Part shown: piece by piece, positions 1-64,000 of the stretch
How the letters are laid out: each line of letters starts with the position of its first letter
Numbering within the stretch: the first letter of the stretch is position 1
Assembly (NCBI GenBank): GCA_964036195.1
Contig: OZ038451.1
Span: 17,446,747 to 17,510,746, forward strand
Reading direction: 5' to 3'
DNA from: Sphaerolaimus hirsutus
Lineage: Eukaryota > Nematoda > Chromadorea > Monhysterida > Sphaerolaimidae
DNA length: 64,000 bases
Notes under the pieces: generated by a model
The model's database searches: none
Told to the model about the DNA's origin: nothing
The model's input: the letters and a program-made list of their open reading frames with translations, nothing else
Position numbers and translations under genes: made by a program

Positions 1-1147
1 TGCCAATTAATGCATTTATCATTAATTTAGCAATTGATCGTTTTACAGGGTTAGAATGAAAAGACACTGGTGGAATTCTGATTCCAAAATGTTCAAAAAT
101 TTCATCTGAATATTCTTGAGGAGTTTTGTCTGGTGGTACTTCTGAAAATAAAACACAGTTGATAATGAAAAATGTATTCCAGAATTTTTAAAAGCTAACC
201 GCTAGATTTGCATTTCAAACTGTAAAACTCCAACATAAATGCACTAATTAAACCAGAATGCATCCCTTTTTCCTTTGTCCATACACGTGGCTCATAGGTA
301 TGTGCTGATAAGATGCGTACCACTTTTAAATTGGCATGCTTGATTGCAGCAGCCAATTCTACTGTAGTCCATGTGCCACGAAAAATTTGTTCATCAAAAG
401 TGTGCATACATGTATTCATATTTTGTTCAATACAGCATGTTGCACAAGTACTATAAAAAATCTTTTCATCGCCATTTGGCAAATGGGCTTGAAATGGTAA
501 TGGTGGGATGAAAATGTCACTTCTTGGATAATGGACCCAAGCTTTTGCAACACCAAGGTGATTCTGAAATAAATATATTTTTTGAATATGCATCAAAAAT
601 CATAATGATGTAATATTCAACTAAATCAATAAATTAACCAAAATCCATTCATTCAAATCACCCTGAATAGCACCTTCAGACCATATTTGACCAGGACCTT
701 CAGCCATTGGCTTCATTAAGCACATTGCTGGATATAAACTACAAAAATCTAAAAAGGTCGCATTTGGCATATTAATTTCCATGTTGCTATACATTCCAAC
801 TTGAAATGTGTCAATTCTTCCTCCTGAAAATGAAAATGCAAAAAAGCAACCACTTTTTCAAACTTTATTGTAAATAAACAACTAACCAAAGTTCGCATCA
901 TATATATTCAAAGGCTTTTCTGTTAATGCACTTGTAAAAAACTGTTTCATCAAACTATTTGTACTCAAAATGTTACGACATTCATGCTCCCAATAAACAT
1001 CATAATGTATTGGCGAAACTGCTTTTGCTATGCGATTGCCTCGCAAAAAATCCAATTCTCGAACTTGCAATGGTGTCTTTCCACCGAGCAATGTATGTGG
1101 TCTGCATGATGCACACTTCTTCATATATTATACATGTACACTCAAAA

Positions 1148-1189
<42 letters not shown>

Positions 1190-4100
1190 CTTGATGCTGT
1201 TAAATGATTTGTACATGTTCTACAAGAATGCCAAAAACATCCATGAATGTCAATTAATGCCGAAACTTGATCTGAATTTGGCTCAAATTCTACACCATCC
1301 ACTTTATAATTATTTGCGCCACAATTTACCACTAATTCACGTTCATTTCCTGCATGTTGTATATGAACCTGAAAAATAAACATAAAATTATAAAAGATTC
1401 TTATTCCAGGAGCAATGCAAAAAACTCACTCCAAAATATCTACTATATGCATCAAGAAAAGCCATTCCAAAACGACTGTTGCGATCAATCAAACTTTCAC
1501 CACGATAAATTGATAATGTATCTTCTTGTAAATATTGAGCTGAAAAAACAAACAAATGCAAAATACTTTTATATACAATCGAAATAAATAATAACAAATT
1601 ACTTTGAAAAACTCGAAGTGCCAATCCAGAAATTGTAAATGTCCCTGTCTCTGCAAAAAGGTCCACATTTACAAGATTTATTAGTTCATCTCGAAATCTC
1701 ATTGCTGTGAAGCTTAATGCATAACTATCTCTTTGGCAATAAACAGACATTGCTTGTGCCACCGGAAAAACCTTATCATAATATTCATCATGATATGCCT
1801 CAAATTCATTATGATCCCTTCCATTTGCTGGAAACTCCCATGCTGGTCTCAAATGACAAAATGCATCACTCACATGCAACTCATTCATATCATAGCAAAA
1901 AAACCTGAGTATATATAAATTGAACATTTTACATGTATTCACATATAACAACCTTAAAATACTTACGATTTTACACATGGTGCATCAAATGATTTACATA
2001 GCTTTTCCAATGATGTGGCTATATAATTTGCCCAACAAATTAATCTAATTCCACATTTGAACTTTGCATATAAAATTCTATTTCCACGACTAAATGTTTT
2101 CTCTGGAGTTTTGCATTGACTTGCAAGTGCAGACATTAAAAATTGAAAATCAAATCTGCTTCCAAAGTGGCTAACAATTGTTGCATCAGCATTTTCTGCA
2201 AAAACGATTGAAAAAAAAAATATTATTATTATGAAAAAGTTTTTTTAAATTTAAACATACTGACCAAAAGTAAAAAAATTCTCAACAAATTCATCCACAC
2301 AGTTTTCACCTTGCCATACTGAAACCCTGGCATCTCCACATTTTCGATTTTTACAAGGGTTATATAAGTCCTTGTGAAAGCACCTTGAACATGAACTGAA
2401 AAAAGGTACAAAAAAGTAATAATGAAGTGTGTGAAAACAGCAAGTAAAAAAAACAACAATAACATACGTGACAGTTGTCAACAGATTTGCCACATGTAAA
2501 TTTGTTTTCTCACAAACTCGTGTTTCTAAATCGAGAAAGACGATTGATCTTGTTTTCTCAACTTTTTTAGCTTTCAAAACTGGTAAAAAACAATTTTTAT
2601 GTGGATCTCCCATTGGAATCTCCTTTTTACAATAATTGCATGTATATACTCTTTGTTCTGAACATTTATGCGCATTGATAAAACCTTCACCATGCTTCTT
2701 CAAACTGAAATAATGTCCACATTTAACACAAAGTCTTTGGCTATAACACTTTGGAATTGCCCATCGTCCAGTGCCTTGTACATATTTATGTTGCCTATGC
2801 ATAAAATGATAAAAAGGAATGTGCATCTTAAACGGAAAATGAAGACAAAACACTCACTGATAACAATGTCTTGAAAAAAACCTCCGTAAACAATCCGCAC
2901 ATGTTATATCTTCATCCAAAACTTTCTTACAATCAGCTACTTCACTAGTATGACCAGAAATGGAACCAATTGCTACGGCTCCACAGTAATTACATCGAAA
3001 TGGACATGAATGCCTTTATAATAAAGTATCGACATATAGTTAATTGCAACTATTTATATTAAGTAAGAAACATACCTTTTCAAATCAAACTGCACTTCAT
3101 GGCATGTTTCACAGTAACCTCTGGCACTCAAAAATGTCACAATCCCCCAAATTACACAAAAATATATATGCCCATCATGATGATATAAGCATATGTTTAT
3201 GACATGATCGCTCAATGGACATTTAAATCGACCCCATACTTGATCCTTTGTTCCTTCCTTAAACACTCTAATTGAAATACCACTTAACATTGGCGTTTTT
3301 GATATACGATCCAAAAACTCTAAACCTACAAAAACATGCGCTGGTGGCAATTCAGCTTCAATGCGCAACCTACATGCAAGTTTCTCTAATTCTACAGATG
3401 GACTCTTTTCGCAGTGGCGTCTCACACAACGCCAATAATTTCTAGATTCTTTTCCTTTGTCAGGATTGAAAGCTCGATATTTACCCACAGCCAAACATAT
3501 AGCATAAACAAGAGTTTGTTCACAAGTAACTACATATTCACAATGCTTACGTTTTTTCCCCTTTAACAAAGATTGACGCAATCTTGCTGTTGTCACATCT
3601 TGATAAACAGATCTTCTCTTGCCGCCACTTAATCTACCTACAGTTCCAAAATTCTCTAAATTAGTCAAATCTTCATCATCTGAATTTGATTCATCAACTG
3701 AAATTGCTGGACCTTGCCTTGTTGGAAAATGAGAACAACCAGGCTGATCTGATGAATCCATTATCGTTCTGAGTGTAAACAGATTATTTCATCAAATATT
3801 ATATGAAAAAATAAAATGAAAACACACCTATAACATTCACAAACAAGAAAAGTGAATTGTCAGATAAATTAATTGTTTGATTGGAATTCAACAAATTTAC
3901 AATATCCTGTGCAGCACCAAAACTGCTGAATCTTGACCCCAAACGAAAATGCTCAATGTATGCTGAAAACAAACATAATTATAACAATAATGATAAATAC
4001 ACATAGAAAATTACACTATAACTCACATTCTGGTAAATTTTCGTGTTGTAATGAAATACCAACATAAACACTTGAAGGATGTCGATTTCCAACGGTATGT

Positions 4101-4405
4101 CTGTGATCAAACCAGTTTTATTTTAATTGGAAAAATCACATATATAAGAGCAGTAGTTCTTACCTAAAAGTACAATCAATTGCTTCAGAAAGAACACCTC
4201 CAATATTTGGATGTTCATCCAAGTTCTGGAATAATATTCTATAAGCATCCAAATTTAACTTGAACCTTTCAGTATACTGTGAAATAGGTTTGAAAATTCT
4301 AAAAAACTCTCTCTCATATAGAATACCGGAAGCTGAATTACTATTAACAATACCAGACAAGAATTTTTTTCGCCTATTGACTGCAGAACGTGCACCTGCT
4401 GGCAT
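1..4405 (-). CDS. Protein-primed-type family B DNA polymerase, multi-exon, 3' end beyond window
   Basis: Replicative polymerase of the Polinton/Maverick-adintovirus type. Exons inferred from splice sites and frame: 4405-4164, 4100-4027, 3962-3828, 3768-3076, 3013-2858, 2794-2468, 2395-2261, 2195-1967, 1904-1603, 1539-1430, 1368-1190, 1101-887, 823-639, 563-200, 141-<1. Seen in order: an acidic Ser-rich N-terminal part, Cys/His clusters (CETCHE, CPFRCNYCG, CADC), exonuclease motif I FLDLETR, an SHFGSRFDFQFL motif like Exo II, YCQRDSY, the family hallmark HGCFWHSC, polymerase motif A DFCSLYPAMC, and motif B KRSIAKLMINALIG at the edge. Motif C lies outside. Fourteen introns of about 50-90 bp, all with usable GT-AG ends, join in frame wherever I checked the phase; the (CA)n run sits in one of them. 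Relatives in Polintons normally lack introns. No stop or frameshift was seen. The first three exons (4405-3828) are the least certain, and a start at the Met at 3761 is possible. Family call is firm; host gene versus mobile element is open. Confidence 0.82.
1139..1188. repeat. (CA)n microsatellite in polymerase intron
   Basis: About 20 CA/TG units. On the minus strand the run forms the start of the intron after the exon ending at 1190, so the donor reads GTTTGTGTGTG. Confidence 0.9.
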
Positions 4406-4413
4406 ATTTAATT

Positions 4414-5534
4414 ATGGCAAACAGAACACAAAATAACTATAATGTAACACCTGCAGTGTTACAAGTAATTGCAGGAAAAAAAGTATACATAACACAGGTA
4501 CAAAAAATAAAAGTCTCTCACATTGATAAAATGTCACATAATATTTATATATTTCAATACAGAGTGAATATCTATGGATACAAAACATTCTACAATATTT
4601 CAAAAAAGGTGTCCCGTTGGAAGTTGGAGCAGCTCTACTGGCGTATGTTCCGCTTAACTATATACTTGAACTGATAAAGAATGTGGCTACAAAGAAAAGA
4701 GCCAATGATGAAAATAATGAAGAAAATTATATACAAAGAACATTGATTCATTTACTGGATAGTAATCATACAACTTCTATAATGAAACATAAAATGATTA
4801 CGCTTATAGAATTCCAATCTAGATGCTTTACTTCTCATGGTGAAAACATGTTACTGATAAATTATTTTGGTAGTGGAAGTACTGACAGTTTTAAAACTTT
4901 TATCAAGTTTGAAGAGGATATACCACTCCATATTATGAATATGATAAAATATTGTAAAAATATCAAAAGAGCCTGTTTCATCATTAGAGATGAAATGGAA
5001 GATAATTGCATATTTTATATGAAAAAACTATGGCCTATTTTTGCCAGTAAAAAGAAAATGTGCCAATTAGCTCTTTTTGCCATAGGCAATGTAGACATGT
5101 ATGCATTTGATCATTCTTTACTATATATAAATTCAATTTTTACTGATTTAAGACCAAATCAATTAGTTTTATCATTTTATTGTACTAATGATATGCTTGT
5201 AAGGCCACTAATGCATCGTTGTATTCATTCGAATCAACTAGGACATATAATTGTAAAATGCTTAAAAATAACTTTTTCTGCTTATATATGTAAAGATCTA
5301 CAATACTTCAACTGTGTTGGAACTCCACATAATACCTGGAGAAATGGAATTATCCAAATAAGAAATACCTTACCACATGCCCATGTAGAAAAATTCCACT
5401 TTGATTTCAAATATGATACTATACAAGATCCTAAAACTAGAAAAATTAAAGAACAATTCCACTTTTGTGATAAAATAGCTAGTGAACATGCACTTACACA
5501 CCCTTCTAATCTCTGTACAAGATTTAGCTTTTAA
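4414..5534 (+). CDS. Unidentified protein, two exons, divergent from the polymerase
   Basis: Exon 1 is 4414-4497 (ATG; ends CACAG before GTACAA) and exon 2 is 4563-5534 (acceptor TTTCAATACAG, stop TAA). Both junctions are phase 0 and the intron is 65 bp, giving about 351 residues. The exon 2 frame is open upstream of the first TTG/ATG, so splicing rather than an internal start explains it. The protein starts MANRTQNNYN, has a hydrophobic stretch (VGAALLAYVPLNYILELI), then a charged, Lys/Asn-rich body with many Cys and His and no motif I recognise. Codon use is AT-rich like the polymerase. The start codon is only 8 bp from the polymerase start on the other strand, suggesting a shared bidirectional promoter, so it may belong to the same mobile element. 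I do not recognise the family. Confidence 0.6.
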
Positions 5535-6075
5535 TTATTATCACTTATATGCTCTTGTTACATTGGTTAATTTTTAACTGTTCAAATTATTGTTGAGTTA
5601 ATTATGAATAAAGTGAATAGGTAATATATTCATAATAATATGAAAATATCTCAACTCAAACTGAAATAGTATGCATAACACCTCAGTATTTATAGAAAGA
5701 TCAGACATAGTAATAACATTTCAATCAAAATTACCTTCATACCAAACATGATACTCAAACCTGTTTATGCATGTACACACATGTAAAAAACTAATTATAA
5801 CATTTCATACATGCATTTTACTTACATACCAAAACCTGTTTACGCATACATGCAACAAATCAAATACAACTGTGTAAACATGACCTATTTACACATGCAT
5901 GTAACAAACCAATTACAACTGTGTACACATGAAACACATAGGTAAAATCCAATTACAGCTATGCATACACATACAACAAATCCAATTATAGCTATGTACA
6001 CAGACAACATACAGGTAAAAAATTCAATTATGACTATGTACACAAACAAGTAAAAATCCAATTACAGTATACCTT
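5535..6075. repeat. Degenerate ~50-60 bp tandem repeats
   Basis: From about 5,740 the text cycles through variants of 'acatgtaacaaaccaattacaactgtgtacac' roughly every 50-60 bp, drifting but recognisable to 6,070. It follows the plus-strand gene. It could be subterminal repeats of the element carrying the polymerase, or an old minisatellite. No coding signal. Confidence 0.55.
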
Positions 6076-6221
6076 CCATGCTAAATAAACATGACCTACT
6101 TTTCGTTTACCTACCGTATTCACTATGTATACATTGTATATGCAATCTTACCAAGTCAATCTCACTAGTTTTCATTTCATTCCCCCCTTGCATAAACTCA
6201 CTTAACAGTATTCAGTCCTCA

Positions 6222-6595
6222 CAAGAGCCTTTTGACCTAAGGAGACATACCATAATCTGACTACGCATTTTACTTTTTTCTGTAAAATATCCAACATCCA
6301 AAAAAAAATACTTATGTCCCATTTTGAGACTTATGTCCCTTGCGTATTTTACAAATATAAAATGTAAAATATCCATCATCCAAAAAAAAAACTTATGTCC
6401 CATTTTGAGACTTATGTCCCTTGCGTATTTTACAAATATAAAATGTAAAATATCCATCATCCAAAAAAAAACTTATGTCCCATTTTGAGACTTATGTCCC
6501 TTGCGTATTTTACAAATGTGCATTGAGCACTATGACGTCATCGGTAAAAAGCGTAGTCAGATTACGGTATGTCCCCTTAGGTCAAAAGGCTCTTG
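6222..6595. mobile_element. Foldback/MITE element with ~45-bp TIRs and 80-bp internal repeats
   Basis: The left end CAAGAGCCTTTTGACCTAAG recurs inverted at the right end (to 6595), with the arms matching for about 45 bp. The centre holds three ~80-bp direct repeats (landmark CTTATGTCCCATTTTGAGAC at about 6311, 6392 and 6472). Open reading frames across it are repeat artefacts. Confidence 0.8.
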
Positions 6596-6717
6596 TATTC
6601 TGCTGTTCGATGTGGTGTAAATACTATAAAAGTCCAATCATGCTAACGAAATCGCAAGGTGACTGCAAAACAAGCGTTAAGTAAGAAAACTTCGCAAGAT
6701 CAATTGTCAATTTACTT

Positions 6718-7119
6718 ATACCGTATTTCCCCGAAATACCCCCCTCAAAATGGGCACTATGAATTTATAAACCCTCCCCTCGAAAAAACCCTGCCTAAAT
6801 TGAGTGTAAATGACAAAACCTGCGGTGTGTGGTCCGGGCAGCGCAGAACACACGTTAAAAACCATGACTGTGTTATGTTAGAACGGGTTTTGTACCATAT
6901 AGGTACATACTTTTATAAGTCAATAGACACTTACCTATATATGGTGGTTATTGTTTCATTTTTCAACGTCTACGTAAGTTACACCAACAAATTACCTAGT
7001 ACTGCGAGTTCAAGAAATTTCTGGCGAAATAATAACCTCCCTCGATATCCCCCCCCCTCCTCGTTTCACCCCCCCCCTTAAATTCTCACTCTGAAAAAAT
7101 AAACGAGGAAATACGGTAT
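6718..7119. mobile_element. ACCGTATTTCC-type MITE
   Basis: Termini TATACCGTATTTCC and GGAAATACGGTATA are inverted copies, followed inside by C-rich (left) and matching subterminal sequence. One of about ten copies of this family in the window, all showing the paired 'CGAAATACCCCCC' and 'GGGGGTATTTCGAG' signature. Confidence 0.75.
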
Positions 7120-7124
7120 ACACT

Positions 7125-8210
7125 CCTGGAAAAAAGTCTTTACGCTTTTCGTTTTTTTGGTTCAGTTGAGTAAACTCGGCAGACATGAAACGAATCAGGT
7201 TTCATTCTTTTATGTATGAATAAGATATGTCTCAATTTCGAATTCGAATGGACGGATTCCGTTCGATTCACAGTTTATTTAAACCTATTGAACTTTCAAA
7301 TGTGAAAAATAAATGGATTTAAGCACGGATATAAAAATACACCGTCGGAAAGCTAGATATCTCGCTCAAACCGTGCTAACGAATTCCTAAAAAGGACGAA
7401 TGTGATAGATATCCGGTATGTTAATTTGGCACGCGCCGGGTAACGTAGTATACGAATGAGGTGAAAGACGCAGGATTTACATTTGCGTTACTCATTATGT
7501 CTATGAAATACAATTAAGCGACTGGAAATGATCGCAAATGTGTCAACTAGTGTACGGGCCGCTATTTGTGATCATTTCCGGTCGATTTATTGCATTCCGC
7601 AGCGATAATCAGTGACGCGAACCTGCGTATTTCACTTTCATTTGTCTGAAACGCAGAGCGACTTGGACGTGGGCCAAAGTCACATGTGGCCCTATCGTTA
7701 GTTTATACCGCACTCGTACAAAAATTCCTTAGACCACTGACTTCCATAAAGTCCGCCGAGTTTACCAATCGTTAAGTGGCGTAGGCTTGCTTGGCATGCA
7801 ACCATGGGTCCCATTCCCATGGGGGGCTGCTCAGCTATCTATCTATCCCGAGGCTACTACCCCCTGAACCCCACCCCCAAATCTGTGTCAATATGGCCAT
7901 GTGTCAAGACGGGCTTGTGTCAAAGTGGGTCCCGTGACCAGACTGACCGTGACGGAACCGCTTTAAGGCATAAACGCGTTACGCGCTGCCTTAAAGGGTT
8001 TACCAATCGCAAGCGCGCAGTGGCACATGCATGTGCGCATTTTTGCTCGCGGAAACACTCGCTTAAAGGGGTTCCCAAATTATAAACACGCAGTCGCGCG
8101 CGGCGCTAAAGTGTTTGCCATTTATCAACGCGCTACTAAAGGGTTTCCATGACCGCAAGCGCCTTAAGAAAATATAAACGCGTTGGGAATCGCGCGTGCA
8201 CAATATGAGC
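7125..8210. other. Non-coding: decayed inverted repeat, then GC-rich GCGCTAAAG-type repeat
   Basis: 7,410-7,640 is a degenerate inverted repeat centred near 7,545. From 7,800 there is a GATAG-type fragment, then GC-rich sequence full of CGCG, GCGCTAAAG and AAAGGGTTTCC words. The same vocabulary returns at 20,580-20,865. I see no gene. Confidence 0.5.
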
Positions 8211-8501
8211 AATTTGTTTGTTCAATTATAGATTATTATTTTACTGTAGGTTGTATGATCCTGACCACTTATTTTTACTGCAAAAGATGACTGACCAGTG
8301 GTCAAGTTCAACATTATTACACTTTTTGGGTACATTAAGAATTATTTTTGACATAACATTTTCATTTTTAAAGGCACAAGTAACATAATATCAAGTCAAC
8401 TGCGATGATTAAGGATGGATGGATGACTGAAAATAACAACAGCTCAAGCTACTTTTTAAAATAAAGATAGTAGTCCATGGTCCATCCCTAGCCATATGCA
8501 A

Positions 8502-8814
8502 ACACACACTAGTTGATAATGAAATCAAATGTCAGCTGGTTTCTGATCCCGAGCAGCTAGCTGGGCCCAAGCTGGTTCAGTTCAGCAGCCTGCTGAAAAA
8601 TGACTTTGCTGAAAAATAACCTTGATGAAAAAGGACCTTGCTGAAAAATGACCTTGCTGAACTGAAATCATGTTGAACTTAAGCTGTCTGTGGTGTTGAA
8701 AGAAATATTGGAAGAAAGTGATGTAAATAAATTGTATGAAGTATTAAAATGTGTGTGTGTACTTCATTGAATTGGGATTAGTTGACATTCTTCATTGTCA
8801 ACTAGTGTGTGCAT
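8502..8814. mobile_element. CACACTAGTTGA-type MITE
   Basis: CACACACTAGTTGA at the left is inverted at the right (TCAACTAGTGTGTGC). Other copies with the same termini: 32,669-32,890, 37,099-37,386 and 56,541-56,702. Confidence 0.65.
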
Positions 8815-8926
8815 GGTGAATCACTAGTTCCGTGTTGTCATCACTTCCCTGCATCTGCTTTAACGTCGTGCATCTGCATGACCAATAATAAATATTTGGC
8901 AAATGGAACAATTTGAAAAAGAAGAT

Positions 8927-10590
8927 GAAAAAAGACACAATGATGCCCTTCTCTTAGATGAAATAGGAATGTGTATGTGAGAAATAACGCAACTATATGA
9001 TTATGCAGAGGCGTCAGTTAAACCCATGCGGAGCAATGAAAGAGTAAGCCAAAACAAAATGGCAAATGGTGGGCAGCATTTAAACCAATTTTGTTTTCAC
9101 ATACTCTTTAATTGCTTCCGTTAAATTGCTGTTTACCACTCGCCATTTTGTTTTGGCCTACTCTTTCATTGCTCCACGTTAATTTTAACTGGTGCCTTCC
9201 ATTCACGATTTTGCTAGTTAAAACTGCGTGAGCAAGCAGGCACAAATCCAGTCATTAAAATGTCAGTATGACAATGGTAATTAACTAATTAAGGCCCATT
9301 TATTTTTGTTCTGAACTTGTCAATAATTTGTACTTGTCGATAATTTATACTTCTCGCTCATAAAACATGAAAAATCATTGATGCCAGTTTATTATTTCGC
9401 CAGCAAAATTTGAGGGGGGGGTAATTTGAGGGTGGGTTATTATTTCAACAGAAATTTTCGCAAGTATTTTTACAGAAGTTAAACCCTAAAGAAGTGAAAA
9501 AAGACACAATGACGCCCTTCTCTTAGATGAAATAGGAATGTGTATGTGAGAAATAACGCAACTATATGATTATGCAGAGGCGTCAGTTAAACCCATGCGG
9601 AGCAATGAAAGAGTAAGCCAAAACAAAATGGCAAATGGTGGGCAGCATTTAAACCAATTTTGTTTTCACATACTCTTTAATTGCTCCCGTTAAATTGCTG
9701 TTTACCACTCGCCATTTTGTTTTGGCCTACTCTTTCATTGCTCCGCGTTAATTTTAACTGGTGCCTTCCATTCACGATTTTGCTAGTTAAAACTGCGTGA
9801 GCAAGCAGGCACAAATCCAGTCATTAAAATGTCAGTATGACAATGGTAATTAACTAATTAAGGCCCATTTATTTTTGTTCTGAACTTGTCAATAATTTGT
9901 ACTTGTCGATAATTTATACTTCTCGCTCATAAAACATGAAAAATCATTGATGCCAGTTTATTATTTCGCCAGCAAAATTTGAGGGGGGGGTAATTTGAGG
10001 GCGGGTTATTATTTCGACAGAAATTTTCGCAAGTATTTTTACAGAAGTTAAACCCTAAAGAAGTGAAAAAAGACACAATGACGCCCTTCTCTTAGATGAA
10101 ATAGGAATGTGTATGTGAGAAATAACGCAACGTTATGATTATGCAGAGGCGTCAGTTAAACCCATGCGGAGCAATGAAAGAGTAAGCCAAAACAAAATGG
10201 CAAATGGTGGGCAGCATTTAAACCAATTTTGTTTTCACATACTCTTTAATTGCTCCTGTTAAATTGCTGTTTACCACTCGCCATTTTGTTTTGGCCTACT
10301 CTTTCATTGCTCCGCGTTAATTTTAACTGGTGCCTTCCATTCACGATTTTGCTAGTTAAAACTGTGTGAGCAATCAGGCACAAGTCGAGTCATTAAAATG
10401 TCAGTATGACAATGGTAATTAACAAATTAAGGTACATTTATTTTTGTTTTGAACTTGTCGATAATTTGTACTTGTCCCTCATAAAATGTGAAAAAATCAT
10501 TGATGTGGTTTATAATTTTGCCAGCAAAATTTGAGAGGGGGTAATTTGAGTGGGGTTTATTATTTCGTCAGAAATTTTCATAAGTATTGT
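8927..10590. repeat. Three tandem copies of a ~568-bp unit
   Basis: The landmark GATGAAATAGGAATGTGTATG occurs at about 8,958, 9,526 and 10,095, spacing 568-569 bp, with copies nearly identical except the last third of copy 3. Each unit contains a palindrome (GCGGAGCAATGAAAGAGTAA...and its inverse) and the right half of an ACCGTATTTCC-type element. High identity points to recent duplication. Confidence 0.88.
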
Positions 10591-11405
10591 AGTAAAGAGT
10601 AGGCATTTACATACCAAAACAGGTAATAAATGCATTCAAACAGGATATATTGGTATGTATCAACGTGCATCCCTATACAAACTGATCTACTTGTAGTTGC
10701 TATGCACTTTGGTCGGAATTTATACATCATGCAATTTTTGACAATTTCTTTTCCCATGTTTGCGACGGCCCCTGATATCTCAGTAAAATTGGTGTCTGAT
10801 GTGAAATTGCGATACCCCACTTTCACTTCAAAGTGCACACATGTACTATCATGTGATATAGTGTGACAGACGCCCCCCCCCCAGCTAGCAGTCATACACA
10901 CACTGCAGTCATACATGCACTTTATACAAAAGCATACCCAACTCCGAAATCCACGCACACAAGTGTAGACATGCCCCCCCCACATGTAGACATGCCCCCC
11001 CCCAGCTGGCAGTATTACATGCACACGTGTATAAGTGTGCCACGGCTTGTGCAATTTACTATGTGTATGCGCGTGTATGCGCGACTGTGCTCTGCTACAT
11101 TTGCATGTGTGTTGTATACAGTGGCAGTTAGAGGAGGGGGGGGGGGGCACGCAATGAGCCGTGTTTGTGATTTGCGTGTTAGCATTATAAGCAGTGATTT
11201 CTTTCAAAAATATCCATTTTGCCTGACTATCATTTTCCACCCTGTGACTTTAAAAAAAAAAAATCTGATTTAAAAAACTCAGTTTAAAAAAATCAAGTGC
11301 CAACCCTAGTAAGGGGACAGTAGCCAAAAAATTGCCAGCTCCCCCCTACAAAACCCCTGCACCTTTACCCTTTTCCACTGACATCTATCAACCCTTCTAT
11401 TTCAG
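10591..11405. other. Non-coding, C/G homopolymer runs
   Basis: Mixed low-complexity DNA with CCCCCCCC and GGGGGGG runs and ACATGC words. Open frames on both strands overlap without any family similarity. The last ~60 bp look like the intron leading into the exon at 11,406. Confidence 0.5.
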
Positions 11406-11561
11406 ACACTGGCGGATGTCAGCAAAGCAGTTGGCTATGACAGAGGCCGCCGCCCCAAAAGAGCTGCAATGAAGAAAGTTCCAGCGGCCCATATGGCAAA
11501 AGGCGGCAGTAATTCTCGCAGCAGAAGCAGCAGTAAGCGAAGAAGTTCGTCAGTTAGCTAG
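11406..11561 (+). CDS. Terminal coding exon of an unidentified basic, RS-tailed protein
   Basis: A strong acceptor (polypyrimidine tract then TATTTCAG) opens a 51-codon frame ending in TAG at 11559-11561. The peptide includes VGYDRGRRPKRAAMKK and ends in a Ser/Arg tail (SRSRSSSKRRSSSVS), typical of nuclear or RNA-associated proteins. Composition is GC-richer than its surroundings, as for the mevalonate kinase exons. No upstream exon was found in the 6 kb of repeats before it, so either the intron is long or this is an orphan. Protein not recognised. Confidence 0.5.
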   Translation, partial: TLADVSKAVGYDRGRRPKRAAMKKVPAAHMAKGGSNSRSRSSSKRRSSSVS

Positions 11562-12990
11562 TAATCTACTATTGTAAAAAATTGCGCTTTTTCTATACCA
11601 AAATAAGGGTGCATTTGAAAACTCACTTTGTAAAATTGAATATTTTCTCAATGTGTTTGGAAATTCATTTTTTATTTGAAATGTGTGCAGTTTATATTTT
11701 GTGGATATAGATTTTGATTTTGCTTTGAATTTGAGATACTGTCGCTGTTTTATATAAAAAAAATTGCCTCATCTTCAATATAAACTCTGTGGACTTGTTT
11801 GTTGTTTTTAGTCTCATGTTTCCAAATGACACTTATGTCCAAAATGTACTTGTGGATAAATGTATCAAAAATCCAAATTTGAAGAAGCAGGATTCATTTT
11901 AGTTGAGATTATTTGAACCAACAAGTCCAGGAGTATACTTTTATGTTTGAGAATTTTTAGGTTTCTCAGTATTTCAGTGAATTTGCAAGGATTGAAGTGA
12001 ATTTGCGAGATGTTTTAGCGCTAGGGAAAATATGTCCAGGAGTTTATTTTTGCCATGTGAGAATTTTAAAGTTTCTGAGAATTTCAGTGAATTTGCCAGG
12101 ATTTTTGTGTGCTATTGAAATTTTTTCAGTAAACTCCTCAGACTGCAAGCTAATGCATTTTTGTAAAGTGACGTTTACACAAAATAATTGTGTGCCAGCC
12201 AGTGCATTATTAACCAAGAATAACTGATATAGGATGCATATTTTGCAGTCTGATGGGAGTATACATAGACTTTTTGCATGTGAATATTTTTGTTTGTTTG
12301 GAGGTTTCCGGCTTTCAGGTAGTTTTTAGGGTCAGTTGTCGCCCATAATTATTGGTTGTGAAATTAATAACATTTTGAATGTTGTAAAGCATTCCTTGTG
12401 CATCATAGTTCACAAACTTCTTTTCACAACTTGATTTTAGTTCAAGTTAGACGTTCAAGTTCAAGTTTACCATACTTTGCCAATATTGCAATGCACATTT
12501 GAAAGTGGTTTCGCAACCCATCAAATAAAATCTTGATGGAAAGCCAGGGGTCTTCTAGATTTTGACCTTGGGGGGGGGGGGTTGTATAGATCCCTTGTAT
12601 AGATAGATAGCCGGAAACAAATTGGGGTTGAGAGGGGGTGGGGTTGCAGGGGTTCGATATACAAAAAGGTTTGAAAATGGTGCAATTTTGAGTAAAAATT
12701 TGTGTATAATTTCTCAAAAATCGCTCAAGACAGTTAGGCACCACCAAACCCCCCCAAAAAAAACCATTGGAGATGCCTGCAGAAACCAGTTGGCCCAGTA
12801 GACATCCATCTGAATAAGATCTTATTTTGCTGGTTTTCATAAAGATTTTAGTTGACAGGTGGCGAAACCATGTTCAAATGCACTGTGCCTTCTTTTTCGA
12901 CATTGCACTTGAAAATTGTCCTGCAATCTAAATTGAACTAGAATGAGTTGACACAAAACAAGTTGCCATAGAGTGTGTTGCGCCATTAAA
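11562..12990. other. Probable 3' UTR then non-coding DNA
   Basis: After the stop comes AT-rich sequence with internal near-repeats ('aatttgcaaggattgaagtgaatttgcgag...' and 'aatttgccaggattttt'). At 12,565-12,650 a G-run/GATAGATAG fragment of the minisatellite family appears. No convincing polyadenylation signal near the stop. Confidence 0.35.
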
Positions 12991-14065
12991 TATGTACACC
13001 TCTGATCACCCACAGGTAGACACTTCGAAAATTTTGATAAAAGAATGTGCCGCGGGCGAACTGTAGCTCAGCGGCCAACTTCGGCACATACAAAAGTAAG
13101 CCCCAACATTTGTTTCGAAGTTCATATAGGTGACCCCCGTGAAATCAGCTGTGGGCTGAGTAAACGGCCCACAGTTTTTTTTATACAACTTTGGGGTGAT
13201 CACTCACACGTGGACACGACTCATAACTGACTGAAATCATGTCTTTCAAGGCCGTTTTTCGACATGAAATACAGAACAGGCTCATGGTGAAGTGCCAAAC
13301 GCCACTTCAACGGCATTTTTACCGTTAAAAATGAGATAATGACGTTTCATTTTGTAGTGCTTTGTACCGCGGAACGCACCCGACCAGAATTTTTATTGGA
13401 TAACTTTCTAATGCTGCGAAATGTGATCAGGAAGAAAAGTTCCACATGAAAGAGGCATTGTTTTTAAACTGAAGGCATTGTTTTTAAACTTACTGCGCGG
13501 AAATACACACCCTCCCACATTTGAGAAAACGCGTGGTGAAATTTTAAGGAGTCACTAAATTTTGAACCAGGAAGCAAATTAGTAGTGTGGAAAATATAGC
13601 GAGGTGTTTTAAATTACATTTAAATCACATTTCGCAGCGTTAGAAAGTTCTCCGATAAAAATTCTGGTTGGGTGCGTTCCGCGGTACAAAGCACTACAAA
13701 ATGAATACGTCATTATGTCATTTTTAAGGGTAACAATGCCGTTGAAGTGGCGTTTGGCACTTCGCCATGAGCCTGTTCTGAATTTCATGCCTAAACACGG
13801 CCTTAAAAGACATGATTTCAGTCAGTTATGAGTCATGTTCACGAGTGAGTGATCACCCCAAAGTTGTATTAAAAAAACTGTGGGCCGTTTACTCGGCCCA
13901 CAGCTGATTTCACGGGGGTCACCTATATGAACTTTTAAACAAATGTTGGGGCTTACTTTTGTATGTGCCGAAGTTGGCCGTCAAGCTACAGTTCGCCCGC
14001 GGCACATTCTTTTATCAAAATTTTCGAAGTGTCTACGTATGGGTGATCAGAGGTGGTGTGTACAT
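12991..14065. mobile_element. Large foldback element, ~1.07 kb
   Basis: Left TATGTACACCTCTGATCACC matches right GGGTGATCAGAGGTGGTGTG inverted. The arms remain nearly identical inward for several hundred bases (for example GTACCGCGGAACGCACCCGA at about 13,364, and its inverse near 13,670). Centre near 13,530. No transposase frame. Confidence 0.82.
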
Positions 14066-14312
14066 AAATGTATTTTGTAAATTGGTAAAAGTGTAAATGT
14101 ATTTTGTAAATTTGTTAATGTGTGATGTGTATGTAAATGATGTGAAATGTGTAATTGTAAAATGTACTGTATACAAATGTTAAAAGGTTGACATGTTAAA
14201 TAAATATGCAGCCATGTTGCAATTTCAAACGTAATCAATCAAAAAATCAATTAAAAAACCAAACAAATTATTCACTAGGGATGACCATAGCAGTTCCTTG
14301 CAATGTTTATTG

Positions 14313-14705
14313 TATACCGTATTTCCTCGAAATACCCTCCGTTGGATTAACCCCCAGCTCGAAATACGCCCAGGTGTTCGAGCTGGGGAAAAAATAAAAA
14401 AAACCCTCGAAATACCTCTGGAATGATGTACATCATGTATGCCACCAGTTTTGATTGCAGATACACATTTACACTAGTTTGTATAGGGATGTATGTTGAA
14501 TGCCCCAATTTCCTATTTAGTCACATTTATAACCAGTTACGGAAAAACATGTTCCCTTACTATCAAATTTGCAAAAATTTCTGACAAAAAAATATCGCCC
14601 CCCTCGAAAAAACAACACCCCCCTCAAATAAACCCCGCCCCCCTCAAAATTTCCACTCTAAAAAAAACAAACCCCCTGGGGGTATTTTGAGGAAATACAA
14701 TAGTA
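14313..14705. mobile_element. ACCGTATTTCC-type MITE
   Basis: Starts TATACCGTATTTCCTCGAAA and ends TTTGAGGAAATACAATAGTA, with CCCCCCTCGAAA-type subterminal sequence inside. Confidence 0.7.
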
Positions 14706-15299
14706 TAAAATATTCAGGAAATGTGCACCCACACAGTGAACCACCACTATCATTTTTTGGATTGTTCAGATTGTTGTCTAATGCCAAGAACTGATAGTGG
14801 ACTAAGGCTGATATACATGGCACACAAGCGCTGCTAGTTAAAAACATCAGCCATTATATTACCACAGGCACAGCCACCACCACCCTATGTGACGACCAAT
14901 TTTCCACAGTGTAGCACCTTCCACCAAAGCACATCCAGTTAAACTGGAGCCTTCAGCGAGCATCTGTCTGAAAGCTACAAATATGTTTCAAACCGATGCC
15001 AGTACTGACAATTATGCGCAGATAGTAGGAAGTCAGGGTGTGTGTCAGCTATGTGTGGTAAACATAACAACTTAACATAACGATTAAGTTTGCTTGCTAG
15101 CGTGACATGAAATATCAGTCTCAAACTGTGTTTGGGAGCTTTTGAAAAAATCTTTAAAAAACAGGTCATTAAGAAAAGACGTTTCTTCCATCCCTATTTG
15201 TGATGAACCCTACTCCCCACCAACCGTGTACAATTGGCAGTCTGGCGCTGAATCCAAGAGGGGGTAAGCCAACAGGGGGTAAATGCCGAATCCAAATGT

Positions 15300-16030
15300 A
15301 AAGATGCCGCAATCGTACTCTGTGCTGCGATTTGGGGGGGGGGGGTTAGGGGATAGTAGCCAAACAAATTGCCCAGTGATAGATACATATAGCTGAGCGA
15401 TTTGGGGTGGGTAGAGAAAAGTAGCCAAAAAATTGTCCCCGGATTGATTCCGGGCGATTCCGGGGGGGGGGGGGTAGGGGAACAAGCCAAAAAAATTGGC
15501 AAAAAGTAAAAAAAAAATTGGCGCGGGGATGGGTAGATATACTCCAGTCACTTTACACCCAGCATGTGTGGTTCCCGCTGGAAGCGTGCCAACGAGATTT
15601 TACGCATGCGATTTACATAAAAAGTTGAAAGAAGTCATCTCTGTTACAACGCTATACGTTAATTTATTTTGCAACAACGATTTTTTCATCTTTTATAAAA
15701 ATCGCATGCTTTATAAACATTGGCACGCTTCCAACGTGAGACATAAATGAGTGCGAGGGCAGAGTATCATGTTCGCCGAGTATAGCTGCGCGATTGGGGG
15801 GATAGGGAAAAGTAGCCCAAAAAATTAGCCCCGGGATAGATAAATAGCTGGGCGATTTGGGGGGGGGGGGCAAAAAGCCAAAAAAAAATTTATAGGGATA
15901 GATAGAGAGATAGCTGGGCGATTGGGGGGGTAGGGGATTGACTTTTCGGGATCGGGATCGGAATTGGCTTTTTGTTCGGGATCGGGTAAAAAGCAAAAAA
16001 ATTACCCCCGGATAGATAGATGCCCCCCCC
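15300..16030. repeat. GATAGATAG/G-run minisatellite interrupted by a TATACTC element
   Basis: Units of about 65 bp read roughly 'gatagatagctgggcgatttgggggg...aaagtagccaaaaaattgcccc'. A ~250-bp element (15,537-15,785, ends TATACTC/GAGTATA) interrupts them; it also occurs at 37,440-37,690. Pro/Ser-rich open frames on the minus strand are translations of the minisatellite. Confidence 0.75.
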
Positions 16031-16086
16031 CCCCGATACTGAGTACGAAAAAGTTCAGACGCACAACAGAAATTTGTAGATTTGAG

Positions 16087-16809
16087 TAGGGTTCAAACGA
16101 TATGACTTTTCGATATCGATATTCGATAATCGATTTTTTTCTCTGAAACTCGATATTCGATATCGATACGATATGGAACCTCGATATCGATATTCGATAT
16201 TGAAAAATGGTCGATATTCGATATTCGATATTTCGATATTTTCGATATTCGATATTGCGATATGCTTTTGGTATAGCAAGGCATATTTCAAGTGGCATAT
16301 TGTATTTTCATGTGGTTGCACACATGTTTAATCATCTCTTTACTGAAATTTGAATGGTACAAGTGATTTTTACAACCTTTATATCACTCAATGGTAGAAA
16401 ATAGAAGAAAAACCTGATGAATCAAAGTGTATCAGACAAATAACAATTGGTAGATATTACAGTTCATCCTAACCTAATTGCTTAAGGGCATGTTGCAAAA
16501 AAAAGTATATCAGCGTTTTCTGGCTTCAAATTTAGCACTCCAACAACAATGACGTTATAAATACTGTACTTTTACTCATCAAATACAATACTATAAGCAC
16601 ATCAGATCAACCATAAACATCTCAAAATGAAAATGAAAAGTAAATTTGGGGACACAATACAGGTTCGATATATCGAAAAAATGGTCGATATTCGATATCG
16701 ATATTTGATATTTTTTCAAAATTATTGATATAGATATTCGATATTCGATATTAAAAAATGGTCGAAATCCGGTATTCGATATTCGATACGATATATCGTT
16801 TGAACCCTA
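16087..16809. mobile_element. hAT-type MITE, CGATAT-array family, 8-bp TSD GATTTGAG
   Basis: Begins TAGGGTTCAAACGATATG and ends ATATCGTTTGAACCCTA, flanked by GATTTGAG at 16079-16086 and 16810-16817. Both subterminal regions are arrays of CGATATTCGATAT. A unique ~380-bp core (16,265-16,640) is shared with the copies at 43,201 and 48,224. Confidence 0.92.
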
Positions 16810-16888
16810 GATTTGAGAGCAGTGTGCTTCAAAACTTAATGCAGACTTGTCAGCATCCAACCAATTAACAAACATAACACAAAAAAAC

Positions 16889-17010
16889 CTTCCCACCTTC
16901 TCAAAATGCTCCCTCAACTGGGTCTTGACGAAATCGCTTGGCAAGCCGCCAATGAACACCTTTTTATTTTCGCAACTTTTTGCCCCCTTCAAATCGCGCT
17001 GCAACTCGCG
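16889..17010 (-). CDS. RRM-domain exon (first half of an RNA recognition motif)
   Basis: Acceptor ACATGCAG, then a frame with basic N-terminal residues followed by KKVFIGGLPSDF, a classic RNP2 strand, and QLREHFEKVG, the first RRM helix. That is beta1-alpha1 of an RRM as in hnRNP A/B, Musashi or DAZAP1-like proteins. The RNP1 half should follow in a downstream exon; I found none before 11 kb. A diverged copy lies at 18,153-18,258. Donor is either GAAG|GTGGGA or, by analogy with the second copy, GGAAG|GTTTTT. Family-level call only. Confidence 0.6.
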
Positions 17011-17063
17011 CTGCATGTTGTTTATGGATACATTAACTAGTGATTTTGAAGGTTATGATGGGG

Positions 17064-17345
17064 ACAAGTTATGAAAACTTCGACCAATTGTGTTCCTATC
17101 AAATGCACAATGAATTTTGGCTTGTTGCCAAATCACCTAATTGAGTCCGGACCAGATAGATGGCGATTTGGGGGGGGGGGTACGGAAAATAGCCAAAAAA
17201 TTCGCCTGGGACAAGTTATGAAAACTTCGACCAATTGTGTTCTTATCAAATGCACAATGAATTTTGGCTTGTTGCCAAATCACCTAATTGAGTCCGGACC
17301 AGATAGATGGCGATTTGGGGGGGGGTACGGAAAATAGCCAAAAAA
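17064..17345. repeat. 144-bp tandem duplication
   Basis: 'GACAAGTTATGAAAACTTCG' at about 17,064 and 17,208 start two almost identical ~144-bp units, each ending in a G-run. Confidence 0.85.
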
Positions 17346-18090
17346 TTTGCCTCCTGATAGATAGATAGCTGGGCGATGTGGGGGGGTTACGGGGTAGCAG
17401 CCCGAAAAATTGCCCCGGATTAGATAGATAGCTGGGCAATTCGGGGAAGGTGAAAGTAGCCAAAAAAATTGCTTCCGGATAGATAGATATTGGGGCGATT
17501 TGGGGGGGGGGGGTTGGGGCAAGTAGCTTAGAAAGTGCCTTCGGGAAAGATAAATAGCTGGGCGATTCAGGGAAGGGGTAGGGGAAAGTAGCCAAAAGAT
17601 TTGCCCCCGGTATAGATAAATAGCTGGGCGATTCAGGGGGAGGGCAAAAAGCCACAAAAATAGGTGTGGGGATAGATAGACAGAGAGATAGCTGCGCGAT
17701 TGGGGGGGGGGGGTAGGGGAAAGTAGCCAAAAAATTCACCTCCGGATAGATAGATATTTGGGCGATTTGAGGGGGGGGGGCGTTTAGGCAAGTAGCTAAA
17801 AATTGCCCCCAGGATAGATAAATAGACAGGCGATTTTTTTTTGGGGGGGGCTTCGGGGCAATTAGCAGAAAAAATTGTCCCCGGGATAGATCACAAACTG
17901 TGCGATTCGGGGGGGAAAAGCCAAACAATTGCCGCTGGGATAGATAGATAGCTGGGTGATTTAAGGGGGGTGTTGCTCGGCAATTTGAGGGGAGGTGGGT
18001 TAGGGGAAAGTAGTCAATAAAATTGCTGCCTGGATGGATAGATAGGTGAGCGATTTATGGGGGGGGGGTTAAGGAAAAAGCAACAAAAAA
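17345..18090. repeat. GATAGATAG/G-run minisatellite
   Basis: About eleven 60-70-bp units 'GATAGATAGCTGGGCGATT' + G-run + 'aaagtagccaaaaaattgcc', variable in G-run length. Fragments of the same unit are scattered at 7.8, 12.6, 28.2, 49.2, 50.0 and 53.9 kb. Confidence 0.85.
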
Positions 18091-18152
18091 AATTGCTTCG
18101 AGGACAGAATTTGCTTTGATGTTACCATCAAAACACAAAACAAAAAATCTAC

Positions 18153-18258
18153 CTTTCCAACTTTCTCAAAATGCTCCCTCAACTGGGCCTCGTCGAAATC
18201 GCTTGGCAAGCCGCCAATGAACCACTTTGTTTGCCGCGACTGTTTGATTTAAGTCGCA
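18153..18258 (-). pseudogene. Second RRM exon copy with frame disruption
   Basis: Duplicate of the 16.9-kb exon: FIGGLPSDFDEAQLREHFEK is readable and a good donor follows (GGAAAG|GTAGAT). Relative to the first copy there is one extra base just before the RNP2 strand (GTGGTTC versus GTGTTC), so frame is lost at the N-terminal side. The flanking sequence is duplicated too (to about 18,390), so this is a segmental copy. It could still be a live exon with a different upstream junction. Confidence 0.5.
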
Positions 18259-18712
18259 CTGCATGTTTTGTATGGATACATTAGTGATTTTGAAGGTTAT
18301 GGCGGTGGCGGGTGGGGACATTATGAAAACAGCAACCAATTTTGTTCATTTGATGTTGCAAATAATTTTGGCTTGTTGCCAAAAAACCCATCTCAACGTT
18401 ATCAGGATGCAGGAGCTTCAAAATGTTGTAAAATCAATCAAAATTCATTCAAACTAACAAAAATATTCTGTCCAGTAGATGCATGTCGCTTGGCATAGGG
18501 AATGTTCAAACGGAATAAAACATTAGTGCAAAAATTTCCTTTTTTGTTAGTTGCTCCTTTTCGCAGTATTTTTGAAAAACCGGTTTTCAATTTGCCCGGT
18601 ATTTATGTCACTGTGAAATTGTCTTATCTGCTGCGAACAGATGGTGACATTGTGGGCGTTGTTGTGCTGTCGTTTTTTTAGCATTGTTGTGTTGTGCTGT
18701 CGTCGTTTTGCA

Positions 18713-20407
18713 GTGTCTGGAAGTCCTGTAAAAGGCCCTGTAAAATGTCAAATGTCATGCAAAGTGTCAAAAGTCATGGAAAATGCCTGCAAAATGGTGA
18801 CTCGGCTGCCATTTTGCAGGGCATTTTACATGACTTTTGACACTTTGCATGACATTTGACATTATACAGGGCATTTTACAGTGTCTGGAAGTCCTGTAAC
18901 AGACCCTGTAAGATGTCAAATGTCATGCAAAGTGTCAAAAGTCATGGAAAATGCCTGCAAAATGGTGACTCGGTTGCCATTTTGTTGGGCATTTCCCATG
19001 ACTTTTGACACTTTGCATGACATTTCACATTTTACAGGGCATTTTACAGTGTCTGGAAGTCCTGTAAAAGGCCCTGTAAAATGTCAAATGTCATGCAAAG
19101 TGTCAAAAGTCATGGAAAATGCCTGCAAAATGGTGACTTGGTTGCCATTTTGCAGGGCATTTTACATGACTTTTGACACTTTGCATGACATTTCACAATT
19201 TACAGGGCATTTTACAGTGTCTGGAAGTCCTGTAAAATGCCCTGTAAAATGTCAAATGTCATGCAAAGTGTCAAAAGTCGTGGAAAATGCCTGCAAAATG
19301 GTGACTCGGTTGCCACTTTGCAGGGCATTTTACATGACTTTTGACACTTTGCATGACATTTGACATTATACAGGGCATTTTACAGTGTCTGGAAGTCCTG
19401 TAAAAGGCCCTGTAAAATGTCAAATGTCATGCAAAGTGTCAAAAGTCATGGAAAATGCCTGCAAAATGGTGACTTGGTTGCCATTTTGCTGGGCATTTCC
19501 CATGACTTTTGACACTTTGCATGACATTTCACATTTTACAGGGCATTTTACAGTGTCTGGAAGTCCTGTAAAAGGCCCTGTAAAATGTCAAATGTCATGC
19601 AAAGTGTCAAAAGTCATGGAAAATGCCTGCAAAATGGTGACTCGGTTGCCATTTTGCAGGGCATTTTACATGACTTTTGACACTTTGCATGACATTTGAC
19701 ATTATACAGGGCATTTTACAGTGTCTGGAAGTCCTGTAAAAGGCCCTGTAAAATGTCAAATGTCATGCAAAGTGTCAAAAGTCATGGAAAATGCCTGCAA
19801 AATGGTGACTCGGTTGCCATTTTGCTGGGCATTTCCCATGACTTTTGACACTTTGCATGACATTTCACATTTTACAGGGCATTTTACAGTGTCTGGAAGT
19901 CCTGTAAAAGGCCCTGTAAAATGTCAAATGTCATGCAAAGTGTCAAAAGTCATGGAAAATGCCTGCAAAATGGTGACTCGGTTGCCATTTTGCAGGGCAT
20001 TTTACATGACTTTTGACACTTTGCATGACATTTGACATTATACAGGGCATTTTACAGTGTCTGGAAGTCCTGTAAAAGGCCCTGTAAAATGTCAAATGTC
20101 ATGCAAAGTGTCAAAAGTCATGGAAAATGCCTGCAAAATGGTGACTCGGTTGCCATTTTGCTGGGCATTTCCCATGACTTTTGACACTTTGCATGACATT
20201 TCACATTTTACAGGGCATTTTACAGTGTCTGGAAGTCCTGTAAAAGGCCCTGTAAAATGTCAAATGTCATGCAAAGTGTCAAAAGTCATGGAAAATGCCT
20301 GCAAAATGGTGACCCGGTTGCCATTTTGCAGGGCATTTTACATGACTTTTGACACTTTGCATGACATTTGACATTATACAGGGCATTTTACAGTGTCTGG
20401 AAGTCCT
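18713..20407. repeat. 168-bp satellite, ten units, two-unit higher-order periodicity
   Basis: GTGTCTGGAAGTCC recurs every 168 bp from 18,713 to 20,393. Each unit is itself a near palindrome. Units alternate between CATTTGACATTATACAG and CATTTCACATTTTACAG versions, giving a 336-bp higher-order repeat. The same sequence, in single copy with CCCAGACCCTG ends, forms an intron of mevalonate kinase (33,958-34,141) and one of the nested gene. The 80-160-residue open frames here are repeat artefacts. Confidence 0.93.
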
Positions 20408-20579
20408 TGGAAAAATAAAAAGCGACTTTGGAAACCATTTTCACTTTCAAAACGGAAAAGTGTCAGAAATTTGAAGCAAAACCTGAAACCTGAAATCTTA
20501 ACAAAAATGGACGAAAATCAAAGTAATCGAGCATTTTAATATCAGAGCATCAAACATTCCGCGGAACCCCAAAATTATT

Positions 20580-20865
20580 CAAAAATCGTTAACGCGGTTC
20601 CCGGCTGCAAACACGCAATGCATCTAATGCAAAAGCGTTTATGATATGGGAACCGCGCGCACTAAAGGGTTTCCCCCCCGCAAGCGCGCAGGTGGCACAT
20701 GCGCTGCGCGACTCCCGCCCGGGAACCACACGCGCTAAAGCGACTCCCCCCCGCAAACACTTTAGTGCGCGGCCGTTAAAGCGCTTGTGATTTTGGCGAG
20801 CGCGCAGCGATAAACGCGCTGGAAACACTACGCGTTTCCGGCGCGGACAGCCTGCCCGTGACAAT
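20580..20865. repeat. GC-rich GCGCTAAAG repeat
   Basis: CGCG-rich words, CGCGCTAAAG and AAAGGGTTTCC, related to 7,960-8,200. No coding evidence. Confidence 0.5.
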
Positions 20866-20881
20866 TCATTAGTGGAAATAT

Positions 20882-21440
20882 ACAGGGGTGGGCATCTTCA
20901 GTTACCGCTGGAAAAACGCGATAGCTTGAGCTACAGTTGAGCTATCACAATGAAATGTTAACACAATAGAGTAGACTCCATAGGACACCTATGCTGAAGT
21001 TTGCAACCCAAACGGCCACAGTTTGGAGGAGTTGTGGAACACACAGTTTTTAGTGTAATTTTGTGACTTCACCCCCCTTATCTCGGGACTGGGGGACTAT
21101 TCGAGTAAAAAAAGAATTTGGTAGTAGGCGCGACCACAACATACTCAAAGGGCATCAAAATCGGCCGATGTACGACAGAATGGGACGACACCAACGACCG
21201 ATGCCCCCCCCCTCAAATGCCACCCTCGATTTATCCTATGGGTGACGCCAAGTCACAAAATTACACTAAAAACCGTGTGTTCCACAACTCACCCAAAATG
21301 TGGCCGTTTGGGTTGCAAACTTCAGAATAGGTGTCCTATGGAGTCTACTCCATTGTGTTAAAATTTCATTCTGATAGCTTAACCGTAGCTCAATCTATCG
21401 CATTTTCCCAGCGGTAACTGAAGATGCCCACCCCTGTATA
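20882..21440. mobile_element. Foldback element, ~0.56 kb
   Basis: CAGGGGTGGGCATCTTCAGT at the left is inverted at the right (to about 21,436), and the arms match through most of the element. Termini resemble hAT elements, but the flanks show only TATA in common, so the target duplication is unresolved. Confidence 0.8.
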
Positions 21441-21679
21441 TTCATGCCGTATCAAAATGACCTGTGTCAAAATGTCCAGATGCCTGGGAACGTACAGTTG
21501 GTTGGCTGATTGGCGAAAACTGAGGATTTTTGAAAATCAACTTTTTTTATTAGAACCAGACCGGATCACAAGACGTTTTTATTGATAATTTTTCATGGTC
21601 TGTAAACCTCTACTCAGATGCCAGGTGTAATCTGAACCAGAAACTTCAATCATAAATGATCTTCTTACCAGATATATCT

Positions 21680-21800
21680 ATACTCGGCGTGCCGCAAAGT
21701 GTGTGCAGAATCCTACCATAATTCAATAAAATCTTAAACTGTATAACCTAATTTTTGGTTCATTATTCAGATGGGTTATGGATCTCCGTCGAGTATACAT
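21680..21800. mobile_element. TATACTCGGCG-type MITE
   Basis: ATACTCGGCGTGCC left and an inverted, diverged CTCCGTCGAGTATA right. Other copies at 23,207-23,394 and 41,212-41,401; a one-sided fragment at 28,607. Confidence 0.6.
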
Positions 21801-22001
21801 GTAAGGAGTGGTCAGAGCGTGTGAATTCAAACTGGCATATAGGAAAAAGCAATTCAGATGGGAACACTGAGTGTAGAGAACACATGTTTTCGGAGTGGAG
21901 GAAGTGCTTTCCAAAAATCTGAAGTAACATCTGAATGCGATTTTCAAAATCTGGAGTATATCGGCAATAACATACTGATACAGTTTGTAGCCACTTTATG
22001 C

Positions 22002-22112
22002 TACCGTATCTCCTCGAATTATTCTCCCTTGAATAAGCCCCCTCGAATTAACCCTCATCAATCTCTGCTAGCAAAATAAACCCCCTGGGTGTATTTCGAG
22101 GAAATACGGTAA
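22002..22112. mobile_element. Short ACCGTATTTCC-type MITE
   Basis: TACCGTATCTCCTCGAATTA to TTTCGAGGAAATACGGTA in about 110 bp. Confidence 0.75.
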
Positions 22113-22631
22113 ATTGATCAAATATGTGCCCGCTTGAATTCTCTCATCCAGTTTATCCAAACCTCAATGCTCACCTTCAAAATCTACAAACATCGACATC
22201 GAACCTAAAATCATGGATAAAATTAAAAAGTAGCCATTCGCTAGTGACTTTTTTACTCTTGATCTTCAGAATAAGGAAAAGAGAAATGACTTCAAATTTT
22301 TATAAATGTCGCGGGCTCCGGAGGAATTTTCACACGGCTGGCAAAAGCAACTACTATTGTGCCCCTGATTTCACCCTATCCGAACCGAATTTCATACATT
22401 TGAATTTTCGAAAACTACAAAAAAATAGGCATGCATTGGTGAACAAGTAAATATAAAAATTTAAAAAATACTGACCGACACGAAAGTAAATACGATACAT
22501 CTTCTGAGCATTAAGTTTATCAAAAACCGTGGATGAAAAACAAAACCAACCAAATTATGGCTCGAGGGTAAAAATGAATTCGATAAAAAGATCAATTGAA
22601 ATGGCGGTGAAAATCGTTGATATTTTACAGG

Positions 22632-22937
22632 GGGTATCCCATTAAGACAAAAGCGCTTAAAGACAACAGTAGCTTGCTTGCTACAAAAACGCTGTAGTGT
22701 TTGAAGATAGTTAAGTTCATGTGAAAGTTCATTGTGTCAATTCTACTTTCACTACTATACTCCCAGCCTAATTGCATCATCAAAAAGTTACAAAATCTAT
22801 TAATATTTTTTATCATAACTATAAACGTCTATTTATATTTTTCGACCTGGAACATGACATGACCCAGAACTTTTCTCAATGAGCATTTTTATTCTATTAA
22901 AGCTACTGTTGTCTTAAAGCGCTTTTGTCTTAATGAC
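22632..22937. mobile_element. Foldback MITE, ~0.3 kb
   Basis: CATTAAGACAAAAGCGCTTA at the left; inverted GCGCTTTTGTCTTAATG at the right. Confidence 0.78.
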
Positions 22938-22939
22938 GC

Positions 22940-25420
22940 ACACCCATTTTACAGAAATGCTTCAGAGAGGAACACTACCATAAAAATGAACCAGTAAAAG
23001 TGCATAAAATATCTTTCAGAGGCAATTAAGATATCTGGAAAAATCAACAAAATGAAGTCAAACCTATACTGTTAAGTGCCAATCAAAGCCTCCCCCTAAA
23101 AAGTCAAATCCCAGGGGTTATAAATACAGTTATTCTGCTCCTTTTAAGACCTATGGTGGTTTGCAAGTCCGAAAAATAGTCCCGCGGATGAAATTACAAT
23201 ATTTTCGACATACTCGGCGGAGATTACACTTAGGTAATATGGAAACCCATCTGAATAACGAACAAAAAATTATAGTTTTTCGTCATATTTCGTTTTACTA
23301 TGGAATAATTAATTACGAAATTTATCACAAAATTGTATTCATAAAATTATGGTAGGACTATGCGCATATTTACTTTGATGTCTGCCCAGTATACGCACCC
23401 ACCAGGATTTTATATTTTTTCACACAAAATGTGCATATTGACAACACAATATTTTACTAGATATTATTCTACACAGCATCAGTGTTCACCTGATTCTGCT
23501 AATCTAAGTCCCTCGAATATGATAGCTGGATGAGTGGTGAAATCCGACACTGGGAATGCAAAACCACTCCATCTCACTTACCCACTTATTAAGTCCAAAT
23601 GAATTTGATGCCTGGGGATATTGGTATGTTAAACATTCTCAATGCTGAACATGCTGATTCCATGCCTATAGTCATCCTGGTAACTAAATGGTGTTCCTGG
23701 TGGGTGATAAGTAATTTCACAAGTGTCAAGTGTAATGACAAGTGAAAAGCAGAGTTCAAGTCAATTTATAAGTGGCAACTGAAGGGATTAGTGAAAAAGG
23801 GAAGACCATTAATACAAATTCATTTTTTTGTTTAACTGTTTTTAACTTTTCTTGTCAGTTCTCACTTGTCTCTCCACTTGCCACTATAAATTGGTTTCTC
23901 TCGAAATTTTTGCTTGTCTCCTCACATACACTTGTGAAATTACGTATCACATCTAAGCTGTCGTTTCACTTCTCCACATGCGAAATTGACACTGATAGGC
24001 ACTTCACGGTAACTTCAGATGGTTGCACACTCATATGTAGCCGTGTTTTACCTAAAGTCGACGGACATTTCACCCTACAAAATCGGAGAGTTAGAATTCG
24101 CTCGCGAATAGAGCGAACACAAAACTTGGGTCCCACCCGGACGCTCGGAATTGAAAAAGAAAAAAATATTAAAAGAGAAATGGACGCTTCGCCGTGTCCG
24201 TGCGTGCACGCCGCCCGTTTCAACGTTTCGTTTCAACGTTGTCCGTTGGAAGCGAAAAAATTTAACTGTTAAAATGACCCTTTTACCGTTTTTGTCAATT
24301 TTTCATTCGTTGGCTCCGTTCCAATGGAAGAGTCCCCATATGAGAACTTGGCAGCCAGCCAAAATTGCGAAATCCGCTATAAATGTGAATAAAAAGGCCA
24401 ACACTAACTATATAACCCATGTATATAAACAAAAATAGCGATTAGAAAGGTGGAAATTGGCAAAGGGGAGCAACCTTTAACGATTTTTAGCTAACTTTGA
24501 CTTTTCACTCGCATTTGTATAACACGCAACTGGAAACTGGGATAAGAGCCAAGTTTTCATACGTGACCCGATCCATTCCAATCATTAAAATATTGCGTCA
24601 CAATAATGACGACATGCACTCTCCACTGGAGAGACTGACGCAAATGTTTGTAGGGCGATACGTCTGCCGACTTTAGTAAATAAACCAGTCAAAGTTATAA
24701 GGAAAAATATACTCGTCATCTAGGAGTTGTTTTAACTCGAATTGGCGCCGCAAACATGAAAAGCGTCAACTCTGTTTTTTTTTGCACTTGGCACAGTAGT
24801 CTTAAAAAGTGCCACACTGCCACCTCAGCCGTGGCACTTTATACAGTACAAGTTGAGACAATCAGATAGTATTGGAGCCAATTAGATGCAGGGCATATTG
24901 TTTGCAACGGAAGTCTTTTTACAATTTTTATGAAAAGTTTTTATGAGAGAAGCACCGGTTTTTTTACTATCTCAGGGATCTGGAGTCTTTATTTATTTAT
25001 AAGCACAGAGTGCGATAAAATAGGGCCTCAGTTTTATGCCCAAAACTTCTCACATGACAATTTTTAAATAAAACATTCCTATCATTAAGGTCAATACCGT
25101 CAATGCCCAATAGCATTTAAAAACGTTTTCCAACCATATTTTGGAGATGTATAAAAGTGATTACAATGGGTCAATTAATAGCATATAAATCAAGTAAATA
25201 ACTCCCTGCATTAGAGTCGATACTCAAACAAATTCTCTGTGGGAAAACGTGTATGATTGAATGAAAACTTGAATCTCAGTTCAACATAAAATGTATAATA
25301 CGTATAAAAATATGTGTCGCAATGAAAATAACCGGGAAAAACAAGATAACTTCTGCCTTAGACTGAAAGTTTGGCTAAAGCCACGAGTTATCAGACTTTG
25401 TTCTGCGAAGATACGCGTGG
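22940..25420. other. No gene recognised
   Basis: Contains the 23,207-23,394 TATACTC element and, at 23,700-23,900, opposing GACAAGTG/CACTTGTC words suggesting an old inverted repeat. The open frame near 23,772-24,272 has no recognisable domain. Otherwise nothing I can support. Confidence 0.35.
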
Positions 25421-25427
25421 AAACGAC

Positions 25428-25523
25428 TAGTGATGTGAATAGCGCCATAACTTTGCGCCAAGCGCCAGAAGCGCCATGGCGCTTTTTGCTTTGGCGCTAG
25501 CGCCAGGCGCTTTTACTTCACTA
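25428..25523. mobile_element. Tiny hAT-type MITE, GGCGCC-array family, 8-bp TSD GAAACGAC
   Basis: TAGTGATGTGAATAGCGCC to GGCGCTTTTACTTCACTA, 96 bp, flanked by GAAACGAC at 25420-25427 and 25524-25531. The interior is an array of GCGCCA/TGGCGC words. Related arrays without clear ends at 39,922-39,965, 47,712-47,752 and 56,420-56,490. Confidence 0.9.
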
Positions 25524-25599
25524 GAAACGACACACGAAAACCAAGACGTCACCAGTCAATGATTTGTATTTATACTCCTGTGACATGTAACGATGGCAA

Positions 25600-25860
25600 A
25601 CCCTCCGAAAAAAAGTATTTAAATTTTTAAGTGTTTTTTTTCCAAAATGAATTTTCGAATTTTTGAATTTTTCCTCAAATTAATATTCGAATTTCAAATT
25701 TAATTTTCGAATGTTTGAATTTTCGAATCTTTTTTTGGCAATTTTCGGATTTTTTAGGGTAATTTCCGAATTTTCAAATCTATTTGGGCATTTTTGAATT
25801 TTTTGGGGTCATTTTCAGATTTTTTACATACTTTTCTAATTTTTTGGAACATTATAGAAT
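25600..25860. repeat. AATTTTCGAATTTTTGAAT simple-sequence array
   Basis: Irregular AT-rich repetition of TTCGAATTTT; similar words near 26,460-26,530. Confidence 0.6.
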
Positions 25861-25884
25861 AAAGAGCTTTAAGCTGTTAAGTAG

Positions 25885-26002
25885 TTACCGCAAATCTTCG
25901 AATAAGACCCCCTCGAATAACTCCCCCTTGAATAAGTCCCCCCTCAAAAACATCTGATGAAAAAATAACTCCCCTGGGGTCTTATTCGAGGATTTAGGGT
26001 AT
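25885..26002. mobile_element. ACCGTATTTCC-type MITE (variant)
   Basis: TTACCGCAAATCTTCGAATA left and TATTCGAGGATTTAGGGTA right. A similar variant lies at 26,203-26,313. Confidence 0.65.
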
Positions 26003-26864
26003 GTTGAGATAGTTATGGGTGCTCAGTGCATTCCTGTGCATTCCTCAATGTGACGGTGTCCACCCATAGCTGGAATTGGGGTGGCTGTTACGGGTGCCCA
26101 CCAGACTTTTGTGTCATTCCATTCTGTTGTGCATATGTAATTGCAAAATTTTTATGTCAATTTGACCATGTATTTATGTAATTTTTATCAATATATTTAT
26201 GATAAATCCTTGAATAAGTCCCCCCCAAATACCCCCCCCCTCGAATAAGTCCCCTCAAAATCACTGACAAAAAATACCCCCCCCCCAAGGGGACTTATTT
26301 GAGGATATACAGTATCTATATGTAAGTATCTGATGGCATGTTCAGAAATATTTATTTTACATGTTGAAATACTGGGTCAAATTGGCATAATGAATTCATA
26401 CATCACAAATCCAACCTCAAAAATGGAATCCACTGATTTTTAAGTGTTTTTTTCCAGTGGTGGAATAAAAATTCGAAAATTCCGAAAGAATCCGAAAATT
26501 CGTAAATATTATCGAATTTTTGAATCTTTTTTTGCCATCGTTAGTGACATGACACTCCGCACGCGCACTTTGTCTCACGTTGGAAGCGTGCCAATAATAA
26601 TAAAACCCGGCGATTGTTGTGAACATTCATCTTTCAATTTCATTTGAAAATTCATTTTTGTGTGTATGTTTAGTGTTTTTGTGTATATGAAAAACCGGCA
26701 ATGAATTTTTCATCTTTTATGCGTATCGTTGAGACGCTTCCAGCGTGAACCCCGTGCGCAAGGTGTAATGTCACGGAGTACATATGCAAAACGGAAGCGC
26801 ACAACAAAACGATCCCATCCCGCAAAGCTGTGATATTTGGCGCGCAGCATCACCCCAGGTGCCA

Positions 26865-26995
26865 CTCCCATACCGTGTAAAATGTAAAATGTCATACAAA
26901 GTGTCAAAAGTTATGTAAAACGCCCTGTAAACGGGCGAACCCGTTTGCAATTTTACAGGGCATTCTACACATCATTTACAGGGTCTGGAAGTGAC
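26865..26995. mobile_element. Solo copy of the intron-forming/satellite element
   Basis: CCCCAG|GTGCCACTCCC at the left, internal TGTAAAATGTAAAATGTCAT palindrome, and TTACAGGGTCTGGAAGTGA|CCCCAG at the right. A perfect 6-bp direct repeat CCCCAG brackets the element. It keeps GT and AG at its borders although no exon is evident on either side. Confidence 0.75.
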
Positions 26996-27903
26996 CCCAG
27001 CAAAGCGGCTTCACACGGGATGAAAACGCTTCACGGCACAAGTATTTTGCATTTCGGTTTTGCACATGCAAATTCGCATGAACCAGCGTATGTATGTATT
27101 CAAGTAAAATGACTAATCAGCTCTCGTGATAATTACAACTGCATGGACATAAAAACGATTCGTGTAACTGCATGGAGCGCTAAGCAATCGGGAACGATTC
27201 GCGTATTTACGGCGGAGCAGATGACAGTGTATCCAATGACGACAACTTGAGCATGCATCTAAAGGACCTAGTAAATAAAGCAGCACTCGTAGTCTCTTCT
27301 ACCTGCCAACTGCGCGACTCATTTAAGTTAGCCGAGACTAGGTCTGGTGGATAATCATAATCAACGATAAATACTGTTTACAAGAATGCTTCTGTGCACC
27401 TGGAAGCGCCCTGGTTGTTTGGCAATCAATGGCTCTATTGGCCCCGCGAACACTAGTTTTCAACAGAAATTTCGAGAACTCATAATCAGCTATGGAAGTG
27501 TTTGAGTTTTCTAGAATCAGTCACTTTTAATTTCTGTCAACTGCAGTTGACGGACGCCTGATTCTAGAAAACTCAAATGCATTCAAAGCTAGAGTTTTGA
27601 AGAGTTATAAGTTCTAACAGAGAGTTTACAAAATTTTGGTTGAAAACTAGTGTGTGCGGGCACAATAATATGTCTTTGAAAATTCCCAAAGAAATAAAGA
27701 TTGTCTGTTTCTACGTATTTGCTTGTGTCCGCAATTAGCACTTTTTATCGAATTCATCTATTTCAAAGTCATACCAAAGGTGAACCAATGTTACGCAGAC
27801 AACAGTTTGTTCTAACACCGGCTCATCGTAGGAAACACAATGGAAGAAAAGCGGGTGTGCGGGTGGGCGGAGCCAGTTGCACAGTGACTAAGCGACACAA
27901 ACA

Positions 27904-30900
27904 TCATTTGGGGCGTCTGGCGGGCGCGGCGCCGGCGGCGGGGGGCGGGGGCTGGTCGCGGAACAAGTCGGGTCGGCGGGGGTGCGCGATGACCCCGTTG
28001 CCGCCGAGCACCGGCTGCCACAGCTCGTAGCCCAGCTTGGTCAGCTCGCCGCGGATCATCTCCAGCACCGTGGCGGACGTGTCTGCGTTGGACCGGGTTT
28101 TACACATGTTCAAGGCACTTTCGTGAACACTCTATTCGCGTATGTGTGGGTGGGGGGGGGGTTACCGTCTAGACGCTCATGCTATAATTCAACCCCGACT
28201 CCGCCCCGCCAACCATCCATCCCGAGGTGAAATTTTCGACTTCTACCCCACCCCCCCCCCCAAATCGCGCAGCTATGTGGTGCAAATTTTTACCAATTAC
28301 CGTATTGCTTATAATATAAATGTGCCGTTCTATTCTTTTGTCAAATCTTTTACATGCCGTCCTATTGGAGGTGCCCTTCTATTTTTACCAATTTTTCATA
28401 AATTTTTCAATTGAACAAAGTTATCAGCTAAGACGGATACTGGCGCCGGCAGCCTTGAAATTTCACCATATTATTTACTGTAAACGCAGCTGTGCGTGCA
28501 TGTAAAATGTACTGTGTGATTTAAGTCTTGAAAAAATATATAAATATATGAGAAAATCATTAAGCCAATGATCAAACGCTAACAATCCAAAATAGCGATA
28601 TATCGGTATACTCGGCGGACCGCAAAGTATGCGTATAAAATTACTTATGTCTTAATAAAAAATGAGCGAGCCGAGTTCTTACAATGTGCGCACTTTCACA
28701 AAAATGAAAAAACATTCAAATTGAAAAAGGCGGGGTCGCGCAAAAGCGACGAAATGTTTTTTTTCGGGAACTTTTTTGATGTTATAACCGGTGACGTCAT
28801 GGTGGTGTTTCCTTCTGAAAAATGCATAGCTAAATGGCAAAGATGGACACTGCGGTATAGTAACCACGCACACTACTTTACGACGGGAATTTATCAACTA
28901 CTTTTCCAAACTGATTTCCAGCAAAGGTGTCCGATAAATTTCCATCGTTAACTAGTTTGCAGTTGATCTACCCCCGTTAATGTTGTATTTATATTTAATT
29001 TGTTCAGTTCATTGTAATATATCATCATCACTTCACGCTCACATCAGTTTCGGTAAAATCAGTGTGCATCACGCTTTCGTTTTCTAGGCAATATACAGGT
29101 ACAACAGCTAAATGTTTTCCTCAGTTTTGTTCGAAATTGGGACATTCTTTCATGGTTAAGCACTTGTCTTTGTTGTAATAATTCTGTAAAGTAAACACAA
29201 AATGAATACAAACAGGCTCTTGGTTAGCAGACCAATGAAGATTTACTTTTATCAGTCGACTGTGCCGTTTGAGTTTTGTCCAGACTCTCGCCTGAGCTCT
29301 GGAGCCAGTTCCACAAATTGAGAAGTGCGAAGTAAAATTGCTAATGCGAAGGAAAAATACTTTTATTTTTATTTTGTTTACTTCACTTTTGCCAATTTAC
29401 TTGCCATTTCACTTCACTTTCGCCATTTTACTTCGCTTTTGCCATTTTACTTCTCAATTCTCAATTTGCGGAACTGGCACCTGTTGTGTTCTATCCATCT
29501 TAGCTGACTCTATAGATCGTGGTTGCACCTTTGTTCTCTCCAGCATGGTATTGGCCGCATCGAGTGCCCTTTCTAGGCTGCTTTTAATGGCATCCGTCTG
29601 GTGTGTCAGGTTGCTCCATGCCTGGAGCACGGGGCACCACGTGAAAACAATGCTCAGTGACAAATGACAAGAACCTGACAACTTTTTCAGCCCGCTCCAC
29701 CACAAAACCAACGATATTATGTTCCTTTTGATTCTGTTCATCAGTGGGTGGGTTGGCGCGCGGGTGACTTCGTTGGGACTTGTCAGCATCAACTCCGCTC
29801 AGCAGCTTGTCCCCGTCGCGAGGGAACGCATTGGAAATGCTTATAATGGTGTCGCTGGCCACGTTGCGAATGGGGTCGTCGTAAGGCACGGACTTGGTCG
29901 TGTCTTCCGACTGCGGTTCGCTGCACGCCTTCGACGCGGGCCTGGTGGCAGCGTTTGACTTCTTCCTGCCCTTGGCCTGCTGTCGCTTGAAGGCGCCCGG
30001 CGTGCCCATGAGCTTGATGCCTCCCCTGCGGTTTATGGCGTCCTTGAATCTGCCCATCTCGTCGGTGATGTTCATCGAGGCGGACGTGTCGGCCGACGTG
30101 ACCGTGGTGCCGAGCGTGTGCTTGCTAGTCGCCGTGGTTCCTCCCGCGCCTCCCGGTGCGACGAGCGTCGCGAGCTTGAACAAAGCTGAGGCACTTCCGC
30201 GCTGAACAGTCATGTTGACGTAGGCCTACTAGGCAACAGGGATAACCCGCCAGTCATGAAGACCCGCCAATCATGTATTTCTCCCACTATTCATCTATAC
30301 CCGCTAGGCTAGTCATCTATGCCTCTAATTGGGGGGGGGGGCACATGATTAGCGTGGTGTTTTGCGGCAGTGGGTTTACATGATCAGTAGAGTACATAGA
30401 ACAAAACTGCAGTACATGTGCACTAGCATTGTTTTTGTAGCTCTTTTGATGAGATCGTGAGTGCACATGCACTGCAACCTGCACTATGTACTCTAATAAT
30501 CATGTAAACCTGCTGCTGCTAATCCCCCAGGTAGGGGTATAGATGACTAGCGGGTATAGATGAATAGCGGGTATACATACAGGTGATGAATACAGGCGCA
30601 GGGTCGGCATGACATTAACCACATTTTCAAAAAGTCCGATCTTCAGAAAATTGTTCCGCGAAAAGATCATCTGAATGCCCCGCTTGAACAAGCGCGCAAC
30701 GCAAGCCGAACCACCAGTAGAAGTGGCGCCTCCGGGGGACGTGGCTCCATCAGCGTCTGAATGCTCAGACTTCTGAGTGCGCGACTTGGCCACGCCGCGA
30801 CTTTCTGGCGTCTTTTTTGTCTTCTTCCGTCGAATCTGATGACAGGCAGAGTGCGACACACGCGTTATTTCTTTCGTTTTTAATATGAGCAAGTCCTACT

Positions 30901-33900
30901 ATTAATGGCCTTAACACAAGAAAAAATGGGGATTAAAACGAATCCGGCAAATTTTCGTGAGGGTCTTTTCTGTAACAATTGTTCTTGTGCAACTATGCCA
31001 CTTCGCCATCTCAAAGTGTCACGAAAATTTCTGCCGCACCTTCAAGCAGACCACAAAGTTTCTCGCAATGACACACCTTGTGCCAGCCGGCACTTTTGTG
31101 TCTGCTGCGACTTTTCTCATGAGGAGTACGTGCCTCATGAGCGACCATATCCCGAACGCGCTGCCGCGACCCAACTCGAATCCCTCTGGTGCCAGTCCCA
31201 GACCCTGTAAAGTGTAAAAGACACTGTACAGAGACATGTAAAAAACCCTGTAAAATGTCAGGTGTCATGTAAAAGACCCTGCAAAGTGTCATATGTATCC
31301 AAATCTTATCCTATTGTATCCAAAAAAACAACAACAAGATTTGGATACGATACACTTCACAGGGTCTATTACATGACATTTGACACTTTACATGGTCTTC
31401 AACATGACACATTATATTTACAGGGTCTTTACCACTTTACAGGGTCTGGGACTGCCTCCTGATCTTTGTCTTTGTCGCCCCGTGCGCCAACTGTGTCTGG
31501 TTGCGATTGCGACCGACCGATTTACAGGCTTGATTGAATTTCTGCTGGTAGTCTGAAGAATTTGACTTCGGCGCTCCGCTCATACTAAGCGCAGCGGTTT
31601 AGTGGAAATTTTTTCGGGGCCAATTTGCAAATGGTAGATGGCGGCGTGGGATCGCGCGCGTGTCAATTTAGTACGTGATTAGAGGACGTCGCGTGCATGG
31701 AAGCGAGTGCGCTGTATACGGCAACAACAATGCAAAAAAACAACCTAAAAAGTCCACCCAAAACATTTTACACGCACACACAGCAGCCACTTCCCTTTAC
31801 CAATCAACAACCTACTGACCAAAAAAAAGCCCCCAAAAAACCGACCGGGTTTCAAGAAAGCATACACGGACCCGCCGCCGCCGGCGCCGGTCATCTTGGG
31901 GTGTATGCCGTAGCGCGCGAGCAGCGTGCTGATCTGGTCGATCTTGGGGTGGCCGACGCCCAAGGCGATCAGCAACTGGTTGTTCATGCGGCAAAGATCC
32001 TGTAGGGGTGGGGGGACCATTTGTGGGAGGGTGTCGATTGTAAGCAGGCAAGTAGATTGTCATAGGATCTTAGATAAGGATGAGTATGCAAAATAAAGTT
32101 TTAAGGATCGATAGATAGCGATGGTTTGCAATAGTTACTGGGGTGATTGCTGTCAGATTACTGTATTTTAGGGCAGAAAATAACTATGATTTCATCAGAA
32201 TCTCATCATAATCAATCACCAGTTATTGTGAAAATCTACACAACACATTATGTAGGTATTCAGTGTAGTTGTAGATAAACACTTGCAAATACAAACAACA
32301 ACGCTGATATTTACTGTACGAAACTTGAAATTCACAGTGAGGCCACATCATGTCGTATTAAATAGGTAGTTATTTCAAAGCGAGGGGGTATTCGAGGTTA
32401 TGTGGTTGTGAATAATTATTTCATGTTGTCGTGTTTTGCTTCAGTGGGAAGATGTTTGTCTAGGTGGGCCACTCAGTTTATGGACTATTTGAAAAAAGCC
32501 ACCGCACACGGGTTAAACGATTAAATATTTAAATAGTTATGTGTAGCCGCTTGTGCTACATGAGCGGCGCGTGCAACAAAACTATTGAACAAAAAATGTC
32601 AAATGAATTCGGCAAGAAATGCCGCGACTTAACGAAAGAAAAAGACGACAAGTCGGATGTAATGCAGCGATGGGCCCACACACGCTAGTTGACATCAAAA
32701 TTCGTGTCACCGTAATTTAGGCTAATTATGTGATTTCAACTTCACTATGTGATAGAGCATAGGTTATTTTATATCGTGGCACTTAATTTTTATTGTTTCT
32801 GTTAAGCGTGATACTTTTAAATTGTTTTGTGTTATTTAGTTGACATTCAGTTGACATTTGTTCGCGATGTCAACTAGTGTGTGGGCATCGAGTGTAACGA
32901 CTCCTGCAACGTCAAGTGCACACACGTTTAGCTTGGCGAAAACGTTGACAGTGGCGTCGCCGGCGAGTGTCTGCGGGTCGGTGTGATTGTGCAGCGTGGG
33001 CGACCGCCGGCCGGCGCCCAGCGACGTTACCGACAAGCCGCCAGTGGAACGAGGCGTGTGCTGCGCGCTGCCCGCCCCCTGCGGCCGCTGCGACGCCTGC
33101 ACAGACGAAATAAAAACGCACCTCAAAAGCTACGGCGAAGAGAACATATCGTGGATAAGTTTGCCACCCCACCGCAAATCTATGCGCCGAAAAAACAAAG
33201 CAAATAATGAGTGTAACTCATAGACAACTAGGTACGTTTTACAAACACACGCTCTAAATGTGTTCGCAGCAAAATGTCGGCTATACGCACTGAATAGAGT
33301 CTAATCAAAGGCTACCGGTTAAACGCGCATGCAACTGCAATGAAGAGTTGTTAAAAGTACCGAAAATTTTCAAAGTATGCGTATGCGTAAAGTATTTTGT
33401 TTTTACACACCCCGAGTACAGAAAGCGTAAAGTAAAACATATTTACTTTTACTTGTGAGTAAATGAGAGTAAAATACTTTTTATACCCAGAAAGTGTAAA
33501 TGCCAGTTTTTTCCCAGGAAAGCGTAAAAGTGAGTAAATTTACCTTTTCTTTCTGGAAAAAGCATTTATGATTACCCTGGACAACAAAAATGTTTTCTTT
33601 CTATTTATCAGTATTCTTTATGAAAAGCAGGGGTCTCGAATGGCAAAAATACTTTTTCTGTACCCCAAAAAATTACTCTACTATACTCGAGTACTCTCAA
33701 AGAGTAAGCGTACGGGCGAGTACAGATACTTTTTTCAAAGTGTGCGTGTGCGTATTTACTAGGTACTCGAGTATGCGTACTTTCTGAGTAACAGTCAATA
33801 CGCATTAACAACTGTGCTGCAGTGGACAAGTTCGTAGCGCACCGCAGCGACGCACCTGCAGCTTCTCGTGCTCGTCCTCTGTGCAGCCGGGGGCGGCCGC

Positions 33901-36900
33901 GTTGCTCGAGCTGTTCGAGTCGGCCGCGGTGCCGCTCGTGCCCGCCAACATGGCAGACTGGGGCTATCCCAGACCCTGTAAAATCCCCTGTAAAATGTCA
34001 AAGGTCATGCAGTGTCAAAAGTCATGTAAAATGCCCTGCAAAATCGGAGTTGCCATTTTGCAGGGCATTTTACATGGCTTTTAACATTTTAAATGACATT
34101 TGACATTTTACAGGAATCATTACAGGGTCTGGGATTGGCACCTGGTGGTTCAAGCCGCCCGTCGAGTTGGTCAAGGGCTCGCCGCCCGCCGCCGCTGGCC
34201 GCCAGCTGTCAGTTGAGTTCAGCTCGCCCGAGCGACTGAGGATGCAGATGGCCTCGCGCGACACGCCGTCGATCGCGTTGAATATCGGCTCCACCACGTC
34301 GGGGTACTGCGAAAAAATGCAGGTCATCCCGTTGGGAAAGTAGAAACCACGGGCGGGTCGATTTGATCATTCGTGGATGTTTTTAACAAGTGAAAACGCC
34401 ATTCGATTTTTGGGAGATCTGAATTTAAAATTAGATTAATTAGAATAATGAATTAATTGAATTACAATAACAAACCTTCTTCAACTTGTCCTTCACTGTT
34501 GAAACCATTCTGCTCGTGTTCCGCTCTACTTTCGAGTTGACCAAAATAACTTTCAAATCAGGTAAACTGCAAGTGAACGACACAAATTGAGCAGTTTGTA
34601 AAAATAACGGAAAAACGGACGATTCGATGGCAAACGTTACTCACTTCTTGATGTGCTGTATCCGAGCGCCGGGTTTGAAGCTGGCCAGACCACCTGTAGT
34701 GTTTGTTGTGAGCTTAAATATCAAACACTACAGCCTCAGCGATATATTTACAGGCACGCAAATGCAGGTATTAAAGTGCACCGAGAAAATGAAAGTGCAA
34801 ACTAGCCGTAAGTACAGACGGCCGCGTCTATGCCGGACGCTCGACCGTGGATCAGGCTCTCGGCGGCCACCGCCCACCGCCGTATCATGTCCAAGCCCGC
34901 TTCGTCCCACGTTAAACATGTTTCTCCACCTGGATATTGAAACAATTTGCAAGTGACCTAAAAAGATATACCGCTAATCAACGAATAAGACCCCCTTGAT
35001 TACCCCCCTGTTCGCCAGGTGCGGGGAAAAACACCCCCTCCTGAATAAATTCCTCCCTATGTGATGGGTGGTAAACATGCTGAAAAAATTATTTAAAAAA
35101 CTATCGATCTAGTCAGATGCGAATAAGCTAAGTTTGGAAAAGCTACGTTGGGGGGCTGATTAATCGAATGTAAATGCAGTGCAGTGCGTGAAACGAAAAA
35201 TACAAAAGAATGTTAGCTTACGCAGTGTGACATACCTACATGCCTTTTTCGCGTTTTCCGAAGAAAAATAACTCCCCCTCGAATAACCCTCCTGAATGAA
35301 ACCCCGAAAAGCTCTGACGAAAAATAACTCGCTGGGGTCTTATTTGAGGACTTATTGTACGCAAGAAACATCACTCCACCAACCGGGGTCATTCTCGGTG
35401 CAGGCGACCACGTTGGGTGCGGGGATCATGCCGGCCGCTTGGAGCAAACTGGCGGCCACGCACACGCAGTACGCGCCCGACGAGCCCAGGCCGACGCACG
35501 AGGGAAGCTTGAATTGCACGGTCACCTTCACTGCGGGCAGGTCGCTGCGACCAGCGGACAGTGTGAGCAGTATATTGGTGTATTGAACAGCCGAGAAACA
35601 CAATCAAAAGCATCATTAGAAACTTGTGCACGGCGCTGTCGATAACCAGATAATCAACGGAAATTATCGAGATTCAACAGGGTCCCACATAAAAATTAGA
35701 GCCGCGGTGACTCATCCAAAACAGAAATATTTTTTGATGGAATGCAAAAGCTAAAAAATTGACAAAGAATCGAAATTATCAGCTTTTGAGAAGGTAAATG
35801 TTTTACAGAGTACGCGACCTACAGTGGTTCATCAGCAACCTTTTCGGCAGTAACGGGCCAACTCAGCTAACCGTTTGCGCTGCGCCACGCCGAGCAGCAG
35901 GTACCAGAAGGCGAGCACGGCGAGGTGCTGCACGCCGCACTGGTCCTCGCAGGCGCCCGACAGCTTCCTGGCCACGGGCACGACCACCTCCAGCTGCGGC
36001 GGCGCGCCGTCCTCGTCGCCGAAGATCGGCGGCACGCTGTCGCCCAATCTGCGGCCAGTTGCATGTGGATATGAGCGTCAGATAGGCGCCACACACGCTG
36101 GATGGGAACTGAATTCATGTCAACTAAATTTTAATTAATTACCGTATTTCCTCGAAATACCCCCCTCAAAATCGGCACTATGAATTTGTGGTCCGGGAAA
36201 TGCATAACAGATGTTCAAAACACTTACTGTGTTACGTTAGAACATCGTTTATACCATCTACATCCTTATATAAGGCTGTAAAAACTTATAAATTGGTTAT
36301 TGTTGCATTTTTCACGTTTTTCTCTCAAAATTCTCACTCTGAAACAATCACCCCCCGGGGGGTATTTAGAGAAAATACGGTATGCGATTTCAAGTTTCCT
36401 GTGTGATAAATCATAGGTAGGTTGTTTATTTTTAATTGTAAGACTCAAGTTTCAGTGTTATCGTGTTATTTAGCTGACTTTCAGTTGACACGAATTTGCC
36501 ATGTCAACTAGCGTGTGGGGGGCGATGCGATACATCCGCATTATTTAAAAAGATTTAATAAAATGTGTCCGTAAAAACTAGCAGGACGCAAGCACTAATT
36601 TATTCAGTCATTTGTGCAACGTAAATAGCACAACACCCGCCGTGTGGAAACGGCCCGGGACAGTGAAAGGTGACCACCCTTCAAAATAGCCGATCCATAC
36701 AAACCTCTCGGCGGCGCGCATGAGATCCTTCCTCAGCCAGGTCTTCTCCACGCCCAGGTCTGGCAGGTTCAAGTAAATCACCCCGTCGGCGGACGTGTAC
36801 AGCGACACGTAGGTGCGCAAGTCGATCGCTCCGGCCACGGCCGTCTGAGCGGCGCAGTGCGGCTGGTCGAAAGACACGCGAGTGAGTTGTGCAACGGCGA

Positions 36901-37830
36901 GCTTACCCTGCCGTAGACGACCGCGTGCTCGCCGAACAGTATGATCTTGCCGGGCGCGCTCAGGAACAGCCCGTTGGTGTAGCTGCCGCCCGTGCTGCCC
37001 GACGACGGCGCTGGAGACCCGTCCATCGAACTCCGGCCTGTATGTCCACTGTGCATTTGTATTTTCAAATCAGTTTGGCATAATCGTAACCTAGACCGTG
37101 CACACACTAGTTGAAAACCACACCCAATGTCAACTGGTTCCGATCCCAATTCAAAGCTTGATGGCGAGCCGGCGAACGACATTCAAATGCAATAGTGTTG
37201 AATCATGTTCCAAATAGCAGTAGTGTTGAAAAAATATTGCGGTAAATGAAGGAACAATGTAAATTACAAGGCCGGCATGAGGTATATGTGTATACAACAA
37301 TGCGTAGTGCTACTCGTCAGCAAGCTTTGAATTGGAATCCGAACCAGTTGACATTTGGTGTCGTTGTCAACCAATGTGTGCAGAGCCTTAGCAAAGGAAT
37401 TTGCCAACCCACGCGTGCGGCATTATTCACATGTACTCACGGTATACTACAGTTACTTTACACCCTGCACGCGTGGTTCACGCTGGAAACGTGCCAACGA
37501 TTTTTTAAGAATGCTATTTTCATAAAACGTTGAAAAAAGTCATCTCTGTTATAACGCTATATCTTAACTTATTCACAACAATGATATTTTTACCTTATAC
37601 ACAAAAATCGCATGCTTTATCATCATTGGCACGCTTCCAACGTGAGACATAAATGAGTGCGAGTGCAGAGTATCATGTTCGCTGAGTATACACAAAATAC
37701 GAAACATAACGGTTACGCTCTAAATTCGTCATTCACTAGAGCAATAACCATTTTGCGGCAGCTTGTTTTGCACACGCCTACACACACCAAAACACGCGTT
37801 ACAGTATGGCTCACCGGTGGCGGCGTCCAT
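27904..37830 (-). CDS. MVK: Mevalonate kinase
   Basis: ATP-dependent phosphorylation of mevalonate, an early isoprenoid/sterol step. Exons: 37830-37815, 37037-36907, 36844-36705, 36048-35872, 35544-35384, 34929-34807, 34693-34645, 34566-34476, 34306-34142, 33957-33856, 33096-32926, 31999-31846, 28082-27904 (TGA); all phases agree. Numbering from the Met at 37026 (543 aa): APGKIILFGEHAVVYG with Lys27 and Glu33; GHMP glycine loop LPSCVGLGSS at 159-168; Glu223 and catalytic Asp234 in HGRASGIDAAV; motif 3 KMTGAGGGGS at 468-477. An in-frame Met one exon upstream (37830) adds nine residues. Human MVK is 396 aa; the excess is mainly a ~110-residue Ser/Gly/Ala/Pro-rich insertion (about 315-425) and a Pro-rich C-terminus. 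The intron at 34,694-34,806 is GC-AG; the one at 33,958-34,141 is a transposon. The last intron holds another gene. Confidence 0.93.
29224..31583 (-). CDS. Unidentified nested gene in the last MVK intron, six exons, ~395 aa
   Basis: Same strand as MVK. Exons: A 31583 to about 31456, B 31185-31077, C 30835-30620, D 30201-29683, E 29621-29481, F 29298-29224 (TAA); every junction keeps frame. The protein starts MSGAPKSNSSDYQQKF, then a strongly basic stretch (QRVRDMVAHE, IRRKKTKKTPESRG), a Gly/Thr/Ser-rich region, LFKRGIQMIFSRNNFLK, INRRGGIKLMGTPGAFKRQQ, an acidic/polar segment, an amphipathic helix (TDAIKSSLERALDAANTMLE) and a Ser/Thr/Lys tail ending SSLVC. Exons are GC-rich like MVK. A basic, possibly nuclear or chromatin/RNA-associated protein is suggested by composition only; I do not recognise it. 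The donor of exon A is ambiguous (GA, GC or GT dinucleotides at 31458, 31455 and 31452, or GTAAAG further on, all in the same phase). Introns A/B and E/F are TIR repeats. Confidence 0.68.
29299..29480. mobile_element. TIR element forming intron E/F of the nested gene (182 bp)
   Basis: Read on the minus strand, the intron is GTGCCAGTTCCGCAAATTGA...CAATTTGTGGAACTGGCTCCAG: its two ends are inverted copies, so the element fills the whole intron. Internal AAGTAAAATGGCAAAAGCGA repeats recur at 59,840-59,925 in a related fragment ending GCGGAACTGGC. Confidence 0.82.
30280..30580. mobile_element. TIR element in nested-gene intron C/D
   Basis: ATTCATCTATACCCGCTAG near 30,289 is inverted as CTAGCGGGTATAGATGAAT near 30,566, with G/C runs inside. 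It occupies most of the 418-bp intron. Confidence 0.65.
31186..31455. mobile_element. CCCAGACCCTGTAAA element forming intron A/B of the nested gene
   Basis: On the plus strand GTGCCAGTCCCAGACCCTG opens and CAGGGTCTGGGACTGCCTCC closes the element as inverted copies; inside are the CTGTAAAATGTCA/TGACATTTGACAC words of the 168-bp satellite. Coding sequence abuts both ends. The expected GTGCCA donor is changed to GAGGCAG on the gene's strand, so the active donor needs transcript data. Confidence 0.75.
32669..32890. mobile_element. CACACTAGTTGAC-type MITE in MVK intron
   Basis: GATGGGCCCACACACGCTAG left; GTCAACTAGTGTGTGGGCAT right. Lies in the intron between MVK exons 33096-32926 and 31999-31846. 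Confidence 0.72.
33345..33825. mobile_element. TIR element with GTAAAGTA-type arrays in MVK intron
   Basis: GAGTTGTTAAAAGTACC left and GCATTAACAACTGTGC right, with many AAAGTAAA/GAGTA words inside. A related copy is at 61,430-61,920 (GAGTTGTTCAAATC to TTTTAACAACTGTGCC). Confidence 0.6.
33958..34141. mobile_element. CCCAGACCCTGTAA element forming an entire MVK intron (184 bp)
   Basis: On the gene strand: CACCAG|GTGCCAATCCCAGACCCTG...CAGGGTCTGGGATAGCCCCAG|TCTGCC. The element is palindromic from splice site to splice site and matches the satellite unit at 18.7-20.4 kb. The donor GT is the first dinucleotide of the element; the acceptor CAG lies in a near-duplicate of the upstream exon end (CACCAG versus CCCCAG), as expected of a target duplication. 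Phase 0; it splits the low-complexity insertion of the enzyme. Confidence 0.9.
34968..35357. mobile_element. ACCGTATTTCC-type MITE filling most of an MVK intron
   Basis: CGAATAAGACCCCCTTGATT left; GGGTCTTATTTGAGGACTTA right. Its right end is about 25 bp from the donor of exon 35544-35384. Confidence 0.65.
36141..36381. mobile_element. ACCGTATTTCC-type MITE in MVK intron
   Basis: TTACCGTATTTCCTCGAAAT to TATTTAGAGAAAATACGGTA. Beside it, at 36,490-36,515, is a one-sided CTAGCGTGTGGGG end of another MITE. Confidence 0.75.
37099..37386. mobile_element. CACACTAGTTGA-type MITE in MVK 5' intron
   Basis: GCACACACTAGTTGAAAACC left; GTTGTCAACCAATGTGTGC right. Confidence 0.68.
37440..37690. mobile_element. 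TATACTC/GAGTATA element
   Basis: Near-identical to 15,537-15,785: 'ACTTTACACC...cgctggaa.cgtgccaacga' left arm and 'TTGGCACGCTTCCAACGTGA...' right arm. A related, rearranged copy is at 26,530-26,790. Confidence 0.7.
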
Positions 37831-38523
37831 GTCGTTGTGGTTGGTCAAGGCCGCGTCGGCCCCGTTGGGCGACCGACCGCCCGCCTGCTCAGCCAGCGCA
37901 CAGTCGCCGCCCGCAGCTCTGAAAAATGTGTAACGAATGTAGACCGGTGCGAAGGCGCTGCGGACTGGTAGACCAATGGGATTTAGGAAACTCGAACAGC
38001 TGTTTTGGACACATTTGAGTTGACAAGAATGAGCAGTCTGTCAACTACGGTTGACGGCGATGAAACATCATTTATTGCGGTCAACTAAAATGTTTTCAAA
38101 AGAGATGTGTGAGTTTCCCAAAATTCTACGGTATACTAGTGTGGGTGGCCACAATTAAACCGATCTCAAAAACGGCTACTATTTTTGTGACGTACCGTAA
38201 AAATTGACCGGCTTCTTAGCTCCCGAGTGCAGACGGGTGTGCGCACGGCACTGGAACTACTTCGGACAGGTCAGGATGTCATGCAATTTGTACACCGACA
38301 ACTAATGCACCACGGCGTCTGCAGCGGGGAATATTTCTCCCCTGCGCACGCATAAAAATGTCGATAGTCTAGACGGATTATTCAGGCCTCTTGAACGGCG
38401 GCGCGGCTTTATTCCTGAACAGGGTAAAATGTAGTGGTCAAAAAGGTCCCATATGAATGAGGAAAAAAGCACAAGTGTGTGTGTGAGCGCCAACAGATAA
38501 GTAGGTGCGATTGGGGGACGTAC

Positions 38524-38717
38524 CTAAAAGCGACTGCGGCGCGCTGAATGCACACGCGAGCGGCAGTCTAGTATCCAGCTAGTGAGGAAGCTAGTCGCAT
38601 GCAACACGACGACCCAAGTACACAAAGGCGAGATGGGAAGCGGCGCGGCCGCCCGCCGCCGCGGCGGCGCAAAATCATGCACGGCGGCAAACCAAGAATG
38701 GCGGCCGTCTTTATATA
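38524..38717 (-). promoter_or_regulatory. Putative MVK promoter (TATA box) and 5' untranslated exon
   Basis: On the minus strand TATATAAAG (38717-38709) lies in a GC-rich block, followed about 30 bp later by a probable start site and a GC-rich leader ending CGCTTTTAG|GTACGT (exon end 38524). The leader contains a short upstream frame closed by TAG, so it reads as 5' UTR. MVK is the next gene on this strand. Possible further leader exons, with good splice sites but no open frame into MVK, lie near 38,420-38,330 and 38,270-38,195. Confidence 0.6.
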
Positions 38718-38759
38718 GAAATGGAAAAATAGAGAGTAATCTACGCAGCGACACAATGG

Positions 38760-39970
38760 GAGGGGGGGGGCTGCCGCCCTACCGGGAAGTGGCGCCTGTC
38801 ACCAACCATAAGCCACCATGCGTATCATGCCGGCGGCATTGCAAATTGAAAGCGTACATGAAATAAATAACAAGCCGGCTGGCTGGCAGCAGCGGCGAAC
38901 CGGCCGCGCCGCGGCACACTGGGCGCTGACGTCACGCGCTCCCGGCGCAGCTAGCAAGGCAGGAAACAACCCCAAGCACTGTCAAGTGACCAATTTCACA
39001 TAGTCTTCAATGCCTTGCCTTGCCACACTTCAATGAGAGTTCGAAATTGTGTTTACCTACTTGTCAGTCAACTGGATATTCGAAAATATTCAGTTTTGTC
39101 CGAAAAACGGTCAGAAATTTGGCACGTGACAGGTTCGTTATGTCCCCCAGGCACAGTTCCAGCTTTGGACCGACACAAATCATAATCCCAAATGGTAAAA
39201 AAATATCAAAGATAAACAAATCGCATCTGCGCAGCATACGCGTCGCATTTAGGAATATATGTTTCCGCAATTCATTTGTTTCTTTTCCTGAAATTTCCCG
39301 TGAAAGGTAAAATATTTGTCTTTGTGTCAAGCCATGAACAGTGCCCAGTAGTGACTACTGCTTACGGCTACGAGCTTTGCATAGACATTTGTGAAGGTCG
39401 ACCTGCGGCATCATACTCGCGCTCATCAACATAAAGCTCTGGTTTATCACCGAATTGAGTGTGAGTTTTTAGATTGAAAAATTGTAGAATATCAAATTTG
39501 AAACGCGATTTCCGTTTGAAAAACATGAAATGTTAAAAATAGACGAGCGTGCGAGTGCATGCGTCGCTTTGTATAAATAGCTGTATACTTGCACACGACT
39601 ATATTTATTTGCCAAATAGTGACTATAATGTAATGTGTTCAAAATTGTCTGCCATGATATTAGTATTTGTTGACATCCATGGTCACGCGGTACAGACAAG
39701 ACCATCCATTTTGAGTGTAAATTTTTTCGGTTATAATAATGTTTTCAAAGGCTTTTTTCACATATACCTATTCAGGGACGTATCCAAGATTTGTGAGCGG
39801 GGGGGGGGGGGGCTGCTTGTTTACGGGGGCCGGCGAACGAGGGGGGGCTCAGCCCCCCCCCCTAAAATTTTTCCCTATATAGGGACGGAAAGGCGTTTTG
39901 GTTCTAGACCCATACAAATGCGCCACGCCATGGCGCTATTGGCTTTGGCGCTAGCGCCAGGAACCGCTTT
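38760..39970. other. No gene recognised; GC-rich then AT-rich
   Basis: 38,760-38,970 is GC-rich upstream of the MVK promoter. 39,000-39,970 has no repeat ends or coding signal I can support apart from a GGCGCT-word array at 39,922-39,965. Confidence 0.4.
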
Positions 39971-39977
39971 ATATGTA

Positions 39978-40354
39978 TGTACCGTATTTCCTCGAAATAC
40001 CCCCGGGGGGGGGTTAAACGGGGGGGGGTTTATTATTTCGCCAGAAATTTTTTGAAAACCAAGTACTAAATTGTCGTCTGAAACGTACGCAGACGTCGAA
40101 AATGCAACAAAAATCGCCATTTATAAGACTCTAAAGACTTGTATAAGTGTGTAGACGTATAATCACTGTTCTCACATAACAGAGTCAACGTTTTTCACGT
40201 GTGTTTTGCATTACCCAGATGACAAACCGCAGCCTTTGTCATTTACGTTCTCTATACACTTAATTTTTTGGGGGGGGGGGTATTTCGAGGGGGGGGGGGG
40301 TTATGAGTTCATAGTGTCCATTTTGAGGGGGGGTATTTCGAGGAAATACGGTAA
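39978..40354. mobile_element. ACCGTATTTCC-type MITE
   Basis: TACCGTATTTCCTCGAAATA to TATTTCGAGGAAATACGGTA, with long G runs in the subterminal parts. Confidence 0.8.
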
Positions 40355-41211
40355 ATATGCATACATATACAGCGAAATTTGCAAAAATCTACTCAATTTC
40401 AAAGGATATTGGTTTACAGGGGCCGATCCACTGAAAATACAACGCATGGGGAAGAAATTGCGCGCTTGCGCGCAACATTTTTAAGAAACATCGGAACATA
40501 TACGGGAAAAGTTGCATTTACCGGGATTTTTTAGGTCTCACCCCGGGAAGTGGGGGGGCTGCAGCCACCCCCCCCCCCCCCCCTGGATACGTCCTTGTAC
40601 CTATTTATATCAGAAAAACATGACGACTTTTCTTCAATTGTGTCATTTTGATTTTTTTTGTAGTGATAGTGTATGTAATTATAATGATAAGAATTTCCCA
40701 GCTAGGAGTCAAGTTCCGGTAACTCAAGGATTCCACGCAACAAATCCCAGCCATGTCTGCACACTGTTGGAATTATGTGTCTGTGCTTGGACAAGAATTG
40801 TTTCGTAAAATGATAAATATATTCAAATAAAACCATAGAGCTATTTAGCCGACGAAACGCCGTTCATTTGCTGTATTATCAATTTGATAAAAAAAATACA
40901 AGCCAAAGACTAACTAATGAATGCGGAACACGCAATCTCGTAGAGATATAAGGGTGCGCTGCGCTATTTACCTCTATCATTTATGTTAGCTGTGCACCGA
41001 CCGGGAAAACATAAATATTAGACATGGAGTACGCATATCTGGGTAAATATTCCACGTAAATGTAGTTTCAGCACACATCGGGCCATTATTCATCTAAAAT
41101 GAGTACTCTGACTAATTTTTCAAGAATACTACAGGCTTGTTCAATCGTGCTAAAATTTCAGCTCAATAGACTAGCAGAGCGTCATCATTTCGGCCACGCA
41201 CACTAGTATAC

Positions 41212-41401
41212 TCGGCGGACATCACACTTAGTATGGAAACCTACCATAACCCGTGTGAATAATGAGCCAAAACTTTACGTGTTTTTCATAATAATATTTC
41301 GTCTTGACTATGGAAAAATTAATTATGATATTTATCGCAAGATCTTATTCATTAAATTATGGTAGGATTCTGCGCTTACTTTGCGGTCCGCCGAGTATAC
41401 T
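41212..41401. mobile_element. TATACTCGGCGGAC MITE, complete
   Basis: CTAGTATACTCGGCGGAC at the left and GTCCGCCGAGTATACTAG at the right; the ~190-bp interior matches 23,207-23,394. Confidence 0.82.
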
Positions 41402-41568
41402 AGGGTTCAAACGGGACCGCTTTTTTGGGCCGGGAGCGGGACCAGAAATTTTTCTTATCCGTACCGGGACCGGGACTGGTATATTTTTTTATCGGGACCG
41501 GGACCGGTACCACCTCAGTCCCGGAATTTCGCCGAACCATCTACCTCCCGGTTCCGTTTGACCCTAAC
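41402..41568. mobile_element. hAT-type MITE, GGGACC-array family
   Basis: TAGGGTTCAAACGGGACCGC to TTCCGTTTGACCCTA with GGGACCGGGAC arrays. It sits between two other TIR elements and I see no 8-bp duplication. Confidence 0.65.
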
Positions 41569-41633
41569 TAGTACATCATCGAAAGTTGGGAAACTCATAA
41601 ATCTGTTTTGGACGCATTTGAGTTTACCACAAT

Positions 41634-42102
41634 TAGGGTTCAAACGGGATTGACCTTTCGGGATCGGGATCGGGATCGGGATTGGTTTTTTGAGATTTAG
41701 GGATTGGGATCGGGATCGGGATTGGCCGGGATTGTGGTCACGGGATCGGGATCGGGATTGGCTTTTTTTCGGGATCGGGATTGGTGTCTTGGGATAGAGA
41801 TTTTGGCCAATGTTTTGGAGCCCACAGTTGTTCATAAAGGTCTAAAAACACTGTTGGATGCCAGAAACGTGGCATAAAATGAACGCTGGGGTTTGCGTTC
41901 ACATTTTTGCATGCAAAAACATCGTTTTTTCACTTTTGATAATTTCCACTCATTTTTCCGGGATCGGGATCCCGGACTTTGGAGTTTCTCGGGATCGGGA
42001 TCGGGATTTGAAAAGTTTCGGGATTGGGATCGGGATCGGGACTGCTAAATCCCGGAATTTCACGGGATCCGGGATCGGGATCGGGATCCCGTTTGAACCC
42101 TA
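41634..42102. mobile_element. hAT-type MITE, GGGATC-array family, 8-bp TSD ACCACAAT
   Basis: TAGGGTTCAAACGGGATTGA to GATCCCGTTTGAACCCTA, flanked by ACCACAAT at 41626-41633 and 42103-42110. Interior arrays of CGGGATCGGGAT. It is inserted in an older foldback (about 41,566-42,228, arms CTAGTACATCATCGAAAGTT and the inverse). Confidence 0.92.
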
Positions 42103-42533
42103 ACCACAATGGATTACTTTTGATCGCCGTCAACAGTAATTGGCAGATTCCTCATTGTGGTAAATTCAGATGTGTGCAAAACCGATTTATGAGTTTCCCA
42201 AATTTCGGTGGTGTACTAGTGTGTGCAGCGCTAATGGGGTCTATCGCGTTGGTACAATATTTCAATTTTCCGCGAAAATATAGCCATATTTGGTTGACAT
42301 TTGATATCCACTATCTGCCGTATATTACTACAAATAAATGTAGCAATTTACATTCTGATGGGATAATATTTTGGAATCAGTGGATGAAATATGACCTCAA
42401 GCACCCACAATGCACATTATCCAGACTCATCTAAAGACAGTAAATAGAATCAAAAAGCACAAATGCAAATAGAAACCCAATTCAAAACAGAAAATGGATC
42501 GTCAATGTGATAAGTGGATAATGTGAATGCTAA

Positions 42534-43075
42534 CTAGGGATGGCTGTGTGTTTCACTGTGTTTAAAAACCGTTTTCTTATTTAAAAAACGCAAGCATTGA
42601 TACCGTTATCTAATGAGGTACTGATTTCCCGCTACATCTGAAACATTTAAGTACATACAATACAAGTGTGGAATTTTGTAGTATGTAAATAGGAGTATTT
42701 TATTTATGTTCTAGAATGAGTGTCAAATTTGCCAGTACTAGTACAAGTGACAAATTTTGACATGACAAAATCGAGCACACTGCTTGCGTCACACTTTCAC
42801 TGTGCCATATTTTTATAAATAATAAATAATTATCTGGAGGTGGATTAGGTGGGGGCGTTTCGGTGGGGGGTTGGCGGGGGTTCAGCATAGTGATAAAAAA
42901 ACAACGTTTTTTTTAACGACCCACATTTTTAAAATAATAAAACCGTTTTTGCTTCTTCAAAAGTTCCCAAATATGGTTGAGTGGCAGTACTATGTAATGA
43001 TATATATAGCCACAGAAAAGCATAAATATAAATGATTCTTTGAACCGGGTCGTAGCAACCGCGATTTTTTCATCT
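42534..43075. mobile_element. hAT-like TAGGGATGG element, decayed
   Basis: TAGGGATGGCTGTGTG left, TTTTTTCATCTCTA right, with AAAACCGTTTT-type words near both ends and the core word AGTACTATGTAATGATATAT seen in the TAGGGTTGG family. Target duplication not clear. Confidence 0.5.
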
Positions 43076-43200
43076 CTAACGCAAGCACCAGATTAACTGC
43101 AATTTCAGGGCAGAGGAAAAGGCAGGCGGCACAAAATAGGCTATTAAAAACAAAAACTAGAGTTCGCGTACTGAAGATCAACTATTCTCTCAATGTGCAC

Positions 43201-44350
43201 TAGGGTTCAAACGATATATCGTATCGAATATCGAATATCGGATATCGACCATTTTTTTAAATCGGATATCGACCCATTTTTATATCGAATATCGATTTCG
43301 AAAATTTTGAAAAAATATCGAATATCGATATTGAAAATTTTGCAAAAAATATCGAATATAGACCATTTTTTCGATATATCGAACCTGTACTGTGTCCCTA
43401 AGGCCCCTTTCACACATTTTTTTCTGTGACGACTCAGACAACATGAGAAAGTTCAATATTCAGGTAAAAAGTTCCATATTCATTAGATAACATGGCCAAG
43501 TATACATACCGCCTAGGCGTATATGCATGTCAAATTGCAGATGAATCGTGCTTGTTGTTCAAGACTTCTAGACGTTTGAAATTGTTTTGCCATTTCGGGC
43601 TCCGACAATGGCAAAAAATTTTTCAAACGTCTGTAACTCTTAAACGACAAGCACAATTCATCTGCAATTTGACATACATATACGCTTAGGTGGTATGTAT
43701 ACTTGGCCATTTTATCTGATGAATATGGATCTTTTTACTTGAATTACTGAACTTTTTCTTGTTGTCAGAGTCGTCACAGAAAAAAAGGTGTGAAAGGGGT
43801 CTGAGTAAAGTTTTTTTTCACTTTGAGATATTTGTGATTGATCTGATTTACTTATAGTATTTTATTTGATGAGTGAAAGTACAATATTTATAATGTTATT
43901 TTTGTTGGAGTGCTAAATTTGAAGCCTGACAATGCTGATATGCTATTTTTTGCAACATGCATTAAGCAATTCAGTTATAAGTATGAACTGTTATCTCTAC
44001 CAATTGTTGTCTGCCTGATCCACTTTGATTCATCATGTTTTTCTTCCATTTTCAACTTTTGACTGATGTAAACCTTTTTAAAATCACTTGTACCATTCAC
44101 ATTTCAGTAAAGAGATGATTAACCATGTGTGCAAAACCAAGAAAAAACAATATTCCGCTTGCAATTTGCCTTGCTATACCAACAGCAAATTGCAATATCG
44201 AATATCGAAAATATCGAAATATCGAATATCGGATATCGACCATTTTTTAATATCGAATATCGAGGTTCCATATCGTATCGATATCAAATATCGAGTTTCA
44301 GAAAAAAATATCGAATATCGATATCGAAAAGTCATATCGTTCGAACCCTA
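43201..44350. mobile_element. hAT-type MITE, CGATAT-array family, 8-bp TSD ATGTGCAC, with nested element
   Basis: TAGGGTTCAAACGATATATC to GATATCG-rich sequence ending GTTCGAACCCTA; ATGTGCAC at 43193-43200 and 44351-44358. The core (43,800-44,190) is the reverse of the 16.3-kb core. A 400-bp foldback is inserted at 43,401-43,801. Confidence 0.92.
43401..43801. mobile_element. Foldback element GGCCCCTTTCACAC nested in hAT MITE
   Basis: GGCCCCTTTCACACATTTTT left and the inverse GTGTGAAAGGGGTC right; arms continue through most of the element. Comparison with uninterrupted copies places it after TCCCTAA, with TAA/TGA at the borders, compatible with a 3-bp (TWA-like) duplication. Confidence 0.8.
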
Positions 44351-44359
44351 ATGTGCACA

Positions 44360-45810
44360 CATATTTATATTTAAAAATCAAGTCAACAATGGACTAAATT
44401 GCGACTTAATGGCGATAGCGGACTGTAGACTAACCCCATTTGCAGCGCACTAAAATCAACGAAACACGCACTTAACGCTTGCAGCTATTTGCGGAACCAA
44501 AACGATCGGAACTGCTTGGAGCCGCAAATGAACACATCGAATGCGCTTGAATTCATGCTCATAAATATCAAGGGCACATCCACAACCATTTTTCTCTCAT
44601 CTTCGTGCATTTACAGTAAATTTGAATTTCTAGTGCAATTACAGTGCTTTCTGCACATACATAAACAGGGTTTCTCTAAAATGTCGGAAGATCTAGGTTT
44701 AGATTTTCGAAACAAATGATCTGATATTTACTGCTCGCTCCAAACAAAAAAAAACAGGCATTTTTATAAGGAAAATTCAAACAAAAAACAAATAGAAAAT
44801 GGGCCTAAGCAAAAACATATCGCAAAAATATCCATATATACCTATTTAAACAACTTGCGGTTGTGTTTACTTGTCATACTTTACCATTCATCTTAGGTAT
44901 ATTGAAAACAGGGCACGCCTGATTGCAATGTACTCAAAACAAGAAAAATAAGAAATAAGAACAGCCCGATCAAAGCAAAAAAGGTGGCTGCAGCAGCATG
45001 ATGCGGTGTGCCCAGTGGATGGGTGGCAAAGAAAAGTGTCCCTCGCTAAAATGGTTGGTTGTATAAAAATTCATTTACAAAATTTTTATAAAAACTTTTT
45101 TTATTAAATTTATGTTTCGTTTTATTTATTGTGTATTGCAAAAAGTCATTGATAAAATAAAAAAGGCTGGATTTTATATTTATTATATATACTTTTTTAC
45201 GATTTGCAACAATAACATTGTAAGATTAAGGCCACAAAACAATGCGCATGCTACAAGCGTGCAGATGACTTAAAAAGGGACACTGGATTAGACGGAAATT
45301 ACCTAAAAATACCTCAAATGATACCACTTATGGATAGGGTACAAACAGAGTCAACTTTTTGTGACTGGAATCTGATTTATGCTATTTTTTTGTAACTGGG
45401 ATCGGTACTAGTTGTTAGAAATGGGATCACAATATATAAAACATTATCTGTGTTCAGGATTGGGATGTATTGGGATCCTTTTTAAACCCTACAGATGGAG
45501 GCCGATACTAATCTGATCAGCATTCCAGAGAGCAGCAGTGCAGTGTGGTTCACCTCAACCAAAATGTGCAAATTTTTATACAATTTCACAATAAATGAAT
45601 ATTTATACTATTTTATGAATTATTTGGAAATTTTCCATTTTATTTTATTCTTAAATTTTCCATTTTATTTTATTCTTGAATTTTCCGTTTTTTTTATTCT
45701 GATATTTTGCCAACCCTGGTCCCTCCCAGCGGGACTTAAGCTTACCAGTCGAAACATGTATAGAGGTCAGTGCGAGATCACCCTAAGAAGATGCATACAT
45801 ACATTTGTGT
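44360..45810. other. No gene recognised
   Basis: AT-rich. 45,600-45,710 has TTTTATTTTATTC-type simple sequence and 45,330-45,490 a worn GGGATC/TGGGAT fragment ending near TTTTTAAACCCTA. No supported coding exon. Confidence 0.35.
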
Positions 45811-45814
45811 ATAG

Positions 45815-46195
45815 GGATGGAAAAACTTTTTTAACGTATTGAAAACGTTTGAAACAGGGTTTTTTAAAAATCTGCGAAATATGGCAATGAGTTGATATAT
45901 ACACACCGCTATATGAGACACGTTTCAGTACACATTGATTGTTTTATATTTCATTATGAATGGTAATTTCTGCAAAAAAAATCAATGTTTGGTAGCTCAT
46001 TATGTACATAACCTTGCATGACAATAAATAAGGATGACATCAAAATTGCCGTAAAATCAAAGAAAACAATCCCAATGTTTATTTTGTTTTTATATTTGTA
46101 TCTGAAATACCTGGTTCATCAGTAATGAACAGTTTCGACGCTTGTTTTTCTAAAAACAACTTTTAAAAACGGTTTACAAACTCTAGCCATCCCCA
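45815..46195. mobile_element. TAGGGATGG hAT-like element
   Basis: TAGGGATGGAAAAACTTTTT left and AAACTCTAGCCATCCCCA right with AAAACGTTT words inside each end. No exact 8-bp duplication seen. Confidence 0.5.
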
Positions 46196-46526
46196 TACGT
46201 ATATGCATGTACATACACATACATATCTAAGTACCGTACGAAGCTAAATATTAATGTACAATACGTCCCAGACTCGTTCAGCGGCTAGTGGCACTGCCGT
46301 CATGCGACAGTACACAGCTTTCGGTGAAAAATACGGGAAACTACGCAGGACATAATGATTCGGGCGAGTAAGGGCAGTGCAGTTCTGCGATGCGACTCGA
46401 TTGAACACGTAAACACGGCGCAATGCATGAAAACGCATGCATAAATATACATGCAACGTCATCGGACATATTTACTACATAGGTACATTAATATAAATAG
46501 AAATGTACATAAGCACTCACTATATG

Positions 46527-47169
46527 AAGGGTGTGCTTCTAAAAGTACCGATCTACAAATTTTTCAAATTTGAGTTAGGACCATTTTTGGGGTCCCCATA
46601 GAAATGCGCTTCAAAAATATATATAATATGTGGGGGGTGCGAAATTCAATTTTGAGATATGGGGGGTCGAAAAAAGCAAAAAAATCGCAAAATACAGTTG
46701 TTAAAATTTTAAAAGTACCGATCTACAAGCTTTTTTCAAAATTGTTCTTTTAAATGTACCGATCTGCACATTATTTTTTGTGCTTCTAAAAGTACCGATG
46801 TCAGATCGGTGTCCGGTTGCGCAAAAACTCATTTTGTGCTTTTTTATTATGGGTAAAAGTACCGATCTACAGCTTTCTGATTTTGAGCTTTAAAAAATAC
46901 CGATCTACACGCTATTACCAATTTGTTCCTTTAAAATGTACTGTACTATTTACAAAAATACAATTCACTAAATTTTATATAGCTAGTGTTGTGTATAATC
47001 AATGATTATACCCATGCATGTGGATACCCAACAATATGGCCGAAATACCCTTACCCAAAATTCCCATACCCAATACCCATGTATGGGTATTGCATGCTCC
47101 AAACTTTCAATCGCGATTATCTCAAAATCGATTTTTTGTAGATCGGTACTTTTAGAAGCACACCCTTCA
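46527..47169. mobile_element. TIR element with repeated AAAAGTACCGATCTACA motif
   Basis: GAAGGGTGTGCTTCTAAAAG left is inverted at the right (CTTTTAGAAGCACACCCTTC). The motif AAAAGTACCGATCTACA, or a close variant, occurs at least six more times in the left two thirds. No transposase frame. Confidence 0.8.
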
Positions 47170-47300
47170 TATGTACATGAATGGCACTCTACTCTGCACC
47201 TAAACGTTGTAAATTATGATAGAATATAACCATGTAACACATGCTAACACCCAGTCAGACACGTTAATGAGAGAAGATTATGCAAATTCGCACTGCCAAT

Positions 47301-49069
47301 AAGGGTTCAAACGGGACCGCGGTCCCGGTACATGGTTCGGCAAAAAGTCGGGACTGGGGCGGTACCGGTCCCGGTCCCGGTCCGGACACCCCAGTCCCGG
47401 TCCCGGTCCCGACAATTCAAAAAAGCCAGTCCCGGTCCCGGTCCCGGTCCGGACCACCCAGTCCCGGTCCCGGTCCCGGTCCCGGAATTTTATAGTGGTC
47501 CCGACAAGGGATGAAGAAAAGCGTATTTTTAATGTCTTTAATTTTTCTAAAGATATGTAGGCACATCTAAAAAAAATTTGTGCGCGAGCGCGCAAATACC
47601 CACCCAATGATTACATGTATTTTTCTGTAATATAACAGCGTTAGAAAGGTCCCCAACATGATTCTAGTACAAAATATTTATAGGTATATAAAGATACCTA
47701 GATAGTAGACATTGGCGCCAATGCCAGCGCCAATACTGACATGGTGTTGGCGCCTACAAATGGCTCTATTTCTTAACTATAGGGCCAAAATTTAGGGGGA
47801 GGGGCATTACTTGAATAATGTTATAAGAAAAGGCTCATACATTATGCATGATCCTTCACACAGTGGAGGTGTGTGGAAGAACATTGGCTGGATATTACGT
47901 ACCAACAAGGTTCAAACAAGACCGTGGTGCTGGTACATGGTTCGGCAAATCCTAGTCCCGGTCCCGACCCCTCAGTCCCGGTACCGGTCCCGGTCCCGAC
48001 AATTGAAAAAAGCCAGTCCCGGTCCCGGACCCGGTCCCGACCCCCCAGTCCCGGTCCCGGTCCCGGTCCCAACATTAGAAAATTTCTGGTCCCGGTCCCG
48101 GTCCCGACCCCCCAGTCCCGGTCCCGGTCCCGGTCCCGACATTAGAAAATTTCTGGTCCCGGTCCCGACCCCCCAGTCCCGGTCCCGGTCCCGGTCCCGA
48201 CATTAGAAAATTTCTGGTCCCGGTAGGGTTCAAACGATATGACTTTTCGATATCGATATTCGATATTCGATATTTTTTCAAAATTTTCGATATCGATATT
48301 CGATATTCGATATTTTTCTCTGAAACTCGATATTCGATATCGATACGATATGGAACCTCGATATCGATATTCGATATTCGATATTGAAAAATGGTCGATA
48401 TTCGATATTTCGATATTCGATATTGCGATATGCGTTTGGTATAGCAAGGCATATTTCAAGTGGCATATTGTATTTTGATGTGGTTGCACACATGTTTAAT
48501 CATCTCTTTACTGAAATGTGAATGGTACAAGTGTTTTTCACAAGCTTTACATCACTCAATGGTAGAAAATAGAAGAAAAACATGATGAATCAAAAGTGTA
48601 TCAGACAAATAACAATTGGTAGATATTACAGTTCATCCTTATCACCTAATTGCTTAAGGGCATGTTGCAAAAAAAGTATATCAGCGTTTTCTGGCTTCAA
48701 ATTTAGCACTCCAACAACAATGACATTATAAATACTGTACTTTTACTCATCAAATACAATACTATAAGCACATCAGATCAACCATAAACATCTCAAAATG
48801 AATCTGAAAATTAAATTTGGGGACACAATACAGGTTCGATATATCGAAAAAATGGTCGATATTCGATATCGATATTCGATATTTTTTCAAAATTTTCGAT
48901 ATCGATATTCGATATTCGATATTTTTTCAAAATTTTCGATATCGATATTCGATATTCGATATGAAAAAATGATCGATATCCGATATTCGATATTCGATAC
49001 GATATATCGTTTGAACCCTAGGTCCCGGTCCCGGTCCCGGTCCGAAAAACTGGTCCCGTTTGAACCCTA
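47301..49069. mobile_element. hAT-type element, GGTCCC-array family, 8-bp TSD CTGCCAAT
   Basis: Starts AAGGGTTCAAACGGGACC (first base changed from T) and ends GGTCCCGTTTGAACCCTA; CTGCCAAT at 47293-47300 and 49070-49077. It contains (GGTCCC)n arrays at 47,320-47,500, 47,950-48,222 and 49,021-49,057, a second internal copy of its left end at about 47,910, and a complete nested CGATAT element. Confidence 0.9.
48224..49020. mobile_element. hAT-type MITE, CGATAT family, nested, 8-bp TSD GGTCCCGG
   Basis: TAGGGTTCAAACGATATGAC to ATATCGTTTGAACCCTA, with GGTCCCGG at 48216-48223 and 49021-49028. Nearly identical in core to 16,087-16,809, so the insertion is young relative to its host array. Confidence 0.93.
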
Positions 49070-49079
49070 CTGCCAATGG

Positions 49080-50455
49080 GTACAACAGTACTAAAGGGGT
49101 CCTCAACGACGTGTTTCTCATGGTAAATAAAAACAAATCATCAGATAATTTTGGCTGGTGATTCTGGGAGGAAAGCTTCCAACATCCAGATCTATCTATC
49201 TATCTATTTATACCTACCTAGCTGCGACCCTAGAACACGAATGGGGTGCCTTTCGTTCTAATCAAATCTGGCATCAGGTGTCACACATAGAAACCACGAC
49301 ACATTCAGCGGCACCAGGGGGCTTCAAGGGGCTGCCCCCCCCCAAACAGGCCAGCTATAGATCTACAGTGCGCGCAGATATTTTGCTTTGCATGCGGCGG
49401 TCGGCGCAAGCTCCGCCCACTTTCGTGTAAATGCCCAGTAGCGCTAACCCCAAAAATCACGAACGTTCCGTCAGGCTCGCCTTTTTTGTGTGTGTGAGCT
49501 CAATAACGACAGTTAAATTTCTACGATTTCTTACATTTGACAGAGAACGCACATAATTTTAGCCCCCTGTGCGTACGCTCGACTCACAATTCCCATTTCT
49601 CAGCGCGTGGTGGGCCTCGAAAGGTTCGTAAAAATCACAAGTTTGTATTTATAGGGAAAACGACACGCCCAGCCGAGCAAAATTCACGTGCAGTTTTAAG
49701 ATGTAGGCTAGCGCGAGTGCGCGGAGTAACAGTGGCACATGGCTCGGTGCCAATACGCACAGGAATTTCTGCGCGCACTGTATCCCGGATGTCGCTCGGC
49801 AGTCTGGAGTTATCGTCATAACTCGGCGTGGGTTTTTAGCGCGTTATTTCGCGCAAGTTTCTGAATGATGATTCATAGTTGCACATTGTTGGGGTATAAA
49901 ATATAAATATCATGATATATTTGGAGCACTGACACTATTTGTGGTATTAAATTCTTACTAAATAATTCAATTGCTAACTCCTGTTTATCAACTCTAGGGA
50001 ACCGGTCGCTCACCTATCTATCTACCCGAAGGAATTTTTTGGTTATCTATCCCCCAAATCGGTCAGCTATCCATGTGCACCGAATTTTGAGTGATTTTTC
50101 TCCAATTTTCACTCAAAATTGCTAATTTTTGCTTGATTTCACCAATTTTTACTTTCAAAATCGTTATTTTCGGCTATATACATAGTTGTATGCCTAATTT
50201 TAGCTATTTTTAACCCTTTTTTGGCTTTTTCTAACCTATTTTTAGCGTTTATTACCTTCTTTACCTTGAAATGCCTATCAATTTTGCCCCCGAGAGCCCC
50301 CTCCACCAGAACAATTTTCAGCTATCTAACCCTCCGGGGGTGCGATTTGCTATCTAACCAACCCCCGCGAGGATCAAAATCTTGGAGACCCCTGTGCGGC
50401 ACACAGATGTGTACATTCCCAGATTTTTTAATATTCGCGGATATGAAAGTAAACA
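49080..50455. other. No gene recognised
   Basis: 49,195-49,215 and 50,010-50,060 carry GATAG-minisatellite fragments. 49,540-49,830 has a GC-richer open frame without any recognisable domain or splice context. 50,090-50,260 is TTTT-rich simple sequence. Confidence 0.35.
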
Positions 50456-50460
50456 TTATA

Positions 50461-51048
50461 AACACCTTCCCGATCAAGTCCGGCCGCCTATTTTTTTTTC
50501 ACTTCGCAGGCCATATCTCCGGTTGTGGGAGGGATGGAAAACTAAAACTTGGGTGGTACATAGGCGCAACCCCCCACTACCCCTCATGAATAAATGGGGC
50601 AGCGGCGATACACTAGAGGGGGTCGCCATATATGTGAAAAAAATTTGCAGCGTTTTCACTGTCCCGCACAGGTCCGGCCCCCACTTGATTTCCTACACTG
50701 CGGGTGCCGGATCTCCTGCTGTGGGAGGGGTATAAATCTAAAATTTTGGGGACACATCCCCAAAATTTTAGATTTATACCCCTCCCACAGCTGGAGGTAC
50801 GGCACCCGCAGTGTAAGAAATCAGTGGGGGCCGGACCTGTGTAGGACACTAAAAAAGCTGCAAAATTTTTTTGCACTCGGCGACCCACCCTGTAGGGGGT
50901 CGCCGCGACCCCTTCAATTCATGCGAAGTAGAGGGGGGTTGCACCAATATCTACCCCAAGTTTCAGCTTCTGGTGCGTCCTAGAACTGTAGATAGGACGT
51001 CAGAAGTAAAGTAAAAAATTGGGGGCCGGACTTGATCGGGAAGGTGTT
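50461..51048. mobile_element. Long near-perfect palindrome (foldback element), ~590 bp
   Basis: AAACACCTTCCCGATCAAGT at the left is inverted at the right, centre near 50,754 (TTTTGGGGACACATCCCCAAAA region). Arms stay paired with modest divergence; open frames on both strands mirror each other for that reason. Confidence 0.85.
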
Positions 51049-51735
51049 TAGTAGCAGCGTTGTCTTTGAACGTAGCCACAGCGGCAGCGGCTACTTCCGT
51101 CTGTCCTCAACACGTTGAATAGTTTCGATCCATAAAAATTGGCTACTAGACTTGTTCGCCCTACATTCTTACGTGCGTAAAAGTACATATTGATGGAAAA
51201 TGTCTGCTTCAGGCAAAGTAATCGTATAATGCCATGACCTTAAAGGGTAATGTCATATATATGAGTGTGAAATGTTGTTCTGAAGTGGTGAAAAAGTATC
51301 ATTATGTAGCCGTAAAAAGGGCGGGAAACTGCCAAAACAACAACATGGCTTTCACAGATTTATAGGCTGTGCTAACAGCCAAGAATTATCCAATAATCAG
51401 CGGTTTGACCTGGATCTAAACGATGTAGACTTTGGCCCTACACGCAATAGCTCTCTACTGAAACTTCAAAAAACTTTGGAAAAATCATAAATCAGCTTTG
51501 AAGGCATGTGAGTTTGCTAGAATGAGGTGCTGCCAACTACTGCTCGAGATTAAAAATAACTCATTCCAGTAAATTCAAATCTGTGAATAGCTGATTTGAG
51601 TTTTTCAGGGTTTTTTATTTTCGATAGAAAACTAGTGGGAGTGGGTATCTTTTAAGCTATTTTTCACCTAGTTTGACCAATTTGTCGCTTTCTTGCTTTC
51701 TACAACTTGCTCCAAACAGGTTAAAAAGGCCAAAT

Positions 51736-51772
51736 ATATATATATATATATATAATATATATATATATAAAC
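51736..51772. repeat. (AT)n microsatellite
   Basis: Two runs of TATATATA separated by TAATATAT. Confidence 0.9.
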
Positions 51773-52189
51773 TTATCAATTTATATAACTACGTATTAAT
51801 ATACTGGCATATCATTATTTATAAAATCGACATCAACAAAACCACTGCCTTTAATTTCCTATAGTTAGCGATACGTACGTTAAATGCTAAGTCAGTGGGA
51901 CATTAGTATGACCTAGTGGCGCACAAATTGCCACCGGTCAATGCTAATGCGGACAAGAACTAAATTGTGCAGCCAGGTGCAAGAATGCGAAATAGGGCAT
52001 TTGAATCCAGTGTAAAGCGTTCCTGCACTTAAGCCATGAGCTGAAAAGTTTTTTAAGCACAGTAAATATGTATGTCAGCATCACCAAGTAACTGTCAATG
52101 CACATAGATATATGCATTCACACTTATCTAAATACACATCAACACACGCATTCACATGCAATCTCATGCATGGGCTGGCAAATATTTAC

Positions 52190-53060
52190 GACCGGCGCGG
52201 CAGGAATGAAAACCGAAGGAATCGAAGCTCCCAGCGACTAGAATAATGACCGGCGTTGCCGGGCAGCGGAAAGCACTCCGACGGCGGCGTGACAGTGAAT
52301 ATTCATTTCGCCAGTGTAAAATGATATGTCGCCGCGATATTTTCATCACAAACTTTTTATGTCGCGCCGACGGGCTACCGCGAAAACGCGCCGCACCGCA
52401 CTTAGTTTTCATGAAAGCGACGGGGAAGCGAGAAAAGGCGCATGAGCGCCTGCGCCCCGCCGCCGACGAACGGATAGCACTGAAAAAATCTCTGCGATAT
52501 TTATATTTATAACCAAATCTCAGAAAATCTCAGAAAATATAAAATTTTCTGAGATTTATATTTTTTCCACGATCTTCCAGAGAAATTTGATTATATTTTA
52601 TTTTTGAGAGATTTTCTGAGATTTTTAAAAATATCAAAAAATCTCTCAAATTCTGTCATTTATATTTTTTATATTTTTTTCTAGGTTTTTTGAAAGAGAT
52701 TTAATTATATTTTATTCTTGAGAGATTTTCTGAGATTATATTTATTTAATTATATTTTCCAAAAATTGGCGATTTTTTTCAATGCTACGAACGGAGTGCA
52801 GACTCGGAAAGGCATGGTTCGCTGATTGCGGGCAACCTTTAGCTCGGCTACACATGTAGAAAGCTTAAGTTGTACTTTGGCGATGCGATTGAATTATTTT
52901 CACCCCGCCGACCCGCCGCCCCGCCGACGGCCGACTCGATGCGCACCAGCGCCGGGCACAGATTGCGTCAACTGCGGCACGCTAGAGCGGCCGATGTGCG
53001 TGCAGAAAATCGAGGGTTCCCTTTCCAGGGGGTCCACCACACTTTCGTGTCATCCCAGTT
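52190..53060. other. GC-rich islands around an AT-rich palindromic block
   Basis: 52,190-52,470 and 52,900-53,010 are GC-rich. Between them (52,510-52,760) lies AAATCTCAGAAAAT/ATTTTCTGAGATTT repetition. A Cys-containing open frame at 52,950-53,083 (plus) lacks clear splice sites. Possibly promoter DNA or decayed exons; unresolved. Confidence 0.3.
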
Positions 53061-53176
53061 TGTTGGATGTTGACCGATTTTGATGCCGCTCAAAGTTGAA
53101 TGGTTGGGGTTTGGAATCTGGGCTATCACTTTAATAGCATTATTTAGTCCCCCAGCCCGAAATAAGGGGTCACAAC

Positions 53177-53824
53177 TAGGGTTGGCCGATGTTTTTTTTA
53201 CGTTTTTTTTTTAACGTTTTTTTTTTAAACATGACGTCCGAAATGTTTTTTTTTTTTAAAAACATCGGCCGAAATTTTTAGTACTAAGCACTAGGTATTT
53301 TGCAAAATTTTTGCGCGCAAGCGCGCAATTTCACACACAAATTGACATTGGTGGTTGTTTTCATTGGTTTTGTTGCATTTTTAGTATCAAAACATCCATT
53401 TCTATGTGCTACCATGGGTGAATAAGCCGACATATGTTGCTGTAATATATAATATTGATGTAATGTGCTTCCATGTACCTTCACAGTGTGTAACTTCACT
53501 CCCAAAGTAACAACCTCCTTTTATAACCTTGTTTGATCACCATTCCGTGCCAAACTTTACCTGAAGTCACGAACATTCGACTATAAGGCGATATACGAAC
53601 GATATGTTGACGAAAAATGGATATTTTTGACACAAATCACCACTTATAATGCTATCCCATGGCTCCACAGCCATTATATGGTCATATTTAACATCACAGA
53701 GTATTGCCAGTGTCTGATATACCTATATATGTTGACACTAGGTCATATCTGGAAGCTTTTTAAAAAAACGTTGTTTTTTTTTTAAAAACATCGAGTTAAA
53801 AAAAACGTTTTTTTTCCAACCCTA
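53177..53824. mobile_element. hAT-type MITE, AACGTT-array family, 8-bp TSD GTCACAAC
   Basis: TAGGGTTGGCCGATGTTTTT to AACGTTTTTTTTCCAACCCTA; GTCACAAC at 53169-53176 and 53825-53832. The ends are arrays of TTTTAAAAAACG. The ~500-bp core is shared with 56,993-57,599 and, inverted, 58,929-59,633. Confidence 0.92.
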
Positions 53825-54489
53825 GTCACAACATTATTACGTCAGAACTGGGCAGGGGTTCAGTAGGGGGGTTGAGGGTTACCCCCCCCCCAAACGCGCC
53901 ACATAACTATTTATCCTGGATGCCGCACAGCTATCTATTTACCCCGAGGTAAATTTTTGGCTAGCTATCGGTCTATCGACCAGCTTATCTATCTGGAGAG
54001 ATTTTTTGAGGAATTTGGGCGATTGGGGGATTGAGAGGGTGGGGTTCAATATTTAGGCTTCAAGGTGTAGAAGGGAAAAAGGAAGAAAAATCAATAAACA
54101 TTATTGAAAAATTAAAAAAAGTATGAATGACTTGAGGTATACAAGCACATTTGGGTGGTAACCCCCATACTGAACCCATGCTTTGCATACATTGCCAGAC
54201 ACTCAGAAACGGAGGTAGGCACACTAGTCAGTGGGGCTACTTGGGGTGTAAATTTGAGTTCTGGTTTAGCTCTGCTAGGGGGGGGGGGGACTCCAAACCA
54301 CAACATACTTGAACAGTATCAAAATTGGGCAAGGTAAAAAAAATGGGAAGATACAAGAGTGTGCCAGGCTTCTTTTTCTCCTGAGTGAAAAGTATCAACT
54401 ATTCGGCACAGTAGAGTATTACTTTTTTGAAAGCAATACCCAAACCGGAAAATTGTGCAATACTCAACCATAACGCATGCAGAGCAGCT

Positions 54490-54990
54490 GACCTCTAGCA
54501 CAATTCAACAGCCGACGGCGAGCGCCGCGCATCCACGGCACAAAGTCGGAAGGGCGAAAGCAATACGCCAGCGCACCCAACAAAGTACCCGGGTCGGGTT
54601 CGTTTAGCCTGGCGCGAGCCGCGAGCGAGGGCCAAAGAAGCCGCGCGAGATGGCTCACGCTTCTCGGGGCCGGCGCTCCAGCGGCGACGCGGCCCGCGTG
54701 TCCACGCAGCGAGCTGCTTGCGGCCGCGGTCGCTTATAAAAAAGCGGCCTCCGCGGCGGCGCGGCAAAGCCGCGGCCGGTTTAGACTTTATCGATTGCAC
54801 TTGGCTTGTTGAAGCGGCTCGGCGGCGCGGCTGAAAGCCAGGGGTGGCTGGCTAGGGGCCCGGTGGCGCGCGCGTCCCGCTATCGAGCGCGGTGATTGCA
54901 CCAAGAGCGCTGATGCAGTGCGCTGCACTAGGTCGCGGCACCTCGGCGTGGCGCAGCACTGCGTGCACGGCACACGCCGAGTGTATACAA
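54490..54990. promoter_or_regulatory. GC-rich island with TATA-like sequence, possible promoter
   Basis: Very CpG-rich for this window, with CGCTTATAAAAAAGCGGCC at about 54,731. No exon can be attached on either strand, so promoter function is a guess from composition. Confidence 0.3.
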
Positions 54991-55044
54991 CTATGTACAT
55001 GGTCCGTTTATAACCGTTATGATAACACTGCAAATAATTATATT

Positions 55045-55258
55045 GCGCGACTGAGTTGCAATGACTTGATTAATAGAACAACTGAAAATTCGCTAAAAAT
55101 ACGTTAATCCTAGAGCGCGACTGAGTTGCAATGACTTGATTCATAGAGAAACTGAAAATTCGCTAAAAATACGTTAATCCTAGAGCGCGACTGAGTTGCA
55201 ATGACTTGATTCATAGAGAAACTGAAAATTCGCTAAAAATACGTTAATCCTAGAGCGC
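55045..55258. repeat. Three tandem 70-bp units
   Basis: GCGCGACTGAGTTGCAATGA at about 55,045, 55,115 and 55,185; copies nearly identical. Confidence 0.92.
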
Positions 55259-55362
55259 AACCGGTTATTGTGAAACGTATAAGGTCACGCGATCGCCAGT
55301 ACTAAGAAGGTACAGCTACAGTCAGCTGCAAAATCAGGGATTCTGCAAATGTGAAGCAAAAC

Positions 55363-55904
55363 CAGGGATGGCCAGGGTTTTTTCAAAGGTTTTTTATAAA
55401 AATTTGGATTTCATTGGTTTCGAGGCATTTTTAGTGTAAAAGCTTCCATTTCTCCATGCTATTGAGTTAAAATAAGCTGTGATATTTATGTTTGTGTAGT
55501 GTATATTATTCAGCCAATGTGCCCCACATACTTGTACAGTGTGAAACATCACTACCAGTATTATCCCTCTATTGTCACCTAATTTAAACACTATTCCATG
55601 CCCAACCCAACTTCACTTGAAGTCACGAATGTTCTACAAAAAGCGATATACATAACAAGTTGACATAAAACGAGTTTTGACAGAAATCACCACTAATAAT
55701 GCTATTTCATGGTTCCACAGTCATTCTATCGCTATAAACACATCACAGAGTACTGCCATTGGTCTGATTCACCTGTACATGCTGACACATCACCATATCT
55801 GGGAGCTTTTGAAAAAAAAGTTTTTTTATGTAAAAAAAACACTTTTTGAGAGAAAAAAACGTTGTTAAACCAGGTCGTTGAAAAAACGTTTTTTACCATC
55901 CCTA
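55363..55904. mobile_element. hAT-type MITE, TSD AGCAAAAC
   Basis: CAGGGATGGCCAGGGTTTTT to AAACGTTTTTTACCATCCCTA; AGCAAAAC at 55355-55362 and 55905-55912. The core is a diverged relative of the AACGTT family. Confidence 0.9.
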
Positions 55905-56540
55905 AGCAAAACATACATAAATATGCAGTACCAGATGTTCTGGTGGAATATTAAGTAATAAAAATATAGAAATAATAAAAAAAGTCCTTGGCACATTGCG
56001 GAAGTGCTAAGCTTTACCGCGTTTGAATGAATGACTTTACAGTGCTACTTAAAAAGCGACATTTTTGTATCGTATTTAGTTAGGTGCCTAGAAGGGGTGG
56101 CCGAAAAAGGGTTTTTTCAACGACCTGAGGTTTTTTTAAAAACAGTTGTTTTAAAAAAAAGTTAAAAAATAATAAAACTGTCTTTTTTCAGTAGCACCCA
56201 GATATGATTATGAGTCAACATATACAGGTATATCAGACAGGTGGCAGGAATTTGTGTTGATATATATAGCCAATGAATAGCTGTGGAGCCATGGCATAGA
56301 AATATATGTGGTGATTTCTGTCAAAAATGTCCTTTTTCATGTCGTTTTCATGTGGATTGTATACGGAGCTCGGTGAACAGCGCCCCCTAAAAATTCCGCG
56401 CCTACAATAGCGGAATGGAGTCATGGCGCTGGCGCCAATTATAGCTACCGCGCCATGGTGTGATTGGCGTTGGCGTTTGCGCCAATGCCAACTAAATAAG
56501 AACAGCATTTATTCATCTGTTGCGTTATTTATGCTCCCGT

Positions 56541-56702
56541 TGGGCCCACACACGCTAGTTGACATCGGCACCTAATGTCAACTGGTGCCGATCCCGATTC
56601 AAAGCTTGCTGAGCAGTGGACGAACGACGTTCAAACGCAATCGTTGAATTAGGAACGGAGCCAGTTGACATTTGGTGTCGATGTCAACTAGCGTGTGGGG
56701 CC
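56541..56702. mobile_element. CACACTAGTTGAC-type MITE, complete
   Basis: GGGCCCACACACGCTAGTTG left; CAACTAGCGTGTGGGGCC right, ~160 bp. Confidence 0.8.
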
Positions 56703-56992
56703 TTTGAAACGTAATAGAGAATAATATAGATCGCGATGTGCGGAGTTGGGCAAATACAGAAAAGACCCGCAAAATCGTTATAGGAAAGTGCCAATCCTGG
56801 CATTTTTCTGTCTGGCCCGGGAAAGAGGGGGGCGGTTCTCACCCCCCCCCCCTCTGGCTACGTCCTTGACACACATGATATTCACTTTAGTCTGTAATAA
56901 TGTAATGTTTTCAACAACCCTGTTTTTTAAATAAAAAACGTTTTTTTACATAAAACAAGTTTTTATCAAAAGCTCCCAGATATGGTTTTGGG

Positions 56993-57599
56993 TAGGGTTG
57001 GCCGATGTTTTTTTTTAAACGTTTTTTAATTATTTTAAACATGACGTCCAAAATGTCGGCCGAAATTTTTAGTACTAAGCACTAGGTATTTTGCAAAATT
57101 TTTGCGCGCAAGCGCGCAATTTCACACACAAATTGACATTGGTGGTTGTTTTCATTGGTTTTGTTGCATTTTTAGTATCAAAACATCCATTTCTAGTTGC
57201 TACCATGGGTGAATAAGCCGACATATGTTGCTGTAATATATAATATTGAGGTAATGTGCTTCCATGTACCTCCACAGTGTGTAACTTCACTCCCAAAGTA
57301 ACAACCTCCTTTTATAACCTTGTTTGATCACTATTCCGTGCCAAACTTTACCTGAAGTCACGAACATTCGACTATAAGGCGATATACGAACGATATGTCG
57401 ATGAAAAATGGATATTTTTGACACAAATCACCACTTATAATGCTATCCCATGGCTCCACAGCCATTATATGGTCATATTTAACATCACAGAGTATTGCCA
57501 CTGTCTGATATACCTATATATGTTGACACTAGGTCATATCTGGGAGCTTTTTAAAAAAAACGTTTTTTTTATTAAAAAAACGTTTTTTTTCCAACCCTA
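56993..57599. mobile_element. hAT-type MITE, AACGTT family, TSD GTTTTGGG, nested in a relative
   Basis: TAGGGTTGGCCGATG to CCAACCCTA; GTTTTGGG at 56985-56992 and 57600-57607. The sequence on both sides (56,900-56,990 and 57,608-57,950) is a further diverged relative of the same core, so this is a nested insertion. Confidence 0.92.
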
Positions 57600-58041
57600 G
57601 TTTTGGGTCAACATATACAGGTACATTAGACTACTGGCAGTACTTTGTGATGTTATAAATAGCCACAGAATGGCTGTGGAGCTATGGGATAGCATTATAA
57701 GTGTTGATTTATGTCAAAAATATCCGTGTCGACTTGTTACATATATCGCCTTTTGTCGAATGTTCGTGACTTCAAGTGGAGTTGGGCATGGAAAAGTGCT
57801 TGAATAAGGTTATAAGAGCAGGGAAATACACAGTGATGTATCACACTGTACAGCTATATGGGGGCACATTGGCTGGATATTATATACTACACTAACATAT
57901 CACGGCTTATTATGACACAATAGCATAACACAACACTGGCCATCGCTGGTCTGTAATAGACTTTTGGTGCGGAATTCCCTGAACAAATAAACTGAGGATT
58001 GACCTAATTTAATTTGGACCTCGAAATACCCGCATGATGGG

Positions 58042-58716
58042 TAGGGATAGCCAATGTCTTTTTTTAACCGTCTTTTTTAAATGTCTTCTTTTTTTAAAGA
58101 CAGAGACATCAAAACCGTCTTTTTTGAAAATAGCAGCCAAAAATTTTAGGACTAAGCACTATGTATTTTGCAATTTTTGCGCACAAGCGCGCAATTTCAC
58201 ATGCACATTACCATTGGTGGTTGTTTTCATTGGTCTTTGAAGCATTTTTAGTGAAAAATCTTCCATTTGTTCACGCTATTGCATGATAATAAGCTGTGAT
58301 ATGTTTGTGTAGTATATAATATCCAGGCAATGTGCTCCCACATACTTCTACAGTGTGAAACATCACTCACACTGTATTAGCCTTCTCTTACAACCTTATT
58401 TGAGCACTATTCCATGCCGAACTTCACTTGAGTCGCAAACATTCGACAAAAGGCAATATGCATAATGAGTCGACATAAAAATGGATATTTTTGACAGAAA
58501 TCACCACTTATGATGCTATCCCATTGCTCCAAAGCCATTCTATGGCTATATTTAACATCACAAAGTACTGGTACTTGTCTGATATACCTGTATATGTTGT
58601 CTCATAACAATAATTGAGAGCTTTTAAAAAAAGACCATCTTTTTTTAAAAAATGTCTTTTTTAAATGTATTTTTTTAAGACAGGGTCGTTAAAAAGACAT
58701 TTTTTGGCCATCCCTA
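58042..58716. mobile_element. hAT-type MITE, AAGAC-array family, TSD ATGATGGG/ATTATGGG
   Basis: TAGGGATAGCCAATGTC to GGCCATCCCTA; 8-bp flanks differ at one base. Here the end arrays read TTTTTTAAAGAC rather than TTTAAAACG, over a related core. Confidence 0.88.
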
Positions 58717-58928
58717 ATTATGGGGGTTTATTATTTCGCCAGTATCATTTGATCGGGGTAAATTCAAGTGGGGCTTATTCAAGGGGGGCTTATTCGAGGG
58801 GGGTATTATTACGGCAGAAAGTTTCGTAAGGATCGTAGTAAATAGTAGGCATTTGGTTACCCAAAACAGGCAATAAATGTGTTAAACAGGATATATTTGG
58901 ACTTAAAAACGTAGATAGCTACACTAAC

Positions 58929-59633
58929 TAGGGTTGGAAAAAAAACGTTTTTTTTTAACTCAATGTTTTTTTTAAAAAAAAAACGTTTTTTTTTTAAAAA
59001 AAACGTTTTTTTTAAATAAAAAACGTTTTTTTTTAAAAGCTCCCAGATATAACCTTGTGTCAACATATATAGGTATATCAGACAGTGGCAATACTCTGTG
59101 ATGTTATATATGACCATATAATGTCTGTGGAGCCATGGGATAGCATTATAAGTGGTGATTTGTGTCAAAAATATCCATTTTTCGTCGACATATTGTTCGT
59201 ATATCGCCTTATAGTCAAATGTTCGTGACTTCAAGTCAGGTTTGGCACGGAATAGTGATCAAACAAGGTTATAAAACGAGGTTGTTACTTTGGGAGTGAA
59301 GTTACACACTGTGGAGGTACATGGAAGCACATTACCTCAATATTATATACTACAGCAACATATGACGGCTTATTCACCCATGGTAGCATATATAAATGGA
59401 TACTTTGATACTAAAAATGCCACAAAACCAATGAAAACAACCACCAATGTCAATTTGTGTGTGAAATTGCGCGCTTGCGCGCAAAAATTTTGCAAAATAC
59501 CTAGTGCTTAGTACTAAAAATTTCGGCCGATGTTTTTTTTTAAAAAAAAACATTTCGGACGTCATGTTTTTTTTTTAAAAAAAACGTTTTTTTTTAATAA
59601 AAAACGTTTTAAAAAAAACATCGGCCAACCCTA
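58929..59633. mobile_element. hAT-type MITE, AACGTT family, TSD ACACTAAC (inverted orientation)
   Basis: TAGGGTTGGAAAAAAAACG to CATCGGCCAACCCTA; ACACTAAC at 58921-58928 and 59634-59641. Reverse orientation relative to 53,177. Confidence 0.92.
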
Positions 59634-59639
59634 ACACTA

Positions 59640-60340
59640 ACTACCGGTAGTCTATGTGTATCAGTATCAGTAATAAATACATTATGTAAACATTGCATAC
59701 ATGATGTACATCATTCTGGAGGGGGTATTTCGAGGGGGGGTTATTATTTCCCCAGCCCATTTTGAGTGTGGGGGTTAATTCGAGGAGGGGGGTTAATTCG
59801 AGGGGAAGCGAAGTTAAAATATATAAATAAAAAGTAATTTCTCATCGCTTTTGCCATTTTACTTTGCATTTGCCATTTTACTTATCACTTCTCCACTGCG
59901 GAACTGGCCCCAGGCGACACAGTAATTTCACCGGGCATTTTCACATCCCCAGTAATACTATTCATTCCATGCAATTGCAATGTATTAAACATTCTTTTCA
60001 AAACATAAGTTCAATTTATCAGTTTTCAACTTCAACATAGTTGTGCGAGTGAAAGGGTCAACCAGTTACTAAAGCATTTTTGTCACCCAATAACAAGAAT
60101 TTCAGCGCCAGTGTATACTCTGCCATGCCACCAATACAAGATTCAGCAAAAGCGCGGCCAGACGCCAGAACCAGCGCCAAGATCCTGTTTCATCACTGAA
60201 GCCGACACCGGCATTGTTTTCCTATCAGCAATCGAACTGCGCAGTTTTCCACGGGCCGGAGGGCGGGGCACTGCATAAAATGCATGGAAGCAGGGCAGAT
60301 CATGAGCGAGCGATGCGAGAGCGGCGACTGAGGGCTCTAG
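59640..60340. other. Repeat fragments, no gene
   Basis: 59,715-59,810: one-sided G-run 'GGGGGTATTTCGAGG' end of the ACCGTATTTCC family. 59,840-59,925: fragment of the element that forms nested-gene intron E/F. 60,120-60,340 is GC-richer without a supported exon. Confidence 0.45.
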
Positions 60341-60345
60341 ATCTA

Positions 60346-60902
60346 CAGGGTGCGGCAATTTAGTCCTGCGCTCTAGATTTCGAATAACTTGTCACTGGGT
60401 GGTCGGATTAATGTCAAATTTTAGGTCAACATTAACAACTAAAAAGGAAAGGATCTCTGAAAATATGGCTGTGATAGCTCCACTCGTTCTCAAGTTATTC
60501 ATGGAAACGTGTAACTGTCACTTTTCCACCACCTAGCTTTACGACCAATTACGCAAGCGCCCGCCGATTTCCTTATAGGCATAGCGAATTGGTGGCGGGC
60601 GTGCACGCATTCTGGCATGCAGCTGTGAAAAGAAAATCAGAAAAAAAACTTGAAAAAACAATCCGATCCCGATCCCGGTCCCGAGAAGTCAATCCCGTTT
60701 GAACGATATCACAAGGTGGTGGAAAAGTGACAATTACGCGTTCACATGAATAACTTCTGAACGAGTGGAGCTATCGCAGTCGTGTTTTCAGGGATTCTTT
60801 CCTATTTAGTTGTTAATGTTGACCTAAAATTTGACATTAATCCGACAACCCAGTGACAAGTTATTCGAAATCTAGAGCGCAGGACTAAATTGCCGCACCC
60901 TG
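60346..60902. mobile_element. Foldback element, ~557 bp, with GGTCCC/GGGATC fragment inside
   Basis: CAGGGTGCGGCAATTTAGTC left; GACTAAATTGCCGCACCCTG right; arms about 190 bp. Inside, 60,660-60,710 carries CCCGATCCCGGTCCCGAG ending near CCCGTTTGAACG, a one-ended piece of the hAT MITE family. Flanks share only TAGAT. Confidence 0.82.
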
Positions 60903-61429
60903 TAGATTATTGCAAATCGTCATGGAGCGGGCTGTCATGTTCGAAGTGGTACCCGATTGAGAAAAAAACAGTGACTTTAATTTTCCAATCTAAGTTCAGA
61001 TCTTTGTGTATTTTCACGAGTAGGGTGTCAACGAAAACTTTTTTTTACGGAAAACGGAAACGGAATTTTTTTGTGCATATGCCGGAACACGGAAACGGAA
61101 AATACATTTGAGGGTTATAACAATTTGGAACAGTAACCACGCAGTACATATCCATATACGCACGATGGCAATTGCAAACTCAGCACAACAACATTTTGAA
61201 AAATGTCTACATGTGAAAGGGCCACATAGAAAATGACAACGCGGGCGTGTAAGTGAACTCCGGCAGCTGGGATGAAGTCGGTCGGCGGTGCACGCAGCCA
61301 GAGAGGCGGCGCAGCCCAGAATTGCGAGCCGAACAAGCGACGCTGCACAGCTAACGGCTAGGGAAGGAGCGAAGCGACGTGAGCGCGCGACAAAGACGCA
61401 TGCACAGCTGCGCCAACCGCCGCCCAGAG

Positions 61430-61920
61430 TTGTTCAAATCACTGAACTTTTTTCGAAGTATATATATGTAAAAGACGTTTTTACTCACAACCGAGTACAG
61501 ATAGTGTAAAATACTTTACAGACAATGTAAAATACGTACTTTTACCCGTATTCATGAGTAGATGTGAGTAAAATACCTTTTTCAGGGAAATGTAAAATCG
61601 AGTACTTTTTCTGCCGGAAAGTGGGTACTTGTTGCATGGAAAATGTAAGAGCTACTACTTTTTCCATGTGAGAGCGACTTTTACACTTGGAGGACCTAAC
61701 AGATGTCAATTTTAAATGATTTTTTAGTTTTTTAATAGGAAACTGATATCATTTCTTCATGTTCTCTTTATTCAATCAACAAAAAATACATTTCCTGCAC
61801 ACGTGTACTTTTCAAAAGTATGTACAGGTACTTTTTAAAAGTATATGTATATGTATTTTCGCAGTACTCGGGTATATGTATTTTTCGGGTAGATGTTAAT
61901 ATATTTTAACAACTGTGCCG
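61430..61920. mobile_element. TIR element with GTAAAATAC arrays
   Basis: Related to 33,345-33,825: GAGTTGTTCAAATC left, TTAACAACTGTGCC right; inside are many GTAAAATAC, GAGTACTTTT and AAAGTATATG words. Confidence 0.6.
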
Positions 61921-62120
61921 CGGCCGTCGCCTGACCCGCCGCTCGGTCAGCCGCCCGCAGCACCTACACAATGCCGCGCGGGTGCGGCGCGACCACTAGA
62001 ATTGTCCTGTCACAATCGAGTCTATTTTGAACCCAACTTGAAGACAACCGCAGCGAGATTCGCTGCGCAGCGTTGGGGTTATTCAGCAAGTGTTGCACAC
62101 TGGTAGACTGGCTGGATGTA

Positions 62121-62658
62121 TAGGGTGGCCCACGTCAGGCGCCCGGCTTCAATTGTCTCCCAACACGTCAATTTTCAATGAAAACTGCTCAAATTTGGTA
62201 TGGGGGTAAATAAATGTACCCCATTTGTTGTGTTAAGTGCACAGTTCCACATATCAAATTTTCATGTCAAAACGTGAAGCATAGTTTGATACGTGTTTGA
62301 ACGTGGCGCACAGGTTCAATCGTTTACCAAAGCACCAATTCTTCATAAAAAGGGTCCAAATTTGGCATGGCAGTAGATAAATCCACCCTTTTTAATATGT
62401 TAAGCGCACACATTCATATCTCTAAAATTTTCTCATTTATCACATCATATGCAACGTCACCCCACATGACCACCTACAATGGCACACGTTTAAGCATGTA
62501 AATATTAGACTTTTTACCGTTCCGACACGAAATCTTGCGATATGAAACTGTGCACTTAACACAACAAATGGGGTACCCATACCAAATTTGAGCAGCTTGC
62601 ATTGAAAATTGACGTGTTGGGAGCCAATTGAAACCGGGCGCATGACGTGGGCCACCCG
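62121..62658. mobile_element. Foldback element, ~0.54 kb
   Basis: AGGGTGGCCCACGTCAGGCG left; inverse CGCATGACGTGGGCCACCC right; arms match inward for about 120 bp (for example CAACACGTCAATTTTCA and its inverse). Confidence 0.8.
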
Positions 62659-62659
62659 G

Positions 62660-64000
62660 TAATTCCCCACTTGTTTATTACGACCATCTTTTTTACTTTT
62701 CGTTATTCTTGATAAGGCACTGCCGCTAGACAAGGCGCAAGCTTGATACCGGGGGCGGGGGGTGCCAATAGAAGGAACCTTGCTTGCAGAACGCGGCAAC
62801 TGAAAAAATGATAGCATCGGATACATGGACAGGTGATTTCTCATGTGTTTGAAAATGAAACGTTTGTTTAAGGCAGAAGATTTAGATAGCCAAATTGGGT
62901 ATTTTGCAATTTTGCGTGCATCACTGCGTAACTGGATGTAACTATAAACAATATTTTCGAGTACTGCTTAACATTTCATGAAAATAAAAAATTGGCGAGC
63001 GATCGGTTGCGTGCAAGACTTTCTATATGACCTGAGTTGACTCGGTTTGTGTCGGCTTTCAGGGGAAGTCAATTTTGGAGCCAGTTGAGCCGATATTTGT
63101 GACAAATTGATTCTGTTAAATGCGGGCGCGGGGCAGAGGCAGTCATGCAGTTATATCTTATTTATTTAACTCCAGAACCGCTGAGCCAAAGTCCTTTATG
63201 TTTGTCAATACATGACATTCTTTCATGTTGAAGCTAGCATGAAAATCCAAGATACTTATATTTCTCTAGATGGCACGAAAAGGACATGCTAGATTACACT
63301 TGGAAGAAACAATCTAAGCGTGCAATAAAATATTTCCAAAGAAATAGTATTTTTTGGCGCGGGGAATTTTTAAATGTTTTTCCTATCGAAGCCTACAGAG
63401 CAAAATCCATGTAGTTGTATTTTTCTGAAGCAACCTTACTTACAATCAAGACTGGAGTTATTTATGTGGTTAGCACCTTCTTCTGTGTGGCCAGACAGGC
63501 TGCCAGTTTGAAGCTGCTAATCTTGGTCAATTCCCTGAAACTATTTATCATTTAAATACCAAAATGCTTGTGAATGCAAAGATGAAAAAGTGCAAAATAT
63601 GCATTAGTACTGAAAATTTTGGCCGTGGACTTTTTAGAGGTGAAAATAATTCCGGCCATCCCTAGAAAAGGCCGAGATCAACATTCACATTTTCCAGGAC
63701 TGGGACTTCCTTTTTGCATATTAAGACCCCTTTCACATAACCTTTCAAAACACTTGGCAACCTGGATTGAATTGAGACAATGTTATCTGAGCTGGCAACG
63801 CAAAAAAGTTTTGGGGGGTTGGAGGGAGGTTCACGGGGGTTCAATATATAGGCTTTTTCACGGTGTAGAAGGTAGAAAAAAGGGAAAAAATCGCTAAAAA
63901 TAGGGCAAATATAGCTAAAATAGGCAACAAAATTGAAATTTTTGCATGTGAACATACAATTCCCGACACAAATTGACATTGGTGGTTGGTTTTCATTGGT
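62660..64000. other. No gene recognised
   Basis: Mixed AT-rich DNA with a one-sided fragment of the CCCCTTTCACA element near 63,727 and, at the right edge (63,965-64,000), the core word of the AACGTT hAT family (ACAAATTGACATTGGTGGTT). Confidence 0.4.

Follow-up and report, generated by a model that had tools for sequence, protein, structure and literature searches.

A 184-bp intron of the mevalonate kinase (MVK) gene of the nematode Sphaerolaimus hirsutus is very probably an introner. The reading that we prefer, with a probability of about 0.86, is that a palindromic non-autonomous transposon entered an exon where the sequence resembled CCWGG, that a CAG was duplicated on insertion and that the spliceosome now removes the element. 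The intron was found in a 64,000-nucleotide stretch of DNA (the window), and the claim draws on the arrangement of the sequence there and on related copies elsewhere in the genome.

The MVK gene is located on the minus strand of the window. Recognised exon pieces extend over 27979–36975, the first at 36975–36907 and the last at about 28071–27979, and the ends of the exons were placed partly by eye. The protein joined from these pieces has 2891 matches with E ≤ 0.001 among 7993 candidates scored, and the named top matches, among the best 120 of the 2891, are nematode mevalonate kinases. MVK from Brugia malayi is 67% identical over 96% of the query and that from C. elegans is 62% identical, while the Branchiostoma and mammal MVK proteins among the matches listed reach just 34–36%. 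By these matches alone the host would be placed among the nematodes. A preliminary description of this DNA had named the host gene as a conserved MVK, and the exons around the element, which match nematode MVK, bear this out. It had also placed the intron in a low-complexity insert. The site does lie within a variable linker, but the linker is not peculiar to this species, as it varies in the query and in all nine aligned MVK relatives. Elsewhere in the gene an intron at about 34806–34695, which separates a piece with CTYG at its end from one that opens with GGLASF, has by eye an apparent GC donor (TACG^GCTAGT; here and below a caret marks a border or junction).

On the minus strand, the exon upstream of the element (34142–34306, YPDVVEPIFNAIDG...GGLNHQ) ends with ...AACCACCAG at 34142, and coding resumes with TCTGCC... 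at 33957 in the downstream exon (33856–33957, SAMLAGTSG...DEHEKLQ). Both exons were placed by exon joining and alignment. The interval between them, 34141–33958, is a GT...AG intron that reads ...CACCAG^GTGCCAATCCCAGACCC ... GGGTCTGGGATAGCCCCAG^TCTGCC.... The letters given in the preliminary description and the borders that it named, CACCAG before the donor and CCCCAG at the end, are confirmed on this strand, and the 184 bp from the donor (GTGCCA) to the acceptor (CCCCAG) form a near-palindrome. The call as an intron is based on the frame of the exons and on the stop in the retained reading. When the element is retained it adds VPIPDPVMIPVKCQMSFKMLKAM and then a stop codon; when it is removed LNHQ and SAMLAGTSG are joined in phase 0. 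From these frames we infer that the element is removed by splicing. The left CAG of the putative target duplication, at the end of the upstream exon, occupies 34142–34144, and the right CAG, which would be the source of the acceptor AG, occupies 33958–33960. Both were assigned from the CWG pattern of the family. Another AG, also in frame, precedes the acceptor by six bases (GATAG^CCCCAG). Past CAG^GTG the donor, GTGCCA, fits the donor consensus poorly.

The near-palindromic body of the element was located at 33966–34135 by inverted-repeat detection and folding. Its outer arms are 43 nt long and 86% complementary, and its inner arms are 32 nt long and 94% complementary. The 184-nt intron RNA is predicted to form a single hairpin of −107.7 kcal/mol; 200 dinucleotide shuffles average −41.46 (z −15.05), and none of them folded as well.

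The element family and its copies in other genes

A genome-wide search for the ends of the element was carried out on an assembly of 348 Mb in 762 contigs. The exact 20-mer end motif CCWGGTGCCANTCCCAGACC occurs 2267 times, 1172 in forward and 1095 in reverse orientation, and its reversed control is absent in both. In a first look at the genome 40 of 2719 candidates were scored, and the matches listed, with the query excluded, are 82–88% identical. Many similar copies of the element are thus dispersed in the genome, as they are for introners. The 40 copies compared (L001 and L009–L047) share, with some variation, the ends CC[W]G^GTGCCANTCCC...GGGANTGCCCC^C[W]G. On the left, WG has CC before it in 35 of these copies, and on the right the triplet has G after it in 25. 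From the outside inward, the element starts with GGGGCA at the right end and with GTGCCA at the left. The family is a high-copy miniature inverted-repeat transposon (MITE) and is non-autonomous.

Within the window the end motif, allowing up to 3 mismatches, is found 15 times including the two ends of the MVK element, where 0 are expected. Ten of the 15 fall in a tandem array at 18706–20414, which repeat analysis resolves into about ten 168-bp units from the same palindromic family, a MITE-derived satellite. End motifs identify a further copy on the plus strand at 26859–27000 with CAG on both sides, and a longer relative of 273 bp at 31189–31461, also on the plus strand, which has CTG on both sides and lies between two MVK exons. 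A second introner-like element, which differs in its body and has its ends in common with the MVK element, is found on the minus strand at 29299–29480 (CAACAG^GTGCCAGTTCC...GGAACTGGCTCCAG^). Its removal leaves MDRTQQ^SSGESLDK...LVC in frame up to a stop codon, and its retention introduces stops. The 22-mer end of this second family has 264 exact copies in the genome and 0 in the control. The joined peptide has no Pfam match, and the gene at this position is called solely from its open frame. No Rfam match at the gathering score was obtained within the window. At 198–2853, on the minus strand, there are open frames that resemble by eye a Polinton-like family B DNA polymerase.

Copies of the MVK-type element interrupt unrelated coding exons, and the frame is restored when they are removed. 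The flanks of copies were joined in silico and 30 sense peptides were tested against Pfam. A Pfam match runs across the junction in 15 of the 30; these copies were picked by likeness or nearness to MVK-like copies and partly for a protein-like peptide, thus the fraction is not a genome-wide estimate of genic copies. None of the antisense joined peptides made from ten of the same copies has any Pfam match. The interrupted domains are a Lig_chan glutamate receptor (L009), an innexin (L025), adh_short (L034), filament (L041), RhoGAP (L037), trypsin (L020), GDI/RabGDI (L022), Myb (L029), ZP-N (L013), PIP49_C (L026), SNF/SLC6 (L035:4180), a zinc finger (L033:4350) and SDF/SLC1 (L044:3995), together with a second zinc finger (L033), in which the stretches that clearly span the junction are below the Pfam cut-offs, and a weak MFS match below the cut-off (L015). 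In three more peptides a domain lies next to the junction (L038, L038:4503 with LDQ^NDNAP, and L017). The other 12 sense peptides gave no Pfam match; L046 is among them and is by eye an SLC12 transporter (NLGTLVGVYLPTIQHIFGV). At both L033 and L038 two copies on the same strand lie close together, apparently within a single zinc-finger gene and a single cadherin gene, respectively.

A probable CWG target duplication, an empty site and candidate transposases

The triplets on the left and right of the element were compared in three sets of copies. Among the 40 best copies the pair is CAG/CAG in 25, CTG or TTG/CTG in 7 and CTG/CAG in 4, and CAG/TAG, CAG/CGTAG, CAG/GAG and CCG/CTG occur once each. 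Copies met by chance in the window and in the fetched loci gave 8 CAG/CAG, 3 CTG/CTG, 1 CAG/CTG and 2 CTG/CAG; this count, from 32 rows, omits mirror hits, the repeated MVK copy, unreadable right ends and other triplets (for example L044:3995, CAG/CTAG). A gene-blind sample consisted of 20 C1 copies taken in list order, 14 of which have a right end, accepted at up to 4 mismatches, within 421 bp. These are 5 CAG/CAG, 3 CTG/CTG, 2 CAG/CTG, 3 CTG/CAG and 1 other, and one of the CTG/CAG copies is L018, which was counted once in the totals. Over all classed copies there are 38 CAG/CAG, 13 CTG/CTG, 8 CTG/CAG and 3 CAG/CTG. The W base therefore agrees between the two sides in 51 of 62 copies (Fisher p 8e-6, or 4e-5 when 4 segmental duplicates are removed). 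Among the first 100 places listed for the exact motif W is A in 54 and T in 46 (p 0.48), and no bias was seen.

We read this pattern as a 3-bp CWG duplication within a CCWGG-like target, with W mismatched more often than expected, although the gene-blind sample by itself does not show it (agreement in 8 of 13, p 0.59, not significant). A longer target duplication of 6–8 bp, suggested by the CCCCAG-like flanks, was considered and dropped, because in the 40 copies CC is preceded by a variable base on the left and mostly by C on the right. Together the CWG duplication and the CCWGG target suggest a transposase of the PIF/Harbinger type (PHIS, NuwaI-like), which probably acted in trans. It is also conceivable, if unlikely, that the element is an introner of another superfamily and that the CWG flank belongs partly to the element, an account that overlaps with the preferred one on the introner claim. 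The near constancy of CWG on both sides would fit this, as would the disagreement of W in 11 of the 62 classed pairs and the result for the gene-blind sample. The association of left and right W in the whole set of classed copies argues against it, and so does the difference between the left and right bases that precede CC. An empty paralogous site with a single CAG, described below, also favours a duplicated target; the transposase loci examined, in which no matching transposase was found, speak for the other superfamily.

The empty site comes from a Harbinger-like gene (L049), which has 13 copies, itself included, that are 97–100% identical over the first 4.67 kb. On the reverse strand of L049, at about 1127–1324, there is a 195-bp palindrome of the introner type (CTG^GTGGCAATCC...GATTGCCCCCAG^) within the transposase coding sequence, and without it the frame runs on as DDESYPL^DDSSDED. 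A paralog, located at C1:25982575-25986137, can be aligned on either side of the insert with 8 bp between the aligned parts, and is open through DVENDEQDDSSDEDSADND. It has a single CAG, identical to the right-hand triplet of the filled site, whose left flank has diverged to CTG. Since the empty paralog has CAG, the left target copy is the one that has changed in L049. In the more distant L048 family the corresponding part is, by eye, in one open frame. Judged from this alignment, the paralogous pair shows the gain, or the precise loss, of the element in a transposase gene, and it is the one comparable site at which a precise absence was found.

There are 163 matches to PF13359 in the genome. 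PHIS elements carry genes for a transposase and a Myb/SANT protein between their ends. An autonomous element with the ends of the family was not found at three Harbinger-type loci. L048, from an abundant PF13359 Harbinger family, was rejected as the mobilising partner as it has no such ends in 5.4 kb. L049 is probably not the partner either: it finishes on the right at GTGTGGGGCCATTGG or slightly before that, and 8 kb of sequence did not extend to its left end. L050 has no full match to the family ends.

The left and right triplets also bear on how the acceptor arises. The right end supplies AG in 13 of the 15 genic copies with a junction-spanning Pfam match. In the remaining two, the glutamate receptor exon of L009 (SSYTANL^AAFLTVERM) and the zinc-finger exon of L033 (RKDHL^AEHVRVMH), the right end is CTG and not AG, and the exon is open. 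An inspection by hand of other AG/GT splice options for these two copies gave no convincing in-frame one. They diverge from the majority consensus by 3.7% (L009) and 7.6% (L033), so copies that lack AG are not obviously younger than the others. In the innexin (L025, FTDA^WEQYTENYCW) and the SLC6 transporter (L035:4180, NAMP^WPTLWAILFF) the left triplet contributes to a Trp codon within the Pfam match. The target was therefore CCTGG and the right copy is expected to be CTG, but CAG is observed. Coding copies, taken as the Pfam-spanning copies plus L046 by eye and with L049 left out, include 5 CTG/CAG and 0 CAG/CTG, compared to 3 and 3 for the others (p 0.18). This suggests, from small numbers, that the acceptor is selected after insertion, through a change of T to A in the target copy on the right.

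Probable origin of the intron and relation to known introners

The proposal that an element made this intron in MVK is supported by the copies with the same ends throughout the genome, many of them in conserved exons and in the spliceable orientation, and by the paralogous empty site. The preliminary description had further noted that introners form introns when the element provides one splice site and the target duplication provides the other, and this agrees with a donor GT borne by the element and an acceptor AG borne by the target. Insertion into the exon at a CCWGG-like target would have duplicated the CAG. The GT of the left terminus, directly after the target CAG, would then create the donor CAG^GTG, and the CCCC of the right terminus followed by the second CAG would create the acceptor, in which the C-rich 3′ end is from the element and the AG is from the target. 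A G-to-T difference at the second base of the left end (GTGCCA compared to GGGGCA) would make the donor. Because the donor is from the element and the AG is from the duplicated target, removal at the RNA level would restore the original frame without a scar. The sequence CC[A]G^G also matches the consensus of exons where they border introns, the proto-splice site. As the CC[W]GG target includes the exon consensus CAG^G, about half of the sense insertions, those in which W is A on the coding strand, would be ready for splicing.

Transposons are common inside introns, and the element could in principle have filled or replaced an old, ordinary MVK intron whose former sequence was lost. This is very unlikely, as the intron holds no sequence outside the element, whose borders coincide with donor and acceptor, and this exact fit is repeated in unrelated exons. 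Least probable of all is an unspliced, disruptive insertion in an MVK gene that is broken or polymorphic here: two genic copies elsewhere do lack AG, but the MVK copy is the most diverged of the 40 compared (8.9% from the majority consensus, range 2.7–8.9%) and yet nothing is broken in its donor, its acceptor or the frames of the two exons beside it.

That introners arise from DNA transposons is established (Gozashti et al. 2022, PMC9860276). The survey reports introners from just two animal groups, and no word starting with 'nematod' occurs in its main text. Like the introners described there, the MVK element belongs to a repeated inverted-repeat family that would form introns in many genes, and like those of Chrysochromulina (PMC9860276) it carries the 5′ site and co-opts the 3′ site. 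It differs from the surveyed introners in its nematode host and in its apparent 3-bp CWG duplication with a palindromic CCWGG target. The introners of Amoebophrya (PMC7789003) are likewise described as hairpin-forming with inverted repeats, and have direct repeats of 3–5 nt over the exon borders; they are non-canonical, in contrast to the present family, in which most genic copies are GT...AG. Non-canonical splicing in tunicates is treated in PMC13326754.

The NuwaI group of PHIS transposons is defined by CWG duplications and is reported from animals only (PMC4482050). The account covers 16 genomes, with no nematode, and gives terminal inverted repeats of 12–61 bp that usually start with GGG. 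The present family shares with NuwaI the CWG flanks, an animal host and one terminus that starts with GGGG, and the 43-nt outer arms of the MVK copy, with ends GGGGCA and GTGCCA, compare with the 12–61 bp of NuwaI (PMC4482050). It differs from the group as described (PMC4482050) in that its other terminus starts with GTGCC, that it is non-autonomous and that no transposase with the family ends was found at the three loci. Harbinger3_DR, which inserts into AAACACCWGGTCTTT (PMC3016246), has a similar palindromic CCWGG target, and the Tourist MITE mPing (PMC2836001) has a 3-bp duplication and is a short element moved in trans. Neither is described in these sources as forming introns. A search of the main text of open-access journal papers, for nematodes those from 2022 onward, found no nematode or Harbinger introner.

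For 168 intron gains in Caenorhabditis, a 2022 nematode study could identify no source (PMC9169325). New introns in animals are mostly of unknown origin, and here an element, its target, the gene and an empty site are visible in one nematode genome that contains thousands of copies of the family. A target preference that equals the exon consensus at introns would offer a simple reason why this type of transposon is prone to become an introner. As a tentative and rather doubtful extension, a Harbinger-type transposon with a proto-splice-site target may be making introns on a large scale in this genome, with the CTG copies that lack AG tolerated, either by hairpin-aided GT...TG removal or by survival until a T-to-A change gives AG, so that stages of intron birth coexist. 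With copies both with and without AG at hand, the step from insertion to spliceable intron becomes testable. If the preferred reading is true, the MVK element family would illustrate one route to new introns in animals.
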